Position numbers and translations under genes: made by a program. Below, in pieces: positions 1 through 64,000 of a stretch of DNA of 64,000 nt (its first letter is position 1; every line of letters begins with the position of its first letter). Location: the NCBI GenBank assembly GCA_036655895.1, contig JAVVPF010000002.1:1-64000 (forward strand), read 5' to 3'. The stretch comes from Cloacibacillus sp. Its GTDB lineage: Bacteria; Synergistota; Synergistia; Synergistales; Synergistaceae. The notes under the pieces were generated by a model. It was not told where the DNA came from. It did no database searches and saw only the letters and a list, made by a program, of their open reading frames with translations.

Positions 1-154
1 TGAGCTTATATGTCCCGCCGGTATTAAATGCGTTTTTTAAAGCTTCAAAATCAGCTACATCTGCCGCCATAGCTCCCGAGGTGAATGCCATCATTACGGC
101 CGTCACCAGCAACGCGATGATTCCGTTTTTTCCAAATTTCAACAATTTCCCCAC
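1..154 (-). CDS. Exported surface protein, N-terminal fragment (runs off the left edge)
   Basis: Only the first ~50 codons are inside the window. The translation gives Lys-rich n-region, a hydrophobic stretch (GIIALLVTAVMMAF) and an Ala-x-Ala-type cleavage site (GAMAAD), so it is a Sec signal peptide. The mature part begins ADVADFEALKNAFNTGG, a start often seen in secreted beta-helix proteins. The start is uncertain: GTG at 154, or TTG at 145 or 142, all close to a GAAAGGTGTGGGG Shine-Dalgarno stretch. It probably belongs to the same class as the two large exported proteins at 1612-6525, because it shares their promoter pattern, but the C-terminus that would prove it is outside the window. 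Confidence 0.6.
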   Translation of the reverse strand, partial: MGKLLKFGKNGIIALLVTAVMMAFTSGAMAADVADFEALKNAFNTGGTYKL

Positions 155-416
155 ACCTTTCTTTGCCTTGTCATTGCAAAAAATTCCAGATAAAACCGTA
201 ACAACAGCCGCCGGGTTTGCTGGTTATTTTTATACGCGCACCTCCTTCAATATTTTTTGATCTATGTGAAAATAAAACGTATTGCCAGTAACGAGGCACA
301 GTCCATCAACAGCCCGAGTTCGGCCTTTATGTTTACAGTTATAAAAAACATCTGCGTATTGTTTTTGCAACCAGCTGTTAATATATTATTATACATACCT
401 TATTGATACTGGTGTA
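155..416 (-). promoter_or_regulatory. Long 5' leader of the truncated surface protein gene
   Basis: About 255 nt lie between the predicted transcription start and the start codon. The leader is AT-rich and has no aptamer I recognise. It carries an orphan Shine-Dalgarno-like AAGGAGGTGCGC at 236-247 with no usable start codon after it. A very similar AAGGAGGCGCGC lies a comparable distance (about 85 nt) before the start of the riboswitch-controlled surface gene at 6525. Confidence 0.4.
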
Positions 417-445
417 AAGATAACACTACAAAATTATGTTGTCAA
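417..445 (-). promoter_or_regulatory. Sigma-70-type promoter for the truncated surface protein gene
   Basis: On the reverse strand TTGACA (440-445) is followed after exactly 17 nt by TATCTT (417-422). The same TTGACA-N17-TATCTT pattern precedes the c-di-GMP riboswitch at 6831-6859. Between this promoter and 683 there is otherwise only AT-rich sequence plus the weak promoter of the next gene. Confidence 0.6.
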
Positions 446-588
446 CCTATTGTGCTTTTATTGTTTTTTTAATTTTTAAAATTATTTTCCGTGGCCTCCG
501 CGCTGGTTGGAATGCTCAAGTTGTTTGCCGGAGGCTTCGTTGCGCGGCAATAGGCCTAGGTTTTGCCCCTATGTAATAAAAAGTGTTA

Positions 589-594
589 TATAAT
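589..594 (+). promoter_or_regulatory. Probable -10 box of the MbfA-like gene
   Basis: A perfect TATAAT is present about 90 nt before the start codon. The -35 side is poor (TTGCCC at 563-568, 20 nt away), so promoter strength or an activator dependence cannot be judged. Confidence 0.4.
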
Positions 595-682
595 AGAGAA
601 CAGTGACGAAGTATTTATATGAAGTAAAAGAAAAGCGTCTGTGAAATTATTTTATCAAAAAAATTGTGTGGAGGAATTATTA

Positions 683-1546
683 ATGTCACCTGAAGTTCTT
701 GCGGCGATAAAAACTATGCAGCTCAACGAGGTCACGGAACATTTGATTTATGCGCGGATGGCGGCGCGCGCGAAGGGAGAGAACGCGAATCTGCTGGCGC
801 AGATATCGGCGGACGAGCTGCGCCACGCTGAGATATGGAGCAGGTATACGGGGGAGATGCCGAAGCCCGGGATTTTTAAGATGCTGCTCTATCGTGTGTG
901 CGGACTTATCTTCGGGCTTACGTTCGTTATAAACCTGATGGAGGAGGGCGAGGCCAAGGCTCAGCTTGAGTATTCGGAGATAGCGAAGTCCGCGCCCGAG
1001 GCGCTCCAGATATACGAGGACGAGGAGCGTCACGAAGAGATGCTCATTGGCATGGTGGACGACGAAAGGCTGAAGTATATAAGCTCGATGGTGCTGGGCA
1101 TTAATGACGCGCTGGTGGAGCTTACGGGCGCGCTTGCCGGCTTTACCTTCGCGCTGGGCAACTCGACCGTTATCTGTATGGCCGGCTTTATCACAGGAAG
1201 CGCGGCCACTCTTTCTATGGCCGCGTCGGAATATCTTTCAAAAAAGAACGATCCGCATGAGCGCCACCCGCTGAAGGCGGCCGTATATACCGGCCTTGCC
1301 TACATGTTCGCGGTATGTATGCTGCTTATGCCCTATACTTTTATAGGTTCTCCGATAATGGCGCTTGGCGGTTGTCTTTTCAACGCCGCTATCGTCATCA
1401 TGCTGTTTACTTTTTACGTCTCGGTGGTGCGCAAGGAGCCGTTTATGCCGGCCTTTACGGAGATGATATGTATAAGCTTCGGAGTAGCCGCGCTCTCTTT
1501 CCTGATAGGCTGGGGCGCGCAGAAGATGCTGGGGATAACGATGTAA
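683..1546 (+). CDS. MbfA-like ferritin-domain / VIT1-family iron (manganese) transporter
   Basis: A 287-residue two-part protein. Residues 1 to about 130 form a ferritin-like diiron domain with DELRHAE (44-50) and DEERHEE (113-119). The rest is a VIT1/CCC1 membrane domain with about five hydrophobic segments and the family motif GxNDALVEL (~139-147). Proteins with this fusion (MbfA type) sit in the inner membrane and export Fe2+ to relieve iron or peroxide stress; that role is inferred from the family. An upstream in-frame GTG at 641 would add 14 residues, but GTGGAGGAATT just before the ATG at 683 makes this the better start. It appears monocistronic and is followed by a strong hairpin terminator. 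Confidence 0.85.
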   Translation: MSPEVLAAIKTMQLNEVTEHLIYARMAARAKGENANLLAQISADELRHAEIWSRYTGEMPKPGIFKMLLYRVCGLIFGLTFVINLMEEGEAKAQLEYSEIAKSAPEALQIYEDEERHEEMLIGMVDDERLKYISSMVLGINDALVELTGALAGFTFALGNSTVICMAGFITGSAATLSMAASEYLSKKNDPHERHPLKAAVYTGLAYMFAVCMLLMPYTFIGSPIMALGGCLFNAAIVIMLFTFYVSVVRKEPFMPAFTEMICISFGVAALSFLIGWGAQKMLGITM

Positions 1547-1570
1547 TCCAAAAAAATATGTGGAACAAAT

Positions 1571-1610
1571 AGCCGGCAAAGGCTTTTTAGTGAGCCTTTG
1601 CCGGCTTTAT
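1571..1610. terminator. Bidirectional rho-independent terminator
   Basis: A perfect 14-bp inverted repeat (AGCCGGCAAAGGCT and its complement) with an 8-nt loop lies between the converging iron transporter gene and the surface-protein operon. It can serve both strands. Confidence 0.8.
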
Positions 1611-1611
1611 G

Positions 1612-3999
1612 TTACCTCTTTTTACCTCGAAGCGCCGGAAGCAGGGCTAGGGCTACCAAAGCGAGCGCTCCGAAGCCTGTGTTACATCCGCTGGAGCTGC
1701 TAGAGCCGCTAGATCCGCTTGGCTTCGGTGCTTCTGTCGCTATCATTGCGGCTGGGTCCAGTATCGCCCGCTCTTCACTCATCAGGTCGAAATCCCCGTT
1801 GTCTTTGATGAAGAGCACGAGCCTGTATGTTCTATCCGCTTCAAATTTTCCAGTGAAGATATTATCGCTTGCGTCCTGCACTGTGAATGCGCCGTCGCCG
1901 AAGTCCGAGGCTTTTGCGGCGTATTTGAAGAATTTGCCGGAGGAGGAAGATATTATCTTCACGATTTGCAGGAGTTCTGGCGATTCCGCCTTGAACTCGC
2001 TGCCTTTAAGGTCAAAGGCTACGGCTACTACCGTTCCGGCTGTTGTGACGTCTTCACTTGTTATCGTGAAGATCGGCAACGGGCGAACGGCCGTGACTGG
2101 AGCAGTCAGTCCTTTATCCTTGAGCGCCTGTTCTGCCGCCGATTTTGCCGTGCTCGGGGAGGCCTGAAGAAGCTGCGTTTCCTCGTTGACTGTTAAATCC
2201 GCGGATGTGAGAGTACCGGGCTTTATGGCGGATAGCAGCATATTGACGGTCTCTTCTTTTTCTTTCTCGTCGGCAGGGTCAATATATGCTAGGCCCGGCT
2301 TGGCGGCGGTTATGCCCTCAGGCGTGCCGATAGGAAGAGTCGGCTTTACAGGAGCTTCTTTTGTGACGGATGGGCAGGAAAGCACTAGGGTGTATGTGTG
2401 CGTTGCTTCGTCGTAGGAGACTTTGCTTGCTGTAATGCCTGTGGCGCTTGTTTCGTCCCGCGAGAATATTTCGCCTTCGGTAGAGGCTGTGAGAACTGTG
2501 ACCGTTCCTCTGCCCGCCCAGTCGCCGGTGAGTTTAATGGTAAGCCCAGGCGTGAGTTCTATCTTCCCGAGTTTCACCTGTGTTCCGGGGGTGAGTGTGA
2601 TCACGTCAAAATTTTTAATTTCCGCCTGTGAAAAATCTGCTGATACGTTGTCAAAGACAAGATTGGAGTCGCCCAGTACGGAGTCGGTGTAGCCGTCTAT
2701 TTTATAATCTCCGTTTGTACCTTGGCCTGAGAGATGCCCTTTGAACGCGGCGTCATTGATGTCTTTAAATGTTATAAAGGCGTCGCCCTGCACTGTGGCA
2801 AGCGCGGCAGATTCGTTGCCTTTCCTGCCTCCGGCAAAAATCATAGCATCAGGCGATAGGGCGGCCAGCCCGTTGTTCCCGAGCAGCGTTATATTACTGT
2901 TGCCTTTAACGATGGATTCAGTGGCGGCTGTCTTTCCATTCCAGCTCATTCCGCCGCCAAAGATGTACTTGATATTTTTGCCACCGGTTACGGTGATGTT
3001 CGTGCTGCCGTTGACGTATCCTTTTCCGCCTTCGACTTCAATGTCATGTCCGCCCCACAGCCTGGCTCGACCGTTGTTTTGCCCCATTTCGGCATTAGAG
3101 ACGGTGATATTGGTGTCGCCCAGCACTGTCGCGGTGCCCTTAGTCCAGACCTCCGCGCCCGCGAAAACGCTGTCATCTACTAAGCCGTTTTTTAGTTCTA
3201 TGTTTGTTGACTTGACACTGAGGGTCGGGGCGCCGAGATTTAGCAGAGCGCCTGCCGCCCACATTTCCCTAACGGCCCCCTTGCCGTCCACGACAATACT
3301 TGCTGTCCCCTTAACGATGCCGCTGGCGGCACCGGTTTTTTGGATCATTGGTCCGGCCAGTAAGGCTGTGCCTCCTCCGACTTTCCAATCAGCGTTAAAT
3401 AATACGCGGCTGTCGCCTTCAACTACTATTGAACTAGCGGCGCTGTCGTTGTTGATCAAACCGGCCGCCGCCGCCTTAACGTAATAGACATCGTTCGTAG
3501 CTCCAAGAGAGCCACTGATGTTTAATAGAGTGTTACCGCGTACAGTCCCGCCTTCCGGCCCTCCCGCGAGCAGTAGTGTTTTTTGCCCCGAGCCGTTGGA
3601 CGCGTAGAGTTCTGAACCCGCCTCTGAGTTGAAATTAAGAGTCGAATTGCCAAGGGCGCTGTTCTGTCCGCCTCCGAGGAATTGAACGATGCCGTTTGTA
3701 TATAGTTTTGATGTTCCCCAGTTGATGCTCAGATTTGAATCGCCGGCTTCGTTACCTTGTGCGCCATAGATTTTAAAATTCTTTGCGTCAGGAGTGGCGG
3801 CGCTTCCAAGCGCGCCGGTTATGTTCAACGTGTTGGTTCCTGCTGTATTTGGTTTGTAGAGGCCGTTGTTCACAACATCTAGGAGGGCTAGATTTCCTCC
3901 ATTATCATAATTATTGTCGAGACTCCACGCGCAGCCCAGCATTGTAAATAGAGCGATGATGACGCCGATAAAAAAGTGTTTTCGTGGAATATGTTTCAT
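1612..3999 (-). CDS. Synergist-CTERM surface protein, beta-helix-like (second gene of operon)
   Basis: A 795-residue exported protein. It has an N-terminal signal peptide (FFIGVIIALFTMLGCAWS), then some 500 residues of short Gly/Asn/Thr-rich repeats with recurring GNSNITLLG and GxTNITV patterns, as in right-handed beta-helix adhesins. A C-terminal module (~560-760) follows, then a Ser/Gly linker and the tail SSSSSGCNTGFGALAL-LPALRGKKR. That tail (Ser-Gly-Cys, hydrophobic helix, basic end) matches the Synergist-CTERM sorting signal, so the protein is probably cleaved and anchored at the cell surface. The gene starts 6 nt after the stop of its paralogue upstream, with its Shine-Dalgarno inside that gene's end, so translation is probably coupled. 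The ligand is unknown. Confidence 0.8.
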   Translation of the reverse strand: MKHIPRKHFFIGVIIALFTMLGCAWSLDNNYDNGGNLALLDVVNNGLYKPNTAGTNTLNITGALGSAATPDAKNFKIYGAQGNEAGDSNLSINWGTSKLYTNGIVQFLGGGQNSALGNSTLNFNSEAGSELYASNGSGQKTLLLAGGPEGGTVRGNTLLNISGSLGATNDVYYVKAAAAGLINNDSAASSIVVEGDSRVLFNADWKVGGGTALLAGPMIQKTGAASGIVKGTASIVVDGKGAVREMWAAGALLNLGAPTLSVKSTNIELKNGLVDDSVFAGAEVWTKGTATVLGDTNITVSNAEMGQNNGRARLWGGHDIEVEGGKGYVNGSTNITVTGGKNIKYIFGGGMSWNGKTAATESIVKGNSNITLLGNNGLAALSPDAMIFAGGRKGNESAALATVQGDAFITFKDINDAAFKGHLSGQGTNGDYKIDGYTDSVLGDSNLVFDNVSADFSQAEIKNFDVITLTPGTQVKLGKIELTPGLTIKLTGDWAGRGTVTVLTASTEGEIFSRDETSATGITASKVSYDEATHTYTLVLSCPSVTKEAPVKPTLPIGTPEGITAAKPGLAYIDPADEKEKEETVNMLLSAIKPGTLTSADLTVNEETQLLQASPSTAKSAAEQALKDKGLTAPVTAVRPLPIFTITSEDVTTAGTVVAVAFDLKGSEFKAESPELLQIVKIISSSSGKFFKYAAKASDFGDGAFTVQDASDNIFTGKFEADRTYRLVLFIKDNGDFDLMSEERAILDPAAMIATEAPKPSGSSGSSSSSGCNTGFGALALVALALLPALRGKKR

Positions 4000-4005
4000 C
4001 TTATA

Positions 4006-6525
4006 TCACCAACCTTTTCTGTTTGTATTGCGTTTTACACGAAGCGTTGGAAGCAGGGCTAGGGCTGCCAAAGCGAGCGCTCCGAAGCCTGTGTTGCAGC
4101 CGCTTGAGCTGTTGTGCTGCGGCTGCTGTGTTTTTTCTGTCGTTATTATGGCCGACGGGTCTGTTATCTGGCCTTCTATACCGTCCAGGTCGAACTCTCC
4201 GCCGTCTTTGATGAATACGGTTACGTCGTACCGCGCGCCTTTTTCTATGGATTCCGCTATTACGCTTGTGCCGTGTGTGAAGATGGTGAAGCATTTATCG
4301 TCGAAGTCCGCGGCAGCGGCGGCGTATTTGAAGAAGGCGCTTTTGTTGGCTCCAAGATATTTCATGATTTTTACATCGGCGGGCACGCTTGCGCCAAGCT
4401 GGTCTCCCGTAAGGACGAACGAGGAGGCGGCTATTTTACCTTTTTCTACGGGGGCTTTGAAGACCGGTATTGGCAGAGTGGTTTTCAGCGTTTCGCCAGC
4501 TAAGATGATTTTTTCTGCGGCTTTTTTTGCCGTTTCTGTTTCAATGACGACTGTTCCAGCGGCGTCGATGATAAGTTCCGAGGCGGTGACGTTTGGCATG
4601 GCGGCCGCCACCTCTGTGATTTTTGCCGTTTTTTCGCTTTCGGAGGCGTCTTTAGCGACGTAAGAGATCTCCGCGACAGTGGGGCGTATCTCTTCTTTTG
4701 CGCCGTCTGGGATAATCGGCTTTACCGGAGCTATCTGCTCCGTCCCGGTGCAGGTGAGGATAAATTCTGTGCGAGCCTCGTTCCATCTTGCGGACGAGAG
4801 CCCCTTTGCTCCGCCGTATTCGATTTTAAGGCTCTCAGCCGGCGTAGGCTTCTCTGATTTGAATACGACGTATGTTCCTTTGTCTGTCCAGTCTCCGTTC
4901 AGCGTGAGCGTTATCGCGCCGTTGTTTGTGGAAGAGAGCGAGCCGGTCTCTATTTGTGACGAAGGGCCGGCCGTGATTGCGATCGCTGCGTTGTCGGCCG
5001 TTATTTTTTCGCCTTTTATGACGACTGTACCGGCTGTGATGGAGATTGAAGATTTATCGGCCGCAGCCACATCGCCGTTTAGCACGACGGACTTTCCCTC
5101 CGAGCCAAGCGTCAGTTTTCCGCCGTAGACGGCCGCCGCCGCAAGAGACTTGCTTGCTAAAATTTTGCTTTCGGATTCGTCCAGTGTTCCGGCTGCCGTT
5201 CCAGCCGCGGTTATGTTTACATTGCCAAGCAGCCGGACTTCGTCGTTGAGGTAAGGAGCGGTATGTCCCCCTCCCTCTTTGTAGGCTCCATTGTCGGACG
5301 CTACACCTATCGCCGCTTTTATGAAGTCTTTAACGGATATGGCGACGTCAGTATTTTTTGATACGTTTACGACGCCCCCGCAGTTTGTTCTGATGCCATA
5401 GCTGTCGCTGTAATCAGCCGTCGCCTTGGAAGTATCTGCCCCGCCTGTTACGCTGACGTTAAATTTTGGATTATTGACGGTAAGGCTTTGCTCCTCGCCG
5501 CAGTAAACACCCGCCGTACCGTTTGCGTTATTGGCGTCTCCGTTATATATGCCGGACCCTTCAACTATTATATTGAAATTACCTACTGGCTCCGCAACTG
5601 TCACACGATTGCCAAGCACTCCGACCGCATTTGTTTTGCCGATGCCGTCGGAAATTACGGAGCGGATGGTAATGTCCCCTCTATTGAATTTTACACTACC
5701 ATTGCCGCCTAGCCCCGTCGCGCCACTCTTGCCGGTTGTAAGGATCGTTGTTTTATCGCTGTTGAATTCGACGTAATCGTCGGGCGACGTGATACTGATG
5801 CTCTGCGCCGTATAGTTTCCTGTGTTTTGTGTGGTGAAGGATGTTTCCGTTGTGTTGAAAGAGACCTGTCCTATATTTTGTGTGACCAGAGCATTAAACC
5901 ACTGTGCGCCTGTGCTGCTACCGTTAATAAGTACCTCTGTGGCAGCTCCGTTGAACGTAATGGACGCTGCGTCGGCGTAAATGCCTTTGGGGCATCCTCC
6001 ATCTGTTCCAGCTGCGTTGATTTTAGTACTGCCGTTTAATGTTATTGACCCGTTGTTTCTTGCGTCTACACCAATAGCCAAGCCGTCCTTTCCTGATGTT
6101 GTGGCTGAGATTTGAGTGACGCCGTTTAACACGATAGCTCCCGAGGCGAGTTTTCTAATTGTGCGCGCCTGCGCTCCGTTTGTCCCCGTCGCGTTGTAAA
6201 CCGCGTCCGCTGTGATGTTTATGGCCCCTGTGCCGTTGTTGTTGACGGCGTATGCTCTGTCGGTGGATATTGCGACAGTGGAGTTGACATTCAGCGTCTT
6301 GCCGCTGGCGACGGTTATCGTGAGGTCGTCAGCTGTTTTGCTTCCGATGCCGTATAATTTTCTGTTGCCCTCAACATCATCGCTTGTCGCCGTGATGGTG
6401 GTGTCTTCCGTGTAGTGCTGGTTTGTGTTGACGGAGCCGCTTGCCGCCGCCCAGGCTATTCCCGCCGTTGCAAATAAGGTTATCATAATGGCTGAAAAAA
6501 TATGTTTTTCGGATATGTTTTTCAT
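4006..6525 (-). CDS. Synergist-CTERM surface protein, beta-helix-like (first gene, riboswitch-controlled)
   Basis: An 839-residue paralogue of the next gene. Signal peptide (IFSAIMITLFATAGIAWA), a ~530-residue passenger of beta-helix-like repeats rich in Asn, Thr and Gly, a C-terminal module (~590-790) similar to its neighbour (APVKP-I-P, FFKYAA-A-DF, FIKD-G-FDL), and the same SSSGCNTGFGALAL tail. After the usual Arg/Lys end it carries about eight extra residues (NTNRKGW), probably read-through toward the coupled downstream gene. Both proteins are likely adhesins or surface-layer components. Expression is expected to follow cyclic-di-GMP because the transcript begins with a c-di-GMP-I aptamer and attenuator. 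Confidence 0.8.
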   Translation of the reverse strand: MKNISEKHIFSAIMITLFATAGIAWAAASGSVNTNQHYTEDTTITATSDDVEGNRKLYGIGSKTADDLTITVASGKTLNVNSTVAISTDRAYAVNNNGTGAINITADAVYNATGTNGAQARTIRKLASGAIVLNGVTQISATTSGKDGLAIGVDARNNGSITLNGSTKINAAGTDGGCPKGIYADAASITFNGAATEVLINGSSTGAQWFNALVTQNIGQVSFNTTETSFTTQNTGNYTAQSISITSPDDYVEFNSDKTTILTTGKSGATGLGGNGSVKFNRGDITIRSVISDGIGKTNAVGVLGNRVTVAEPVGNFNIIVEGSGIYNGDANNANGTAGVYCGEEQSLTVNNPKFNVSVTGGADTSKATADYSDSYGIRTNCGGVVNVSKNTDVAISVKDFIKAAIGVASDNGAYKEGGGHTAPYLNDEVRLLGNVNITAAGTAAGTLDESESKILASKSLAAAAVYGGKLTLGSEGKSVVLNGDVAAADKSSISITAGTVVIKGEKITADNAAIAITAGPSSQIETGSLSSTNNGAITLTLNGDWTDKGTYVVFKSEKPTPAESLKIEYGGAKGLSSARWNEARTEFILTCTGTEQIAPVKPIIPDGAKEEIRPTVAEISYVAKDASESEKTAKITEVAAAMPNVTASELIIDAAGTVVIETETAKKAAEKIILAGETLKTTLPIPVFKAPVEKGKIAASSFVLTGDQLGASVPADVKIMKYLGANKSAFFKYAAAAADFDDKCFTIFTHGTSVIAESIEKGARYDVTVFIKDGGEFDLDGIEGQITDPSAIITTEKTQQPQHNSSSGCNTGFGALALAALALLPTLRVKRNTNRKGW

Positions 6526-6640
6526 TATATATCACTGAGCCTTCCTACTTTGGTGTTTCATGACGCCTGTTGTTTTATTTTGACGTTGGTGCGGCATGGG
6601 TGTAGTTTTTTGGCGCGCCTCCTTGTTCGCTCCCTCTGTA

Positions 6641-6682
6641 AAACAAATAAAGACCGAGGGCTTGGGGCAGCCCGCGGTCTTT
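6641..6682 (-). terminator. Attenuator terminator of the c-di-GMP riboswitch
   Basis: Read on the reverse strand, AAAGACCGCGGGCT pairs with AAGCCCTCGGTCTTT across a short loop and is followed by a U-rich run. It lies directly after the aptamer and ~115 nt before the first start codon, as expected for a transcription-terminating expression platform. Confidence 0.8.
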
Positions 6683-6687
6683 TACGA

Positions 6688-6776
6688 CTTTTTACGGTAA
6701 CTGGCTGCCATTCCGTATCGGGTCAGGCCCTGTAGCTTTGCGTACTCCGCCTTTCGGCGGGTTTGCCTTTGTACTT
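6688..6776 (-). ncRNA. Class I cyclic-di-GMP riboswitch (GEMM-I)
   Basis: The reverse strand reads AAAGGCAAACC, a GAAA tetraloop closed by CCGCC/GGCGG, then GTACGCAAAGC, ACAGGGCCTGA, and finally GGCAGCCAGTTACCG. These are the conserved blocks of the GEMM-I aptamer in order and spacing: GGCAAACC, GAAA tetraloop, ACGCAAAGCY, GGCCT and the GYAGCCxGGTTACC-like end. It sits between a promoter and an intrinsic terminator ahead of the two surface-protein genes. I cannot tell from sequence whether ligand binding turns the genes on or off. Confidence 0.9.
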
Positions 6777-6830
6777 TATTTATAATAACTAACAGCGCCA
6801 GTTGCGGCGCTGCTGGTTTGTTTCTATTGG

Positions 6831-6859
6831 AAGATAGCACCGATTGAGGCCCGTGTCAA
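6831..6859 (-). promoter_or_regulatory. Sigma-70-type promoter of the riboswitch / surface-protein operon
   Basis: TTGACA (6854-6859) and TATCTT (6831-6836) are separated by 17 nt on the reverse strand. Transcription would start about 6824, leaving a ~50-nt 5' segment with a 7-bp hairpin (CAGCGCC/GGCGCTG) before the aptamer. Confidence 0.65.
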
Positions 6860-6878
6860 CAAGCTGGATTTACTTCAC

Positions 6879-6916
6879 AAAAAGGCGCGGCTCCATCGTA
6901 AAGACGGAGCCGCGCC
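6879..6916 (-). terminator. Terminator of the nfnAB operon
   Basis: An 11-bp perfect inverted repeat (GGCGCGGCTCC) with a 11-nt loop, followed by CTTTTTG on the reverse strand, lies 25 nt after the nfnB stop codon. Confidence 0.85.
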
Positions 6917-6940
6917 TTGTATTCGGTTGTTGAAAAAAGC

Positions 6941-8350
6941 TTACTTCGCTTTTTTCTCTGTGATGTATTTGTCGATGGCTACCGCAGCGTCTTTGCCGGC
7001 GCCCATCGCGAGGATGACGGTCGCGGCTCCCGTTACGATGTCTCCGCCCGCGAATACGCCGGGGACTGAGGTCGCGCCGGTCTTTTCGTCGGCTTCGATG
7101 TAGCCCCATTTGTTGAGCTTCATCTCGGGGAAGGTGGAGAGCAGCACTTTGTTGGAGCCCTGACCGATAGCTTCGATGGCGCAGTCGGCTTCGATGAAGT
7201 ATTCGCTGCCTTCGACGGGGACGGGGCGGCGTCTGCCGGAGGCGTCGGGCTCGCCGAGTTCCATTTTGATGACTTTGACGCCTTTAAGCTGGCCGTTTCC
7301 GTCGTCAACGTATTCCGTGGGGTTCGTCAGCCAGTTGAAGACGATGCCTTCTTCGACGGCGTGATGATACTCTTCGATACGCGCGGGGAGTTCCTGGAGC
7401 GAGCGGCGGTAGACTACCGTCACTTCGTCGGCGCCAAGGCGTTTTGCGGAACGCGCGGCGTCCATAGCGACGTTGCCGCCGCCGATGACTACGACCTTTT
7501 TGGATTTCTTGGCGGGCGTGTCATATTTGGGGAACTGGTAGCCGTGCATGAGGTTGATGCGGGTAAGGTATTCGGAGGCTGAATAGACGCCGTTGAGGGT
7601 CGTGCCGGGGACGCCCTGGAAGTGGGGAGCGCCCGCGCCTACGGCGATGTAGCACGCGTCGTATTCGTCCATTATCTCCTGCATTGTGATCGTCTTGCCG
7701 ACGACTACGTTGCATTCGACGTCTACGCCGAGCTTTTTCATTGCGTCTATTTCCATTTTGACGATGCTCTTGGGCAGACGGAACTCAGGGATGCCGTAGA
7801 TAAGGACTCCGCCGGCTGCGTGGAGCGCTTCAAATATTTTTACTTCGTAGCCCATTTTGGCGAGGTCGCCCGCAACGGTGAGGCTTGAGGGGCCGGAGCC
7901 TACTACCGCTACTTTGCCTTTCTTTTCGCCTTCGCAGGCTTTTGCGGCCATGTCTGTCTGGGCGTATTTCCAGTCGGCGACGAGGCGCTCGAGCTTGCCT
8001 ATTGAGACTGGTTCATAGCCGGGCATTCTGCCGACTGTGCAGAGGCCTTCGCACTGTGATTCCTGCGGGCATACGCGGCCGCAGACGGCGGGAAGGTTCG
8101 TATATTTGTCCATGACCTCCGCCGCGCCAGCCATGTCGCCGTCTTTGACGCACTGGATGAAGGCGGGGATGTCTATTTTAACGGGGCAGCCGTTGATGCA
8201 GGGCTTTGTTTTGCACTGCAGGCAGCGTCCGGCCTCAAGCTGACCCTCTTCGAGCGAGTAGCCGAGGCAGACCTCTTTGAAGTTGCCCTTGCGAACCTGG
8301 GCGTCCTGTTCTTTGATGGGGGTCTTTTTCTTTGAGAATGTTACAGCCAT
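6941..8350 (-). CDS. nfnB: NADH-dependent ferredoxin:NADP+ oxidoreductase, large subunit NfnB (GltD/SudA-like)
   Basis: A 469-residue flavoprotein. The N-terminus carries two Cys clusters for 4Fe-4S centres (Cys 43, 46, 51, 55 and 90, 94, 100, 104), then an FAD-binding GSGPSSLT (151-158) and an NADPH-binding GGGNVAMDAA motif in the second Rossmann fold. The architecture is shared with glutamate synthase small subunits, which is how it may be annotated elsewhere. The adjacent overlapping ferredoxin-reductase-type partner and absence of a glutamate synthase large subunit point to Nfn. Nfn couples NADH and reduced ferredoxin to NADP+ reduction by flavin-based electron bifurcation in the cytoplasm of anaerobes. 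It overlaps its partner by 10 nt. Confidence 0.88.
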   Translation of the reverse strand: MAVTFSKKKTPIKEQDAQVRKGNFKEVCLGYSLEEGQLEAGRCLQCKTKPCINGCPVKIDIPAFIQCVKDGDMAGAAEVMDKYTNLPAVCGRVCPQESQCEGLCTVGRMPGYEPVSIGKLERLVADWKYAQTDMAAKACEGEKKGKVAVVGSGPSSLTVAGDLAKMGYEVKIFEALHAAGGVLIYGIPEFRLPKSIVKMEIDAMKKLGVDVECNVVVGKTITMQEIMDEYDACYIAVGAGAPHFQGVPGTTLNGVYSASEYLTRINLMHGYQFPKYDTPAKKSKKVVVIGGGNVAMDAARSAKRLGADEVTVVYRRSLQELPARIEEYHHAVEEGIVFNWLTNPTEYVDDGNGQLKGVKVIKMELGEPDASGRRRPVPVEGSEYFIEADCAIEAIGQGSNKVLLSTFPEMKLNKWGYIEADEKTGATSVPGVFAGGDIVTGAATVILAMGAGKDAAVAIDKYITEKKAK

Positions 8351-9186
8351 GTCTTTTCACCAACTTCTGATTCGTATTTGTCCATGGATATTTTTTCTTC
8401 ATCTTTATACTGGCGCAGACGGCTCATGAACTCGTCCCAGTTCACTTTGTGGCCGTCAAATTCGGGGCCGTCGACGCAGGCGAAGAATATTTTTCCGTCT
8501 ACGGTGACGCGGCAGCAGCCGCACATGCCCGTTCCGTCAACCATGAGCGGGTTGAGGGAGACCCATATCGGAAGGCCGAGTTCTTTTGCGGCCTTTGTGC
8601 CGAACTTCATCATGATGGAGGGGCCGATGCACCAGCTGCGGTCGATCTTTTCGCCGCGCTCGACTATCATTTTCATGGCTTCGGTGACTACGCCCTTCAT
8701 ACCCTCTGAGCCGTCGTCGGTGGTGATAATGAGTTCATCGGAGTATTTGGCGCATTCGTCTTTCATGATGACGAGGTCTGAGGTGCGTCCGCCAAGGATG
8801 GTGATGACTTTGTTTCCGGCCTGCTTCAGCGCCTTGATGATGGGGAAGAGCGCCGCGATGCCGACTCCGCCGCCTACCATGAGCACTGTGCCGAAGTTCT
8901 CGATCTCGCTCGGCGTGCCCAGCGGGCCTGAGATGTCCTGGATGGCGTCGCCTACGTTTAACGTGGACATTTCCGCGGTCGTCTTGCCGACTACCTGGAA
9001 GATGAGGCGGATGAGGCCCTTTTCGACGTCGTGGTCGGCGATAGTGAGAGGGATTCTCTCGCCTTCGTCATTGACGCGAAGGACGACGAACTGGCCGGCC
9101 TTGGCGTGCGCTGCGATGCGCGGAGCTTCGACCCAGATGTCGAATTCTTTCGGCGCAAGCTTTTGCTTGGATACGAGTTTGAACAT
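8341..9186 (-). CDS. nfnA: NADH-dependent ferredoxin:NADP+ oxidoreductase, small subunit NfnA
   Basis: A 281-residue protein of the ferredoxin-NADP reductase / dihydroorotate dehydrogenase electron-transfer family. An FAD-binding beta-barrel (~1-100, RxPLT-like IPLTIAD) is followed by an NAD-binding region (VGGGVGIAALFP) and a C-terminal 2Fe-2S cysteine cluster (MCGCCRVTVDG...FACVDGPEFDG). The same subunit is also called SudB in older sulfide dehydrogenase annotation. A strong AGGAGGTACATC Shine-Dalgarno precedes the ATG. It is first in the nfnAB operon. Confidence 0.88.
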   Translation of the reverse strand: MFKLVSKQKLAPKEFDIWVEAPRIAAHAKAGQFVVLRVNDEGERIPLTIADHDVEKGLIRLIFQVVGKTTAEMSTLNVGDAIQDISGPLGTPSEIENFGTVLMVGGGVGIAALFPIIKALKQAGNKVITILGGRTSDLVIMKDECAKYSDELIITTDDGSEGMKGVVTEAMKMIVERGEKIDRSWCIGPSIMMKFGTKAAKELGLPIWVSLNPLMVDGTGMCGCCRVTVDGKIFFACVDGPEFDGHKVNWDEFMSRLRQYKDEEKISMDKYESEVGEKTWL

Positions 9187-9215
9187 GATGTACCTCCTAT
9201 AGAATGTCAGAGCAA

Positions 9216-9243
9216 TTTATATCATACACAGCATTTTACGCAA
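9216..9243 (-). promoter_or_regulatory. Probable promoter of nfnAB
   Basis: TTGCGT (9238-9243) and TATAAA (9216-9221), 16 nt apart on the reverse strand, lie 30 nt before the nfnA start. The 298-nt stretch between nfnA and the selenoprotein gene otherwise holds only small GC hairpins and the divergent promoter. Confidence 0.45.
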
Positions 9244-9427
9244 ACTGTTGTTAAATGTAGCGCAATTATTAAAATTTTGCAATGTTCCAAGGCATAAAAT
9301 CGCAAACCAGCCATAAAAGAATTTTGTGCGTTTTGGTACGGCGCACCGCGCCGCCTTTTCGCGCCGTCACAGGAATTACGCAGAATTTTTTCACGCATTA
9401 GCGAAAGATTATTTTAGGCTTATGGAG

Positions 9428-9433
9428 TATAAT
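9428..9433 (+). promoter_or_regulatory. Probable -10 box of the selenoprotein glutaredoxin gene
   Basis: A perfect TATAAT lies 52 nt before the start codon. No convincing -35 box is visible at the right distance. Confidence 0.4.
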
Positions 9434-9484
9434 GGATATATAAAAAGATTACAAACTATCTCTTGACCAGCAGAAGGAGTGACT

Positions 9485-9733
9485 ATGATGGAAGTTAAAG
9501 TTTATTCGACGACTACCTGACCGTGGTGCACAAAGGTAAAGGATTACCTTACATCTCTTGGAGTACAGTTTTCCGTCGTCGACGTGGCCGCAAGCAAAGA
9601 GGAAGCTATGCTTTTGGTGAAAAAGACAAAGCAGATGGGAGTGCCCGTGACGCAGATCGGCGAAAAATATATCGTGGGGTATGCCCCTACGGAGATCGAA
9701 ACGGCGTTGAAAGAGGCGGCTCTGTTAAAGTAA
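9485..9733 (+). CDS. Selenocysteine-containing glutaredoxin-like protein (YruB/NrdH type), UGA recoded
   Basis: Reading from the ATG after a CAGAAGGAG Shine-Dalgarno gives an 82-residue glutaredoxin fold protein, M-M-E-V-K-V-Y-S-T-T-T-U-P-W-C, where codon 12 is TGA (9518-9520). The UGA stands exactly at the first Cys of the redox CPWC motif, and the frame stays open to a TAA. The later GVPVTQIG (cis-Pro) and IVGYAP are glutaredoxin hallmarks. A hairpin begins 12 nt after the UGA (see SECIS entry). Standard gene callers would miss the gene or truncate it. It is probably a cytoplasmic thiol/selenol redox protein with unknown partner. It has its own promoter and terminator. Confidence 0.88.
9533..9550 (+). 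promoter_or_regulatory. Bacterial SECIS hairpin of the glutaredoxin selenoprotein
   Basis: AAGGTAA and TTACCTT form a perfect 7-bp stem closing an AGGA loop, starting 12 nt after the UGA. A short hairpin with G in a small apical loop, about 20 nt from the UGA, is the standard form recognised by SelB in bacteria. Confidence 0.75.
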
Positions 9734-9778
9734 GAGCTTTTTAGAAACGGCGTGTAAAAATAAAAGTTTTGATATATG

Positions 9779-9818
9779 ATAATGGCGGCGGATGCGATAT
9801 CTGCCGCCGTTATTTTTT
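9779..9818 (+). terminator. Terminator after the selenoprotein gene
   Basis: GGCGGC-GGAT and ATC-TGCCGCC form a strong stem around GCGAT, followed by TTATTTTTTAA. It separates the selenoprotein gene from pgi. Confidence 0.8.
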
Positions 9819-9847
9819 AAAGCCTTCAAGAAAGCCGGTGGTTTTTT

Positions 9848-11209
9848 ATGAAGAATCTTAAATTTTCTTTCGGCGCTGCAATGGGCGCTTCGAGGACAGA
9901 TATTGAGACGCTTAAGAACGATTATGCCTCTTGTGCGGCAGAGGCGCAGCGATGGCTTGCGGATGTGCCGTTTGACGCGCCGGGCCACGGATGGATGGCG
10001 CTGCCGGACCTTGACTGCGATGCGGCAAAGGAGGCGGCGGAGTGGCTGCGCGGCTACGACTGCGTGGTGCAGGCCGGCATCGGAGGCTCCGCGCTCGGCA
10101 ATCTGATGCTCAATCAGGCGCTGCTTGATCAGTATTATAACGAGACGCAAAGCGCGCCTAAATATTATCTGGCCGACAACCCAGACCCTGATAAGACGCG
10201 TTCTATCTGGGAGCGCGTGAAGGGCAAACGCACGGCGCTGGTGGGCGTCAGCAAATCGGGCGCTACGGCGGAGACTATGACGCAGTTTTTGTGGCTGAGG
10301 AGCCGGATGTTGGAAAACGGCGCGACCGACGGCGATATTCTTGTGATAACCGACCCAAACGGCGGTATCTTCCGCGCCTTTGCGAACGCGTCGGGCTGCC
10401 GCTCGCTTGAACTTCCGGCCTCCGTTGGTGGACGTTACTCCGTGCTCTGCGCGGCGGGGCTGGCCGCGGCGGCCGCGCTTGGCATCGACGTCGACGCGCT
10501 GCTTTCCGGCGCCGCCTCGATGAAAAAATTCCTGATGAATGAGCGTTCCTTTGATAAAAATCCGGCGATGCAGCTTGCGGCGCTCCATCTTTATCACGAA
10601 GAGGCGGGACGTCCTATGTCGGTGATGATGCCCTATTCAAGCAAGATGGCCTATTTCGCGGAATGGTACGCGCAGCTTTGGGCGGAGAGCCTTGGCAAGG
10701 ACGGACGCGGCACGACGCCGGTGCGGGCGTTGGGCACTATAGACCAGCACTCGCAGGTTCAGCTTTACGCCGCCGGGCCTGACGATAAATTTTACACATT
10801 CATATCTCTCTACGATCACGGGCCGGAGGTCAATGTGCCCGACGCTGCGTGCGAGGCGCTCGCTCCGCTCGCCTATCTGAACGGACAGGGGATAGGCGCT
10901 ATGCTGAACCTGGAGGCGCAGAGCACGGCCGCGGCCATCGCAAAGGCTGGACGCCCTCTCGTATGGATAGAGATGGAACGGCTGGACGCGAGGACGCTTG
11001 GTTCGCTTGTTTTCTTCTATGAGTATCTGACGGCGCTCACCGGGCGCATGATGGGCGTCGACCCGTTCGACCAGCCTGGCGTTGAGCAGGGCAAAAGATA
11101 TACTTACGGCCTCATGGGGCGCTCCGGTTTTGAAGAAGACGCCGGCGAGGTGGCGCGCTATTTTGAGCAAATAAAGAAAATTACAGTTTGCGCCCAAACG
11201 CAAAAATAA
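9848..11209 (+). CDS. pgi: Glucose-6-phosphate isomerase
   Basis: A 453-residue phosphoglucose isomerase (SIS fold), converting glucose-6-phosphate to fructose-6-phosphate. Visible signatures include GIGGSALG (~79-86), the sugar-phosphate loop [12 protein letters not shown] (~134-145) and SVGGRYSVL, with late [13 protein letters not shown] around the active-site His. Length is normal for the shorter bacterial type. It stands between two terminator-like regions and is followed 46 nt later by metK. Confidence 0.93.
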
Positions 11210-11255
11210 TGCTACAATAATTAGGCAATATAAATTTTTACGGAGGTGTTTGAAG

Positions 11256-12458
11256 TTGAGCAAAGAAAGGTTTCTTATTTCGTCAGAATCAGTGACGGAG
11301 GGGCATCCAGACAAACTCGCAGATCAAATTTCCGATGCTGTGCTAGACGCCATCCTTGAAGCGGACCCTATGGGACGCGTCGCATGTGAGACTCTCGTAA
11401 CGACCGGGCTTGTTGTCGTGGCCGGCGAGATAAGCACGACATGCTACGTCGATATCCCAAAGATTGCGCGCAAGACAGTTAAAGACATAGGCTACACAAG
11501 GGCAAAATACGGTTTTGACGGAGACACCTGTTCCGTCGTCACGACGATTGACGAGCAGTCCGGCGACATCGCTATGGGAGTCAACAAGGCTAAGGAATCT
11601 AAAGAGCTTTCCGACGACGAGATAGATCAAATCGGCGCCGGAGACCAGGGGCTGATGGTGGGCTATGCCTGCAATGAGACCGAAGAGCTGATGCCACTGC
11701 CCATATCGCTCGCCCATAAGCTCACGCGCCGCCTCACCGAGGTGCGCAAGAACAAGACGCTGCCCTATCTGCGTCCAGACGGCAAGAGCCAGGTTACGGT
11801 AGAATACGCCGACGGAAAGCCCGTCCGCGTCGACACGGTGGTCATCAGCACGCAGCATCACCCTGCCGTCGACCACCAGCAGATTGAGGCCGACATAATC
11901 GAGCACGTCATCAAGCCGGTCATTCCGGCGGAGCTGATCACCTCAAAGCCGACCTTCCTCGTCAACCCGACGGGACGCTTCGTCATCGGCGGCCCCCAGG
12001 CGGACAGCGGGCTTACCGGACGCAAGATAATCGTCGATACCTACGGCGGAGCCGTGCCTCACGGCGGCGGCGCTTTCTCTGGCAAGGACCCGACCAAGGT
12101 GGACCGTTCCGGCGCGTATATGGCGCGTTACGCCGCGAAGAACGTCGTTGCGGCGGGGCTTGCCGACGCGTGCCAGATACAGGTGGCCTACGCCATCGGA
12201 GTTGCGAAGCCGGTTTCGATAATGGTAGAGACTTTCGGCACGGGAAAGATACACGACGAGGAGATCACAAAACTCCTCCGCGAGTATTTCGACTTCCGTC
12301 CCGCGGCTATAATCCGCGACCTCGACCTGCGCAAGCCGCAGTACAGGCGCATCGCGGCCTACGGACACATGGGCCGCACCGATCTTTCGCCGATGCCGGC
12401 GTGGGAACGCACAGACAAGGCCGAGCTGCTGAAAAAGGCGGCGGAGCGTTTCGCGTAA
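11256..12458 (+). CDS. metK: S-adenosylmethionine synthetase
   Basis: A 400-residue methionine adenosyltransferase making SAM from methionine and ATP. The start of the fold, [12 protein letters not shown], and the ATP/metal loop [16 protein letters not shown] are intact. The chosen start is TTG at 11256, 7 nt after CGGAGGTG; the TTG at 11250 is too close to that Shine-Dalgarno. A TACAAT -10-like box lies in the short gap after pgi. No SAM riboswitch is visible upstream. Confidence 0.93.
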
Positions 12459-12472
12459 ATAAGAATAAATCT

Positions 12473-12503
12473 TGGGGGCGGCGCATAATGCCGCCCCCAT
12501 TTT
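12473..12503 (+). terminator. Terminator after metK
   Basis: A perfect 10-bp stem, TGGGGGCGGC with its complement, around CATAATG-type loop, ends in TTTTG. Confidence 0.85.
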
Positions 12504-12517
12504 GAGCCTTTGTGTGA

Positions 12518-13246
12518 ATGTTGACCTGCCATCAGGCGCAGCAAGCGCTTTTTTCCTCTCTCCTGCATATCCTCTTCCCGCAGCATTGTCCGGTCTGTGG
12601 ACGCCTTGGCGTTCCATTTTGCGCGGAATGCCTGACGTCATCTCACGGTGCGGCGCTGCCGCCGTTTTGTTCGGAATGCGGAGGGGCTTTCGGCGTGGAA
12701 TGCTGTTACGGCAGCGCGCCTTGCTACGCCGCGGCGACGCACGACGGGGCTGCTAGGCTTTTGATGCTGAGCCTGAAGTACGGCAACAACAGAAAGCTGG
12801 GAGGCCCGGTCGGCGCGGAGATGGCGCGCGTTCTGCCGCAGGTCGAAGCCGACTGCATAGTTCCGCTCCCGCTGCATAAAGGAAGCGCCAGGGGGTATAA
12901 TCAGACGGAGCTGATGGCGCGCGCCATTTCTTTAGCGAGGAATATACCGCTTGAGGCCTCCGCGCTTCAATGGAAAGAGGGCGCGGACAGCCAGACGCAC
13001 AAAAACGCAAGAGAAAGGCGAGCGCTTTCGTTTTCATCATTTACGGCGCAGGCCGCGCTTGCGGGCCGTTCCGTTATTCTTGTGGACGACGTCTATACGA
13101 CGGGAGCCACTGTGCGCGCCGCGAAGTTCGCGCTTGAACGAGCTGGCGCCGTGGTTGCGGCTGTATTTTTGTGGACGCGAAGGGTTCGAGGACACGAAGA
13201 CCCGCGCAGTTGGCCCGAGCCTGATTCGGATTTTGCGCGGGAATAG
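12518..13246 (+). CDS. ComF-family phosphoribosyltransferase-like protein
   Basis: A 242-residue protein with an N-terminal four-Cys zinc ribbon (HCPVCG...FCAECL, then FCSECGG) and a C-terminal type I phosphoribosyltransferase fold with the PRPP loop VILVDDVYTTGAT. This arrangement is that of ComFC/GntX, linked to natural DNA uptake in Gram-positives and in some Gram-negatives. No other competence gene is nearby, so its role here is open. The last ~25 residues are unusually charged (RRVRGHEDPRSWPEPDSDFARE). Confidence 0.8.
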   Translation: MLTCHQAQQALFSSLLHILFPQHCPVCGRLGVPFCAECLTSSHGAALPPFCSECGGAFGVECCYGSAPCYAAATHDGAARLLMLSLKYGNNRKLGGPVGAEMARVLPQVEADCIVPLPLHKGSARGYNQTELMARAISLARNIPLEASALQWKEGADSQTHKNARERRALSFSSFTAQAALAGRSVILVDDVYTTGATVRAAKFALERAGAVVAAVFLWTRRVRGHEDPRSWPEPDSDFARE

Positions 13247-13301
13247 ATATTTTGCTTTTATTTCACATCGTTTTATACAGAAACGCCGAGGGGGATTACA
13301 G

Positions 13302-14264
13302 ATGCTTCGCAGAATTGGAGTTTTGACCAGCGGGGGCGACGCGCCGGGTATGAATGCAGCTATTCGCGCCGTGACGCGCACCGCGCTCTTTCACGGGCTT
13401 GAGGTGGTTGGTGTGCGAAGGGGCTACGAGGGGCTGCTTGACGGCGATTTTACGCCGCTGACAAAAAGTTCGGTGGGCGGGATACTCCTGCACGGCGGCA
13501 CCATTCTTCGCACGGCGCGCTGCCCCGCCTTTTTGAGGCCGGAGGGTGTGAACGCCGGCGTGTCGAGGCTCAGGGAAAACGACATCGACGCACTTGTGGT
13601 AATAGGCGGCGACGGCTCTTTCCGTGGAGCTAAGGAGCTTCACGACCGCGGCGTGACGGTGATTGGCGTGCCCGGCACTATCGACAATGACATGGCCGGA
13701 ACGGACTGCACCATTGGTTTTGACACGGCCTGCAACACGGCGCTTGAGTGTATCAGCAAGCTGCGCGACACGGCTTCTAGCCACGACAGGATGTTCATCG
13801 TAGAGGTGATGGGGCGGCACGCGGGCTTTCTCGCGCTTGAAACTGGGGTAGCCGCCGGAGCAGAGTATGTGCTGATACCGGAGATCCCTGTAGACATCGA
13901 CGCGCTGTGCGCCAAGATACATTACGCGCGCGAACGCGGAAAGACTCATTCAATAATAGTTTTGGCCGAAGGCGTCATGTCCGCGCAGCAGCTAGCCGAC
14001 AAGATAAAGGGCGGCTGCGACTACGACCCGAGGATAGTCGTGCTGGGCCATTTGCAGCGCGGCGGCGCGCCCTCTTGTTTTGATACCGTGCTTGCGTCGC
14101 GTCTTGGAGCGGCGGCCGTCGAAAGCCTCATCGCGGGAAGCGACGGAATGATGGTCGGACGCGTGAAGGGCGATATAGTGACGATGCCGCTTGAATTTGC
14201 CTGGGAGGCGAAGCACGGGCTTGACCCGGATATGCTGCGTCTGGTGGAGACGCTGAGCATTTAA
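13302..14264 (+). CDS. pfkA: ATP-dependent 6-phosphofructokinase
   Basis: A 320-residue PfkA-type enzyme phosphorylating fructose-6-phosphate. It has TSGGDAPGMN at the nucleotide site (9-18), GGDGS (102-106), whose final Gly-Ser predicts ATP rather than PPi as donor, and the catalytic TIDND (126-130). The start is ATG at 13302 after GAGGGGGATT; a longer in-frame reading from 12951 overlaps comF and adds no family sequence. A second, PPi-type enzyme is encoded at 26319. Confidence 0.92.
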   Translation: MLRRIGVLTSGGDAPGMNAAIRAVTRTALFHGLEVVGVRRGYEGLLDGDFTPLTKSSVGGILLHGGTILRTARCPAFLRPEGVNAGVSRLRENDIDALVVIGGDGSFRGAKELHDRGVTVIGVPGTIDNDMAGTDCTIGFDTACNTALECISKLRDTASSHDRMFIVEVMGRHAGFLALETGVAAGAEYVLIPEIPVDIDALCAKIHYARERGKTHSIIVLAEGVMSAQQLADKIKGGCDYDPRIVVLGHLQRGGAPSCFDTVLASRLGAAAVESLIAGSDGMMVGRVKGDIVTMPLEFAWEAKHGLDPDMLRLVETLSI

Positions 14265-14373
14265 GAGGTGGCGCCTGCGCAAGATAAATCATGCTTCGGC
14301 GTTTGTCCCGGCGGATATTTAAGGCGCCGTGCATAAGCGGTGCAGACTACCAGCAGCCTTTGGAGGAGATAAT

Positions 14374-15243
14374 GTGACCGCCTTTAACGATATTTCAGAA
14401 AACTTTGCACAGGAGCTTATTTCCATAGTTTCAGCAAACAGAGGCGGCAGGGGCGTCTCCACGCTCTGCCGACCGTCTGACTGGCGGCGCGCGGCGCGCG
14501 CTTTTTCCAAAATAAAGAGCGCGGCGGTAGTCTCCGGTTTTTATATCCCGGCCGCAAAGGCCCCGGAGACGGACGGCCCGGGCGGCGCGGTGATGCTTGC
14601 GCGCGCCTTTATGCGTCAGGGCATTCCCTCTGAGATATGGACAGATTCACTCTGCGTAGCGGCGATGAAGGCCTGCGCGTCGGCCGCGGGCTATCCCGCG
14701 GAGCTGGTAAAGGAGGCGCCGCTTTCTCTGCCAAAGGAGGCGCCGGAGGGCATAGTCTTTACCGAGCGGCTGGGACGCGCGAAGGACGGCGGCTATTATA
14801 ATTTCCGCAAAGAAGATATCTCGCGCTGGACGCCGCCGCTTGACCGCCTCGCGGACGAGGCGCGGCGTCGCGGCGTTGTGACGCTTGGCATCGGGGACGG
14901 CGGCAACGAGGTGGGCATGGGGAATTTTTATGACGCTCTCTGCGCTCTGCTTCCCGAATACAGACAGTGCCTCTGCACGGTGACAACGGACTACGCGCTT
15001 GCCGTCGACGTCAGCAACTGGGGCGCCTACGCGCTGTGCGCTGCGCTCTCTCACGTTTGGGGCGCGTGGCGCGGCCCCGAACCTAACGAAGAGCTGTCGA
15101 TGCTGCGCGCGCTTTCGGCGCTGGGCGTAGTGGACGGCATCAGCCGGACTGCGGAACTTACGGTGGACGGCTTTGACATTTGCACGCAGGATAATATAAT
15201 ATTGTCTTTGCATGGATTATGGAATCGGTTTGCCTCGCGGTGA
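14374..15243 (+). CDS. DUF4392 family protein (D-glutamate cyclase-like)
   Basis: A 289-residue protein that matches the DUF4392 / D-glutamate cyclase C-terminal domain by its GIGDGGNEVGMGNF motif and by DGPGGAVMLARA earlier. In animals this domain converts D-glutamate to 5-oxo-proline; the bacterial substrate is not established. The start is GTG at 14374, 6 nt after TGGAGGAG. It follows pfkA by about 110 nt, in which I see only an AT-poor gap. Confidence 0.7.
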   Translation: MTAFNDISENFAQELISIVSANRGGRGVSTLCRPSDWRRAARAFSKIKSAAVVSGFYIPAAKAPETDGPGGAVMLARAFMRQGIPSEIWTDSLCVAAMKACASAAGYPAELVKEAPLSLPKEAPEGIVFTERLGRAKDGGYYNFRKEDISRWTPPLDRLADEARRRGVVTLGIGDGGNEVGMGNFYDALCALLPEYRQCLCTVTTDYALAVDVSNWGAYALCAALSHVWGAWRGPEPNEELSMLRALSALGVVDGISRTAELTVDGFDICTQDNIILSLHGLWNRFASR

Positions 15244-15355
15244 CGAAATTTTTCTAATGACAGAAATGCTTATTTTTTAATATGACGACGGTCAGGCTTA
15301 AACTTTCTGTATATTTTTCATAAAACTCATGTTAGAATAAAAGACACAGAGATGG

Positions 15356-15820
15356 GTGAAACAGATGGATCAGGAATACAGAAAGAACTCCGGCAGCAGG
15401 TCTCTTATTCTGCTTGGAGGCGCGGTCATAATTTTGGCGGCTCTCGTTGCGCTGAGCCTCAAATCCGGCCTCTTTGTGAATCCCTTCAAAATCGACAAGG
15501 CTGTCGTCTGTGTGGAACTTGACCGTAAAAGGCGCCCCCATAAAGTTATGGATACCATCCCATACGGCACTCGTCAGGTTTGTCTGTGGTTTCAATATTC
15601 TTCCGCACCTGAAGGAAACAGATTAGAAATCGCATGGTATTACGGCAAAGATCTTGTCTTGTCCGAATCGCTGAAGCTGATGGCGAAAAACGGCGAACGG
15701 GCCTTTTACCTTCTGCGCGAAGAGGGGACGGCGCTTCCCATTGGCAAGTATCGCGTGACAATATCATCTCCCACAAAAAAACTAAGCGACCTCAATTTTG
15801 AGATCGCGCGAAAAAAATGA
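15356..15820 (+). CDS. Single-pass membrane protein of unknown function
   Basis: 154 residues. I do not recognise the family. One transmembrane segment (SLILLGGAVIILAALVALSL) is followed by a ~110-residue outside domain rich in beta strands (CVELDRKRR, QVCLWFQYS, LEIAWYYG, GKYRVTISS), consistent with an envelope beta-sandwich. GTG at 15356 or ATG at 15365 could be the start. A TAGAAT -10-like box lies at about 15334. It sits directly before rho. Confidence 0.55.
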   Translation: MKQMDQEYRKNSGSRSLILLGGAVIILAALVALSLKSGLFVNPFKIDKAVVCVELDRKRRPHKVMDTIPYGTRQVCLWFQYSSAPEGNRLEIAWYYGKDLVLSESLKLMAKNGERAFYLLREEGTALPIGKYRVTISSPTKKLSDLNFEIARKK

Positions 15821-15872
15821 TTTTTTAACATTGCACATCTACTATCAAGGTATAAAAACGGAGGCCGACAAA

Positions 15873-17921
15873 TTGCCAAAAACTAAGACAGAGACTACGG
15901 ACGAGCCGCAGATCATAAAAAAACGGCGAGGTCCAAAGAAATCAGAGGCGGAAAAGCTGACCGCGCCGTCTGACGCGCCTGTCCAAACGACAGATAGCGC
16001 GCAAGAGAAGCAGCGGGAAACGGCTGATATAAAGCCGGAGCATCCCAAAAGGACTTACACCAGAAGAAAATCACAGGACACGCAGCAGACGCCCCCCGCA
16101 GCTGACGCCGACGCGGCGAAGGCGCCCCAAAGCCCGCAGAAGGCTCACAGAACAAAAAAGAAAGATACGGCAAATTTGAAAGAACAGGCATCCCCCACGA
16201 AAACCCCCGATATCCAAACGCAGGAAAAGACAGACCAGACGGAAAAACAGGCTGCAATGCAAGAGGCGGCGCAAGAGCAGACTTCAAAAGGACGGCGCGT
16301 TTTTAAAAGAAGCCCGCGCGCGCGCGACGAAGAAGGTCCAGTCATAACAGAGGCAGCCGTGCAGCCGCTGGCAGACGCGGTTGAAATTGCCGCGCCACAG
16401 GCGGCGGCGCAGGAGTACGCGCCTGAAAATGAAAATATAGAAGACATAATAGAAACGATATTAGAAGAGCCGGCTGCGGCCATCGCCGACGACGGCGCAG
16501 CGGAGACGGCTCCAGACGCCGAAGTGATAGAGGCGGAGTTTGCGGACGCAGCCGAAGCCGACATCTTAGAGGCTCAGGTAGAAGAGGCGGCGGACGACGG
16601 CGCGGAGGCTCAGGAGACGAAATACGAGAAGCCTCAGCGTCAGGATTTCAAACAGACCCGCCATCAGCATCCGAAGCTTGGCTTCAACCAGCTTGCGCCG
16701 CAGACTCTCGCGGAGCTTCGCAAGATAGCTAAGGAGATAGGCGTCTCCTCTATAACTACGCGCCGGAAGGACGACCTCATCAACGACATCCTGAAGACGC
16801 AGGCCGAGGCGCTCGGATACCGCTACAACGGCGGAACGCTCGAATGCATGTCGGACGGCTACGGATTCCTTCGCCCGTCGGGACTGCTCCCCAGCAACAA
16901 CGACATCTATGTATCGGCTTCGCAGATAAAACGCTTCGGGCTGCGCAACGGCGACGTCGTTTGGGGCATCATCAGGCCGCCGAAGGAACAGGAACATTAC
17001 GAGGCTCTGCTCCGCGTTGAGAACGTCAACTTCTCAGACCCGGAAGCAGCGCGCCGCCGCCCGCATTTTGAGGCGCTCGTGCCTATTTTCCCGGAAGAAA
17101 AACTCAACCTTGAAACGGACCGCAAACAGATAGCTACGCGAATAGTCGATATATTCGCGCCGATAGGAAAGGGACAGCGCGCCCTCATCGTCTCTCCGCC
17201 AAAGGCGGGAAAGACGACGCTCTTAAAGAGCCTTGCGCATTCCATCACGACAAACCATCCCGAAGTCATACTTATGGTGCTGCTCATAGACGAACGCCCG
17301 GAAGAGGTCACAGACATGGCGCGTTCAGTGGACGGCGAGATAATAGCCTCCACCTTCGACCGCCCGGCGGAGGAACATCTCCGCGTGGCCGGGCTTGCGC
17401 TTGAAAAGGCAAAGAGGCTCGTCGAAGTTGATAAAGACGTCGTACTGCTGCTTGACTCAATCACGCGCCTTGCGCGTGCCTCAAACCTCATAGTGCCTCC
17501 GTCGGGCCGCACCCTCTCTGGAGGAATGGACCCTGCCGCGCTCTATTTCCCGAAAAAATTCTTCGGAGCGGCGCGCAACATCGAAAACGGCGGCAGCCTC
17601 ACGATAATCGGCACCTCTTTAGTTGAGACTGGCAGCCGCATGGACGACGTCATCTACGAAGAGTTCAAGGGCACGGGCAACATGGAGGTCCATCTCTCGC
17701 GCAAGATTTCGGAGCAGCGCATCTTCCCGGCTCTCGACATCACGAAGTCCGGCACGCGCAAAGAGGAGCTTATGGTTCCCGACGACGACCTGAAGCGCAT
17801 CTGGGGCCTTCGCAGGAAAATATCGAACATGGATGAGGCTGAAGTTCTAAATCTTATTTTGGATAAATTAAGAAACACCCCCACGAATCGTGATTTTCTT
17901 GCTACAATAAAGGCGGGCTAA
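15873..17921 (+). CDS. rho: Transcription termination factor Rho with long N-terminal extension
   Basis: A 682-residue Rho; typical Rho is 420-ish. Residues 1 to ~265 form a low-complexity extension, first Lys/Thr/Gln-rich and then Ala/Glu/Asp-rich, probably disordered. The Rho N-domain begins near [16 protein letters not shown]. The RNA-binding cold-shock fold contains [10 protein letters not shown], then come Walker A ([11 protein letters not shown]), Walker B ([11 protein letters not shown]) and the Q/R loops. The start is TTG at 15873, 8 nt after CGGAGG. Such insertions occur in Rho of many high-GC or anaerobic bacteria and can affect RNA binding or phase behaviour, but that is inference here. 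Confidence 0.92.
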
Positions 17922-17965
17922 TGGCCTTCTGTTTTCGGTAAGAAAAAACGCAGCGGGGTGCATCT

Positions 17966-19372
17966 ATGAGAAATAAGGCGGAACCAAATAAAATAAACAA
18001 AAGAAAAACCATATGCCTAGTTCTCTTCCTGTCGGCTGCGGTAAGCGGCGCCGTCATCTTTGCGGCAATGGCCGCCGAACGTACAGGTATGTACTGGATA
18101 GGCCAGGACAATGAATTTGTAACGGAACGCCCCGAGGACAACCGGGGCTTCTTTACTGTAGACGTATCGGACTTTCTGAGCGCGGGCCCGGGGCCAGCCG
18201 AGGCCGCTTTGGAAGAAAAAGAGATAGTGCCGCTTGCGATAGGGCCTCTGCCGAGCATCCCCACCCTTACGGAGGAGGAGCTTAAACTTTACGGCATCCT
18301 TTCAAAGAACGACGGGCTCATTTCAAGCACGGACCAAAGCACGCTTGACGAAGACATCCACTGGACAGAGGTCGTGCTTGAACCTGGAGATACGCTAAAA
18401 TCCATCGCGGATGATTTCGGAGTGAGCGCGGAGGACCTCAGACGCGCGAACGGCCTTCAAAAAGGCGAGACGCCGAACCAGTCGGAGGTGCTCTATGTTC
18501 CCGACACGCCTGGCGACGTTCCCGCCACGCTGCTCTTTGTCAGAAAGCTCCAGCGCGAAGAGCTGCTGCTTGCCAAAAAAGGCAAACTGCTTGAGGTCTC
18601 TATGTACACCGTAAAAGCGGGAGACACGCTCTGGGCGATATCCGATAAATACGACCTGGACGTGGACACGCTGGTCGGCTCTAACAAAGAGGCGCTGGCA
18701 AAGGACATCAACCATCTCAAGCTCGGCATGAAGCTGCGCATCCCCAACCAGGACGGCATCTTTATCCGGGCGGCAAAGCGCGACACGATAGATAAACTCG
18801 CCGACCGCTACGGCGCCACAAAAGAATCGGTGATGACGGCCAACTCGCTGAAAAGCGACCGTCTCGTTGCGGGCACGGAACTCTTTCTGCCAGGAGGCAA
18901 GCTCGTCGCCGTCACGGACGTGAGGATTACCACAAAGACGAGAAACGGTACGCGCTCCAGAACGGTCAGCATCTCTAGGGCGACCGTGCGCGGCTTCGGC
19001 TGGCCGGTCTTCGGCCAGATATCAAGCAGCTTCGGCTGGAGGAGGAGCCCGTTCGGAAGGCGCAGAGTGTTCCACTCAGGCCTCGATATAAGGGCGCCGC
19101 GCGGAAGCATAATAAGAGCCGCCGCAGGCGGAGTCGTCGTGCATTCCGGCTGGATGGGCGGATACGGCAAGGCTATAGTCATCTCTCATTCAAACGGCAT
19201 GACCACGCTTTACGGCCACTGCAGCAAACTTGTAGCAAGGCGCGGGGCGACCGTGACACGCGGACAGACTGTGGCGCTTGTAGGCAGTACGGGGCGTTCC
19301 ACGGGCAACCACGTGCATTTTGAGGTGCGAGTAAGCGGTGCGCCGCGAAATCCGTTAAAGCATTTAAGATAA
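17966..19372 (+). CDS. LysM-domain M23 peptidoglycan endopeptidase (membrane-anchored)
   Basis: A 468-residue envelope protein. An N-terminal transmembrane segment (ICLVLFLSAAVSGAVIFAAMA) is followed by three LysM-like repeats (~130-175, ~212-258, ~262-306, each with GDTL or RDTI starts) and a C-terminal M23 LytM peptidase (~365-465). The zinc ligands are visible as HSGLD and HVHFEV, with GYGKAIVISH and YGHCSKL between, so it should be catalytically active. It probably cuts peptide cross-links during cell-wall growth or division. It is 45 nt after rho and 40 nt before pyrG. Confidence 0.87.
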   Translation: MRNKAEPNKINKRKTICLVLFLSAAVSGAVIFAAMAAERTGMYWIGQDNEFVTERPEDNRGFFTVDVSDFLSAGPGPAEAALEEKEIVPLAIGPLPSIPTLTEEELKLYGILSKNDGLISSTDQSTLDEDIHWTEVVLEPGDTLKSIADDFGVSAEDLRRANGLQKGETPNQSEVLYVPDTPGDVPATLLFVRKLQREELLLAKKGKLLEVSMYTVKAGDTLWAISDKYDLDVDTLVGSNKEALAKDINHLKLGMKLRIPNQDGIFIRAAKRDTIDKLADRYGATKESVMTANSLKSDRLVAGTELFLPGGKLVAVTDVRITTKTRNGTRSRTVSISRATVRGFGWPVFGQISSSFGWRRSPFGRRRVFHSGLDIRAPRGSIIRAAAGGVVVHSGWMGGYGKAIVISHSNGMTTLYGHCSKLVARRGATVTRGQTVALVGSTGRSTGNHVHFEVRVSGAPRNPLKHLR

Positions 19373-19411
19373 AACATAATAAAAAGTTTACAAAGGGGCG
19401 TATTAATTCTT

Positions 19412-21025
19412 ATGACTAAGTATATTTTTGTAACCGGAGGAGTCGTTTCGTCACTGGGAAAAGGTATCACGGCGGCGTCGCTCGGCGTGCTGTTGAAACG
19501 ACGCGGCTATAAAGTGAGCATTATAAAGATGGACCCGTATATCAACGTAGACGCCGGTGCAATGAGCCCCTTCCAGCACGGCGAAGTCTTCGTCACATGC
19601 GACGGAGCTGAGACGGACCTTGACCTAGGACACTACGAGCGCTTCATCGACGAGGCTGTGCTCGGCGAGAACAGCTGCACGACGGGCAAGGTTTATTCTT
19701 CCGTCATTCAGCGCGAACGCGAGGGCGGATATAACGGAGCGACGGTCCAGGTCATCCCGCACATCACAAATGAGATACAGGACAGAATAGAGCGTGTCGG
19801 CAAGGGCCAGGAGGTCGTCATAGCGGAGATAGGCGGCACGGTAGGAGACATCGAAGGCCTGCCGTATCTTGAAGCAATACGCCAGCTCGCCGGCCGCGTC
19901 GGCCGTGAAAACATACTTTACTGCCACGTCACGCTCGTTCCGTACATAGCTGCCTCCGGCGAACTTAAAACAAAGCCCACGCAGCACAGCGTGAACGAGC
20001 TGCGCAGGATAGGCATCCAGCCGGACGTCATCGTCTGCCGCTCGCAGTACTCTGTGGGCGACGACCTTCGCGAAAAGATAGGGCTCTTTTGCAGCGTACC
20101 CGCGGACTCTGTCTTTGTAGCGATAGATTCAGACTCCATCTATCGTGTGCCGATAGTGCTCCATTCGCAGAAGTTCGACACTCTCGTGCTCAAAAAGCTC
20201 GGGCTTTCCGCAAAGGGCGCTCCCGACATGAAGGACTGGAAAGATTTTCTCCATAAATACGACACGAGAAGCGGCGAGCTGACAGTCGCCCTCGTTGGAA
20301 AATATACCGAAATAAAGGACGCCTATCTAAGTGTCAACGAAGCGGTAGCCCACGCGGGCATCGCGCACGGAGTGAAGGTGAAGATGCTTCCGGTCAGCTC
20401 CGAAGATTTGGAGACCGGAGACGCAAGCGAGATACTTTCCGCGGCCGATGCGATACTTGTGCCGGGCGGCTTCGGCCAGCGCGGTGTGGAGGGCATGATA
20501 GTCGCGGCTCAGTACGCCCGCGAACATAACATACCATATCTTGGCCTCTGCCTCGGGATGCAGGTCTCCGTCATAGAGTTCGCGCGCCACGTCCTCGGAT
20601 GGACCGACGCCAACAGTCTTGAGATGGACGAAAATACGACGCATCCCGTCATACATCTCATGGAAGAGCAGAAAAATATTGCTGAAATAGGGGGCACCTC
20701 GCGCCTCGGCGCCTACCCGTGCCAGATAAGCGCAGGCTCAAAGGCTGAAAAAATCTACGGGGCGAACAGTATTGAAGAACGTCACCGCCACCGTTTTGAG
20801 TTCAACAACGATTACATAAACGAGTTTGCCGCGGCCGGCATGAATGTTGCCGGCGTATGCCCTACCGGCGGGCAGGTCGAAATAATGGAAAATGTCAATC
20901 ATCCGTGGATGGTAGGCGTCCAGTTCCATCCTGAGTTCCTTTCGCGCCCAGTAAAGCCGCATCCGCTTTTTAAGGCCTTTATAGCGGCGGCTCTCGAGCT
21001 CCAGAAGAAAAACAAAAGGGGGTAA
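19412..21025 (+). CDS. pyrG: CTP synthase
   Basis: 537 residues, full-length. The N-terminal synthetase domain begins TKYIFVTGGVVSSLGKG and contains KMDPYINVDAG. The C-terminal glutaminase domain has the oxyanion GGFGQRG, nucleophile GLCLGMQ and His/Glu of HPEF. It makes CTP from UTP and glutamine. It begins the run that continues into envelope genes (unknown exported protein, lptC, lptD-like, ddl). Confidence 0.95.
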   Translation: MTKYIFVTGGVVSSLGKGITAASLGVLLKRRGYKVSIIKMDPYINVDAGAMSPFQHGEVFVTCDGAETDLDLGHYERFIDEAVLGENSCTTGKVYSSVIQREREGGYNGATVQVIPHITNEIQDRIERVGKGQEVVIAEIGGTVGDIEGLPYLEAIRQLAGRVGRENILYCHVTLVPYIAASGELKTKPTQHSVNELRRIGIQPDVIVCRSQYSVGDDLREKIGLFCSVPADSVFVAIDSDSIYRVPIVLHSQKFDTLVLKKLGLSAKGAPDMKDWKDFLHKYDTRSGELTVALVGKYTEIKDAYLSVNEAVAHAGIAHGVKVKMLPVSSEDLETGDASEILSAADAILVPGGFGQRGVEGMIVAAQYAREHNIPYLGLCLGMQVSVIEFARHVLGWTDANSLEMDENTTHPVIHLMEEQKNIAEIGGTSRLGAYPCQISAGSKAEKIYGANSIEERHRHRFEFNNDYINEFAAAGMNVAGVCPTGGQVEIMENVNHPWMVGVQFHPEFLSRPVKPHPLFKAFIAAALELQKKNKRG

Positions 21026-21032
21026 TATCGAA

Positions 21033-22175
21033 ATGAAGAAAAAAATTCTTGTCTGCGCGGCTCTCTCCGCGGTTCTCTTCTCAGCCGCCAGCGCCTTTTG
21101 CGCCGAGACGGCGGCTGCTCCTGCTGCGGCGCCCGCGCCAACAGTACAGGTGCCCGCTGCAACTGCTGCGGCTCCCGCTCCTGCGGCGCAGCCAGCTCCG
21201 GCTCCAGTCCCTGCCGTAGTTTCAACGGGAACGCAGAACACGATAATAGCGCCGGCGGTGGGCGCAGCTCCCGCGTTCAAGACGCTGGAACGCGTAGAGA
21301 CAATAGTCTACGGCGCTCCCCGCGAAGGCGGAATGGTGGCCAGGCTCAGCGAAGTTGAAAAGACCGTCTTTGGACGCGAGCTTCCTGGAAGCCTGACGGA
21401 ACGCCAGACCGCGCTACTTGATTTTCTGGAAAAGGGCACCGCGACGCAGCCCTCTCTGCTTTTTAAATTGTCAGTGGCCGAATGGGCCGTTGAACAGCAG
21501 ATACATCCCACATGGGCGCTCTCAAAGAGAGTCGACATGATGGAGGGCGTTGTTGAAGGCTCCACGCAGGGAGGCCCGCTCGTCTCCCGCATAGAGCGTC
21601 TGCTTACGAAGCTCCTGCCAGACGGAGTGACCGCCACCCCCGTACTGCTGCCCAAAGAAAGCATAGTAAAGGGCGCGCTGCTGACGACCCTCTCCGTGAG
21701 GAACGTCAAAGTAAACGACATAATCATCTTGGGCCTCGTTGAGCCTGTATCCTACAACGGACAGCTCGTCGCCCCGAAGGGCAGCCGCGTCTTCGGCCAT
21801 ATCACAAAGGTGAAGCCTCCGCGCAGCTTCGGACGTTCCGCTGAGATAGAGCTGCAGCTTGATACGCTTGAGGTGCTCGGCCCCTCCGTAATTCCCATCA
21901 GCGTAGGCGAGGCCGCGAAAAAGGCGATGGATGCCGACAGCGGCGTGATAGGCGCGGCTGGCGCAAGCGTAGCTGGCGCTATCCTTCTTGGCCCTGTGGG
22001 GCTTGCCGGCGGCTTTTTGATCCGCGGCAACGACAAACAGCTCAAAGAAGGCACTCTCTTCTATGTTCAGACGGTAGGCGAGGCAAACGTGCTCTCCTAC
22101 ACGATACCGACTCAGATCACCCCGTTGTCGCAGCCTGAAGGCTCAGCGCCTCAGGGGACAAGCAATCGGCCGTAG
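21033..22175 (+). CDS. Exported Ala/Pro-rich protein of unknown function, in LPS-export gene cluster
   Basis: 380 residues; family not recognised. It has a signal peptide (ILVCAALSAVLFSAASAFCAE), an Ala/Pro linker (~30-65), an ~100-residue helical domain with TIVYGAPREGGMVARL, a ~130-residue beta-rich domain (SVRNVKVNDIIILGLV, LVAPKGSRVFGHITKV) and a Gly-rich hydrophobic stretch (GAAGASVAGAILLGP) before the end. The beta domain faintly recalls TrbI/VirB10-like folds. It starts 7 nt after pyrG and is followed 14 nt later by lptC, so an envelope job is likely. Confidence 0.55.
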   Translation: MKKKILVCAALSAVLFSAASAFCAETAAAPAAAPAPTVQVPAATAAAPAPAAQPAPAPVPAVVSTGTQNTIIAPAVGAAPAFKTLERVETIVYGAPREGGMVARLSEVEKTVFGRELPGSLTERQTALLDFLEKGTATQPSLLFKLSVAEWAVEQQIHPTWALSKRVDMMEGVVEGSTQGGPLVSRIERLLTKLLPDGVTATPVLLPKESIVKGALLTTLSVRNVKVNDIIILGLVEPVSYNGQLVAPKGSRVFGHITKVKPPRSFGRSAEIELQLDTLEVLGPSVIPISVGEAAKKAMDADSGVIGAAGASVAGAILLGPVGLAGGFLIRGNDKQLKEGTLFYVQTVGEANVLSYTIPTQITPLSQPEGSAPQGTSNRP

Positions 22176-22189
22176 GTTAAGGTTCCCTG

Positions 22190-22729
22190 TTGCAGAAGAA
22201 AATATCCAAAACCAAAATCATTCTCCTGACGGTTGTCGCTGTGACAGCCGTCGGGGTGTTTTATATGTGGCGCGACCTTAATCTGGACTCTATCAAAAAA
22301 GTTCCGATACCGGACGTCGTCGTCGAAAATCTTGACCTTAACCGCGTCATAAAGGGCGATACGTGGAAGTTCCGTTCCCCGCGCGTCGAACACAAGGAGG
22401 GCATGGTCTACGGAGATTCTATGGACGTCACAATCACCTCTCCCAACGGAAGGGTCTCCCATATCACAGCCGAAAAGGGCGTTTTTTCACGCGCGAACAA
22501 CGACCTCACCCTTAAGAACGCCGTAGGCCGCATGCAGGAAAAAGATAAAGTCTACGACCTTAAATCAGGAAACGTCTTTTACGAGGCGGCGAAGGAAAAC
22601 TGGCATTTCAGCGACGGCATAGAGCTTATCATCGGCAAGATAAAGGTGAGCGGCAAAAACGGGACCTACGATACAAAAAGCGGGGACTGCAAAATAACCA
22701 ACGGAGGCCTCATCACATGGAGCGATTGA
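22190..22729 (+). CDS. lptC: LptC-like LPS export protein
   Basis: 179 residues. One N-terminal transmembrane segment (IILLTVVAVTAVGVFYMW) then a periplasmic beta-jellyroll of the LptC/OstA type (VENLDLNRVIKGDTWKF, ITAEKGVFSRANNDLTL, KVSGKNGTYD). LptC passes lipopolysaccharide from the inner-membrane LptBFG transporter to LptA. The TTG start has only a weak AAGGTT Shine-Dalgarno. It overlaps the lptD-like gene by 13 nt, suggesting coupled translation. LptA, LptB, LptF and LptG are not in the window. Confidence 0.78.
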   Translation: MQKKISKTKIILLTVVAVTAVGVFYMWRDLNLDSIKKVPIPDVVVENLDLNRVIKGDTWKFRSPRVEHKEGMVYGDSMDVTITSPNGRVSHITAEKGVFSRANNDLTLKNAVGRMQEKDKVYDLKSGNVFYEAAKENWHFSDGIELIIGKIKVSGKNGTYDTKSGDCKITNGGLITWSD

Positions 22730-24570
22730 TATTTAAAAATAAAATAACCAAAGGCCTGGCGCTCTTCGTCATCCTTTGTCTGGCCGCCTGCGCGCAGCCG
22801 GCAGCGGCTCAGACGGACGCCGCGCGGCAGACGGAACAGAGCAAACCGTATACTCCCGCCTATGAGGAACTGCTCGCGCCCGGCGCCAAATCAAACGCGG
22901 ACGACATGGCAGTTCCGCTGAAGCCGTCCGCGCCCGCAAGCGCCGCCGTCGAGCAAGAGGCTTCCGATGAGGAGGCGCCTGAGGCGCCGAAGACCCCGCA
23001 AAACGAGGTCTTTCTTGACGCGGACGAGGTGAGCTACGGAGAAAATACGGGGCTTGCCACCGCGGAGGGCAACGTAAAGATAACCAACAAACAGGTGCGT
23101 CTTTTTGCGCCCTACGCCGAATACAACGCAAATACGAACATCGTCGACGCCTACTCCGATCACCGTGAGAACGTCGTCATCTTCTCCGGCGGGGACAAAT
23201 TTACCGGCAAGCATCTCAAATACAACATGGAGACGCGGCGTGGAGTGCTGACGCAGGTCTCCGGTAAATCCGAAGCCATGTACATGCAGGGCGGCACGGT
23301 GAAGCTGATGCCGCTTGAGGACGCGATAAAGCAGGGCATCGTAAACGCGCCCAGGAAGAAAAAGAGCAGCCAAAGCGAAGACGTAGCGGAATGGCTCGGC
23401 GTTACGTCGACCACCTGTGATTTTACGAACCCGCATTATCGTCTAGTCTCAAAGAAAGTCATCGTCTATCCCGGCAAGAAGACGGTCATCAAAAAGCCGA
23501 AGTTCTATATAGGCAAAACGCTCATCATGCCGTACCCGTTCGACTATATCGTAAACAGCAAAAAGAACAAAAACGACATCATGCCCATCCTGCGCTTTGA
23601 CTCAAACAAAGGAATGGGCTTCGGTATCAAGGGACCGATAGACATGGGCGAATGGGGCGAGCTGGACCTTGCCACAGTCTATTGGACGAACGACATCTGG
23701 GAGGCCAAGATCGGCTACCAGTACGAAATTACGGACGGCCTGACAGCCTTTGCCGCGACGAACCGCCTGTACAACTCCGACGAAAAGGAGATACTCTGGC
23801 GCCCGAACTGGGGCGTCAAGTACGCAAAAAGCGGCTGGGAGGCAAAACTTTGGTGGTCAGAGCGCGAGCTCGTCACCACGGAGATGGTGCCCGGCTACGA
23901 AGAGCGCTTCAACGTATGGCGCAAGCCCGAATTTCTGCTTTACACGCCGTGGGTGAAAGACGGCGTCACAGGCGGCCAGTTCAGAGGAGTCGGTATCTGG
24001 GGAACCTATCAGGACAACCGCGGCTCCGCGGGGCAGTGGATAGACCGCTACGCGCTCGGCGTTGAATATAACGGCAACCCGACGTGGTCCATCGGCTTTC
24101 TGAAACCGTTTTACGGCGCGCGCTACATGGGCTACCATTACTCCGAGCCCGACCAGAATCAGGATGTTTCGGAGGCCTGGTTTGGATTTAATTATAAGAT
24201 CGGCGCATTTGACTTCAACAGCTACTACTTCCGCAGATGGGTCGGCGGAGCAAGCCCCATGGGCTGGGACGCCTACTCGGAGAATAAAGATATATATCAG
24301 ACGGTCGGCTTTCCTCTGCCTCTTGGCGCCTCTTGGGAGAAATGGTATTTGTCGGTCACCGCGGCCTATAATTATATAACGGAAGAGATAGGCTCGATGC
24401 GCTATACCATCACCTATGACAAGCACTGTATGACTTGGCAGGCTTGGTATCTCGACAACAGATCAGGAGACGAAAAGAAGTTCGGCCTTACATTCTTCAT
24501 CAACGCCTATCCGGAATACAAGCTTGAACTTGGCTCCGATACGACGGGCGCAAAAGAGGACGATTTCTAA
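22717..24570 (+). CDS. LptD/OstA-like outer-membrane LPS assembly protein
   Basis: 617 residues. A signal peptide (GLALFVILCLAACAQP) may even be a lipobox-like one (LAACA). An OstA/LptA-type domain follows (~100-210, DADEVSYGENTGLATAEGNVKI-type repeat pattern), then a ~370-residue beta-strand-rich part with many Trp/Tyr-rich strands ending TFFINAYPEYKLELG, as in an outer-membrane barrel. It is shorter than E. coli LptD and lacks the Cys pattern of LptD disulfides, so it may be a divergent LptD. The position after lptC supports LPS delivery to the outer membrane. Confidence 0.72.
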   Translation: MERLIFKNKITKGLALFVILCLAACAQPAAAQTDAARQTEQSKPYTPAYEELLAPGAKSNADDMAVPLKPSAPASAAVEQEASDEEAPEAPKTPQNEVFLDADEVSYGENTGLATAEGNVKITNKQVRLFAPYAEYNANTNIVDAYSDHRENVVIFSGGDKFTGKHLKYNMETRRGVLTQVSGKSEAMYMQGGTVKLMPLEDAIKQGIVNAPRKKKSSQSEDVAEWLGVTSTTCDFTNPHYRLVSKKVIVYPGKKTVIKKPKFYIGKTLIMPYPFDYIVNSKKNKNDIMPILRFDSNKGMGFGIKGPIDMGEWGELDLATVYWTNDIWEAKIGYQYEITDGLTAFAATNRLYNSDEKEILWRPNWGVKYAKSGWEAKLWWSERELVTTEMVPGYEERFNVWRKPEFLLYTPWVKDGVTGGQFRGVGIWGTYQDNRGSAGQWIDRYALGVEYNGNPTWSIGFLKPFYGARYMGYHYSEPDQNQDVSEAWFGFNYKIGAFDFNSYYFRRWVGGASPMGWDAYSENKDIYQTVGFPLPLGASWEKWYLSVTAAYNYITEEIGSMRYTITYDKHCMTWQAWYLDNRSGDEKKFGLTFFINAYPEYKLELGSDTTGAKEDDF

Positions 24571-24602
24571 ATTTTTTAAATTTTACAAAGGAGAAACAAT
24601 AT

Positions 24603-25532
24603 ATGAAAATAGTTGTTTTGTACGGCGGCACGAGCCCGGAGCGCGAGGTATCGCTCAACTCAGGTGTTGCGGTTGCGGATGCTTTGCGCGAATTTGGCTA
24701 CGAGGTCGAAGCCTATGACATCACCTCGATACGCACATTTATAGAAAAGTGGCCCAGCTTTAAAGCGGACGGCGTTTTTATCGCGCTGCACGGCGGCTGG
24801 GGCGAAGACGGCAGGCTGCAGGCCGTGCTTGAAGCCTTCGAGATACCCTATACCGGCTCTGGCCCGGAGGCCTCGATGCTTTCGATGGATAAGAGCGCGG
24901 CGAAGCTAGTCTTTATAAACGCCGGTATACCCGTGCCGGAGGGTTTTATAGCCACGAAAGAAAACGACGCGAGGGACGCGGCTGAAAAATTCCTGAAAAA
25001 ATACGGCAAGATAATAGTCAAGCCAAACGGCAGCGGGAGCACCGTAGGCGTGACGCAGCTCACCGACATCGGAGGCTACGGCGCGGCGCTTGCGCTTGCG
25101 TGGGAATCGGAGCCGAAGGCGCTGGTCGAGCAGTTCATCGAGGGAGAAGAACTTACCGTCCCCGCCTTTGAGGATGCAGTGGAGGGCCTCCGCGCTCTGC
25201 CCGCGATACACATCAAGCCAAAGAGCGGCTATTACGATTACAAAAATAAATATACGGCCGGCAACACGGAATATGTCTGCCCAGCGGACTTCTCCTGCGA
25301 GATATCGCAAAAAATCGCGGAGTACGGCGCCGCCGCCCACAGGGCGCTCGGCTGCAGCTCATACAGCAGAACGGACCTGCGTCTTGCGCCGGACGGAGGC
25401 CTGTTCGTCCTTGAATTGAACACTGCGCCAGGCATGACCTCTACAAGCCTTGTGCCAAAGGCGGCAAAGGCCGCCGGGATGTCATTCGGAGAATTTCTTG
25501 ACAAAGTGATCAAAAATTCTTTTTCAAAATAA
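24603..25532 (+). CDS. ddl: D-alanine--D-alanine ligase
   Basis: 309 residues, ATP-grasp fold. Signatures: LYGGTSPEREVSLNSG (start), HGGWGEDGRLQ, GSGPEASMLSMDK, and the metal-binding end FVLELNTAPGMT. It joins two D-Ala for peptidoglycan precursors. A clear AAAGGAGAAAC Shine-Dalgarno precedes the ATG. It is the last gene of the rho-to-ddl block and is followed by a terminator. Confidence 0.94.
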   Translation: MKIVVLYGGTSPEREVSLNSGVAVADALREFGYEVEAYDITSIRTFIEKWPSFKADGVFIALHGGWGEDGRLQAVLEAFEIPYTGSGPEASMLSMDKSAAKLVFINAGIPVPEGFIATKENDARDAAEKFLKKYGKIIVKPNGSGSTVGVTQLTDIGGYGAALALAWESEPKALVEQFIEGEELTVPAFEDAVEGLRALPAIHIKPKSGYYDYKNKYTAGNTEYVCPADFSCEISQKIAEYGAAAHRALGCSSYSRTDLRLAPDGGLFVLELNTAPGMTSTSLVPKAAKAAGMSFGEFLDKVIKNSFSK

Positions 25533-25550
25533 ATAAAATCAAAAAATAAA

Positions 25551-25580
25551 GAGGGGCGCGCAGGCGTCCCTCATATTTTT
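25551..25580. terminator. Bidirectional terminator between ddl and greA
   Basis: GAGGGGCGC and GCGTCCCTC form a 9-bp stem (one G-T) around GCAG, with a T-rich run on each strand, between converging genes. Confidence 0.8.
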
Positions 25581-25616
25581 ATGCTTTGTCGGCGAGTCGT
25601 TTTGACTTCGGTCAGG

Positions 25617-26105
25617 CTACTTGAGCTGGATCTTTTCGACCTTCAGATGACGGATGCCGCGCGGTGTGCGCACCATGACTTCGTCGTCGACCCTTTTGCC
25701 CATTACAGCCTTGCCGACCGGGCTTGCCGCCGATATGCGGTTTTCTTTGATGTCGGCCTCTTCGGTGCCGACCAGCGTATAAACGAACTTCTTTTTCATG
25801 TCGAGGTCTTCGAGCGTAACAGTGGTGCCAAGGCTGACGAGGCTTGTGTCTACGTCCTGCGTTTCTACGATCTGCGCTTTGCTCAGCTGATACTCCAGAA
25901 GCAGCACTCGGTTTTCAAGTTTTTCCTGCTCTTCCTTCGCCGCGTGATACTCCGCGTTCTCGCTGAGGTCTCCAAATCCGCGAGCCTCTTCGAGCTTAGC
26001 CGCTATTTCATATCTTCCTTCGCTGCGAAGGGAGACAAGTTCAGCCTTAAGCTTTTCATAGCCCTCGCGCGTCATTACAACTTTATCTTCTGCTTGTTTA
26101 GCCAT
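25617..26105 (-). CDS. greA: Transcription elongation factor GreA
   Basis: 162 residues. The N-terminal coiled coil (MTREGYEKLKAELVSLRSEGR to RVLLLEYQL) and the C-terminal FKBP-like domain with SPVGKAVMGKRVGD-type sequence (SAASPVGKAVMGKRV) are both present, with acidic DLSENAEYHAAKE at the coiled-coil tip. GreA rescues backtracked RNA polymerase. ATG at 26105 follows AGGTGGGG; a longer reading from 26129 adds only leader residues. Confidence 0.92.
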   Translation of the reverse strand: MAKQAEDKVVMTREGYEKLKAELVSLRSEGRYEIAAKLEEARGFGDLSENAEYHAAKEEQEKLENRVLLLEYQLSKAQIVETQDVDTSLVSLGTTVTLEDLDMKKKFVYTLVGTEEADIKENRISAASPVGKAVMGKRVDDEVMVRTPRGIRHLKVEKIQLK

Positions 26106-26276
26106 TTTAACCCCACCTAAGAGTAACAATTCTCAATTCTTAAGAATTTTAGCAGATATATGGCAAAATATCAAACGGCTTTAACGCGACGGGCAGCTGG
26201 CCGCGTAAATTTACAAAATTTATGCGGACGTCTTTGGAATAAATATTTACGGCTTTTTTATTTTTATCTATTAGAG

Positions 26277-26282
26277 TATAAT
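26277..26282 (+). promoter_or_regulatory. -10 box of the PPi-phosphofructokinase gene
   Basis: TATAAT lies 36 nt before the ATG, preceded by a T-rich stretch instead of a clear -35 box. Confidence 0.5.
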
Positions 26283-26318
26283 GGGCAGCTAAATATTTAA
26301 TCAGGGCAGTGATCTACG

Positions 26319-27983
26319 ATGGATAAAATTACTGATTTCGAGCAGGCCAGACTGCTTTATATCCCGCAGCTTCCTCCAGCGCTCCAGCACGGCGCCGCCG
26401 TGGAGGAGCGCTGCTTGGGGGCCACGGTGGCTGCGGGCGGCGAAGAAGAGATAGCCGCGTTATTTCCAGAGATATTCGGACTTCCGCGCGTTTGTTTTGA
26501 TCAAAGGGCCGAACGGGCGGAGGGCGCGCCTTTGGCCGTTGGAGTAGTGTTTTCAGGAGGTCAGGCCCCCGGCGGCCACAATGTCGTCTCCGGCCTTTTC
26601 GACGGCATAAAATCAATAAACGGCGCAAGCCGCCTCTACGGTTTTAAAAACGGCCCGGATGGGTTGATCGCGAATAAATACATTGAGCTGGACGCGCCGT
26701 TAGTTGACCGCTACCGCAACACCGGCGGCTTTGACATGCTCTGTTCAAGCAGGACGAAACTTGAAAGGCAGGAGCAGTTCGACGCCGTTTTCGCAAATGC
26801 GGCGGCGCTTGCGCTCTCCGCTATCGTCATAATCGGCGGCGATGACTCAAATACGAACGCCTGCCTTCTTGCTGAAGATTTTGCAAGGCGCGGAAGCGCT
26901 CTGCGCGTCGTCGGCTGCCCAAAGACGATAGACGGCGATTTGAAGAACGAATACATCGAAACCAGTTTCGGTTTTGATACGGCAAGCCGCGTCTACTCAA
27001 ACCTCATCGGCAATATTTGCCGCGACGCGCTTTCCGCCGGAAAATACTGGCATTTTATAAAGCTTATGGGACGTTCGGCTTCGCACCTGACGCTTGAATG
27101 CGCGCTGCGGACGCACCCGAACGTCGCTCTCATATCGGAAGAGATAAGGGCGAAAAACATTCCTCTTTCGCAGATAGTGGACGAACTCGCCGCGGTGGTA
27201 GCGGCAAGGGCCGGCGAAGGGAAAAATTTTGGAGTGGCGCTCGTCCCCGAAGGGCTTATTGAATTCATACCAGAGATAGGCGTGCTGATAGACGAGCTGA
27301 ACGACATTTTCGCAAAACGCGGCGCAAGGATAGACGCGCTCGAGGATGTCGACAGAGAGAGCTACATAACTAAATATCTGTCGGCAAAATCAGTCTACGT
27401 TTATCAAAGCCTGCCGGAAAGGATACGCTTTCAGCTCTGCGCCGAACGCGACCCGCACGGAAACGCGCAGGTCTCAGTCGTTGAGACGGAAAAACTGCTC
27501 GCGGATATGGTGCGCGAACGTCTGCGCGCCATGATGCGCGAGGGGCGCTATAAAGCCTCCTTCCACCCGGCTTTTCACTTTCTTGGCTATGAGGGGCGCT
27601 GCGCCGCGCCGTCGAACTTTGACGCCAACTACTGCTACGCGCTTGGCTATAACGCGGCCGCGCTCATAGCCGCTGGCAGAAGCGGTTATATCTCCTGCAT
27701 CTGGAATATGGAGATGCCTGCGTGTGAGTGGAAGTGCGGAGGCGTTCCGCTTACCGCCATGATGGACATGGAGCGCCGCAAGGGCGAGATGAAGCCGGTC
27801 ATCAGAAAGAGTTTGGTGGACTTAGAAGGCGCGCCGTTCAAATATTTCGCGGCTCGACGCCAGCTGTGGACGAAGGGTGAGGATTATCTCTACCCGGGCA
27901 GCATACAATATTTCGGGGCGCGAAAGCTCTGCGACGATATCTCGGAGACTCTCAAACTTGAAAAGGGAGCGCTGCGCGCATAA
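26319..27983 (+). CDS. pfp: Pyrophosphate-dependent 6-phosphofructokinase (long type)
   Basis: 554 residues, the length of the long PPi-PFK group. GGQAPGGHN (81-89) is the donor site, GGDDS (173-177) has the Asp that blocks ATP and marks PPi enzymes, and PKTIDGD (201-207) is the catalytic loop. It interconverts fructose-6-phosphate and fructose-1,6-bisphosphate reversibly with PPi, saving ATP in anaerobes. It stands alone behind its own promoter. Confidence 0.9.
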   Translation: MDKITDFEQARLLYIPQLPPALQHGAAVEERCLGATVAAGGEEEIAALFPEIFGLPRVCFDQRAERAEGAPLAVGVVFSGGQAPGGHNVVSGLFDGIKSINGASRLYGFKNGPDGLIANKYIELDAPLVDRYRNTGGFDMLCSSRTKLERQEQFDAVFANAAALALSAIVIIGGDDSNTNACLLAEDFARRGSALRVVGCPKTIDGDLKNEYIETSFGFDTASRVYSNLIGNICRDALSAGKYWHFIKLMGRSASHLTLECALRTHPNVALISEEIRAKNIPLSQIVDELAAVVAARAGEGKNFGVALVPEGLIEFIPEIGVLIDELNDIFAKRGARIDALEDVDRESYITKYLSAKSVYVYQSLPERIRFQLCAERDPHGNAQVSVVETEKLLADMVRERLRAMMREGRYKASFHPAFHFLGYEGRCAAPSNFDANYCYALGYNAAALIAAGRSGYISCIWNMEMPACEWKCGGVPLTAMMDMERRKGEMKPVIRKSLVDLEGAPFKYFAARRQLWTKGEDYLYPGSIQYFGARKLCDDISETLKLEKGALRA

Positions 27984-28023
27984 GCTATACCAAGAGCGGT
28001 AAAATATCAATCGGCTTTGGTGC

Positions 28024-28052
28024 TTGACATTGAGCGCATTTAGTAGTATAAA
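28024..28052 (+). promoter_or_regulatory. Promoter of the thr operon leader
   Basis: Consensus TTGACA (28024-28029), 17-nt spacer, TATAAA (28047-28052). Transcription would start around 28059, giving a ~300-nt leader. Confidence 0.8.
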
Positions 28053-28059
28053 TCCTTCC

Positions 28060-28295
28060 AATGAACTTAATATTCTTGACGCTATGAAGGGGATAGTAAG
28101 GTTCATCTTCTTAACAGAGAGAGGCTTGTCACGCTGCAAGGGCCTTTAAGAGATGAGCGCCGAAGACCACCCCAGAGCGGACGCCGAATCGCGGCAACAG
28201 GTCGCGGGTAAGGCGTATGGGTGCGCCCAGCACAGCGCAAAGAGGGCCGTCATCGTGCGGCCGAAACGGAGTGGAACCGCGTCGTTGTTTATAAT
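28060..28295 (+). ncRNA. T-box riboswitch (threonine-type leader)
   Basis: The leader has the T-box order of elements. These are ATGAAGGGGATAG near the 5' side, CAGAGAGAGGC with a matching distal hairpin (AGGCTTG/CAAGGGCCT), a specifier region GAAGACCACC at 28162-28171, and the T-box core GAGTGGAACCGCG at 28269-28281. Either reading of the specifier, ACC at 28166-28168 or 28169-28171, is a threonine codon, which fits the downstream thrC and thrB. TGGA in the T-box predicts a U discriminator base on the cognate tRNA. Uncharged tRNA-Thr should stabilise the antiterminator and switch the operon on. Confidence 0.85.
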
Positions 28296-28334
28296 GCCGC
28301 CTCCTGTACAGAGTTGTACAGGGGCGGCTTTTTT
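28296..28334 (+). terminator. T-box attenuator terminator
   Basis: GCCGCCTCCTGTACA pairs with TGTACAGGGGCGGC and is followed by TTTTTTT, 25 nt before thrC. It competes with the T-box antiterminator. Confidence 0.88.
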
Positions 28335-28358
28335 AATAATCTAAAAGGAGGAATAATT

Positions 28359-29399
28359 ATGGGAGTAATCGAAAGGTACCGCGAACTTTTGCCTGTTACG
28401 GACAAGACGCCGGCCATCACGCTGGGCGAGGGATCGACGCCGCTGGTGCGTCTTGGCGGCCTCAGCGAAATGCTCGAGATAGAGCTTTACGCGAAGCTCG
28501 AAGGCTGTAACCCGTCCGGGTCGTTTAAAGACAGGGGCATGGTAATGGCCGTCGCCAAGGCGCTTGAGGGCGGAGCGTCCGCTCTTGTCTGCGCCTCTAC
28601 GGGAAACACCTCCGCATCCGCCGCGGCTTACGCCGCCGCCGCTTCTGTGCCGTGCTTTGTTCTGCTGCCCGCGGGCAAGGTGGCTCTTGGAAAGCTCGCG
28701 CAGGCTCTAATGTATGGCGCGAAGGTGATTGCGGTCAACGGAAATTTTGACAAGGCTCTTGAAATGGCGCGCGAAGCGGCTGAAAAGGAGGGTTATGCCA
28801 TCGTGAACTCCGTCAACCCGTACCGGCTATGGGGCCAAAGAAGCGGCGCGTGGGAGATATGCGAAGCTCTAGGCAAAGCGCCAGATCTGCACGCGATACC
28901 TGTGGGCAACGCGGGAAACATCAGCGCCTACTGGGCCGGATACAAACAATATAACGAGCTTGGAAAAATAGAAAATATGCCGCGCATGATGGGCTTTCAG
29001 GCATCGGGAGCCGCGCCGCTGGTCACAGGAAAGCCGTGCCCCGCGCCTGAGACGGTCGCCACGGCGATACGCATCGGAAACCCCGTGAGCGCGCATCTTG
29101 CAAAGGATGCCGTGGCAGAATCGCACGGCGAATTCAACTCTGTGACGGATGAAGAGATACTTGCCGCGCAGCTTATTCTTTCGTCTAAGGGCGGCATCTT
29201 TGCTGAGCCTGCGTCGTGCGCGCCGCTTGCCGGGCTTATCAAGCTGAAAAAAGAGGGAAAGCTCGCGCGCGGCCTGACGGCCGTCATGATACTCACAGGC
29301 AACGGTCTCAAGGATCCGGATACGGCGATGTCGCAGGTGGGCCGTCCCGTTGAGATAGGCGACAATATCGAAGAACTGCTCGAGGTGATGAAAAGTTGA
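28359..29399 (+). CDS. thrC: Threonine synthase
   Basis: 346 residues, PLP-dependent. The PLP lysine is K57 in NPSGSFKDRG; the phosphate-binding loop is STGNTSASAAAYAA. It converts O-phosphohomoserine to threonine. The ATG follows a strong AAAAGGAGGAA; the longer frame from 28221 would run through the T-box terminator and is not used. First gene of thrC-thrB-lysC-asd. Confidence 0.93.
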   Translation: MGVIERYRELLPVTDKTPAITLGEGSTPLVRLGGLSEMLEIELYAKLEGCNPSGSFKDRGMVMAVAKALEGGASALVCASTGNTSASAAAYAAAASVPCFVLLPAGKVALGKLAQALMYGAKVIAVNGNFDKALEMAREAAEKEGYAIVNSVNPYRLWGQRSGAWEICEALGKAPDLHAIPVGNAGNISAYWAGYKQYNELGKIENMPRMMGFQASGAAPLVTGKPCPAPETVATAIRIGNPVSAHLAKDAVAESHGEFNSVTDEEILAAQLILSSKGGIFAEPASCAPLAGLIKLKKEGKLARGLTAVMILTGNGLKDPDTAMSQVGRPVEIGDNIEELLEVMKS

Positions 29400-30358
29400 A
29401 GCCGCTCATTTCTCTGCGCGTTCCCGCAACCAGCGCGAACCTCGGCTCGGGTTTTGACACGATAGGAATGGCGGTCTCGCTTTATAACATTTTTAAGGTG
29501 ACGGAGCTGCTGCCGGCAGGAGAGTTCAAGGTAGAGGCGCACGGCGAAGGCGCGCGCGAGCTGTCGTCAGCAAAGGCGAACCTCGTCGTCCAGTCCTATG
29601 AGCGCACCTGCGAGCGCTGGAATGTAAAAGGGCCGGGATTTTCTTTGTGGTGCCACAACATAATCCCGTTGTGCCGCGGGCTTGGAAGCTCGGCCGGAGC
29701 CGTGGTGGCCGGCGTGCTGATAGCAAAACACTTAACCGGCTTCAACGCGGACGAGGACGAACTTCTGCGCGCAATGACGGTCATTGAGGGCCACCCCGAC
29801 AACGTCGCTCCCTGTTTTCTGGGGGGGATGGTCGTAAGCTGCTGGGACGGCCGCGACCTGCGCTATGTAAACCTTCCAGCTCTGCCGCCCGAGGTGCTCT
29901 GCGTAGCTGCCGTGCCGGACGCTCGCGTAAAAACTTCAGACGCGCGCAGAGCGCTTCCCAAAGAGGTGCCCTTTGAAGACGCGGTCTTCAACGTCGGGCG
30001 CGCGGCTCTTCTTACAGCGGCGTGGGCGACGGGCCGATGGGACTATCTAAAATGGGGTATGGACGATAAACTGCACCAGCAGTACAGAAGCAAACTTTTC
30101 TCCGGCGGCGAGGTGATATTCTCGCGTGTGGAAGAGCTGCCGGAATGTCTCAGCGTCGCGATAAGCGGCTCCGGCCCGAGCGTCATTGCGCTCGTAAAAG
30201 GCCCCGCGCAGCGCGTGGCGGAGGCTATGTGCCGCACCTTCACCGAATACGGCGTGCGTTCGCAGTATTTCGTACTGGACGGGAGCGCGCAGGGCGCGAG
30301 AGTGGACCTTTCGATGGAGCTTTCCGATGAACTTAAAAAAATTGGAGGCGGAAAATGA
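29396..30358 (+). CDS. thrB: Homoserine kinase
   Basis: 320 residues, GHMP kinase. PATSANLGSGFDTIG at the N-terminus and the ATP loop PLCRGLGSSAGAV (~91-103) are intact. It phosphorylates homoserine for ThrC. Its TTG start overlaps the thrC stop by 4 nt, so the two are translationally coupled. Confidence 0.92.
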   Translation: MKPLISLRVPATSANLGSGFDTIGMAVSLYNIFKVTELLPAGEFKVEAHGEGARELSSAKANLVVQSYERTCERWNVKGPGFSLWCHNIIPLCRGLGSSAGAVVAGVLIAKHLTGFNADEDELLRAMTVIEGHPDNVAPCFLGGMVVSCWDGRDLRYVNLPALPPEVLCVAAVPDARVKTSDARRALPKEVPFEDAVFNVGRAALLTAAWATGRWDYLKWGMDDKLHQQYRSKLFSGGEVIFSRVEELPECLSVAISGSGPSVIALVKGPAQRVAEAMCRTFTEYGVRSQYFVLDGSAQGARVDLSMELSDELKKIGGGK

Positions 30359-31590
30359 TGGAATGGGAAAAATTGCCCCTTACCGTACTTAAATTCGGCG
30401 GCAGCTCCGTCGCGGATTCGGAACGTATGCTGCATGTTGCGAAACTGGTGAAAAAATTTCGCGACGAGGGCAGCCGCGTCGCCGTTGTCGTCTCCGCGAT
30501 GGGCAACATGACGGACGATCTCCTTGCGCTGGCAAGCGACGTGGCGACGGAAAAAGACGGCCGCGAGCTGGATCAGCTGCTTGCCACCGGCGAACAGCAG
30601 AGCGTGGCTCTGCTTGCTCTCGCGCTGAAGCAGTTTGGGCTGCCCGCGCAGTCTTTCACCGCGCAGCAGGCTGGCATCCGCGCGCAGGGCTTCCCGATGG
30701 AGGGGCGCATCTATAGGATAGAGCCGGCCGCGGTCGAAAAGGTGCTAAACGAAGGCGCAGTAGCCGTGATCACGGGATTTCAGGCGATAACGGACGCGGG
30801 CGACGTCATAACGCTTGGCAGGGGCGGCTCCGACCTTTCGGCGGTGGCTCTTGCCGCCTCGCTTGGCGCTTCGTCCTGCCGGCTCTTGAAGGACGTGGCC
30901 GGGATATACACCGGCGACCCGAGAGTCGTAAAAAAACCGCGCAAACTTAGCTATATGGGTTTTGACGAGTGCATGGAACTTGCCGTTCAGGGTGCGGGAG
31001 TGCTGCAGGCGCGCAGCGTCGAGATGGCGGCGCGCTACAACATCCCGCTTTACGTCGGTTCCAGCTTTGTAGAAGAGGAGGGTACATGGGTTATGAGCAA
31101 TCCCGTAACGGAAGGGTTAATCGTAAAGGCTGTAGTGCATGACCTTAAGGTCGCAAAAGTAGTGCTTCTTGGGGTGCCGGACATTCCAGGGGTTGCTGCG
31201 CGGCTCTTCGCCGAGCTTGCCGACAACGGCGTCGGTGCAGAGATGATAATACAGAACAACATGAGCGGCGGCGTCAACGACATCGGATTTCTCGTCAAAA
31301 AGACGCATCTTGAAGCGGCAAGCCAGGTTTGCCGCAAGATATGCCGCGACATAGACGCGCAGGGAGTATCTTTCGACACCGAGATAGCGCGCGTTTCGAT
31401 AGTCGGCGCCGGCATCGCGAACCATCCCGAAGTGCCGTCGAAGATGTTCTCGATACTGGCCGAGGCCGGCATCAACATAGACATGATAGCCTCCACCTCG
31501 CTAGCCGTCACCTGCATCGTCGGCAGCTCTCGAGCTGAGGACGCTGTGCGCGAGCTGCACGACCATTTCATAGACGAGGCGGCGTTCTGA
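30355..31590 (+). CDS. lysC: Aspartokinase
   Basis: 411 residues. Kinase domain with KFGGSSVAD at the start and TLGRGGSDLSAVALA, then two ACT domains at the end (~270-400) for amino-acid feedback inhibition. First step of the aspartate pathway to lysine, threonine and methionine. Overlaps thrB by 4 nt. Gene order puts it under the threonine T-box. Confidence 0.93.
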   Translation: MMEWEKLPLTVLKFGGSSVADSERMLHVAKLVKKFRDEGSRVAVVVSAMGNMTDDLLALASDVATEKDGRELDQLLATGEQQSVALLALALKQFGLPAQSFTAQQAGIRAQGFPMEGRIYRIEPAAVEKVLNEGAVAVITGFQAITDAGDVITLGRGGSDLSAVALAASLGASSCRLLKDVAGIYTGDPRVVKKPRKLSYMGFDECMELAVQGAGVLQARSVEMAARYNIPLYVGSSFVEEEGTWVMSNPVTEGLIVKAVVHDLKVAKVVLLGVPDIPGVAARLFAELADNGVGAEMIIQNNMSGGVNDIGFLVKKTHLEAASQVCRKICRDIDAQGVSFDTEIARVSIVGAGIANHPEVPSKMFSILAEAGINIDMIASTSLAVTCIVGSSRAEDAVRELHDHFIDEAAF

Positions 31591-32591
31591 TGGACGGCAA
31601 GAGAGTAGCGGTACTGGGCGCCACTGGGCTTGTAGGGCGCGAGATGCTCTTTACGCTGGAGCAGAGAAATTTTCCCGTATCTGAACTCATACCTCTTGCC
31701 TCGCCGCGGTCGGCGGGCAAAACGATAAAATTTCGCGGCCGCGATGTGACTGTACGCGCCGTAACGGAAGACTCGTTCAAAGGAGTGGACATCGCCATCT
31801 TCTCGGCGGGCGGCAAGGCCTCAAGAGAATGGGCGCCGGTCGCGGCCGGCGCCGGCGCGGTCGTCATCGACAACAGCTCCGCGTGGCGCATGGACCCGGA
31901 CGTGCCGCTCGTCGTGCCCGAGATAAACCCGCAGGACATCGCGCTTGCGAAAAAGGGCATCATAGCGAACCCAAACTGTTCTACGATACAGGCGGTGGTT
32001 GCGCTTTACCCGCTGCATCTGGCGGCCGGGCTGAAATATATAAACGTCAGCACCTACCAGTCCGTCGCGGGCACAGGCAAGGCGGCAATAGAATCGCTGC
32101 GCGACGGAGCGAAGGCTTCGATAAAGGGTGAAAACTACCATGACGAAGTCTACCCTCACAGCATCGCCTTCAACCTGCTGCCGCAAATAGGCCCGTTTGA
32201 CGACGAGGGCATCTCCGAAGAGGAATGGAAGATGGTCAACGAATCGCGTAAGATAATGCACCTGCCAAATCTGCGCGTAAGCGGCATCACCGTCCGTGTT
32301 CCCGTATTTCGCGGGCACGGCGAGAGCGTGACGGCGCAGTTTGAGCGCCCCATCACGCCGGAAGCCGCGCGCGAGATATTAAAAAAGGCGCAGGGCGTAG
32401 TCGTCCGTGACGATCCCAAAAACGCGGAATATCCTATGCCGGTCGACGTGGCGGGCCGCGACGAGGTCTGCGTGGGGCGCATCCGCCGCGACACAGGGCT
32501 TGACGGCGCGCTCGCCATGTGGGTCGTAGGCGACAACCTTCGCAAGGGCGCGGCGCTCAACGCGGTGCAGATAGCGGAGAAATTGCTGTAA
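31590..32591 (+). CDS. asd: Aspartate-semialdehyde dehydrogenase
   Basis: 333 residues. NADP site GATGLVGREM (10-20) and the active-site Cys in NPNCST (C130). It reduces aspartyl phosphate to aspartate semialdehyde. Starts on the last base of lysC. No homoserine dehydrogenase or dap gene follows, so the pathway branch enzymes lie elsewhere. Confidence 0.93.
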   Translation: MDGKRVAVLGATGLVGREMLFTLEQRNFPVSELIPLASPRSAGKTIKFRGRDVTVRAVTEDSFKGVDIAIFSAGGKASREWAPVAAGAGAVVIDNSSAWRMDPDVPLVVPEINPQDIALAKKGIIANPNCSTIQAVVALYPLHLAAGLKYINVSTYQSVAGTGKAAIESLRDGAKASIKGENYHDEVYPHSIAFNLLPQIGPFDDEGISEEEWKMVNESRKIMHLPNLRVSGITVRVPVFRGHGESVTAQFERPITPEAAREILKKAQGVVVRDDPKNAEYPMPVDVAGRDEVCVGRIRRDTGLDGALAMWVVGDNLRKGAALNAVQIAEKLL

Positions 32592-32625
32592 CTTTTTTCT
32601 TTGACAAAAAATCATAAATAAAAAA

Positions 32626-32664
32626 TTCAAAGGCCGCGGTTTTCTTCGGCCTTTGGATTTTTTT
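32626..32664 (+). terminator. Terminator of the thr operon
   Basis: CAAAGGCCG and CGGCCTTTG form a 9-bp perfect stem followed by GATTTTTTT. Confidence 0.85.
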
Positions 32665-32721
32665 GACGTCATCATTATGCTGGTATAAAATATACGGATA
32701 TGTTGAGAATGAGGTGCGGCC

Positions 32722-33501
32722 GTGAAGCTTTCTGAAATTATGGAAAAAATAGAAAAAAGAATGCCCAAACGCTGGGCCGAGGAATGGGACAACCCAGGGC
32801 TTCAGGCGGGCAGCGCGGATAGCAACGTGCGGAAGATAGCGCTTGCGCTCGACGCCTCCGACGCGGCCGTTCACGAAGCGGCGACTGCCGGTTGTCAGCT
32901 TCTTTTTACGCATCACCCGATACTTTTTCGTCCGATCAGATCTGTCACCGACGAAAACTACGCAGGGCGCGCCGTGACCGCCGCTATACGTGAGGGCGTA
33001 GCCATCTACGCCGCTCATACCAACTGGGATTCGTCCCCCGAAGGCGTCAACTTTACCCTTGCGTCGCTTCTTTGCCTTAAAAATTTATCTCCTCTTGCGC
33101 CAAGCGCGGGCGGCGCATGGGGAATGGGCGCCGTGGGCGATTTTGACGCGCCTGTAGACCTTAAAAAACTAGCTGCGCTTTTAAAAGAACGATGGCGGCT
33201 TTCCAACTTTACTCTCTACGGAGACCCGCGGCGTGAAATAAAGCGCGCGGCCATAGGCGGCGGCGCCTGCCAGGAATTTTGGCGCGAAGCAAAAGCCTTG
33301 GGCGCTGACGTATTCATCACGGCGGACCTCTCCTACCATTTTAGGGAAGAGGCGGCGTCTGCTGGGCTTCTTCTTGCGGCCTGCGACCACGGCGAGATGG
33401 AAAGAGCGTCGCTTGCTTCGCTTCGCGGCATAATAGAAAACGAGACCGGTCTTCCAGTGGTTCTGCTAAACGAGCCGGGCATACCGTTCTTCCACGGATA
33501 G
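32722..33501 (+). CDS. Nif3-like dinuclear-metal protein (DUF34)
   Basis: 259 residues of the Nif3/YbgI family, hexameric proteins with a two-metal site. Metal-binding His/Asp/Glu candidates are visible in EEWDNPGLQ, LFTHHPILFRP, AAHTNWDSSPEG and ACDHGEMERASL. The family's role may be GTP cyclohydrolase I type 2-like or hydrolase-like; it is not settled. GTG start with a nearby GAGGTG, and a TATAAA -10-like box upstream. Confidence 0.85.
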   Translation: MKLSEIMEKIEKRMPKRWAEEWDNPGLQAGSADSNVRKIALALDASDAAVHEAATAGCQLLFTHHPILFRPIRSVTDENYAGRAVTAAIREGVAIYAAHTNWDSSPEGVNFTLASLLCLKNLSPLAPSAGGAWGMGAVGDFDAPVDLKKLAALLKERWRLSNFTLYGDPRREIKRAAIGGGACQEFWREAKALGADVFITADLSYHFREEAASAGLLLAACDHGEMERASLASLRGIIENETGLPVVLLNEPGIPFFHG

Positions 33502-33555
33502 ATTAAGCATACAAATAAAAATCCAACAGGTTTTTATATAGAAAGGATGTTTTTT

Positions 33556-34551
33556 ATGGACGAGAGAAAGAGGATATTCAGCGGAATGAGGCCCACAGGG
33601 CGCCTGCATTACGGACACATGGCGGGAGCGCTCATAAACTGGGTGAAGCTGCAAAACGAATACAACTGCTTCTGGGGCATAGTCGACTGGCACGCGATGA
33701 TGTCCGATTACGCTGACCCGAGCCATGTAAAAGAGAACTGCTACGAGATACTTCTTGACTGGCTCGCTGTCGGCGTCGATCCTGAAAAATCTTCGATATT
33801 CATCCAGTCGCACGTCAAACAGCATGCGGAGATACACTTGGCGCTCTCCATGATAACGCCTCTTGGCTGGCTCCAGCGCTGCCCGACCTATAAGGAACAG
33901 ATACTGAACCTCAACAACAAAGACCTTTCAACATACGCGTTCCTGGGCTATCCCACTCTGATGGCGGGCGACATCGTGCTTTATAAATCATGGGGCGTGC
34001 CGGTCGGCGAGGATCAGAGCGCTCACCTTGAACTGACGCGCGAGATCGTGCGCCGTTTCAACGGCTTCTACGGCGACGTATTCCCAGAGCCGGAGACGCT
34101 CCTGACCCCTGTAGCAAAGATGCCGGGCACCGACGGCCGCAAGATGAGCAAATCCTACGGCAACTCGCTGCAGATAGCTGAAAATATGGACGAGATATGG
34201 GCGAAGGTGCGCACGATGATGACCGACCCCGCGCGCGAAAGAAAGACCGACCCCGGGACGCCGGAGAAGTGCCCCGTCTGGGACATCCATAAATTCTTCA
34301 ACAAAGACGCGCAGGAGCTTTCAGAGCTGCACGAGGGCTGCACAAAGGGCGCCTTCGGCTGCGTCGAATGCAAGAAAAAGCTTATGGTGCACCTATCTGC
34401 GATGATGGACCCGATCCAGAAGCGCCGCGAAGAGCTTGCAAAACAGCCCGACTATCTGCGCTCGATACTTGAAGAGGGCGCAAAAAAGGCCCGCGTGGTC
34501 GCCGCCTCCACAATGGACGACGTATACAGCGCGATGAACCTCGTACATTAG
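33556..34551 (+). CDS. trpS: Tryptophanyl-tRNA synthetase
   Basis: 331 residues, class I enzyme. The HIGH-like loop is in RPTGRLHYGHMAG and the KMSKS loop in GRKMSKSYGNSL. Tryptophan-binding GDEDQ-like sequence appears as VGEDQSAHLELTR. ATG at 33556 follows GAAAGGATG; the ATG at 33547 lies inside that Shine-Dalgarno. No T-box is visible upstream. Confidence 0.93.
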   Translation: MDERKRIFSGMRPTGRLHYGHMAGALINWVKLQNEYNCFWGIVDWHAMMSDYADPSHVKENCYEILLDWLAVGVDPEKSSIFIQSHVKQHAEIHLALSMITPLGWLQRCPTYKEQILNLNNKDLSTYAFLGYPTLMAGDIVLYKSWGVPVGEDQSAHLELTREIVRRFNGFYGDVFPEPETLLTPVAKMPGTDGRKMSKSYGNSLQIAENMDEIWAKVRTMMTDPARERKTDPGTPEKCPVWDIHKFFNKDAQELSELHEGCTKGAFGCVECKKKLMVHLSAMMDPIQKRREELAKQPDYLRSILEEGAKKARVVAASTMDDVYSAMNLVH

Positions 34552-34560
34552 GGGAACTTT

Positions 34561-35349
34561 GTGCCTGACGAAATAATCGCCGAAAACGCAGCAGGACAGA
34601 ACGCGCCCGGATTTGAAGTCCGCTTGGGCAGCTTTTCCGGGCCGCTCGATTTACTGTGCCATCTTGTTGAGTCGCGCGAGCTTGACGCCGTGAAGCTGAA
34701 CATCACAGAGCTCGTCTCGCAGTATATAAGCTTCCTCGTCACGGCGAAGGGCGCGACGCTCAACGAGCTGGCGGAATTTTTTACCTTCGCAAGCCGTTTG
34801 CTTTTGCGAAAGGTACATTCGCTTTTGCCCGGCGCCGAGCCGGAGGAGCTAGAGGAGCTTCCCGCGGACGACTACATCGAAAGCCCCGAGGAGCTGGCGG
34901 CCATCATCGCGCGCTACAAGCCGTACAGGGCCGCGGCGCGCCGCCTTGCGGCCGCTAAGGAAAACAGAGAAAAATATTTCGTCCGCGTCATAGACGAAGA
35001 GGACAACTATTACTACGACATCGGAGACCTTGAAACGCTCGCCGCAAAATGGTGGGAGACGCTCGCACGCTACGAAGAGCGCACTCAGGCCGATAGATAC
35101 GAGAGCGAAGAGATGATCTGGGACGAGATACCGGACGCGATGCCGGAGGAACGTCAGATAGAAGAGCGTATGAACGAGCTTCTTTCAGTCGTGCGCGGGC
35201 GCAGGCAGACGCTTGGCGAGCTGCTTTCCGACAGAAACCCAAAGACGCTAATAGTGACGCTGCTCGCGCTGCTTGAGATGTCGCGGCTTGGCCTCGTCCA
35301 CATAATACAGACAGAGACGCTGGGAGGCGTGGAAATTGCAGCCTACTGA
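34561..35349 (+). CDS. scpA: Segregation and condensation protein A
   Basis: 262 residues. The N-terminal FSGPLDLLCHLVESREL and the C-terminal winged-helix end (TLIVTLLALLEMSRLGLV) are typical ScpA. It is the kleisin subunit that bridges SMC heads in bacterial condensin. The scpA-scpB-rluB order is common. Overlaps scpB by 14 nt. Confidence 0.92.
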   Translation: MPDEIIAENAAGQNAPGFEVRLGSFSGPLDLLCHLVESRELDAVKLNITELVSQYISFLVTAKGATLNELAEFFTFASRLLLRKVHSLLPGAEPEELEELPADDYIESPEELAAIIARYKPYRAAARRLAAAKENREKYFVRVIDEEDNYYYDIGDLETLAAKWWETLARYEERTQADRYESEEMIWDEIPDAMPEERQIEERMNELLSVVRGRRQTLGELLSDRNPKTLIVTLLALLEMSRLGLVHIIQTETLGGVEIAAY

Positions 35350-35950
35350 TGAAAATGGAAGTTTAGGGCTTTTGGAGCGGCAGATAGAGGCGCTGCTTTT
35401 CGTCTCGCCTCAGCCGGTCTCCACTGAAACGTTGGCCGACCATCTGGGCATCTCCGCTGAACGCGCTGAAAAGGCGATAGCCGCGCTGAAACGCTGCTAC
35501 GCTGCGGGGCGCGGACTTGCCATAATAAACGCCGGCGGCTGGCAGATGACGACGGCGCCCGACCTTGCGGACGCGGTGGAGAGCTTTTCGTCATACCTTT
35601 CAATGCAGCGCGTGCGGCTGAGCCGTGCTGCGCTTGAAACACTCTCCGTCATCGCCTACAATCAGCCCATCACGATGGCGGAGATAGAAGAGATACGTTC
35701 CGTGCGCTGCGACCGCGTCGTGGAGACGCTACTGAAAAACGGCCTCATAGACCGTCCCAGGCGCGAAAACCGTAAAAAGACGCAGCGCCGCTACAGAACG
35801 ACGAGCAAATTTCTTGAAATATTCGGCCTCGCGTCAATAAGCGCGCTCCCCACACTGGAAGAGCTGCGCGAGGAGTACGCCGACGAAGAGGCCGCCGATA
35901 CGCCGGAGGATCCGGCCGAAGAGCCTATGGAGGCAATGACAGATGAGTGA
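35336..35950 (+). CDS. scpB: Segregation and condensation protein B
   Basis: 204 residues. Two winged-helix domains, with LERQIEALLFVSPQPVSTETLADHLG-like start and AALETLSVIAYNQPITMAEIEEIR, the family signature. It binds ScpA as a dimer in condensin. TTG start inside scpA. The last ~30 residues are acidic (ADEEAADTPEDPAEEP) and likely disordered. Confidence 0.92.
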   Translation: MQPTDENGSLGLLERQIEALLFVSPQPVSTETLADHLGISAERAEKAIAALKRCYAAGRGLAIINAGGWQMTTAPDLADAVESFSSYLSMQRVRLSRAALETLSVIAYNQPITMAEIEEIRSVRCDRVVETLLKNGLIDRPRRENRKKTQRRYRTTSKFLEIFGLASISALPTLEELREEYADEEAADTPEDPAEEPMEAMTDE

Positions 35951-36674
35951 AGATAGCATCCGTTTAAACAGGTATCTTGCGATGTGCGGTGCGGGCGCGC
36001 GCCGCAAAGTAGAAGAATTTATAACTGCGGGAAGAGTGACCATAAACGGCCAAACCGTCACAGAACCGGGGCGTCAGGTATGCGAGAACGACGCGGTGAC
36101 GCTTGACGGACGTCCCGTAAGCCCGGTGGAGGAGACATACCTCATCTTCAACAAGCCGGCCGGCATCCTCTCCGCTGTGGAAGATTCGCGCGAGCGCACC
36201 GTCATAGACATTCTGCCGCCCGCTATGGACAGGCTGAGGCTATTTCCCGTAGGCAGGCTTGACCGTGACAGCGAGGGGCTGCTCATCCTCACCAACGACG
36301 GAATGTTCTCGCAAGAGCTGATACATCCGAGCAACGGATTTACAAAGACCTATGACGTTGAGCTGCGCAAGCCGCTTGACGAGCCAAAGCTCATCCAGTG
36401 GGCGAAGGGCGTAGAGGCGGAGGGGCATTTTTTAAAGCCGATCTCCGTGAGACGGCTTGCAAAAAGCCCGATGCAGTGCTGCTTCGAGGTGGTGCTGGGC
36501 GAGGGGATAAAGCGCGAGATACGCCTCATGGCGCGCGCTCTTGACAACGACGTGCGGAGCCTGCGCAGAAGAAAGATTGGCAAGCTTACGCTGAAAGAGC
36601 TGGAGCCGGGAAAATTCGTCTCCGTCAGCCGCGACGAACTGTGGAGCTACATAAAAGAGGGGCGCACGGTCTAG
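35943..36674 (+). CDS. RluB/RsuA-type 23S rRNA pseudouridine synthase
   Basis: 243 residues. S4 RNA-binding domain (~5-65: RLNRYLAMCGAGARRKVEEF), then the catalytic domain with the Asp in VGRLDRDSEGLLIL and KTYDVELRKPL. It isomerises a uridine in ribosomal RNA; the RluB position is likely by context with scpAB but RsuA is possible. Starts 8 nt before the end of scpB. Confidence 0.88.
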   Translation: MSEDSIRLNRYLAMCGAGARRKVEEFITAGRVTINGQTVTEPGRQVCENDAVTLDGRPVSPVEETYLIFNKPAGILSAVEDSRERTVIDILPPAMDRLRLFPVGRLDRDSEGLLILTNDGMFSQELIHPSNGFTKTYDVELRKPLDEPKLIQWAKGVEAEGHFLKPISVRRLAKSPMQCCFEVVLGEGIKREIRLMARALDNDVRSLRRRKIGKLTLKELEPGKFVSVSRDELWSYIKEGRTV

Positions 36675-36698
36675 CAAAAAGCGCCGTGCGCCGCGGCC

Positions 36699-37442
36699 TT
36701 ATTCGTTCAGCATCCCTTCGGGCCAGCTTTCGTTTGTTCTCATGTTTTGCAGCGCATGCACGATGTTGCTTTTGAACTCGGGCACCTCAGCTTCAAGCGC
36801 CGCTACTATTTCCTTTGTGCTTTTTCTCTTCGACTTGTCGCCGAACGGGCAGCAGGCGCTTATGACCGGCAGCGAAAGCCGCGTCGCCTCAAGCGCTATG
36901 AGCCTTTCTTCGACGTAGACTAAGGGGCGTATGACGCGCATCTTTGTGCGGCTCATAAAAAGGTGCGGGTGAAAGCATTTGAAGCGTCCGCCGTAGAGCA
37001 GGTTCATCAAAACAGTCTCCGCGGCGTCGTCCTTGTGATGGCCGAGCGCGATGACGCCGCAGCCGAGCGCCGCCGCCTGATTTGCCAGTATGCCACGCCT
37101 CATGTTCGCGCAAAGGCTGCAAGGCGAGCGTTCCTCCCGCTCCTTCATTATCTGATAGGTCGGGTGCATGACGACGGTCACGGGAATATCAAGCGCCTCC
37201 ATGTAGGAAAAAAGCTTTTCTGGCTCCATTGCGCCGTTTGACTGATCTATGAGGCAGGCCTGCAAAGTAAAATCTACAGGGCTGCGTTTTTTCAGGGCGG
37301 CAAGCGCAAGCGAGAGCAGAAGGCTGTCCTTTCCGCCGGAAAGGCCTATAAGTATTCTGTCGCCGGCCCTTATCATGCTATAATCCCTTATAGCTTCCCC
37401 GGCGAAGCGGGATATTTTTTTAGACAGGGGATATGTTTCCAT
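36699..37442 (-). CDS. TtcA-like tRNA thiolation ATPase (PP-loop)
   Basis: 247 residues. PP-loop SGGKDS (35-40) and two Cys motifs, SPCSLCANMRRG (~128-139) and VISACCPFGDK, as in TtcA, which uses a 4Fe-4S cluster to thiolate C32 of tRNA. It is shorter than E. coli TtcA and could belong to a related PP-loop subgroup. The HHKDDAAET motif is intact. It faces rluB across a weak GC hairpin at 36661-36692. Confidence 0.75.
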   Translation of the reverse strand: METYPLSKKISRFAGEAIRDYSMIRAGDRILIGLSGGKDSLLLSLALAALKKRSPVDFTLQACLIDQSNGAMEPEKLFSYMEALDIPVTVVMHPTYQIMKEREERSPCSLCANMRRGILANQAAALGCGVIALGHHKDDAAETVLMNLLYGGRFKCFHPHLFMSRTKMRVIRPLVYVEERLIALEATRLSLPVISACCPFGDKSKRKSTKEIVAALEAEVPEFKSNIVHALQNMRTNESWPEGMLNE

Positions 37443-37529
37443 AAAATCGTGTTTCAGGCAAAAGGCCTCCTTTTTAGCTCTGATACATTTAATATCCTAT
37501 CATATTGAATAGGCGGAAGATACGACGTA

Positions 37530-38213
37530 ATGAAAAAAAATCAGATCATTCTGGCCGGAACGAACTTACTTTTTTCGGACGCGCTCCGGCTGGTTTTAGA
37601 AAACGACGGAAATTATACAGTAACTGTAGACAGCGCCTCCGAAACAGAGGCGGTAAAAAATTTATCGGCCGCTAGGCCTGACGTCATGGTACTCTATCAG
37701 CCGCAGCCGGCGCTAGGATTGATAGAGGCTCTTCGCGAGGCTGGACGCCGCGCAAAGGACATCCACGTACTTTTTATAGTTAAAGAGGCCACGGGCGATC
37801 TGCTGGCCTTTGCCGGAGAAAGCTCAAGCGTCGGCATCATGGACGAGAGCTCCTGCATGAAAGATTTCATGCAGGCTGTGCGCGCCATCGCGCGCGGCGA
37901 GCGCTATATCAGCCGCGCCGTGCTGTCGTCGGCCGGCGTCTGCGCCGAACGCAAAAGAGAGGACGATCCTTTGACCGAGGTGACGCCGCGCGAACGCGAG
38001 GTGCTCTATTGGCTCTCGCACGGCCTGACCAACAAAGAGATATCAGAGCGCATGATACTCTCTGAAAAAACTATAAAGAACCACGTGAGCCATATTTTAA
38101 AAAAATTGGAGCTGGCGGACAGGACTAAGGCCGCCGCGCTTGCGTGGCGCGAGGGATTGCCGCAGATTTCCGAGGAATTCTTTTCGCTTCGTGCACAGGC
38201 GATGTTAAAATAG
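37530..38213 (+). CDS. LuxR/NarL-family regulator with non-canonical receiver domain
   Basis: 227 residues. The C-terminal LuxR helix-turn-helix (~150-215) is canonical: TPREREVLYWLSHGLTNKEIS and TIKNHVSHILKKL. The N-terminal ~125 residues fold like a receiver but lack the key residues. The acidic pocket of the first strand reads ILAGTN instead of a DD pair, the phosphoacceptor Asp is Tyr in DVMVLYQPQP, and the conserved Lys region reads GIMDES. So control by phosphorylation is unlikely. The adjacent YbhN and ICMT-like genes are possible targets. Confidence 0.82.
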   Translation: MKKNQIILAGTNLLFSDALRLVLENDGNYTVTVDSASETEAVKNLSAARPDVMVLYQPQPALGLIEALREAGRRAKDIHVLFIVKEATGDLLAFAGESSSVGIMDESSCMKDFMQAVRAIARGERYISRAVLSSAGVCAERKREDDPLTEVTPREREVLYWLSHGLTNKEISERMILSEKTIKNHVSHILKKLELADRTKAAALAWREGLPQISEEFFSLRAQAMLK

Positions 38214-38257
38214 GCGGTGTATGATAATATAGTTCTGTTTGACAGGGGAGGCATACT

Positions 38258-39349
38258 TTGACCGTCCAGAAGAGTTTTTCAATCTTTGTAATAATAGTGA
38301 TGGCCTCGATTGCCGGCGTTCTATTTTTCAGTATAGACGCCTCTACTTTCGCCATGCTGAAACACGCGGACCCAGTGCTGCTTGCCTGCGCGGCGGGCCT
38401 TGTTGCGGTCGGATGGGTGCTGGATGCCTGCAAATTTATGGTGCTGGCCCGAGCTGCGGGAGAAAAACTTTCATTTAAATGCACAATAGAGGTCGTCTGG
38501 ATAAATTATTTCGGCTGCGCAATCACTCCGATGCAAAGCGGCGGAGGCCCGTTTCAGATATACCTTCTTTACAAAAACGGCGTTTCAGTGGGCAAATCTG
38601 TGGCTATAACTCTCGTGCGCACTTTACAGATACTCTTTTTGCTGGCGCTTGTCGTTCCGTTCTCACTTTTAGCCGATCCCGAGATACTAAAAAAATATAT
38701 CTACATGCGGTGGTATGTCTGCTACGTGGTCGTCTTTATCGGCATAAGCGCCTTTATGATGGTGGTCAGCGTCATAAGGCCCCAGTGGATAAAGCACTGG
38801 ACGAACGCGGTGCTCGTCTGGGTCAAACGGCTCGGCGTGCTGAAGCCCAAATATCTGCTGATGGCGGTGCGGTGGGTCAATAAAGAGGTCGACGCCTACA
38901 ACACGAACATTAAGTTATTCATCTCCACCGGCAAATGGTGGTTCATCTTTTCCATGTTCCTCGCCGCGGCGCATCTGTTCGTCTATATGTCGATCATGCC
39001 GTGCCTGATATTGGCCGCGGGTTTTCCAGTCAACTATACGCAGTGTATGCTCGCTGAATCGCTGCTCTTGTTTATGCTCTATTTCGTCCCAACCCCGGGC
39101 GCAAGCGGCGCCGCCGAGGGCGGAGCCGTCGCGGTATTCAGGCTCTTCGTCCCGTGGAGCGTTTCCGGCGTCATGGCGGTGACGTGGAGGCTGCTTTCGG
39201 AATATACCGGCATCGCGCTCGGCGCGTACATTATTGTCAAGATGCTTGGCTGGGGCGGAGCGAACAAGGTGATGAAGCACGAGGAGACTGTTATAGAAAA
39301 TACAGAAAAGGCAGAAGAAGCTGAATATGAAAATAAGCAAAAAAGTTAG
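38258..39349 (+). CDS. YbhN/AglD-family membrane protein (LPG synthase TM-like flippase)
   Basis: 363 residues with about eight hydrophobic segments. The family signature FGCAITPMQSGGGPFQIYLLYKNG is visible around residues 85-108, and GASGAAEGGAVAVFRLF later. Members include the flippase part of MprF and AglD; the substrate is probably a lipid or lipid-linked compound. TTG start 6 nt after AGGGGAGG. The charged tail (ENTEKAEEAEYENKQ) overlaps the next gene by 23 nt, so the two are coupled. Confidence 0.78.
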   Translation: MTVQKSFSIFVIIVMASIAGVLFFSIDASTFAMLKHADPVLLACAAGLVAVGWVLDACKFMVLARAAGEKLSFKCTIEVVWINYFGCAITPMQSGGGPFQIYLLYKNGVSVGKSVAITLVRTLQILFLLALVVPFSLLADPEILKKYIYMRWYVCYVVVFIGISAFMMVVSVIRPQWIKHWTNAVLVWVKRLGVLKPKYLLMAVRWVNKEVDAYNTNIKLFISTGKWWFIFSMFLAAAHLFVYMSIMPCLILAAGFPVNYTQCMLAESLLLFMLYFVPTPGASGAAEGGAVAVFRLFVPWSVSGVMAVTWRLLSEYTGIALGAYIIVKMLGWGGANKVMKHEETVIENTEKAEEAEYENKQKS

Positions 39350-39911
39350 TTCGCTCGCGTTTAAGGGACGAGGCCTGTTTTGGGGATTTTTCGCGGCGGG
39401 GATATTGATCTTTCCCGGCCATTTTAATATTATCAGGTTCATCTGTGGGATCATTCTGGTGCTTTTAGGACAGCTGCTTCGCTTCTGGGCCGCCGGCTTC
39501 ATTCCGAAATACCGTACCGAAACTATAGGTGCGCCAGTTCTCATCACATGGGGGCCGTACGCCTATGTCAGAAATCCTCTTTACGCCGGAAACGCTCTGA
39601 TGGGGCTCGGCTGGTCGCTCATGGTGAGCTGGGGCTGGGTCGGCGCCTTCGCCGCGGCTTTTTTCCTGCTCTATTCGCTGATCGTCATCCCGGCGGAGGA
39701 ATCTTTTCTTGGTGAAAAGTTCGGAAGCTCGTACACCGAGTACAAAAGCAAAGTGCCCGCGCTCTTTCCGATTTTGGGCGCGCCCCTTCGCGCTGCAAAC
39801 CAGAACGCGCGCCCGTTTGACGCAGCTCAGGCATGGGCCGAGGAGATATATTCCATCCGCGTCAACATCGTCGTCACGGTAATTATTTTTATACGTCTTT
39901 TTCTGCTTTAA
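39327..39911 (+). CDS. Isoprenylcysteine carboxyl methyltransferase (ICMT/PEMT)-family membrane protein
   Basis: 194 residues, four to five hydrophobic segments, with the SAM-binding family signature GPYAYVRNPLYAGN and the EESFLGEKFGSSYTEYK end. Members methylate small membrane-bound substrates; bacteria lack prenylated proteins, so the target is unknown. It overlaps the YbhN gene before it and its TAA overlaps the convergent MBL gene by 4 nt. Confidence 0.75.
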   Translation: MKISKKVSSLAFKGRGLFWGFFAAGILIFPGHFNIIRFICGIILVLLGQLLRFWAAGFIPKYRTETIGAPVLITWGPYAYVRNPLYAGNALMGLGWSLMVSWGWVGAFAAAFFLLYSLIVIPAEESFLGEKFGSSYTEYKSKVPALFPILGAPLRAANQNARPFDAAQAWAEEIYSIRVNIVVTVIIFIRLFLL

Positions 39912-40780
39912 AGCATCATAAATTTGTCTGCGACCGGCTTGGTTATTTTTCTGTATATAGCCAGGCTGTCCAAGTCAACTATCATCCCGTCCTCTCCCGG
40001 GACGACCTTCGTCTGCGGCGTGTCGAGGTCCCGCAGATATTTTTCCCCTTCCGGCGAGGTCATCATGGCGCCTAGGTGAGAGAGCGTCGCCGTCTTTGGA
40101 TGGAGCGTCGTCAGCAGCCCGCGCAGCTCTTCGATGGACATGTGGTCGAGGCGCAGTTTTCTGTTGGGGAAGGTGACGTTTATCGAAAGATACGAACAGT
40201 CCTCGTATCTCTTTGAAAAGCTCGGCAGTAGCCGCGTGTCGCTGATAAGGCCCCACTCCGGCAGTCCCGGGCCGCGAAAGACGTACCCGAAACAATCGAC
40301 GCCGTGATGGAAGTGCGCCACAGGCTCCGCCGTGACGCCGCGGCCAAGCTCTATTCTCATTCCGTCTTCCGCTGTGGCCGTGCTGTGCGCCTTCGCCTGA
40401 GAATATTTCAGCACGACCGGGTCGCTGCCGTGCATTGCGTCCTGCGGCGCCACTAGCAGCCCTCGGTCTTCAAAGCCGCCCTGCGTCATACATTCTATCA
40501 GCACATTGGCGTCCGTGCTGTGGTCTATATGTTTATGCGTCAGCATCACAACGTCTATCGCGGCGCTGTCAAGCGCGGGCTGCGCCGCGCAGATTTGCGC
40601 GAGGCTGCCGGGGCCTGGGTCGACGACGCAGTTTATGCCGCCGTAGCGAAACCATATCCCTCCGGTGCTTCGCGCCTGCTTTATCATCGAGAAGCGGCCG
40701 CCGCTCGTACCGAGATACCTTAAAAAGTTCTCAGGATAGGAAAAGTCCGCCGCGTTATCGTGTTTTTTATCATCATTCAT
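39908..40780 (-). CDS. Metallo-beta-lactamase-fold hydrolase
   Basis: 290 residues. The metal motif is LTHKHIDHSTDAN (HxHxDH form), and a later His is in ATLSHLGAM. GINCVVDPGPGSLAQI is the preceding beta-lactamase-fold strand. The substrate is unknown; the group includes phosphodiesterase and RNase Z-like enzymes. It lies 9 nt downstream of the YgjP-like gene and forms an operon with it. Confidence 0.75.
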   Translation of the reverse strand: MNDDKKHDNAADFSYPENFLRYLGTSGGRFSMIKQARSTGGIWFRYGGINCVVDPGPGSLAQICAAQPALDSAAIDVVMLTHKHIDHSTDANVLIECMTQGGFEDRGLLVAPQDAMHGSDPVVLKYSQAKAHSTATAEDGMRIELGRGVTAEPVAHFHHGVDCFGYVFRGPGLPEWGLISDTRLLPSFSKRYEDCSYLSINVTFPNRKLRLDHMSIEELRGLLTTLHPKTATLSHLGAMMTSPEGEKYLRDLDTPQTKVVPGEDGMIVDLDSLAIYRKITKPVADKFMML

Positions 40781-40789
40781 GAGCTGTCA

Positions 40790-41488
40790 TCACCATCTAT
40801 AAATATTTCCCTCTTTTTTAAGCTCCGCGCGCCGTTTTTCGTAGTCGGGGCAGTAGGTCTTTACGCGCCTCCAGAAGGCGCCGGAATGGTTCATCTCAAA
40901 GAAATGGCATATTTCATGGACCATCACATATTCCATAAGAGATTTCGGTACAAGCGCAAGACGGACGTTCAGCGTCATGGCGCCGGTGGTGGAGCAGCTT
41001 CCCCAAAGCGTTTTGGTCTCTTTTATGTGTACCGTCTTTGGCCCCGCGCCCATTTTTTTGCAGAGCGGAGGCAGTTCGCGGTGTATCAGCTCTTCCAGCC
41101 TGCGCGCGTACCATACTTCAAAGTTATGCCGTATCTTGGTTTTATCCTCGAAATCGCAGCAGAAAAAACGTCCGTCGCGAAGCTCTATCGGAGGCGTCGC
41201 AGCATAGCCGCATAATGTGAGCGGGAACAGTTCGCCGCGGAAGTAAAAAAGCTCTCCCTCCGCGTATTTATGGGACGGCGCTTTTGCACGCGTTCCCGCG
41301 TTTTTTATTTTTCTCAAAAAGCTCTCCGCGTTGTCTTTTAGCACGCGTTCAAGCTCCGCGGCGGGTGTGGCCTGCGGCGCGGCGATGAAGCAGCGGTTCT
41401 CCTCGTCAATGCCGAGCGAGATGCGGCTGCGTCTTGCGTTTCGCCTTATTTCAAAGTCAGTGCCGTTCATCCAGATATGATCCGCCAT
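40790..41488 (-). CDS. YgjP-like zinc metallopeptidase (DUF45)
   Basis: 232 residues. HEICHFFEMNHSGAFW carries the HExxH zinc site and the third-ligand region of the SprT/WLM-like group. The rest (WGSCSTTGAMTLNVRLAL) is the family signature. Cytoplasmic, substrate unknown; some members act in DNA or protein repair but this is not established here. Confidence 0.82.
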   Translation of the reverse strand: MADHIWMNGTDFEIRRNARRSRISLGIDEENRCFIAAPQATPAAELERVLKDNAESFLRKIKNAGTRAKAPSHKYAEGELFYFRGELFPLTLCGYAATPPIELRDGRFFCCDFEDKTKIRHNFEVWYARRLEELIHRELPPLCKKMGAGPKTVHIKETKTLWGSCSTTGAMTLNVRLALVPKSLMEYVMVHEICHFFEMNHSGAFWRRVKTYCPDYEKRRAELKKEGNIYRW

Positions 41489-41608
41489 AATTACTCCTAT
41501 AACGCTTAAAAGATGCTAATATTATAAGCGAAGTAAAGAAAAATTTTGCTGAGCAATATTGATTGGATAGAAATAAAAATAAGAGACGTACTAAGACGGA
41601 GAGATATT

Positions 41609-43429
41609 TTGTATAAGAACAGACCAATGATAAAAAAAGCGGACAGAAGCGCCTTTCTTCCCGTATGCCGTAAAGATATGGAGGCGCGCGGCTGGGACGA
41701 GCTGGACCTCCTCGTCATAACCGGAGACGCCTACGTCGATCATCCCAGCTTCGGGCACGCAATAATCGCAAGGTGGCTAGACGCGCACGGCTTTCGCGTA
41801 GGCGTCGTTTCGCAGCCCGATTGGCGCGCCACGGAAGATTTCGAAAAGATGGGGCGTCCGCGGCTTGGCATCATGCTCGCCGCCGGTAATCTGGATTCAA
41901 TGCTCAACCACTACACCGCCTCCGGAAAAAAACGCCGCCGCGACGACTATACCCCAGGAGGCGTAAGCGGCAGAAGGCCCGACCGCGCCACCGTCGTCTA
42001 CTCAAACAGAGTGCGTCAGCTTTGGGGCGACATTCCGCTTGTCATCGGAGGCATTGAGGCGAGCCTTCGCCGCTTCGCGCATTATGATTACTGGAGCGAC
42101 AGCGTCAGGCGTTCGATGCTCACGGACAGCCGCGCGGATCTGCTCGTCTTCGGCATGGGAGAGCTTGCTTCGCTTGAAATTGCGCGCCGCCTTGCGGACG
42201 GAGCGCCGGTATCCTCTATCCGCGACATAGCGGGCACATGCTGGAAGACGCACGACGCGGAGGCGGCAAACGACGCCGTCACGCTCGATTCATTTGACGA
42301 GGTATCTTCAGATAAATTAAAATTCGCCGCCTCCTTCAAAAAATATTACGATGAGCAGGATTCTTTCAGAGGAAAAAGGCTCATCCAGGATCAGGGCGCA
42401 TGGCACGTTGTGCAGAACCGCCCCGCGCGTCCGCTTACTACGCGCGAACTTGACCGAGTCTACGCTCTGCCCTACGCGCGCGCCTGGCACCCAGATTATG
42501 ACGCGGTTGGCGGCGTACCAGCCTTCGCCGAGGTGAAATTCAGCATCACCAGCCACAGAGGATGCTTCGGCGAGTGCGGCTTCTGCGCGATAAGTTCGCA
42601 TCAGGGCAGAATGATCCAGCGCAGGAGCGACGAATCTATGATCAAAGAGGCGGAGCTGCTGACGAAGCAGCCCGACTTCAAAGGCTACATCCACGACGTT
42701 GGAGGCCCCACCGCGAACTTCACCGCGCCGTCGTGTCCAGAGGCGCTAAAACGCGGGAGCTGCAAGGGGCGTTCATGCCTCTATCCGCAGCCGTGCCGCA
42801 GCCTGCGCCCCGATCACTCCGATTACATAGAACTGCTGCGCAAGGTGCGCGCCGTGCCGCGCGTCAAAAAAGTATTCATACGCTCCGGCATAAGGTACGA
42901 CTATATGCTTGCCGACAAAAAAAATGACTTCCTCGAAGAACTCTGCAAATATCACATAAGCGGCCAGCTCAAAGTAGCGCCGGAGCACGTAAGTCCAGCG
43001 GTGCTGAAATACATGCGAAAACCAGCGCGCGCTGTGACGGAGGAATTTTTGAAACGTTACAACGAAATGAACGAGAAGCTCGGCCTGAAGCAGTTCATGG
43101 TGCCGTACTTTATGTCGGCCCATCCCGGCTCTACGTTGAAAGAGGCGGTGGAGCTTGCGGAGTTCATACGCGACAGCGGCCTGCGCCCCGAGCAGGTGCA
43201 GGATTTCACTCCGACGCCCGGCTCGCTTTCGACCTGCATCTACTACACCGGCGTCGACCCTGCGACGATGGAAAATGTCTATGTGCCAAAAGAGATGGAA
43301 GAGCGAAAGATGCAGCGCGCGCTTTTGCAGTATTGGATGCCGGAGAACCACGAATACGTCATAAAGGCGCTCATAAAGGCGGGGCGCAGAGATCTCATTG
43401 GCGCAGGAAGCCGTTGCCTCGTCAGATAG
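41609..43429 (+). CDS. YgiQ-family radical SAM protein
   Basis: About 607 residues. N-terminal domain of the UPF0313/YgiQ type (DELDLLVITGDAYVDHPSFGHAIIAR-like), then the radical SAM 4Fe-4S motif CFGECGFCAI, and the C-terminal family end HPGSTLKEAVELAEF. Function is unknown, conserved across bacteria. The TTG at 41609 follows ACGGAGAG; ATG at 41627 is a good alternative, and an even longer frame starts at 41546. Confidence 0.85.
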   Translation: MYKNRPMIKKADRSAFLPVCRKDMEARGWDELDLLVITGDAYVDHPSFGHAIIARWLDAHGFRVGVVSQPDWRATEDFEKMGRPRLGIMLAAGNLDSMLNHYTASGKKRRRDDYTPGGVSGRRPDRATVVYSNRVRQLWGDIPLVIGGIEASLRRFAHYDYWSDSVRRSMLTDSRADLLVFGMGELASLEIARRLADGAPVSSIRDIAGTCWKTHDAEAANDAVTLDSFDEVSSDKLKFAASFKKYYDEQDSFRGKRLIQDQGAWHVVQNRPARPLTTRELDRVYALPYARAWHPDYDAVGGVPAFAEVKFSITSHRGCFGECGFCAISSHQGRMIQRRSDESMIKEAELLTKQPDFKGYIHDVGGPTANFTAPSCPEALKRGSCKGRSCLYPQPCRSLRPDHSDYIELLRKVRAVPRVKKVFIRSGIRYDYMLADKKNDFLEELCKYHISGQLKVAPEHVSPAVLKYMRKPARAVTEEFLKRYNEMNEKLGLKQFMVPYFMSAHPGSTLKEAVELAEFIRDSGLRPEQVQDFTPTPGSLSTCIYYTGVDPATMENVYVPKEMEERKMQRALLQYWMPENHEYVIKALIKAGRRDLIGAGSRCLVR

Positions 43430-43565
43430 CAGCGCGCGGCGGCTTTGTTTTGAGTAATATTGCGCCTCGGTATGGACAATAGGCCGCTATGGTTATAAAA
43501 TTTACAGGTGCGACATTGAAAAAGGGGATCATGGAAAGATCCGTATCCAATCAGGAGGTATGAAT

Positions 43566-43982
43566 GTGAAAAAAACAGCTGTATTATTGCTGGCAATAGC
43601 GGCGCTCTTTGCCTTTGGCGCGATCTCATACGCCGCGGAAGACAAAGTCGGCTACGTTGATGATATGGGCGTCCTTCAGCAGTTCTCGAAATTCAAGCAG
43701 GCTCAGAAACAGCTTGACGAGCTTGGAAAGAAAAAGTCAAACGCGGCCAAGGCTGCCTTTGACAAGGAAAAGGACGAAAAGAAGAAGAGCCAGATAGTCC
43801 AGAATCTTCAGCTTGAGCTGCGCCAGGAAGAGACAAAGCTTATGAACCCGGTGCTCAAACAGGTAAACGACACAATAGCCGCGGTCGCGAAGAAAAAGGG
43901 CATCACGATAGTCGTGAACAAAGTGCTCGTATATTACGGCGGGATAGATCTCACGCCGGACGTAATAGCCGCTCTTAAGTAA
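43566..43982 (+). CDS. Skp/OmpH-like periplasmic chaperone
   Basis: 138 residues. A signal peptide (TAVLLLAIAALFAFGAISYA) then a mainly helical, Lys/Gln-rich coiled part (~40-100) and a strand-rich end (KGITIVVNKVLVYYGG). This matches OmpH/Skp, the trimeric chaperone for outer-membrane proteins. GTG at 43566 is preferred because CAGGAGG sits 7 nt before it; the ATG at 43560 touches that sequence. Confidence 0.8.
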   Translation: MKKTAVLLLAIAALFAFGAISYAAEDKVGYVDDMGVLQQFSKFKQAQKQLDELGKKKSNAAKAAFDKEKDEKKKSQIVQNLQLELRQEETKLMNPVLKQVNDTIAAVAKKKGITIVVNKVLVYYGGIDLTPDVIAALK

Positions 43983-43997
43983 TTTTGACAGATAGAG

Positions 43998-44030
43998 GCC
44001 GTCTCCCCGAAAGGGCGAGGCGGCTTTTTC
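43998..44030 (+). terminator. Terminator of the Skp-like gene
   Basis: GCCGTCTCCCC and GGGCGAGGCGGC pair around GAAA and run into TTTTTC. Confidence 0.85.
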
Positions 44031-44037
44031 ATGCCCT

Positions 44038-44077
44038 TTTGACTATGATTGACTTATGTTGACCTATAATATATAAT
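44038..44077 (+). promoter_or_regulatory. CtsR operator overlapping the clp operon promoter
   Basis: Three heptads, TTTGACT, ATTGACT and GTTGACC, lie at 10-nt spacing, the complement form of the CtsR site (GGTCAAA repeated every 10 nt). The middle one supplies the -35 TTGACT (44049-44054), followed after 17 nt by TATAAT (44072-44077). CtsR bound here would block RNA polymerase, so the operon is probably auto-repressed and heat-inducible. Confidence 0.8.
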
Positions 44078-44133
44078 CACTATTGGTTAAATTCGGGTTT
44101 TTCTTGCCCTTTTTTGGAAATGGAGTGAATAAT

Positions 44134-44619
44134 GTGTCGGCATCCAGCCTTACTAGAAAAATAGAGGAATATATCGCCCAGCTTTTGGAAGATAACGGCG
44201 GAGGAATGATCTCGCTCAGAAGAAAAGATCTTGCCGAGCAGTTTGAATGCGTCCCAAGCCAGATAAATTATGTGCTCAGAAGCAGGTTTGCGCCTGAAAA
44301 CGGCTTTATAGTCGAAAGCCAGCGCGGCGGTCACGGCTACATTCGAGTAGTCCAGCTGACATTTAAAAACTGCGAAGAAGAGGTCATACATTTAGAGGAC
44401 CTTATCGGCAACAAGCTCTCGGAGCAGGAGTCGAAGCGCCTGATGATGAACCTTCAAAACAGAAAGCTGCTCACGGCGCGCGAACGCCTCTTGATAGAGG
44501 TGGCTCTGCGCAATCAGGAAGAGATGGGGCGCACGCTGTATGACATTTCAATATATAAACGGGAAATAATGAGGGCAGAGCTGCTAAAAAAGCTGCTCAC
44601 GAGCCTTGCGTTGAGTTAG
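44134..44619 (+). CDS. ctsR: CtsR family heat-shock repressor
   Basis: 161 residues. The N-terminal winged-helix (SSLTRKIEEYIAQLLEDN, MISLRRKDLAEQFECVPSQINYVL) and the GGHGYIRV wing are family signatures; the C-terminal dimer part follows. GTG at 44134 is chosen because TGGAGTGA precedes it and the length then matches the family. In Gram-positives CtsR controls clp genes; here it heads ctsR-mcsA-clpC. Confidence 0.88.
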   Translation: MSASSLTRKIEEYIAQLLEDNGGGMISLRRKDLAEQFECVPSQINYVLRSRFAPENGFIVESQRGGHGYIRVVQLTFKNCEEEVIHLEDLIGNKLSEQESKRLMMNLQNRKLLTARERLLIEVALRNQEEMGRTLYDISIYKREIMRAELLKKLLTSLALS

Positions 44620-44632
44620 GAGGCGTAGTTTT

Positions 44633-45139
44633 ATGCTGTGTGAACAGTGCGGAGTAAAAGAGGCGGAGATACATCTGGTAAATGTGGTAAACGGAGAGCG
44701 CCATTTCTCTCATCTTTGCAGAGAATGCGCCGGTACGAAGCTGAGGCTTGACGACGTTTCAAATATAATAAAAATGTCTTTCTCCCTTGACGGTCTCTCC
44801 AACATAGAAGAGGCTTTCAAGGAACTTGTCATGCCCGCTTTAAGAGGAATAGAGGTAACGAAAAAGAAGCGCCATATCTGTCCGCACTGCGGCTCAGTGC
44901 TGCCTGCGTCGATGTTTGCTGACAAAGAGGCGGACGATCTCTTCGATGAGATGAGCGCGGAGGATGTTAGGCATATCTCAGAACGCGCGGCTCCCATCTC
45001 CGCTGAAGAAGAGATGGCGGAACTTTCCAAAAAAATGGCGGAGGCCGTAAAAAAAGAGGAGTACGAGGCGGCGGCGAAATTCCGTGACCGTATCTTGGAA
45101 CTCAAACATTCGGCCGCGCCGCAGGAGAAAAGAAACTGA
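44633..45139 (+). CDS. mcsA: McsA-like zinc-finger protein (UvrB/UvrC motif)
   Basis: 168 residues. Two Cys pairs (LCEQCGVKEA/LCRECAG and CPHCGSVLPAS) can bind zinc, and a UvrB/C motif (EEEMAELSKKMAEAVKKEEY) closes the protein. In Gram-positives McsA activates the arginine kinase McsB; no mcsB is present between this gene and clpC. Its stop overlaps the clpC start. Confidence 0.85.
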   Translation: MLCEQCGVKEAEIHLVNVVNGERHFSHLCRECAGTKLRLDDVSNIIKMSFSLDGLSNIEEAFKELVMPALRGIEVTKKKRHICPHCGSVLPASMFADKEADDLFDEMSAEDVRHISERAAPISAEEEMAELSKKMAEAVKKEEYEAAAKFRDRILELKHSAAPQEKRN

Positions 45140-47610
45140 TGTGGAGCAATTTCACTGAACGCGGCAAGCGCGTCTTTCAGCTTGCGCACAAAGAGGCGCT
45201 CAGAATGGGGCACGACGTCATCGGCACGGAGCATATCCTTTTGGGGCTGCTCTACGACAACGACGGGCTTATAACAAAACTTCTCGCAACCTACAACTTA
45301 ACGCCGGAACAGCTTGTAAAAGAGGTGGAGCATTACGCCGGCGCCGGTACGCCGCGTTACGGTTCGGTAGACCTCCCGATGAGCCCGCGCGCAAAATGCG
45401 TCATGGACCTTGCGATGCGCGAGGCAAGGCGCATGTCCGTCAATTACATCGGGACGGAGCACATCTTTCTTGCGCTGCTTGCAGAGGGCGAGGGAATGGC
45501 GGCGCGGCTGCTCATCTCGCACGGCATCGACCTTTCGGAATGCCGCGCGGCGGTCGTTGAGATGCTAGGCGGACTTTCTCCAGAACGCTCCCAGCAGGAG
45601 CGCAGGCAGCCTCAGGAGCCGCGCCGTTCCCGCCCCGCCGCTCAGTCAAAGACTCCTACGGTGGACCAGCTTGCGATAGATCTCACGGCGATGGCAAAAA
45701 ACGGAGAGCTCGACCCGGTGATAGGCCGTTCCAAAGAGATACAGCGCGTCGTGCAGATATTGTCGAGGCGCACAAAAAACAATCCCGTCCTCATAGGAGA
45801 GCCGGGCGTCGGAAAGACGGCCGTGGCGGAGGGGCTTGCACAGAGGATATTCTCGGGCGACATCCCGGAGATACTGAAGGATAAGCGCGTCATGCAGCTC
45901 AATGTGGCAAACCTCGTGGCTGGCACAAAATACCGCGGCGAATTTGAAGAGCGTATGAGAAGGCTGGTACTTGAGATACGCGAGTCCAAAAATATAATCC
46001 TGTTCATCGACGAGATACATACTATAGTCGGCGCGGGCGGGGCAGAAGGCGCGGTAGACGCCGCGAACATCTTAAAGCCGAGCCTTTCACGCGGAGAGTT
46101 TCAGGTAATAGGCGCCACCACAATAACGGAATACAGAAAATATATAGAAAAAGACGCGGCGCTTGAACGCCGTTTCCAGCCAGTTTCAGTCTGCGAGCCG
46201 ACGGAAGAGGAGACGGTCCTCATCCTCAAAGGTCTCCGCGACCGTTATGAGAGCCATCACAAGGTCGTCATAACTGACGCCGCCATCGAAAGCGCGGCGT
46301 CCCTTTCAAAACGATACGTCACGGAGCGTTTCCTCCCAGACAAGGCAATAGATCTCATTGACGAGGCCTCGGCGCGCGCGCGGATAAATACGCTTGAGAC
46401 GCCGGAGGAACTAAAAGCGCTTGAACGCAGCATAGACGACATCCGCATGGAAAAAGAGGCGGCCGCCGCCGCTCAGGAATTTGAAAAAGCGGCTATGCTG
46501 CGCGACGAAGAGCACAAGGCAAAAGAACAGAGCGAAGAATGGCGCGCACAGTGGACCGATTCGCGCAATAAAATAACGCCGGAGATAACGGCGGAGGACA
46601 TAGCCGTCGTCGTAGGCGAAATGACGGGCATCCCCGTGACGCAGCTGACGGAAGAAGAAAGCCGCAGGCTGCTTTCAATGGAGGATGCGCTGCGCCGCCG
46701 CATGGTCGGACAGGAAGAGGCGCTTCATTCCGTAGCGCGCGCGGTGCGCCGCGCAAGAAGCGGCATGAAAGACCCAAAACGTCCGGTAGGCAGTTTCCTG
46801 TTCCTGGGGCCAACGGGAGTCGGCAAAACGGAGCTTGCGCGGTCGCTTGCAGAATTTCTCTTTGGCAGCGAAGAGGCGATGATCCGCATGGACATGAGCG
46901 AATATATGGAACGCCACGAGGCGGCGAAGCTGATAGGCGCACCCCCAGGCTATGTGGGCTACGAAGAGGGTGGCAAGCTGACAGAGGCCGTCCGCAGAAG
47001 GCCATATTCCGTCATACTCTTCGACGAGGTAGAAAAGGCGCACCCGGACGTCTTCAACATCATGCTCCAGCTGCTTGAGGACGGGCGTCTCACCGACGGA
47101 CACGGCCACGTAAGCGACTTCCGCAACTGCGTCGTCATAATGACGAGCAACGTAGGCGCCGTGGAGAACGCGGGCGCCCGCGCCTTAGGCTTCGGCGGCG
47201 CGGAGAGCCATGAGAAGGCTGAGGCCAAAAGGCTGCGGGAAAACGCGCTAGAAGCCGCGAAAAAGGCATTCAGGCCCGAGTTCCTGAACAGAATAGACGA
47301 AATACTTGTCTTTGAGCCGCTGGGACGCGAAGAGCTGCTCCAAATAGTGGACATCATGCTTGCCGACGTAAAAAAACGCGCGCTGGAAAATAAGATAACG
47401 CTTGATGTCGACGAGAGCGCAAAACGCCTCATCCTTGACAAAGGCTACGACGAAAAATATGGCGCGCGCCCACTGCGGAGGACGATACAAAAAATGATAG
47501 AGGACGAATTGTCAAACCGTCTTCTTGACGGAACTGTCGTAAGCGGAGAGACAATAAGCGTAACAGCCTGCGATAATTGCTTAAATTTCGAGGTTATCCA
47601 TAAAAAATAG
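45139..47610 (+). CDS. clpC: ATP-dependent Clp protease ATPase subunit ClpC
   Basis: 823 residues, full-length HSP100. Two ClpN repeats at the start (TERGKRVFQLAHKEALRMGHD-type), then AAA-1 (Walker A GEPGVGKTAVAE), a UvrB-type middle segment, AAA-2 (Walker A GPTGVGKTELARSL) and the C-terminal D2 small domain. It unfolds proteins for ClpP. The ClpP-binding loop region is present. Starts on the last base of mcsA. Confidence 0.94.
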   Translation: MWSNFTERGKRVFQLAHKEALRMGHDVIGTEHILLGLLYDNDGLITKLLATYNLTPEQLVKEVEHYAGAGTPRYGSVDLPMSPRAKCVMDLAMREARRMSVNYIGTEHIFLALLAEGEGMAARLLISHGIDLSECRAAVVEMLGGLSPERSQQERRQPQEPRRSRPAAQSKTPTVDQLAIDLTAMAKNGELDPVIGRSKEIQRVVQILSRRTKNNPVLIGEPGVGKTAVAEGLAQRIFSGDIPEILKDKRVMQLNVANLVAGTKYRGEFEERMRRLVLEIRESKNIILFIDEIHTIVGAGGAEGAVDAANILKPSLSRGEFQVIGATTITEYRKYIEKDAALERRFQPVSVCEPTEEETVLILKGLRDRYESHHKVVITDAAIESAASLSKRYVTERFLPDKAIDLIDEASARARINTLETPEELKALERSIDDIRMEKEAAAAAQEFEKAAMLRDEEHKAKEQSEEWRAQWTDSRNKITPEITAEDIAVVVGEMTGIPVTQLTEEESRRLLSMEDALRRRMVGQEEALHSVARAVRRARSGMKDPKRPVGSFLFLGPTGVGKTELARSLAEFLFGSEEAMIRMDMSEYMERHEAAKLIGAPPGYVGYEEGGKLTEAVRRRPYSVILFDEVEKAHPDVFNIMLQLLEDGRLTDGHGHVSDFRNCVVIMTSNVGAVENAGARALGFGGAESHEKAEAKRLRENALEAAKKAFRPEFLNRIDEILVFEPLGREELLQIVDIMLADVKKRALENKITLDVDESAKRLILDKGYDEKYGARPLRRTIQKMIEDELSNRLLDGTVVSGETISVTACDNCLNFEVIHKK

Positions 47611-47622
47611 GCAAAAATAAGC

Positions 47623-47660
47623 GAGAGCAGTAAATTAACCGCTCTCCTTTTTTATTTTTT
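47623..47660 (+). terminator. Terminator of the ctsR operon
   Basis: GAGAGC and GCTCTC pair across ~12 nt and are followed by CTTTTTTATTTTT. Confidence 0.78.
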
Positions 47661-47715
47661 ATGGTAGCATATTCCAAGTTAAAAAACGGTTATTAATACT
47701 CGAGGAGGACTTTAG

Positions 47716-48651
47716 ATGTCAATCAGAAAAAAACTTGTAGTAAGCATCGCAGTTGTGGTTTCGGTCTCAGCGTTCGCTGCGGCCTCGTTTGCCGCGGCTC
47801 CCGCCGCAACAACGGCCCCCAAAGAAGCGCCTGTGGTAATAGTCGGAGAGGCGACGCTCGCCCCTAACGAAGTTATCGCCGTGCTTCAGAACACCGCGGG
47901 CGGCAACCCGATGCTCGTCGGGATGATGCTCCAGCAGTCTACGCTCAAAGAACGCGCTGAAATGGCGGCCCAGATGGCTGACGCAATGCTCTTTGCAGAG
48001 GGCGCGAAATTAAGCGGACTTGCCGAAAGAGAAGATCTCAAATTCAAACTCAAATGGCAGCACACACAGTCGCTCGTCGAAGCATATCTTCAGGAGATCA
48101 GCAAAAAATGGGATATGGGCGAGAAAGCTATGAAAAAATATTACGAGACGCACAAAACTGAATTTGTGCAGGCGGCGGGGACGCACGTGCGTCATATCCT
48201 GACAAGCACTGAAAAAGACGCGAAAGATGTCCTCCTTGATATTGCGAAGAACAACGATTTTGAAAAGACGGCGGAGAAATACAGCCGCGACACCAACACA
48301 GCGGCGCGCGGCGGAGACCTTGGATGGGTCGAGAAGGGCGTACTGCCAGCGCCTCTTGACAAAGAGATCGACGCAGCCAAGAAAAACGAGATCGTAGGAC
48401 CCGTCAAGACCGAACTCGGCTGGCACGTGCTCCAGGTGCTCGACCGCCGGCCCTCAAAACAGCTCACCTTCGAAGAGGCAAAGGATGAAATAGTACAGCG
48501 CCTTCAGATGAGCTATGTAGCCAAAGAACTTGAAGCCCTCAAAAAGAAAATAAAGGTCGAAATCAAAGAAGAAGGCCTCAGCAACCTCGGCGGCATTCCC
48601 GCGGCCACGCCCGAAGCCGACAAGAAATTTGAAAAAGGAACAATAAACTAA
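47716..48651 (+). CDS. Exported parvulin-type peptidyl-prolyl isomerase (PrsA/SurA-like foldase)
   Basis: 311 residues. Signal peptide (VVSIAVVVSVSAFAAASFAAA), a helical SurA-N-like domain, and a parvulin domain (~155-255) with HVRHILTSTEKDAK, DLGWVEKGVLP and ELGWHVLQVLD. It helps fold exported proteins, probably outer-membrane or surface ones. A strong CGAGGAGG precedes the ATG. Confidence 0.85.
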   Translation: MSIRKKLVVSIAVVVSVSAFAAASFAAAPAATTAPKEAPVVIVGEATLAPNEVIAVLQNTAGGNPMLVGMMLQQSTLKERAEMAAQMADAMLFAEGAKLSGLAEREDLKFKLKWQHTQSLVEAYLQEISKKWDMGEKAMKKYYETHKTEFVQAAGTHVRHILTSTEKDAKDVLLDIAKNNDFEKTAEKYSRDTNTAARGGDLGWVEKGVLPAPLDKEIDAAKKNEIVGPVKTELGWHVLQVLDRRPSKQLTFEEAKDEIVQRLQMSYVAKELEALKKKIKVEIKEEGLSNLGGIPAATPEADKKFEKGTIN

Positions 48652-48694
48652 CGGTCACTCAAAGCACCGACAGAACCGCGAATATAGACCACAC

Positions 48695-48730
48695 AAGCCG
48701 GCTTTGCATATAAAAGCCGGCTTGGTTTAT
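48695..48730 (+). terminator. Terminator of the parvulin gene
   Basis: AAGCCGGCTT repeated as its own complement around TGCATATAA, then GGTTT. The U-run is short. Confidence 0.65.
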
Positions 48731-48807
48731 GAATATATACCGATTACAGAGAGGCACGCGGTGTTAGTATATACTCAAATCTAAATTTCATAAGAGGTAT
48801 CAGCCGG

Positions 48808-49812
48808 ATGATAATGTCAGAATATCAAAGACAGTTTTTAGAATACAAAGGAGAGATGCTGCTTGAGCTTATTATACGCAACATGGCCACCATACTGCTC
48901 ATCGCCTTCATACTCTTTATTTGGTATCTGATAGATAAAACCGTCCCGCACATCATCGGTCATATCTTCAAAGTCGCCTCCGAGCGCGCCAAACAGACCA
49001 TGCACAAAGAAAACGCGATAAAACGAGAATGGTTCATGTATCGCATCTCCACACTGCGTCAGCTCACCATCCAGCTTTTGCGCGTCATATTGGCCACCAT
49101 CATGTGTTTTGTGATACTGGACGCCGTTGGAATAAACGTGAAGCCCATACTGGCCGGCATCGGGATAGCAGGCCTGGGCATCTCGCTTGCCGCGCAGAAC
49201 TTGATACGCGACTTCATCAACGGGATCCTAATAATCGCCGAAGACCAGTACAACGTCAACGACTGGGTGCAGATAGGGAACTACCAGGGAACCGTCGACC
49301 ACTTTACGCTGCGCCTGACGCGTCTGCGCAGCATCGACGGAAACTTGATAATAATTCCCAACAGCAGCATCCAGGAGGTCATAAACTACACAAAGGACTG
49401 GTCCTACGCCCTCATAAACGTCACCATTCCTTACGAAAGCGATTACCTTGAGGCCAAACGCATCATGATGGAACTTGCCGCCGAGACGACGACGAGCGGC
49501 GACCCGCAGATATTTCCCAATCCTGTATTCAACGGAATAATTGACTACACGCAAAACGGAATAAAATTCAGGAGCCTCATAAAGACCGCCCCCGGCTATC
49601 AATGGACCGTGGGTTACAAATTTCGCGAAGAGCTGCGCAAGCGCTACGACGCAGCTGGCATTCCTTTTGCCTATCCCGCCGTCAACAACCACCTGGGGCC
49701 GCCTGAAGACCCTGAATTCATAAAACACATGGCGGAAAAATGGAAGGCCGAGGCACAGAAAATGCCGCCGTCAAAAACCGCGGAGAGACAAACCGGCGAG
49801 GAGCACGTTTAA
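48808..49812 (+). CDS. MscS-family mechanosensitive channel
   Basis: 334 residues. Three N-terminal membrane segments, then the conserved pore helix AGIGIAGLGISLAAQNLIRD and the cytoplasmic beta domain (VQIGNYQGTVDHFTLRLTRL, IIPNSSIQEVINYT). It releases osmolytes under low-osmotic shock. The start is an ATG pair 12 nt after AAGAGGT. Confidence 0.88.
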   Translation: MIMSEYQRQFLEYKGEMLLELIIRNMATILLIAFILFIWYLIDKTVPHIIGHIFKVASERAKQTMHKENAIKREWFMYRISTLRQLTIQLLRVILATIMCFVILDAVGINVKPILAGIGIAGLGISLAAQNLIRDFINGILIIAEDQYNVNDWVQIGNYQGTVDHFTLRLTRLRSIDGNLIIIPNSSIQEVINYTKDWSYALINVTIPYESDYLEAKRIMMELAAETTTSGDPQIFPNPVFNGIIDYTQNGIKFRSLIKTAPGYQWTVGYKFREELRKRYDAAGIPFAYPAVNNHLGPPEDPEFIKHMAEKWKAEAQKMPPSKTAERQTGEEHV

Positions 49813-49873
49813 CGATAAAAAATCATAAAATGGGCCGATTTTCCTAAAAAGGCGTGAATTTGCAAATGTCCTA

Positions 49874-49902
49874 TTGTCAACGCGCGAAAAATCCTTTATA
49901 AT
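49874..49902 (+). promoter_or_regulatory. Promoter of the tRNA-Val gene
   Basis: TTGTCA (49874-49879), 17-nt spacer, TATAAT (49897-49902), ending 17 nt before the mature tRNA. Confidence 0.8.
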
Positions 49903-49918
49903 CCTTACTCGTTGAGAC

Positions 49919-49993
49919 GGGCGATTAACTCAGCGGTAGAGTGTCACCTTCACACGGTGGAAGTCGTTGGTTCGAACCCAATATCGCCCACCA
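49919..49993 (+). tRNA. tRNA-Val(CAC), CCA encoded
   Basis: Acceptor stem GGGCGAT/ATCGCCC, D-arm with AGCGGTAGAG, anticodon loop TTCACAC with anticodon CAC (Val, GUG codon), T-arm GGTTCGAACCC, discriminator A and encoded CCA. It is complete. The prophage late genes begin about 130 nt further on, so its 3' end may be the attachment site. Confidence 0.95.
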
Positions 49994-50003
49994 TTGCAAA
50001 CAC

Positions 50004-50040
50004 AAGACTTTCGGAATTTTCCGAAGGTCTTTTTTCTTTT
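50004..50040 (+). terminator. Terminator of the tRNA-Val transcript
   Basis: AAGACTTTCGGAA and TTCCGAAGGTCTT form a 13-bp stem (one wobble) with a tiny loop, followed by TTTTCTTTT. Confidence 0.85.
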
Positions 50041-50043
50041 GTG

Positions 50044-50062
50044 TGGCTACCGATTGGCTACC
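50044..50062. repeat. Direct repeat TGGCTACC x2, possible integrase arm site
   Basis: Two identical 8-mers separated by GAT lie just outside the tRNA. Short direct repeats near a tRNA attL can be integrase arm-binding sites; no other evidence supports this here. Confidence 0.3.
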
Positions 50063-50075
50063 AAAAATTAAATTG

Positions 50076-50101
50076 AAGGGCGGAATCGATGCCCCGCCCT
50101 T
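50076..50101 (-). terminator. Terminator at the end of the prophage lysis genes
   Basis: AAGGGCGG pairs with CCGCCCTT, followed on the reverse strand by CAATTTAATTTTT. It lies 24 nt after the endolysin stop. Confidence 0.7.
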
Positions 50102-50124
50102 TGCTCAACTCTTATTTGCTACGC

Positions 50125-50667
50125 TTACATTTTTATGCAGGCTGCTTTTGCCAGTGCTTTGGTTCGGTTGCACCAGCCGGATAGGAATACTTTCTGCCCT
50201 GGGTTTGCCTCAACGATGCGGTCGTAGTAATTGAGGCGCTTTATGAGCAGCATCTTTGCAAGGTAGAGCCCGTTGCGCCATGCGAGCCTGTAGAGTGCAT
50301 CTCGTGTCTTTGGCCCCCATTTACCGTCTATTGTTACCGATGAGCCGCAGGATACGCAGGCTCGCTGTGCTATTTTCGCCGTTCCGCCGAGTCCATGGTT
50401 GACCGTGAGGTCACAAAGTATCATATCTACAGGCTCACCGTAGCGGCCCCAATCGTATGGCAGCCAGTAGTTGGCTTTATATATAGCACAAGCTTCGTCG
50501 CGGGTGAGCGCTTTTACGTTGTTATGGCGTACGATTCCGCATTTATGAGCGTGGTTGAGTGTTGCCTGTGTTATTCCTCTGTTGGTTGGGCCGCCCTTGT
50601 CGGCGGGATGATTTGTGTAGCCGCCTTCCCATTTCAGCGTGAAGGCTATCGCTTTTTCCCAGCTCAT
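50125..50667 (-). CDS. Phage endolysin, glycoside hydrolase 108 family
   Basis: 180 residues. The N-terminal EGGYTNHPADKGGPTNRGIT contains the catalytic Glu of the GH108 (ZliS-like) muramidases, and VNHGLGGTAKIAQRA and a C-terminal peptidoglycan-binding-like helix pair follow (GKWGPKTRDALYRL). It degrades the wall at lysis. Stop codon of the upstream gene overlaps its start by 4 nt. Confidence 0.88.
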   Translation of the reverse strand: MSWEKAIAFTLKWEGGYTNHPADKGGPTNRGITQATLNHAHKCGIVRHNNVKALTRDEACAIYKANYWLPYDWGRYGEPVDMILCDLTVNHGLGGTAKIAQRACVSCGSSVTIDGKWGPKTRDALYRLAWRNGLYLAKMLLIKRLNYYDRIVEANPGQKVFLSGWCNRTKALAKAACIKM

Positions 50668-51095
50668 TTTATGCCGTATTTTTTATACAGGGCTTCAATG
50701 CGGTCGTCGATGCTTGCGCTCTCATTTATGGCTGTTGCCGCTGCTACTGTCTGTTCTGCGTCTGTTTTTGGCGCGTCTACAACGGCGGCGACTTTTGTGA
50801 TTTGTTCAGGCGTAAGGGTTACGCTTGCCCAGTCATGCCCGCAGAGCAGATTGAGTTTGTCGCAGGCGAGGTCAACTAGGACGCCGAAGGCCGGCCCGTC
50901 GAATGGCTCGATGTACCACGGCAGTTTTACCATGTCATCAAGGCGCTGTACGACGTAGGCTCTTTTGTCTGTGCCGGTTGCGCCGGGGATTGTCTGCTCT
51001 GCCTCTAATATCTGCTGGACTACCCAGACTTTTAGCGATGATACCATTCCTGTTGCGAGGCTTGCCAGCCAGTTTTTAATGTCAAACATGTTCAT
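50664..51095 (-). CDS. Phage lysis-region protein of unknown function
   Basis: 143 residues, not recognised. The N-terminus is amphipathic (WLASLATGMVSSLKVWVV) and PFDGPAFGVLVDLACDKLNLL is another hydrophobic stretch; the tail is helical and charged. The position directly before the endolysin and the hydrophobic parts would suit an LLH-type holin, but no clear transmembrane helix pattern proves it. Confidence 0.5.
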   Translation of the reverse strand: MNMFDIKNWLASLATGMVSSLKVWVVQQILEAEQTIPGATGTDKRAYVVQRLDDMVKLPWYIEPFDGPAFGVLVDLACDKLNLLCGHDWASVTLTPEQITKVAAVVDAPKTDAEQTVAAATAINESASIDDRIEALYKKYGIK

Positions 51096-51101
51096 TTCCT
51101 C

Positions 51102-51338
51102 CTATAGTTTGTTTTCCAGTCCGTCGATGCGTTTATGGGCTGATTTCGCAGATTCTTCAACGCGCGCGATGCGCTCCGTCTGTCCGTCTATTTTTTCGTC
51201 CATTTTTGAGATTGTGTTTTCAAGGCGGTCGATGCTCCGCTGTAGCGGCGCTATTACGATAAGCCTCATGCCGGAGCAGGCGAGACAGATGATGGTGCAC
51301 GCCAGTCCCAACATGCTTACGGCGGTAGATATGTCCAT
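51102..51338 (-). CDS. Small phage membrane protein with coiled coil (holin/spanin candidate)
   Basis: 78 residues. One N-terminal membrane segment (AVSMLGLACTIICLACSGM) followed by a ~45-residue coiled coil (RSIDRLENTISKMDEKIDGQ). This single-pass plus coil form is typical of inner-membrane spanins and some holins in lysis cassettes. It sits one gene before the presumed holin/endolysin pair. Confidence 0.55.
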   Translation of the reverse strand: MDISTAVSMLGLACTIICLACSGMRLIVIAPLQRSIDRLENTISKMDEKIDGQTERIARVEESAKSAHKRIDGLENKL

Positions 51339-51361
51339 GTGCGGTTACCTCGCCTCCTGTG

Positions 51362-51635
51362 TTATCTATGAGGGTATTTCCAGCCATAGCCCCAGCGCCA
51401 TGTAAACGGCAGATAGGGGCTGCCTCCTATGCGTACGGCAAGGTACATGAGCCATGCCCATATAGGGTATCCTGTAGCGGCAACCTCGGCACGAAGTCGC
51501 CTGTCTGCTTTTTTGCGCTGGAGTCTTGTCCCGCCACGCCAATAAGCGTGGTCGTGTTCGATGCAGGCCTGTAATCGTCTGCCAGACGATAGACATGCCG
51601 CCGCTTCACCCGTCGCTTTTAAATGGTTTTATCAA
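51362..51635 (-). pseudogene. Disrupted phage gene related to PLA2-like EHD-type proteins, with an in-frame TGA
   Basis: A good AAGGAGG leads to a TTG start giving MIKPFKSDG, then TGA, then SGGMSIVWQTITG in the same frame. Further on the similarity switches by a frameshift to ACIEHDHAYWRGGT and a C-terminus rich in Trp/Tyr (AWLMYLAVRIGGSPY, WRWGYGW) ending at TAA. From memory, related phage proteins read FKSDGCSGG...EHDxAYWRGG without a break and resemble the phospholipase A2 His-Asp motif. So one nonsense and one frameshift/deletion are present. A 7-bp hairpin (ATCGTCT-GGC-AGACGAT) 15 nt after the TGA could hint at selenocysteine, but the frameshift argues for decay. Confidence 0.5.
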
Positions 51636-51754
51636 AATTACAGCCTCCTTACAACAAAATACGTTCTGGGCTACATAGCCAGACCGTATCAGAGTTGGAT
51701 TGAGAAAGTTATGTTGCCGCCAGATGCGAGCAGTAACGGCAAGTATATACGCTT

Positions 51755-52234
51755 TTATTCGTACACGATACAGAACATCGCCGCGACGTTTCGGGGGCGG
51801 GTCTCCGCTCCTCCGGCATTCGATGTTCTATAACTCGACACACCGCCGTTTCTCCAATAATATTCGCTCCCTACTGTAGCCGGTAAGCCTTGAGGGGAGA
51901 AGTTTGCTATAACATGGCTGTGTGTCATAATCTCATCGCTCTGTATGCTACACAGTGTACGTCCAATATCAACTCCGCGCCCGTGGTCCCACCCGCGTAT
52001 AAACTCGCCCCGCAAATCCGGCAACGCGAAGGTTGTGCTGCCATCGCCGGCGCCGTGTCTTATACCGATGGCCGCGAAGAGCTTGGAATAGGTACTGCGG
52101 CTGATGATGGCGCCGTTGAGTTCGAGCGTGTGCGGGGGCGGCGTATCCGTAATGCGGATTATGATATCGCCTACTCTGCCGCTCATGATTATGGGCTCCG
52201 TCGTGCCCGGGAGCCTGAGTGTCGGGGCCGCCAT
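51755..52234 (-). CDS. Phage tail collar-domain protein (shorter copy)
   Basis: 159 residues. The tail-collar motif GAIISRSTYSKLFAAIG and the following GAGDGSTTFALPDLRGEFIRGWD are clear; the C-terminus (PRNVAAMFCIVYE) is that of tail-fibre tips. It shares a 37-nt identical DNA repeat with the larger collar gene at 53084. The 119 nt on its 3' side hold no gene. Receptor-binding tip or alternative tip is likely. Confidence 0.75.
   Translation of the reverse strand: MAAPTLRLPGTTEPIIMSGRVGDIIIRITDTPPPHTLELNGAIISRSTYSKLFAAIGIRHGAGDGSTTFALPDLRGEFIRGWDHGRGVDIGRTLCSIQSDEIMTHSHVIANFSPQGLPATVGSEYYWRNGGVSSYRTSNAGGAETRPRNVAAMFCIVYE
52063..52099. repeat. 37-nt direct repeat, copy in the shorter collar gene
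   Basis: Identical over 37 nt to 53428-53464, inside the sequence encoding SRSTYSKLFAAIG. Recombination between the copies would swap or delete the intervening fibre genes. Confidence 0.85.
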
Positions 52235-52345
52235 CTAGGCCACTTCCGACGAGTTGTAGGGCTTACGGTCTGTAGGTGTGTTACTTACAGCCCCCTCTCC
52301 CCCCGATTACGCTTACTGATATTTAACATTATCATTTCACACATT

Positions 52346-53050
52346 TTATTCTGCCTCCCATGTAATAACGATAGTATCAAGCGTCGCTTTGTCCGCCGCC
52401 GCCTCGACCTGCGCGCGCAGCTGCTGCTTTCTGGCGTGGGCCGCTCCGTATGCTGCAAGCATTTCCAGCTGCACCGCCTTGATTGTGGCAAGGGGTATGT
52501 CGTAATGGGTATCGTCGCCCGCATCTGTGAGATAGGCAACCGCGATGCCCTGCGCCTCCATGAGTTTGATACTGCCCTCCAGCTTCAGGCTGTCGGACTC
52601 TCCGAACTGCATCTTGTAGCCCTGCGTTGTTGTAATACTGCCGGCCACATAAGCGTTGAAAGCTGTCTTCACCTCGTTAAGCTTGCGTTTGCGGCACACG
52701 GCAAGCGGGATTTCCCACGTTGTGCCGTTCCACTCGGCTTCGTGGTCGGTCGGCTCAATGTCTGTGAGTTCCGGCGCTGGAGTGATGCCAAGTTCCTTTA
52801 TCTCTACTTTTTCCCGCGTTGATTTATTCCAGTAGATTTCGCCGCGGTAATCTGGTACAAGCTCCCATGCTCCGGTTATGGTGTTCCACCGGGCGGCCTC
52901 GTGCTCTCCATGTGCGGGCGGCGTGGTGTAGGTGGCGCCTGCGGGCAAATGATACACTCCGGGCTCAAGCGGGCTCTCCCATGCTTTGGCTTCGCCGAGG
53001 TATTCGCCGTTTTCCGCGTTGTAGCTGTAGGCTGTTTTGTAGTTGCTCAT
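52346..53050 (-). CDS. Phage tail-fibre assembly-like protein (DUF4376)
   Basis: 234 residues. The N-terminal half has Gly/Tyr/Trp-rich short repeats of the tail-fibre-assembly type (GEYLGEAKAWESPLEPG, YHLPAGATYT), and the C-terminal helical part resembles DUF4376 (RKRKLNEVKTAFNAYVAG). Located between two collar genes, it probably chaperones or caps the fibre. Confidence 0.65.
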   Translation of the reverse strand: MSNYKTAYSYNAENGEYLGEAKAWESPLEPGVYHLPAGATYTTPPAHGEHEAARWNTITGAWELVPDYRGEIYWNKSTREKVEIKELGITPAPELTDIEPTDHEAEWNGTTWEIPLAVCRKRKLNEVKTAFNAYVAGSITTTQGYKMQFGESDSLKLEGSIKLMEAQGIAVAYLTDAGDDTHYDIPLATIKAVQLEMLAAYGAAHARKQQLRAQVEAAADKATLDTIVITWEAE

Positions 53051-53083
53051 GTGTGATCTCTCCTTTTGTTTTTAGGTTAATAG

Positions 53084-53587
53084 TTAGTATTTTATGCAGG
53101 CTAGGAAAGCTATGGCTTTGGGGCGATTTTCGGCGGCGGTGGGGACTACACGATTGGCACTAAATCCGACGCCTTGAATTTTGTGTGCGCCACTCATTTG
53201 TCCCGTAGTGGCAACTGCCGGATCTTCGTAATCATAAAATGCACCACTTTTACCATATACAACAACACTATCGCCCAGAGTGCGAAAACTGAGATCACCA
53301 TATATATTCCTTATCGCATCCTCCTGTATTTGTCCAACTATCAATCCGTTGCCTGCGAACCGCGGGAATCTATCCTCGGTGTTTGGCAGTCCGAACGACG
53401 TGCTGCCATCGCCCGCACCGTATTTCGTACCGATGGCCGCGAAGAGCTTGGAATAGGTACTGCGTGATATCACAGCCCCGTTCATGGGAAGCCAGCCCTC
53501 CGGTGCAGTGTCTGCCGCAAACAGTCCTATAAAGCCTGGGCCGATAGTTATTATTTCCCCCCCGTCGGGGGTCCTCAGTTTTGGCAT
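53084..53587 (-). CDS. Phage tail collar-domain protein (longer copy)
   Basis: 167 residues. Begins with a G/D-rich segment and the collar motif AVISRSTYSKLFAAIG, then GAGDGSTSFGLPNTEDRFPRF and a variable C-terminus ending AIAFLACIKY. A tail-fibre or spike tip. The collar motif is shared with the shorter copy; their distal parts differ, as expected for receptor specificity. Confidence 0.78.
   Translation of the reverse strand: MPKLRTPDGGEIITIGPGFIGLFAADTAPEGWLPMNGAVISRSTYSKLFAAIGTKYGAGDGSTSFGLPNTEDRFPRFAGNGLIVGQIQEDAIRNIYGDLSFRTLGDSVVVYGKSGAFYDYEDPAVATTGQMSGAHKIQGVGFSANRVVPTAAENRPKAIAFLACIKY
53428..53464. repeat. 37-nt direct repeat, copy in the longer collar gene
   Basis: Second copy of the identical 37-nt sequence in the collar motif. 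Both copies have the same orientation, 1365 nt apart. Confidence 0.85.
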
Positions 53588-53603
53588 TTTGTCACTCTCC
53601 TTA

Positions 53604-54164
53604 TCAATTAGTCCAGTACCCGCCGCAGCAGTAGGAGGCGAGCAGAGTGCTTATCGTCTCCTCGCTGTCCGTGCCGCTCATGTGCGCGCCGTTGGCTGTA
53701 TCCTGTGGGGTAAGTCTTGATCTCTCGAACTTCGTCACCGTGGCCGGTATTATCTTTGTGCGGTCATCAAACCAGACAGTGACAGACGTTACGCTATTTG
53801 CATATGTTGGGTCACCAAATATTCGACAGAGGTACTGATCATCTCCGTTGAAGCGTAGGCGCTTGCCGATGGGGTATGTCGCGGTCTGGTCACCCGCAAG
53901 GGTAATAGTATAGTCGCCTGTGCGGGTAGGGGCGAGGTTCTCTTTCTGCCACGGGGTATTCAATACCTGTGTAAGCTGCGTCAGGTCATCCTCAGAAGGA
54001 ATAAGCCCTGCTGCTTTAATGGCGTTCTCAATCTCCTTTTGTGGATGTTCAATTGCCTTGCCTGGCACGGTGCTCCCTGGTACTCCAGTTGACGGGTTCG
54101 CGTCAACATAGCTTCCGTTGCGTCCTGCATAGCTCGAATCATTCAACGGCACGACATATTTCAT
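53604..54164 (-). CDS. Phage tail-fibre protein
   Basis: 186 residues. The N-terminal part (IENAIKAAGLIPSEDDLTQLTQVLNTP) matches the shaft attachment region of tail fibres. The rest is a Thr/Gly-rich beta fold (DYTITLAGDQTATYP). It follows the gp48-like gene with a 4-nt overlap, in the usual place of the fibre gene. Host-binding is by position only. Confidence 0.6.
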   Translation of the reverse strand: MKYVVPLNDSSYAGRNGSYVDANPSTGVPGSTVPGKAIEHPQKEIENAIKAAGLIPSEDDLTQLTQVLNTPWQKENLAPTRTGDYTITLAGDQTATYPIGKRLRFNGDDQYLCRIFGDPTYANSVTSVTVWFDDRTKIIPATVTKFERSRLTPQDTANGAHMSGTDSEETISTLLASYCCGGYWTN

Positions 54165-54760
54165 GCTCTTGCCTCCTCATAAAAGAAAAAGACCTTCGTG
54201 TGTGAAGGCCTTAATTTATTTACCCTACATATAAACTCTGCGGCATCTCGCCAACTTCCCAGCGGATCTCCACAGGCGCTGGTGCCAGTCACGAAGTATT
54301 CTTGATTCGTACCGAAGATTCTGAAGCTCCAAACATAACGAACGTTTTCATTGCCTGTCATATCAGTGCTGCCGCATTGAGATGCAGCGCAGACAAAAGG
54401 ACGCCATTCTTCGAGGTCCACATCATATCCAAGATCCTGTGCCAGTCTTAGATACCATTCAGGAGTCATTTCGCCTCGCGCGCGTATCTTTGCAAGCAGC
54501 GCGCCGCGCCTACCTTCTAGAGTTGCCGCAAGCGGAGTACATTCATCAGGCAGTCCGTAGTCTATTTCCCAGTCAGAAATGAGCTCTTCCGTTTTGCGCG
54601 GGTCCGCTTCACGCAGCAGGGCTTCCTTTCTTGCATCCACATTTACAAGCTCATAAGCGCAGGAATTATTAAATGTGTTCAGTACGCCGCTTTCTCTGTT
54701 CCAAGCAAGCCCCTGCGGATAAAGCCCCCATATCATTTCTAGAAACGCTTTAATATCCAC
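54161..54760 (-). CDS. Mu gp48-like baseplate/tail protein (DUF2313, YmfQ)
   Basis: 199 residues. The start (LEMIWGLYPQGLAWN) and FARM-like AEFICRVNKLRPSHTKVFFFYEE end match DUF2313 proteins that sit between baseplate J and the fibres in Mu-type phages. Overlaps baseplate J by 11 nt. Confidence 0.8.
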   Translation of the reverse strand: MDIKAFLEMIWGLYPQGLAWNRESGVLNTFNNSCAYELVNVDARKEALLREADPRKTEELISDWEIDYGLPDECTPLAATLEGRRGALLAKIRARGEMTPEWYLRLAQDLGYDVDLEEWRPFVCAASQCGSTDMTGNENVRYVWSFRIFGTNQEYFVTGTSACGDPLGSWRDAAEFICRVNKLRPSHTKVFFFYEEARA

Positions 54761-55799
54761 TAAAAGTCACCGTTCCAAGAGTTGCTATTTCGTTTGCGGT
54801 ACATGCCACATCGGCAGATGGCGCTGTAATGGTATGATGCACTTCATTGAGCGCGGAGGATATCGCCTCGCTTACGCGCGACAAATAAATGGTTCTGCCC
54901 GGCTCTGCTTCACGCACAAAGAACGCGGCAAGCTCATCTAATACGTCCGCTTGTACCGCCGCGGTGTACGGTGATATCGTCAAAGTGAAATCGACGTTTT
55001 TAGCAATAGGTGCGAAAACCGTTACATCCGCCGTAACCGGTCGTTTCAGGTCGATATATGCTTGCAGGGAAGTTACCTCGCCAGCGTCAGGAATAAAACT
55101 AATATCGTTATCGCGCACAAACGTAACCCCTACCGTGCCGACCCCAAGCCAGTTGTCTTTCGTCCAAGCTCGCGTAACACCGGGATGTTCCATGGCCCAT
55201 CGTACATAATCGTGTCTTGCGCCGCCCATTGCTGGATTTTGAATAGCTTGGAGTACACGTTGTCTAAGCGAATCATCTGTTTCGGCATCCACCCCGCCGA
55301 CAAGTCCGTCCGAGGATACAATTGCGTCGTTCTTCACTCCTGAGACAGGGGATATAAGCGATAATTTAGCGCCACTGTCACAGTTATAGACGCTGCCGGT
55401 ATTTTGAGAGACAACACCTACCGCGGTAAGCCCGTCTGTAGTAGTCTCAAACAACGCGCCATCCGAAGCCCTTTTTAGAATGCTGCCAGAAGGGACCATC
55501 GATCCCAACGAACCGGTGAAAGTGACTATCCCCGAAGATGCAGCGGCCGGTTTTCGAAGAATTCCGTAAACTCCAGCGTGCATAAATTCTAGATAATAAC
55601 CCTCTGCCGTTGTAACAAATAGTTGTTTGCTTGCCCAGTCTAAATGTCCATGCATGAGGTGAGCACAGCCAGCAAACACCGTTGAAAGCACGCCTACTAC
55701 GGAACGACGCATGATACCGCCTGTAAGTTCCAAGCGGCTTGTTAAGTCAACCTGTATGCGTTCTTTCAGCTCAGGAAGAGTCGGCCTATTAAACGCCAT
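54750..55799 (-). CDS. Baseplate J-like protein (Mu gp47)
   Basis: 349 residues. Baseplate J signature: FNRPTLPELKERIQVDL start, the repeat ETDDSLRQRVLQAIQNPAMGGARHDYVRWAM, and a C-terminal beta domain. It forms the wedge of the contractile baseplate. Overlaps gp46 by 11 nt. Confidence 0.87.
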   Translation of the reverse strand: MAFNRPTLPELKERIQVDLTSRLELTGGIMRRSVVGVLSTVFAGCAHLMHGHLDWASKQLFVTTAEGYYLEFMHAGVYGILRKPAAASSGIVTFTGSLGSMVPSGSILKRASDGALFETTTDGLTAVGVVSQNTGSVYNCDSGAKLSLISPVSGVKNDAIVSSDGLVGGVDAETDDSLRQRVLQAIQNPAMGGARHDYVRWAMEHPGVTRAWTKDNWLGVGTVGVTFVRDNDISFIPDAGEVTSLQAYIDLKRPVTADVTVFAPIAKNVDFTLTISPYTAAVQADVLDELAAFFVREAEPGRTIYLSRVSEAISSALNEVHHTITAPSADVACTANEIATLGTVTFSGY

Positions 55800-56271
55800 T
55801 TCGAAGCACCTCCTGCGCCTTCCAGTTCAAGTTATATCTTTGTTTCAGGTTGTTGCCGTCTGGGCGTGTAATATCTACGTATAGCGCAAGTAAACCGCCG
55901 TCATGCCATTCAGCAACAACATTTATCGACTTTACTATTTTGTCTTTGATAAGCCATTTGAGAGCCTCCTCCGCGTACTCCTTTGCTCTAAGCGCAACAC
56001 TGGTCAGCTGTTTTTCGCGGAATAGCAGCCAAAGCTTACTTCCTATTTTGTCATTTTGCACATCGGTAACGCTGTCACCCCACCATCCGCGCCCACTGCT
56101 CTCGTTCTGTGGCAGCTCTTCTCCAGCAGCACGCCGATCGGTAAAAAGGCTTATTATTACAGCCGTTTCTAACCCAGCATCTGTAGAAATATCGGTGAGC
56201 GGCGCGTCTAAAGATAAGTCGCCGCAAAGCCCGCTCTCGTTCCACGTTATTTTTATATCTCCGCCAAGCAT
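55789..56271 (-). CDS. Phage GP46 family baseplate protein
   Basis: 160 residues. GDIKITWNESG, SLFTDRRA and the SSGRGWWGDSV motif are the GP46 family signature. Part of the baseplate wedge near baseplate J. Confidence 0.8.
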   Translation of the reverse strand: MLGGDIKITWNESGLCGDLSLDAPLTDISTDAGLETAVIISLFTDRRAAGEELPQNESSGRGWWGDSVTDVQNDKIGSKLWLLFREKQLTSVALRAKEYAEEALKWLIKDKIVKSINVVAEWHDGGLLALYVDITRPDGNNLKQRYNLNWKAQEVLRNGV

Positions 56272-56282
56272 GGTGCACCTCC

Positions 56283-56819
56283 TTAGTTCGGCTCCGAAGT
56301 ATTGCCGCCGTGGGGACAGGTATGAATATGATTTACCAAAGATTTTCCTGATGCCACTACATCTCCGGAGACAGTTACATTGCCGAGGATAGATATATCG
56401 CCCGTTATTTCTGTCTGCGGCGCAGTCACAATCAGCTTGCAGCCGGTTACGATCTCTATCTCCTTTCCGCGCTTGAAGTGGATATAATCGCCCTCGTCTG
56501 TATAAATAGCGACCTCGCCGGGTAGCAGGTCTTTTTTGCGATATCGTGTATCGTCTGTTGCAATCACTACGCCGCTGCTTCTGTCACCTCCAATAAATAT
56601 TGCGATGCCTCGACAGTCGGCCTGCGGCATAGAGGTAAAGCCATACTCCTGAACTCTCTCTACATCTGAGCGTGTTTCTCCGGCCAGCGCATCTATTTGT
56701 ACAGATTGGAGAGGCACGGAATCGTTTACAAGCTTTATGATGCACCGAGCCGAGGCAAGCGCCGCCTTTTGCGCTACAGGCCGTGTCAGTTTCTTTATGA
56801 CATTAATTGTGTCGTTCAC
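56283..56819 (-). CDS. Phage baseplate assembly/spike protein (Mu gp45, gpV-like)
   Basis: 178 residues. The OB-fold part is early (VQEYGFTSMPQADCRGIAIFIGGDRSSGVVIATDD), then a C-terminal spike with repeated G-strands (GDISILGNVTVSGDVVASG). It ends PHGGNTSEP with a final His, as expected for a metal-tipped spike. Central tail spike. Confidence 0.8.
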   Translation of the reverse strand: MNDTINVIKKLTRPVAQKAALASARCIIKLVNDSVPLQSVQIDALAGETRSDVERVQEYGFTSMPQADCRGIAIFIGGDRSSGVVIATDDTRYRKKDLLPGEVAIYTDEGDYIHFKRGKEIEIVTGCKLIVTAPQTEITGDISILGNVTVSGDVVASGKSLVNHIHTCPHGGNTSEPN

Positions 56820-56820
56820 A

Positions 56821-57906
56821 TCAATCCCCCCAATATTGGCCGTAATTCTCTTCCGTCTTTTTCTTTTTATCTTTCTTTTTTTTCTCGTCAGAGATAAAAG
56901 CGTCTGGGTGCTTGAGCGTCAGGGTTGTGGTTATGCCATTATCATCAATTACATTGGAAATGGCGGCGATAATAAATTTTGAGCTGCTAAAACCAAGCGC
57001 TGGCGCCTCTATCGTTACTATGCCGCCCAGCGGCCATAAAGAACCGTCTGATTGTGTCCAGCCTACGACTTGTGCCGTTATTTCTACGGCTTCGCCTATG
57101 CGACGTCGTTTTTCACGATCTGCGCGTAATGCCGCCGATTTATCGTAACTTTGCGCTTCGCAGGTTATGATAAGAGGTCGGTAGCGCTTGACGTTGACAT
57201 CAGTCGCCTTGCCCTCAACGATATTTTTGGCTTCGTTCCAACCGTCGCTCTTGTCTCCGGTTGATGGCATCTGCGCTTTAATGGTGTAAGAACTGAATAG
57301 TTCTGTATGGTCTAAATTCACCGAAGCGCTCTTAAGGTTGTTCCCAAAAATTAATTTATCCACGGTACTACGAGAACCAAGATTGCATAAAATAAGCGAG
57401 CCTTGTCCATCAGTGATAAGGCTGACATCCCTCTGTCGTGCCTGCCGGTCTAGGCAATCCCAAACACTTTCGCCTGGCTGTATGGCGACTGTCGCAAATA
57501 GCTCGTTGTCTCCCGCCCTATCTTGCACCTTTATCCCAAATGGTTTGCAAAGCATCACCGCAAGCGCCGCAAGAGAGATGTTATGAAGTTCAAACGCCGT
57601 TACCACGGCGGAACAGTCAACAAGGTCACAAGTAACATCCCGGCCCGCAATCGACACCGAATGTGATGTTCCATCTGCGCTTCGCGATGAGCTGTCCACC
57701 CAACCAGTAATCACAGGCGTTCCGTTTATTTTCACGGTACATTTATAGCCTGGTTTTATTACAAGCGGGTCTCTGTTCATGTTCCACTTATCACCTGTAT
57801 CCAGTGCAAACGAGCCAGAAACAGCTTCAACGCTGCGGTCAACTCGTGCGCTCTTCCATCCCTCATAAAGCTGGCCGCTGACATAAAGCTGTATTTTGTC
57901 TTCCAT
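56821..57906 (-). CDS. Phage baseplate hub protein (Mu gp44, gpP-like)
   Basis: 361 residues. Late-control-D/gpP type: SFALDTGDKWN, VITGWVDSSSRS, FGIKVQDRA, and the C-terminal EITAQVVGWTQSDGSLW and hub-exit sequence VTIEAP. A Lys-rich C-terminal tail (EKKKKDKKKKT) is unusual. Forms the hub at the tube end. 1 nt before the spike gene. Confidence 0.8.
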   Translation of the reverse strand: MEDKIQLYVSGQLYEGWKSARVDRSVEAVSGSFALDTGDKWNMNRDPLVIKPGYKCTVKINGTPVITGWVDSSSRSADGTSHSVSIAGRDVTCDLVDCSAVVTAFELHNISLAALAVMLCKPFGIKVQDRAGDNELFATVAIQPGESVWDCLDRQARQRDVSLITDGQGSLILCNLGSRSTVDKLIFGNNLKSASVNLDHTELFSSYTIKAQMPSTGDKSDGWNEAKNIVEGKATDVNVKRYRPLIITCEAQSYDKSAALRADREKRRRIGEAVEITAQVVGWTQSDGSLWPLGGIVTIEAPALGFSSSKFIIAAISNVIDDNGITTTLTLKHPDAFISDEKKKKDKKKKTEENYGQYWGD

Positions 57907-59045
57907 TAGTCTGCCACCATATTGATCTTCCCATTCACAAACCCGGGATGAGGGGTATTATTACGAGCAACTATATCGTCGGCACGCAGCGCATCTTCGT
58001 ACGTCTCATAAGCCAGAACAAGAACGGATATAGGATGATGTAACGTTACACTTATCAGCTCCGGCAGCTCCTCAGACGGCAGTGCCTCGACCACCGCCGC
58101 GCGCAGGGCAGTTTGAGCGGTATAAAGAGCGGTGTTCATTGTGCGGTCCATCTCATTATTCAATGATTCCGTAATTTGACCTGCCACTTTTTCGGCATCC
58201 TGACGTGTTTTGTAATCGCCCTCTTCATCGCCGCTGACGGCACAACGCGCCGTTTCCGCCGTTGCCGCCTGCCGGATTAGAGAAACCAGAGCGTTGTTGT
58301 TTGTAACCGCCGCCTTCTCAGTGCGTGATGTGGTCAGCGGCGTTTTGTATTCGCCAAAAGAGCCCCATACGGCGCATTGTGATGCTACAGTCGAAAAAGA
58401 ATTGCCTCGAGAATAAGAATTATTCGTGAAAGTTGAAATCAACCCTTGTACGTTTTTTGCGAGTTTGAGCGGCTGAGACAGCATGTCCTTTACGTCTGAA
58501 ATAGCAAGTCCGATGTTGCTAAAAAAAGAAGAGAGCAAGCTAAAGGCATCCGCTGCAATAAACTCCGGGCATCCATCCACGCTGAATGTATCCGCAAAAT
58601 CTTCTGCTGCGGCATCGTCAAGGGAATCGGCCGCCTTTTCAGCCGCCGCAGACCTGTCCTTTGAAGCCTCTGGGTATTTGTTTTCCCCGCTTTCCACGAA
58701 AGTCATCGAAAACCGTGCCATGCGGCCTTCGCTGTCATTTTCGTTCATCGTATAACCTTCGCACTGTACGGTAAGGGAACCTAAATACGGATGTACAAGC
58801 TCGCCTTCGCCTTTTTCATTCAGCGCCTTTACGAGGCTGTCGCGTTGATCCATATAATCGTCGCCGATTACGTATGCCTCGACGCTGTACCGCCTTGCTT
58901 TTAAGCCCAAGTCCTCCGTATATGGCTCGTCACGCAGAGGGTACTCATGCGTCACAAGGCGGCGCCCGCCCTGCAGCTCGTGCGAGGGCACAAAAAATGA
59001 GACGCCGCGAAAACTGGCGTCCCTAAGATTATCCTTCCAGGACAT
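57906..59045 (-). CDS. Phage DNA circularisation protein (Mu gp43/N-like)
   Basis: 379 residues. The N-terminal SWKDNLRDASFRGVSFFVPSH is the DNA_circ_N signature. The centre is helical; the C-terminus has PISVLVLAYETYEDA and HPGFVNGKINMV. In Mu the N protein is a structural tail part and joins to the genome ends. ATG at 59045, after GGAGATGATGAA; a longer frame from 59153 adds no family match. It ends exactly where gp44 starts. Confidence 0.85.
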   Translation of the reverse strand: MSWKDNLRDASFRGVSFFVPSHELQGGRRLVTHEYPLRDEPYTEDLGLKARRYSVEAYVIGDDYMDQRDSLVKALNEKGEGELVHPYLGSLTVQCEGYTMNENDSEGRMARFSMTFVESGENKYPEASKDRSAAAEKAADSLDDAAAEDFADTFSVDGCPEFIAADAFSLLSSFFSNIGLAISDVKDMLSQPLKLAKNVQGLISTFTNNSYSRGNSFSTVASQCAVWGSFGEYKTPLTTSRTEKAAVTNNNALVSLIRQAATAETARCAVSGDEEGDYKTRQDAEKVAGQITESLNNEMDRTMNTALYTAQTALRAAVVEALPSEELPELISVTLHHPISVLVLAYETYEDALRADDIVARNNTPHPGFVNGKINMVAD

Positions 59046-59075
59046 TTCATCATCTCCAATAACCTCTAAATGTGG

Positions 59076-59081
59076 TACAAT
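59076..59081 (+). promoter_or_regulatory. Possible -10 box of the inserted membrane-protein gene
   Basis: TACAAT lies 25 nt before the GTG start of the forward gene, inside the gap between two reverse genes. The -35 side is weak. Confidence 0.4.
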
Positions 59082-59105
59082 CAGGATGCGACAGGAGGCG
59101 ATAAC

Positions 59106-59402
59106 GTGACAAAAAAATACACAGTAACAGTCTCTGAGGTTGACGACTCTCACTCTCTTGATGAACCAATTACTGGAATGCAGGTGGCATTTGCCGCTCT
59201 ATACGGATTCCTTGCAACTGGAGGCTGTGTTTTTGCCGGCTATCTGACCTTCAAACTTTTCAACTTTGTAGCTCCTTTATTTTGGGGGCTGCTGCCGGCA
59301 TTGCCGCTTTGGTTGTACCTTACCGCCGGCCTTTGTCTGGGCCTTTTCTATTCACTTCCGTCGGTCCTTATTGTTTGCGGCTGGGTAAAATATAAGCTCT
59401 GA
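59106..59402 (+). CDS. Moron-like small membrane protein, opposite strand in tail operon
   Basis: 98 residues, not recognised. The N-terminal ~28 residues are charged, then three hydrophobic segments (MQVAFAALYGFLATGGCVF, FVAPLFWGLLPALPLWLYL, TAGLCLGLFYSLPSVLIVC). It is the only forward gene in the prophage and fits exactly between the tape measure (ends 59404) and the DNA-circularisation gene. AGGAGG precedes GTG at 7 nt. Forward single genes inserted in a reverse late operon are typically morons expressed in the lysogen; superinfection exclusion or toxin resistance is possible. Confidence 0.65.
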   Translation: MTKKYTVTVSEVDDSHSLDEPITGMQVAFAALYGFLATGGCVFAGYLTFKLFNFVAPLFWGLLPALPLWLYLTAGLCLGLFYSLPSVLIVCGWVKYKL

Positions 59403-59403
59403 C

Positions 59404-61287
59404 TTAATTTGTAGCCATAGCAGGCCCCATCTTCACCTTCGTAGCCAGATCCATCGTTCTGTCCTTTTTGGTAGTTATCGTAGTACCCCTTGGCAGGTTT
59501 GAAAACTCTACCTGCACCGCGGCTTTTGATGTTTGATTGTTTTGCTGTGCGCCCATTGCGGCAGCGGCTCGCCCCGCCATTGGCTGACTTCTGGGATGCT
59601 GTGGCAGCATTGGTGCAGCTGGTCCAATAGACGGCAACGTGCCAGGGCGCGGCATTCCGCCAGCGTTGCGGAAGGAGAACGAAAGGCTTGATGCCCAGGA
59701 AGTTATTCCTTTAAAGATAGACTTCATCCCGTCCCACAAAGACGTGAAAATCTTTACTCCTATGTCATACAAAGAGATGGCTTTAAAAAATGAAACGACC
59801 CCTTCCCAAAGAACAGAGAGTCCCTTTATTTCAAGTGCCCAGATGTTTTTCAGTCCGTTCCACAGTGAAAAAAAGATAGCAACGCCAATATCAAACAGAC
59901 TAACACCTTTGAAAAACGAAATTAAAGAATCACAGGCAACTTGAAACCAATGCAATATGCTTTTCCAGCCTAATTTAAACCCATTACCAAAAAATTGAAT
60001 GAATTTCCAAGCTATTAAGATTAATGTGGCTGGTAATGAAACGAGTCCACGTATTAATTTTGAAAGCATAGGGCCGATTTTATCCCAATGAATAAATGCT
60101 TTATAAACTAAAAATGCAGCACCTGCTATTGCCAGCAATATCCATCCAGCTGGAGTGGTCGTTAAAACCACGCCAAGTGCAATGATTGACATTATGGCCG
60201 ATGATAGCGCCCCAAGAAATACGCCGCCTATTACTACTGCTATTACCTTGAATATTGTCTCCATGCCGCCAAGTTTTTCAATGAGGTCGGAGGTTTTGAA
60301 AATAAAAGTTTTTATCTCCTCAATGACCGCAAAAAACATTTTCTTGAGTTTGGGCAGGGACTTTTTAAGATTTTCCACCCACTCTTTAATTTTGCTTTTT
60401 ATCAGTTCACGATTTGCCTCGACCCATGCCTTAATATCAACAACAATGTCGTTGATAACTGGAATGAGCTCTGAACCAAGATTGAAAACAAGTCCTTTGA
60501 TTACCTTCACCATTCGGTCTACATTATCATTAAAGGCCTCGGCGCTTTTTGCCGTTTTTTCATCCATTACAATGCCCAGGTCTCGCGCTTCTTTGCGCAT
60601 TTCCTTCATGCCGTCTTTGCCGGCATTCAGCATGGGAATAAGGTCAGCTCCGCTTTTGCCCATAAGCGCCATAGCGACAGCGGTTTTCTTTGCTCCATCC
60701 TTTTGTTTCCCGAAGACCCCGGCCATATCCGCCATTACGTCTTCGACGCTGCGCGCCTTACCTTTTGCGTCGACAAAAGCCACGCCTGCGCGTTTGAACC
60801 ATGCTATTAGCGTTTTATTGCCGGTTCCTGCCTCTACGATATTTTTACTGAGCTTCATCATGCCCTTGGAGAGAGCGTCACCCTCAACGCCCGACATCTC
60901 TCCCGCATGGCGCATTTCCTGCCATGCTTCGACATTCATTCCTATTTTTTGTGATGTCTTCCATGCTTCGTCACCATAGTCCGAAGCGGCTCGAGTAATT
61001 TTATATATACTTGCGACCGCGCCGCCAACAACGCCGTTGACGGCCGCGATAGCTCCTACTAATTTGGCAGTTTTTGATACTAAGTTATCAATACCTTTGC
61101 CGCAATTTGAAAAAGCGTTTTGTACTTTTGAGCCTCCAAGTTCATCAAAACGCAATCTCAATTCGTTGTTAAATTTCTTAAACGGCGCAGTATACGTGCT
61201 TACTTTTTTTGATAGATTTTGAAGGGGCGCCGTAGCCTTATCTATCGCCTTGATAACAACGCTTAGAGCAAACTCTTTTCCTGCCAC
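59404..61287 (-). CDS. Phage tail tape measure protein
   Basis: About 627 residues. A long helical protein with hydrophobic segments in the middle (GGVFLGALSSAIMSIIALG, ILLAIAGAAFLVYKAF) and repeated FFxGFKLGW/VSLYDIGV blocks near the end. It sets tail length. GTG at 61287 is preferred because it overlaps the stop of the frameshifted chaperone (GAGGTGGC); ATG at 61311 also works. Confidence 0.82.
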   Translation of the reverse strand: MAGKEFALSVVIKAIDKATAPLQNLSKKVSTYTAPFKKFNNELRLRFDELGGSKVQNAFSNCGKGIDNLVSKTAKLVGAIAAVNGVVGGAVASIYKITRAASDYGDEAWKTSQKIGMNVEAWQEMRHAGEMSGVEGDALSKGMMKLSKNIVEAGTGNKTLIAWFKRAGVAFVDAKGKARSVEDVMADMAGVFGKQKDGAKKTAVAMALMGKSGADLIPMLNAGKDGMKEMRKEARDLGIVMDEKTAKSAEAFNDNVDRMVKVIKGLVFNLGSELIPVINDIVVDIKAWVEANRELIKSKIKEWVENLKKSLPKLKKMFFAVIEEIKTFIFKTSDLIEKLGGMETIFKVIAVVIGGVFLGALSSAIMSIIALGVVLTTTPAGWILLAIAGAAFLVYKAFIHWDKIGPMLSKLIRGLVSLPATLILIAWKFIQFFGNGFKLGWKSILHWFQVACDSLISFFKGVSLFDIGVAIFFSLWNGLKNIWALEIKGLSVLWEGVVSFFKAISLYDIGVKIFTSLWDGMKSIFKGITSWASSLSFSFRNAGGMPRPGTLPSIGPAAPMLPQHPRSQPMAGRAAAAMGAQQNNQTSKAAVQVEFSNLPRGTTITTKKDRTMDLATKVKMGPAMATN

Positions 61288-61288
61288 C

Positions 61289-61701
61289 TCAAACGCCCCT
61301 TTCCATTGCATTTACCTGCTCTTCTATTCTTTCATTCCAGAAAACTACTTCATCAAGTTCCATTTCCCAGATGTCGCCAGCCGGGAAATGGAGGTGAAAA
61401 GCGATGTTGCCTACTGCGGTTTCCCAGCCGTAAGCATTCCACCGGGCAAAAAACCCATTACCGCGGCTCCTAACGCGGTAATGTCCTCAAGTCCAAGTTC
61501 GTCTATTACTGCGGGCAGTTCGCCTGTCAGTTTTACGGCTAGGTCGATTATCGTATCGCTTTCGATATTTAGCCCTCCGTCTGAAATCATGAACCGGAGA
61601 CCTCGTAAATGCTTAGCCTTTGGCTTATGCACAGTAAGCTCCGTTACCGTCTTTCCACCGACTGTCACCGGCTCGGTGAGTACGATTTTCTGTTCCTGCA
61701 T
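61289..61701 (-). other. Tail-assembly chaperone extended product made by -1 frameshift
   Basis: A T TTT TTG heptamer (61447-61453) lies in frame with the gp41-like gene. After a -1 slip the next codons run open for 52 more residues (RWNAYGWETAVGNIAFHLHF...VNAMERGV) and stop just at the tape-measure start. The sequence HFPAGDIWEMELDEVVFWNE is the usual chaperone extension, not chance. T6G is the same slippery sequence known from P2-type E/E' genes. The total would be 137 residues. Confidence 0.75.
61411..61701 (-). CDS. Phage tail-assembly chaperone (Mu gp41-like)
   Basis: 96 residues. Begins MQEQKIVLTEPVTVGGKTVTELT with two short beta parts (LTEPVTVGGKTVTELTVHKP), a pattern seen in Mu gp41/P2 gpE proteins, and ends PGGMLTAGKPQ. 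Chaperones coat the tape measure. The frame-0 product; see the frameshifted form for the longer product. Confidence 0.8.
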   Translation of the reverse strand: MQEQKIVLTEPVTVGGKTVTELTVHKPKAKHLRGLRFMISDGGLNIESDTIIDLAVKLTGELPAVIDELGLEDITALGAAVMGFLPGGMLTAGKPQ

Positions 61702-62057
61702 TAGACAAGCACGCCTTTCTCGGCATAGAACTCAAATGCAAAGAGCGCAGTGCCAGTGTTATTTGTGCCCTCGCCGGCGACGAAGCCGTCCGCGAAAACA
61801 AAAGTCTCCCCTGTGGCTACTTTGAGCTGTAGGTCCACGCCCTCTTTCTCCTGAAAGGCCTTTATATCAAAGCCTTTCGTTCGCCGGAGATTGCCCTTCA
61901 CAAAAGCCGCCTGCGGCTCCTCTTTGTAGCCGTGATAACGATCAGAGCCTACAAGCGCCTCGCGCTTCGGAGTTCCAAGGTTATATTCAAATTCTCCTTC
62001 GCAGTTCTGCGTTTCACCATCCACTGTGAGATGGATAGTACCTGCTATCTTGCCCAT
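61701..62057 (-). CDS. Phage tail tube protein (Mu gpM-like)
   Basis: 118 residues. A beta-barrel start (KIAGTIHLTVDGETQNCEGEF) and FAFEFYAEKGVLV end match the Mu M family of major tail tube proteins. It follows the sheath gene. Confidence 0.87.
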   Translation of the reverse strand: MGKIAGTIHLTVDGETQNCEGEFEYNLGTPKREALVGSDRYHGYKEEPQAAFVKGNLRRTKGFDIKAFQEKEGVDLQLKVATGETFVFADGFVAGEGTNNTGTALFAFEFYAEKGVLV

Positions 62058-62075
62058 CTATAAGCACTCCTCTCC

Positions 62076-63557
62076 CTAAAGAATGAACTGCATCTGCGCC
62101 GCAAGCACGCGCAGCTGATTCACTACATCTGGTGTAAGCAGAATGTCAAGGCGGCACTCGTCGTTTGCGTTGCGTTCAACGATGAGTCCCTTCTTAAATG
62201 TGTCGATATCTTCCGCTATGCCCTTCGTGACCTGACGCTGATACCACCCGATAATATCGCCTTTCACGCTGTCTGGCGTGGCTATCGCCTGTCCTGCGCC
62301 AAACTGTGTTATATCTCCGCTCGCCAGCTTGTGGCGCGGATAGCGCAGCAGGAGAAAGTTTCTGAGGCTGTAACGCAGGCGACCCAGCGTAAGCGGAGTA
62401 TTGACGTCCAGGTAACTGCGGTCGTCGGCGCCAGCCGGAGATTTTTTATAAGTGGTAATGAAGCGCTCCGCACGAATGGCGGCTGAGGCGTCAGTCTTCC
62501 ATGTACTTATGCCGTCATAGAGTAAAATGTTTCTTTCCTGCAGCGTGAAGCGTTCTTCCAGCACAGGCGCCATGATGCCCGTAAGTTCAAGCGTCTGGAA
62601 CGGGCGCGCAGGGTCAATATTGCCGTAGTAACTGGCCAGCCCCGCGGCGGCCGACGCCATCTCAAACGGCGCATTCGGTACTCCTGCCGCATGGATTATG
62701 CAAAGATTCTGTGTATTGTTTGCATTGCCGAAGGTTCCCAGTTCTGATACCGTGCCGCGCCTTCCCGTGAAGGCGATGCCTTCAAGTTGGCGAAGCGGTC
62801 CCCAGCGGTCGTCAAGCTCCTCATCAAGAATTTTTAGATTTGCGCTGTCTGAATAAGGGAACACGATAATGTTGTAATGCACATCGTCGCCTATCGCCGC
62901 AAGCCCATCGGTCACGTCAGGATTTGCTGTGCCGCCAGAAAGCGCCGTTATAGCTACCGTCACCCCCGCGGGGTAGACATCGTCCGAATAATAATTGCCG
63001 CGGACATCTATATCGTTTCCGGTAAGCCCTTTCCATTTACATGTTAAATTGACTTTACCCGGTGTCGTGCTGTCAACCGCCGCAGTAAGAGGCAGCTCCG
63101 TCTTAGCGTTTATAGCGGTCGTAACGGCAGTAGCGACTGCCGCAGCCGCGTCGTTTGCCTTGACGCCTACAGTTAAACGTATGCCGCTCACATACAGGGC
63201 AAGCGTTCCAGGCGCGGTACACGTGCCTGTAAAAGTAATCCCGCCTGAAGCAGCGACAGCCGCGGCATCATCCTCCAGAGGCAACGCCCAGGTCTCAGTA
63301 AAACTGTCTGTCTTGCGGAAGGAATTGACGATCATGGAGAGCATCGAGCCGGCGCCAAAAAGCGTTTTTGCCTGAGCTTCTGAAGTGACCAGCACAGGCT
63401 TGTTACATGGAGCCGTTCCCGCCGTCAGCTTTTGGCCCACAAGAAGCACTGTATATGGCTGGTCTGTGTCGCCCTTCAGAGCCTTGGAGTTATCAAATTC
63501 GATATAGCACCATGGCACTCGCAGCGTTGTTGGTATACTGTTGAATGAAATAGCCAA
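62076..63557 (-). CDS. Phage tail sheath protein (Mu gpL-like)
   Basis: 493 residues. Sheath signatures: the N-terminal LRVPWCYIEFDNSKA, the beta domain GITFTGTCTAPGTLALYVSG, and the C-terminal GWYQRQVTKGIAEDIDTFKKGL-type module that forms the contractile ring. It confirms a myovirus-type tail. Confidence 0.92.
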   Translation of the reverse strand: MAISFNSIPTTLRVPWCYIEFDNSKALKGDTDQPYTVLLVGQKLTAGTAPCNKPVLVTSEAQAKTLFGAGSMLSMIVNSFRKTDSFTETWALPLEDDAAAVAASGGITFTGTCTAPGTLALYVSGIRLTVGVKANDAAAAVATAVTTAINAKTELPLTAAVDSTTPGKVNLTCKWKGLTGNDIDVRGNYYSDDVYPAGVTVAITALSGGTANPDVTDGLAAIGDDVHYNIIVFPYSDSANLKILDEELDDRWGPLRQLEGIAFTGRRGTVSELGTFGNANNTQNLCIIHAAGVPNAPFEMASAAAGLASYYGNIDPARPFQTLELTGIMAPVLEERFTLQERNILLYDGISTWKTDASAAIRAERFITTYKKSPAGADDRSYLDVNTPLTLGRLRYSLRNFLLLRYPRHKLASGDITQFGAGQAIATPDSVKGDIIGWYQRQVTKGIAEDIDTFKKGLIVERNANDECRLDILLTPDVVNQLRVLAAQMQFIL

Positions 63558-63560
63558 GGT

Positions 63561-63755
63561 TTATGCCTCCTTCTTTGAATTTGTCTTTTTATCAGGTTCT
63601 GCTATTTTGATGGTAACGTCGCCGCACATCCTTCTGCGTATCCAATACGATGATCGTTCAACAGCAGCGCCCTCCGCGGGTATGACCGCGCCGGCGTTGT
63701 TCGGGTCGCGCACCTGAAGGCCTGCACGCGGCATTATAAATATCGTCTCTCGCAT
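63561..63755 (-). CDS. DUF2635 phage protein (Mu gp38-like)
   Basis: 64 residues. MRETIFIMPRAGLQVRDP-NNAGAVIPAEG matches DUF2635 in start and length. Lies directly before the sheath gene as in Mu; role unknown. Lys-rich end (PDKKTNSKKEA). Confidence 0.85.
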   Translation of the reverse strand: MRETIFIMPRAGLQVRDPNNAGAVIPAEGAAVERSSYWIRRRMCGDVTIKIAEPDKKTNSKKEA

Positions 63756-64000
63756 TTATATGAAACCTCCTATCTTCTCCCATGCAAGGTCTATGTGATC
63801 TTTTTCGGTCGGGGTATCCGCTAAAGAACCCATCGGCTTTGTATCAAGGTCAATGTGCTTGAACGGCACAAGCCGATTAGATTTAATCTGACCGCTGTTC
63901 ACAGCGTCCTCATAATAGATCACCTCAAAGGTCATCGCCGCGCCGCCAGTCTGTACATCGCAGTCTACCGAAAATCCGAGCTCCGTTTTTAGGAGATGAC
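63756..64000 (-). CDS. Phage Gp37-like protein, C-terminal part (runs off the right edge)
   Basis: About 80 C-terminal residues are visible, ending TPTEKDHIDLAWEKIGGFI. The middle TGGAAMTFEVIYYEDA and the position directly before DUF2635 and the sheath gene fit the Mu gp37 (DUF1834) tail-terminator-like protein. Its stop codon abuts the next ATG. Confidence 0.6.
   Translation of the reverse strand, partial: HLLKTELGFSVDCDVQTGGAAMTFEVIYYEDAVNSGQIKSNRLVPFKHIDLDTKPMGSLADTPTEKDHIDLAWEKIGGFI

Follow-up and report, generated by a model that had tools for sequence, protein, structure and literature searches.

The window analysed here, a stretch of 64,000 nucleotides from a Cloacibacillus sp. contig, carries on its minus strand a c-di-GMP-I (GEMM-I) riboswitch that is predicted to govern transcription termination ahead of two genes encoding MrtS-type (Synerg-CTERM) surface proteins, most probably as an OFF switch. 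The aptamer, its ligand-selecting base, the separate terminator, the operon, the sorting signals, the MrtS gene and the diguanylate cyclase genes were established computationally. The features are, in order of transcription:

6831-6859, minus strand: candidate promoter, TTGACA-17-TATCTT with TG before the -10 element (consensus scan, 10/12; consensus match alone)
6791-6814, minus strand: hairpin AGCAGCGCC...GGCGCTGTT with a 10-bp stem, between the putative transcription start and the aptamer
6693-6777, minus strand: c-di-GMP-I (GEMM-I) riboswitch aptamer (RF01051, 65.3 bits, full length)
6767, minus strand: equivalent of G20 (model column 11; aptamer position 11 is G)
6703-6709, minus strand: strand A, GGCAGCC, the 3' strand of aptamer helix P3 and proposed half of an antiterminator, exact complement of 6672-6666
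6649-6682, minus strand: intrinsic terminator hairpin (-21.9 kcal/mol), with a T-rich tract to about 6641
6666-6672, minus strand: strand T, GGCUGCC, comprising the loop and the top of the terminator 5' arm, which would form the antiterminator together with strand A
4006-6525, minus strand: gene 1 (839 aa), with a signal peptide, a predicted beta-helix (residues 27-330) and a Synerg-CTERM tail
4030-4110, minus strand: Synerg-CTERM sorting signal of gene 1 (SSSGCNTGFGALALAALALLPTLRVKR; TIGR04564, 27.6 bits)
1612-3999, minus strand: gene 2 (795 aa), a paralogue of gene 1 over the last 300 aa (32% identity)
1618-1698, minus strand: Synerg-CTERM sorting signal of gene 2 (TIGR04564, 25.6 bits)
1571-1606, minus strand: terminator-like hairpin closing the two-gene operon (14-bp stem)

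A preliminary description had reported a complete GEMM-I aptamer and proposed its covariance-model score as a check, and both points were confirmed: against 4227 Rfam families the 64-kb window gave a tRNA and the c-di-GMP-I aptamer and nothing else, the aptamer alignment spanning model positions 1-87 of 87 (E 1.6e-10) with a score well above the RF01051 gathering cut-off of 35 bits. By way of clarification, the feature lies on the minus strand. The probability that the aptamer is a chance match or an artefact is negligible, given this E-value, the presence of every structural part and five further copies above the cut-off, six in all, in the window's genome, a 99% complete assembly of 2.9 Mb in 160 contigs; no point in favour of such a reading was found. 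The same genome contains 30 hits to GGDEF and 11 to EAL.

As for the ligand, aptamer position 11 lies immediately before the first G-C pair of helix P2 and is presumably G20, a placement that follows the Vc2 structure. The base at position 20 sets the ligand, G selecting c-di-GMP and A selecting cGAMP (PMC6456294). Sensing of 3',3'-cGAMP (GEMM-Ib) in place of c-di-GMP is very improbable here and was rejected on the G found at this position, where cGAMP switches are expected to have A; the close likeness of the aptamers did lead to cGAMP switches being first taken for c-di-GMP switches (PMC9262584). Across the phylum, 75 of the 78 aptamers scoring at least 50 bits have G at position 20 and three have A. 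All three A20 aptamers, which bear the cGAMP-sensing GEMM-Ib signature, come from a single family, f8 (G122:C4:234426-234511, G122:C4:227961-228047 and G123:C243:647-782; L086, L121).

The terminator claimed earlier to follow the aptamer was verified as the hairpin at 6682-6649, which reads AAAGACCGCGGGCT-GCCCCA-AGCCCTCGGTCTTT, begins 10 nt past the aptamer end, contains no aptamer bases and is able to form alongside the aptamer. The next 120 nt lead to the start codon of the first of two co-directional ORFs, which are separated by a gap of 6 nt. Upstream of the riboswitch, same-strand genes encode two subunits of a GltA/PRK06222-type oxidoreductase and are followed by a hairpin and T run at about 6917-6880, which suggests that the riboswitch operon is transcribed as a unit of its own. 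The proposal of a two-gene Synergist-CTERM operon behind GEMM-I is supported for a riboswitch with its own promoter-like site and terminator, and the pairing recurs in related genomes. A glucose-6-phosphate isomerase-like neighbour has its nearest named relative in Ca. Caccocola faecipullorum (Synergistaceae, 72%).

Both proteins exceed the curated cut-off for Synergist_CTERM (TIGR04564, 22.5 bits), and the Synerg-CTERM tail has the layout of a Cys motif, a transmembrane stretch and a basic end. The sole Rce1-like protease found in the window's genome is MrtS (NF040589, 225 bits against a cut-off of 130), a protease that NCBIfam names after the Synerg-CTERM system. The term sortable, used in the preliminary description, is borne out, but the route would run through the intramembrane protease MrtS and not through a sortase. 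In Myxococcus, MrtX cuts the tail, and its substrate depends on it for anchoring at the surface (PMC11980579); the surface-sorting route proposed here follows from that analogy: the exported proteins would have their Cys-containing tails modified and cut by MrtS and would be retained at the cell surface. MYXO-CTERM/MrtX and the system described here share a Cys-containing tripartite tail and a CPBP-family intramembrane protease, whereas processing is proven for the myxosortase MrtX (PMC11980579) and predicted for Synerg-CTERM. The MrtS gene (L142, 1279-1812, plus strand) directly follows a gene resembling a Fur-family metal regulator.

The designation of these proteins as adhesins is unproven, as neither has a Pfam domain at cut-off and no significant sequence or fold match was obtained for protein 1, relatives of which were also not found in a search of the genome contig collection. 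The beta-helix that had been suggested can plausibly be assigned to part of protein 1, the model of residues 27-330 being a run of short strands with about three per turn (pLDDT 71, pTM 0.75); the model of the full-length protein was poor (pLDDT 44). Searched against the PDB, the fragment matched mostly beta-solenoids, none of them significantly (best E 0.25). The C-terminal domain of protein 1 weakly resembles choice-of-anchor U (choice_anch_U, 21.5 bits, below the cut-off of 32).

Control of the surface genes by c-di-GMP had been proposed with no sign attached to it, and the anatomy of the leader points to repression. We infer an OFF switch, by which c-di-GMP shuts the surface-protein genes off, from a terminator that stands apart from the aptamer and has a 5' arm complementary to the aptamer 3' strand, and on these sequence features consider it likely, although in the usual picture c-di-GMP does the opposite and turns adhesins on. 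At low c-di-GMP, the aptamer segment GGCAGCC would pair with GGCUGCC in the terminator 5' arm, allowing read-through into the genes, and at high c-di-GMP the aptamer would be locked, the terminator would form and the genes would be silent.

The complementarity of strand A and strand T amounts to 7 bp in the window. With shuffled arms as the control, pairing of the aptamer's 3'-terminal 24 nt with the terminator 5' arm (-17.2 kcal/mol) was significant (p 0.0045), the 7-bp match against the whole aptamer was not (p 0.12), and the terminator 3' arm had no comparable affinity for the aptamer 3' strand. In the C31 leader, whose terminator is visibly homologous to that of the window, the equivalent pairing reaches 10 bp (p 0.001), and two leaders of genome G137 retain 6 bp (ACAGCC:GGCUGU, with A-U replacing G-C), alone not significant at p of about 0.09-0.11. 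When aptamers and terminators were swapped among 44 leaders across the phylum, own pairs were no better than swapped ones (p 0.24), so that covariation gives no proof of OFF logic, and because the aptamers are very alike we read this negative result as neutral.

Folding energies were likewise considered. In a transcript ending after strand T, with no ligand, the antiterminator (-51.7 kcal/mol) is more stable than the aptamer fold (-45.2 kcal/mol), and a third fold, in which the aptamer is disrupted differently, slightly exceeds the antiterminator in stability (-54.6 kcal/mol). By our own estimate, a ligand contribution of at least 10 kcal/mol would flip the balance between antiterminator and aptamer. 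The most stable fold of the entire leader contains the terminator but no intact aptamer; with this fold and the one at -54.6 kcal/mol, folding energies alone do not decide the sign. The full-leader fold, with its terminator and misfolded aptamer, would also agree with a leader that binds c-di-GMP but switches weakly or no longer at all, with a constitutive terminator or with control exerted at the promoter, in translation or in the 120-nt stretch; a precedent exists in C. difficile, where one class I riboswitch is overruled by promoter effects (PMC6200980). We regard this as improbable, since the homologous C31 leader keeps the aptamer, the spacing and the strand complementarity, and GEMM-I is used repeatedly ahead of the same protein class.

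The preferred OFF arrangement resembles that of Cd1 of Clostridioides difficile, a proven OFF switch of the flagellar operon, in which the terminator is compatible with the aptamer and the antiterminator combines an aptamer strand with the terminator 5' arm (PMC9262584). The window has the same aptamer family and likewise a terminator separate from the aptamer, but the strand A/strand T type of antiterminator that was shown for Cd1 is here a prediction of 7 bp, as is the switching itself, and the riboswitch leads Synerg-CTERM surface-protein genes in a member of the Synergistaceae. In the pilM ON switch, on the other hand, the aptamer strand itself belongs to the terminator (PMC9262584).

The pilM layout was found elsewhere in the same genome, where two serpin genes on contig C62 (PF00079, 323 and 96 bits) each have a GEMM-I aptamer in front; serpins also lie behind GEMM-I in genomes G138 and G167. 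Each of the five testable serpin leaders shows 15-18 bp of pairing between the aptamer 3' strand and the arm that precedes the U run (p 0.0002-0.011, at -21 to -28 kcal/mol), and the paired bases show compensating changes from one genome to another (UGACA:UGUCA against CGACA:UGUCG). All five leaders therefore have a terminator that uses the aptamer 3' strand, as in the pilM switch of Geobacter, and the window leader does not. Unlike pilM, a GEMM-Ib switch with cGAMP as its ligand, the serpin leaders carry G20, which indicates c-di-GMP; given their pilM layout, c-di-GMP should turn the serpins on.

These ON-type leaders, present in this genome and in two relatives, and the induction of several c-di-GMP-controlled adhesins elsewhere would suit an ON switch in the window too, with the ligand blocking termination and the surface proteins being made at high c-di-GMP, as in the conventional view of adhesins. 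Such a sign is nevertheless unlikely for the window leader, whose terminator is complete without aptamer bases and whose aptamer has affinity for the 5' arm of the terminator and not for its 3' arm. With the OFF reading of the window leader, both signs apparently occur on one aptamer class within one genome. It is conceivable, at slightly less than even confidence, that some Synergistaceae combine class I OFF switches for Synerg-CTERM beta-helix surface proteins with class I ON switches for secreted serpins, such that a rise in c-di-GMP would swap part of the coat for protease inhibitors.

The two leaders on contig C62 are near-identical (L008, 659-4991, minus strand), and each serpin gene is followed by one for a secreted protein with no match to a Pfam or NCBIfam family; a C10-protease identity suspected by eye for the gene after the serpin was unsupported by both collections.

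The first gene behind every GEMM-I site of 188 Synergistota genomes was read from the DNA. GEMM-I occurs in 23 of these genomes (84 sites, including a few weak or partial matches) and Synerg-CTERM proteins in 140. In family scans, the 73 GEMM-led genes included 11 Synerg-CTERM proteins (E<=0.001), six serpins, six to eight chemoreceptor-type sensors, seven C45-type acyltransferases, three GGDEF proteins and two pilus-type T2SSF proteins; the seven acyltransferase assignments are matches to C45/acyltransferase models. In the window's own family (f1), six of 18 GEMM-led genes pass the Synerg-CTERM cut-off (the window, C31, two in G137 and one each in G138 and G167), compared with about 1% of genes (some 111 in about 11,700, the total being our own estimate from genome size), an enrichment with a binomial probability of 1e-8, or 1e-7 with neighbouring duplicates collapsed. 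In addition, the C8 leading gene scores below the threshold but shows a Synerg-CTERM tail on visual inspection, and the C27 leading gene runs off its contig. Two further GEMM-led genes pass the cut-off in family f8, where several fall just below it. These counts indicate that the association between GEMM-I and Synerg-CTERM is real but confined to two families; attributing it to the phylum, as in the preliminary description, was too broad.

Several other GEMM-I loci were noted in the survey. At L009 (6529-13338, plus strand), the GEMM-I-led gene encodes a protein of 1380 aa whose tail is Synerg-CTERM-like, and a PAS-GGDEF diguanylate cyclase gene follows 238 nt further on the same strand, a possible c-di-GMP feedback loop. 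Partial GEMM-I copies at 3033632 and 3032170 on contig C1 of G138 (L122), near a duplicated Synerg-CTERM-type gene, suggest duplication and decay of riboswitch-led surface genes. Tandem GEMM-I sites, about 60-120 nt apart, precede similar secreted-type genes in families f2 and f10 (L067, L070, L071, L073, L074, L084 and L088).

A close regulatory parallel is the c-di-GMP regulon of C. difficile, in which class I riboswitches are OFF switches for flagella, a putative calcium-binding adhesin and the protease ZmpI, and class II riboswitches are ON switches (PMC6200980). In both cases a single second messenger acts through several riboswitches on surface proteins and protease-related genes (PMC6200980), but here class I aptamers apparently account for both signs, and a serpin, from a family of protease inhibitors, takes the place of the protease. 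In abstract and term searches of open-licence papers, no link of c-di-GMP riboswitches to Synergistota surface proteins or serpins was found; the riboswitch class is ordinary and well known, and its target kind, the Synerg-CTERM surface proteins, is apparently unreported. The value of the finding lies in the regulon, where GEMM-I recurs ahead of genes for MrtS-sorted surface proteins and the serpins are apparently wired the opposite way. If the polarity holds, it would provide a directly testable c-di-GMP regulon for a poorly studied phylum, join GEMM-I riboswitches and myxosortase-type surface sorting, until now separate stories, and place both polarities of one aptamer class within one genome.

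Elsewhere in the window, the first redox position of a glutaredoxin-like ORF (9485-9733, plus strand) is an in-frame TGA codon (MMEVKVYSTTT-U-PWCTKVK...), which makes the ORF a candidate selenoprotein missed by standard ORF calling.
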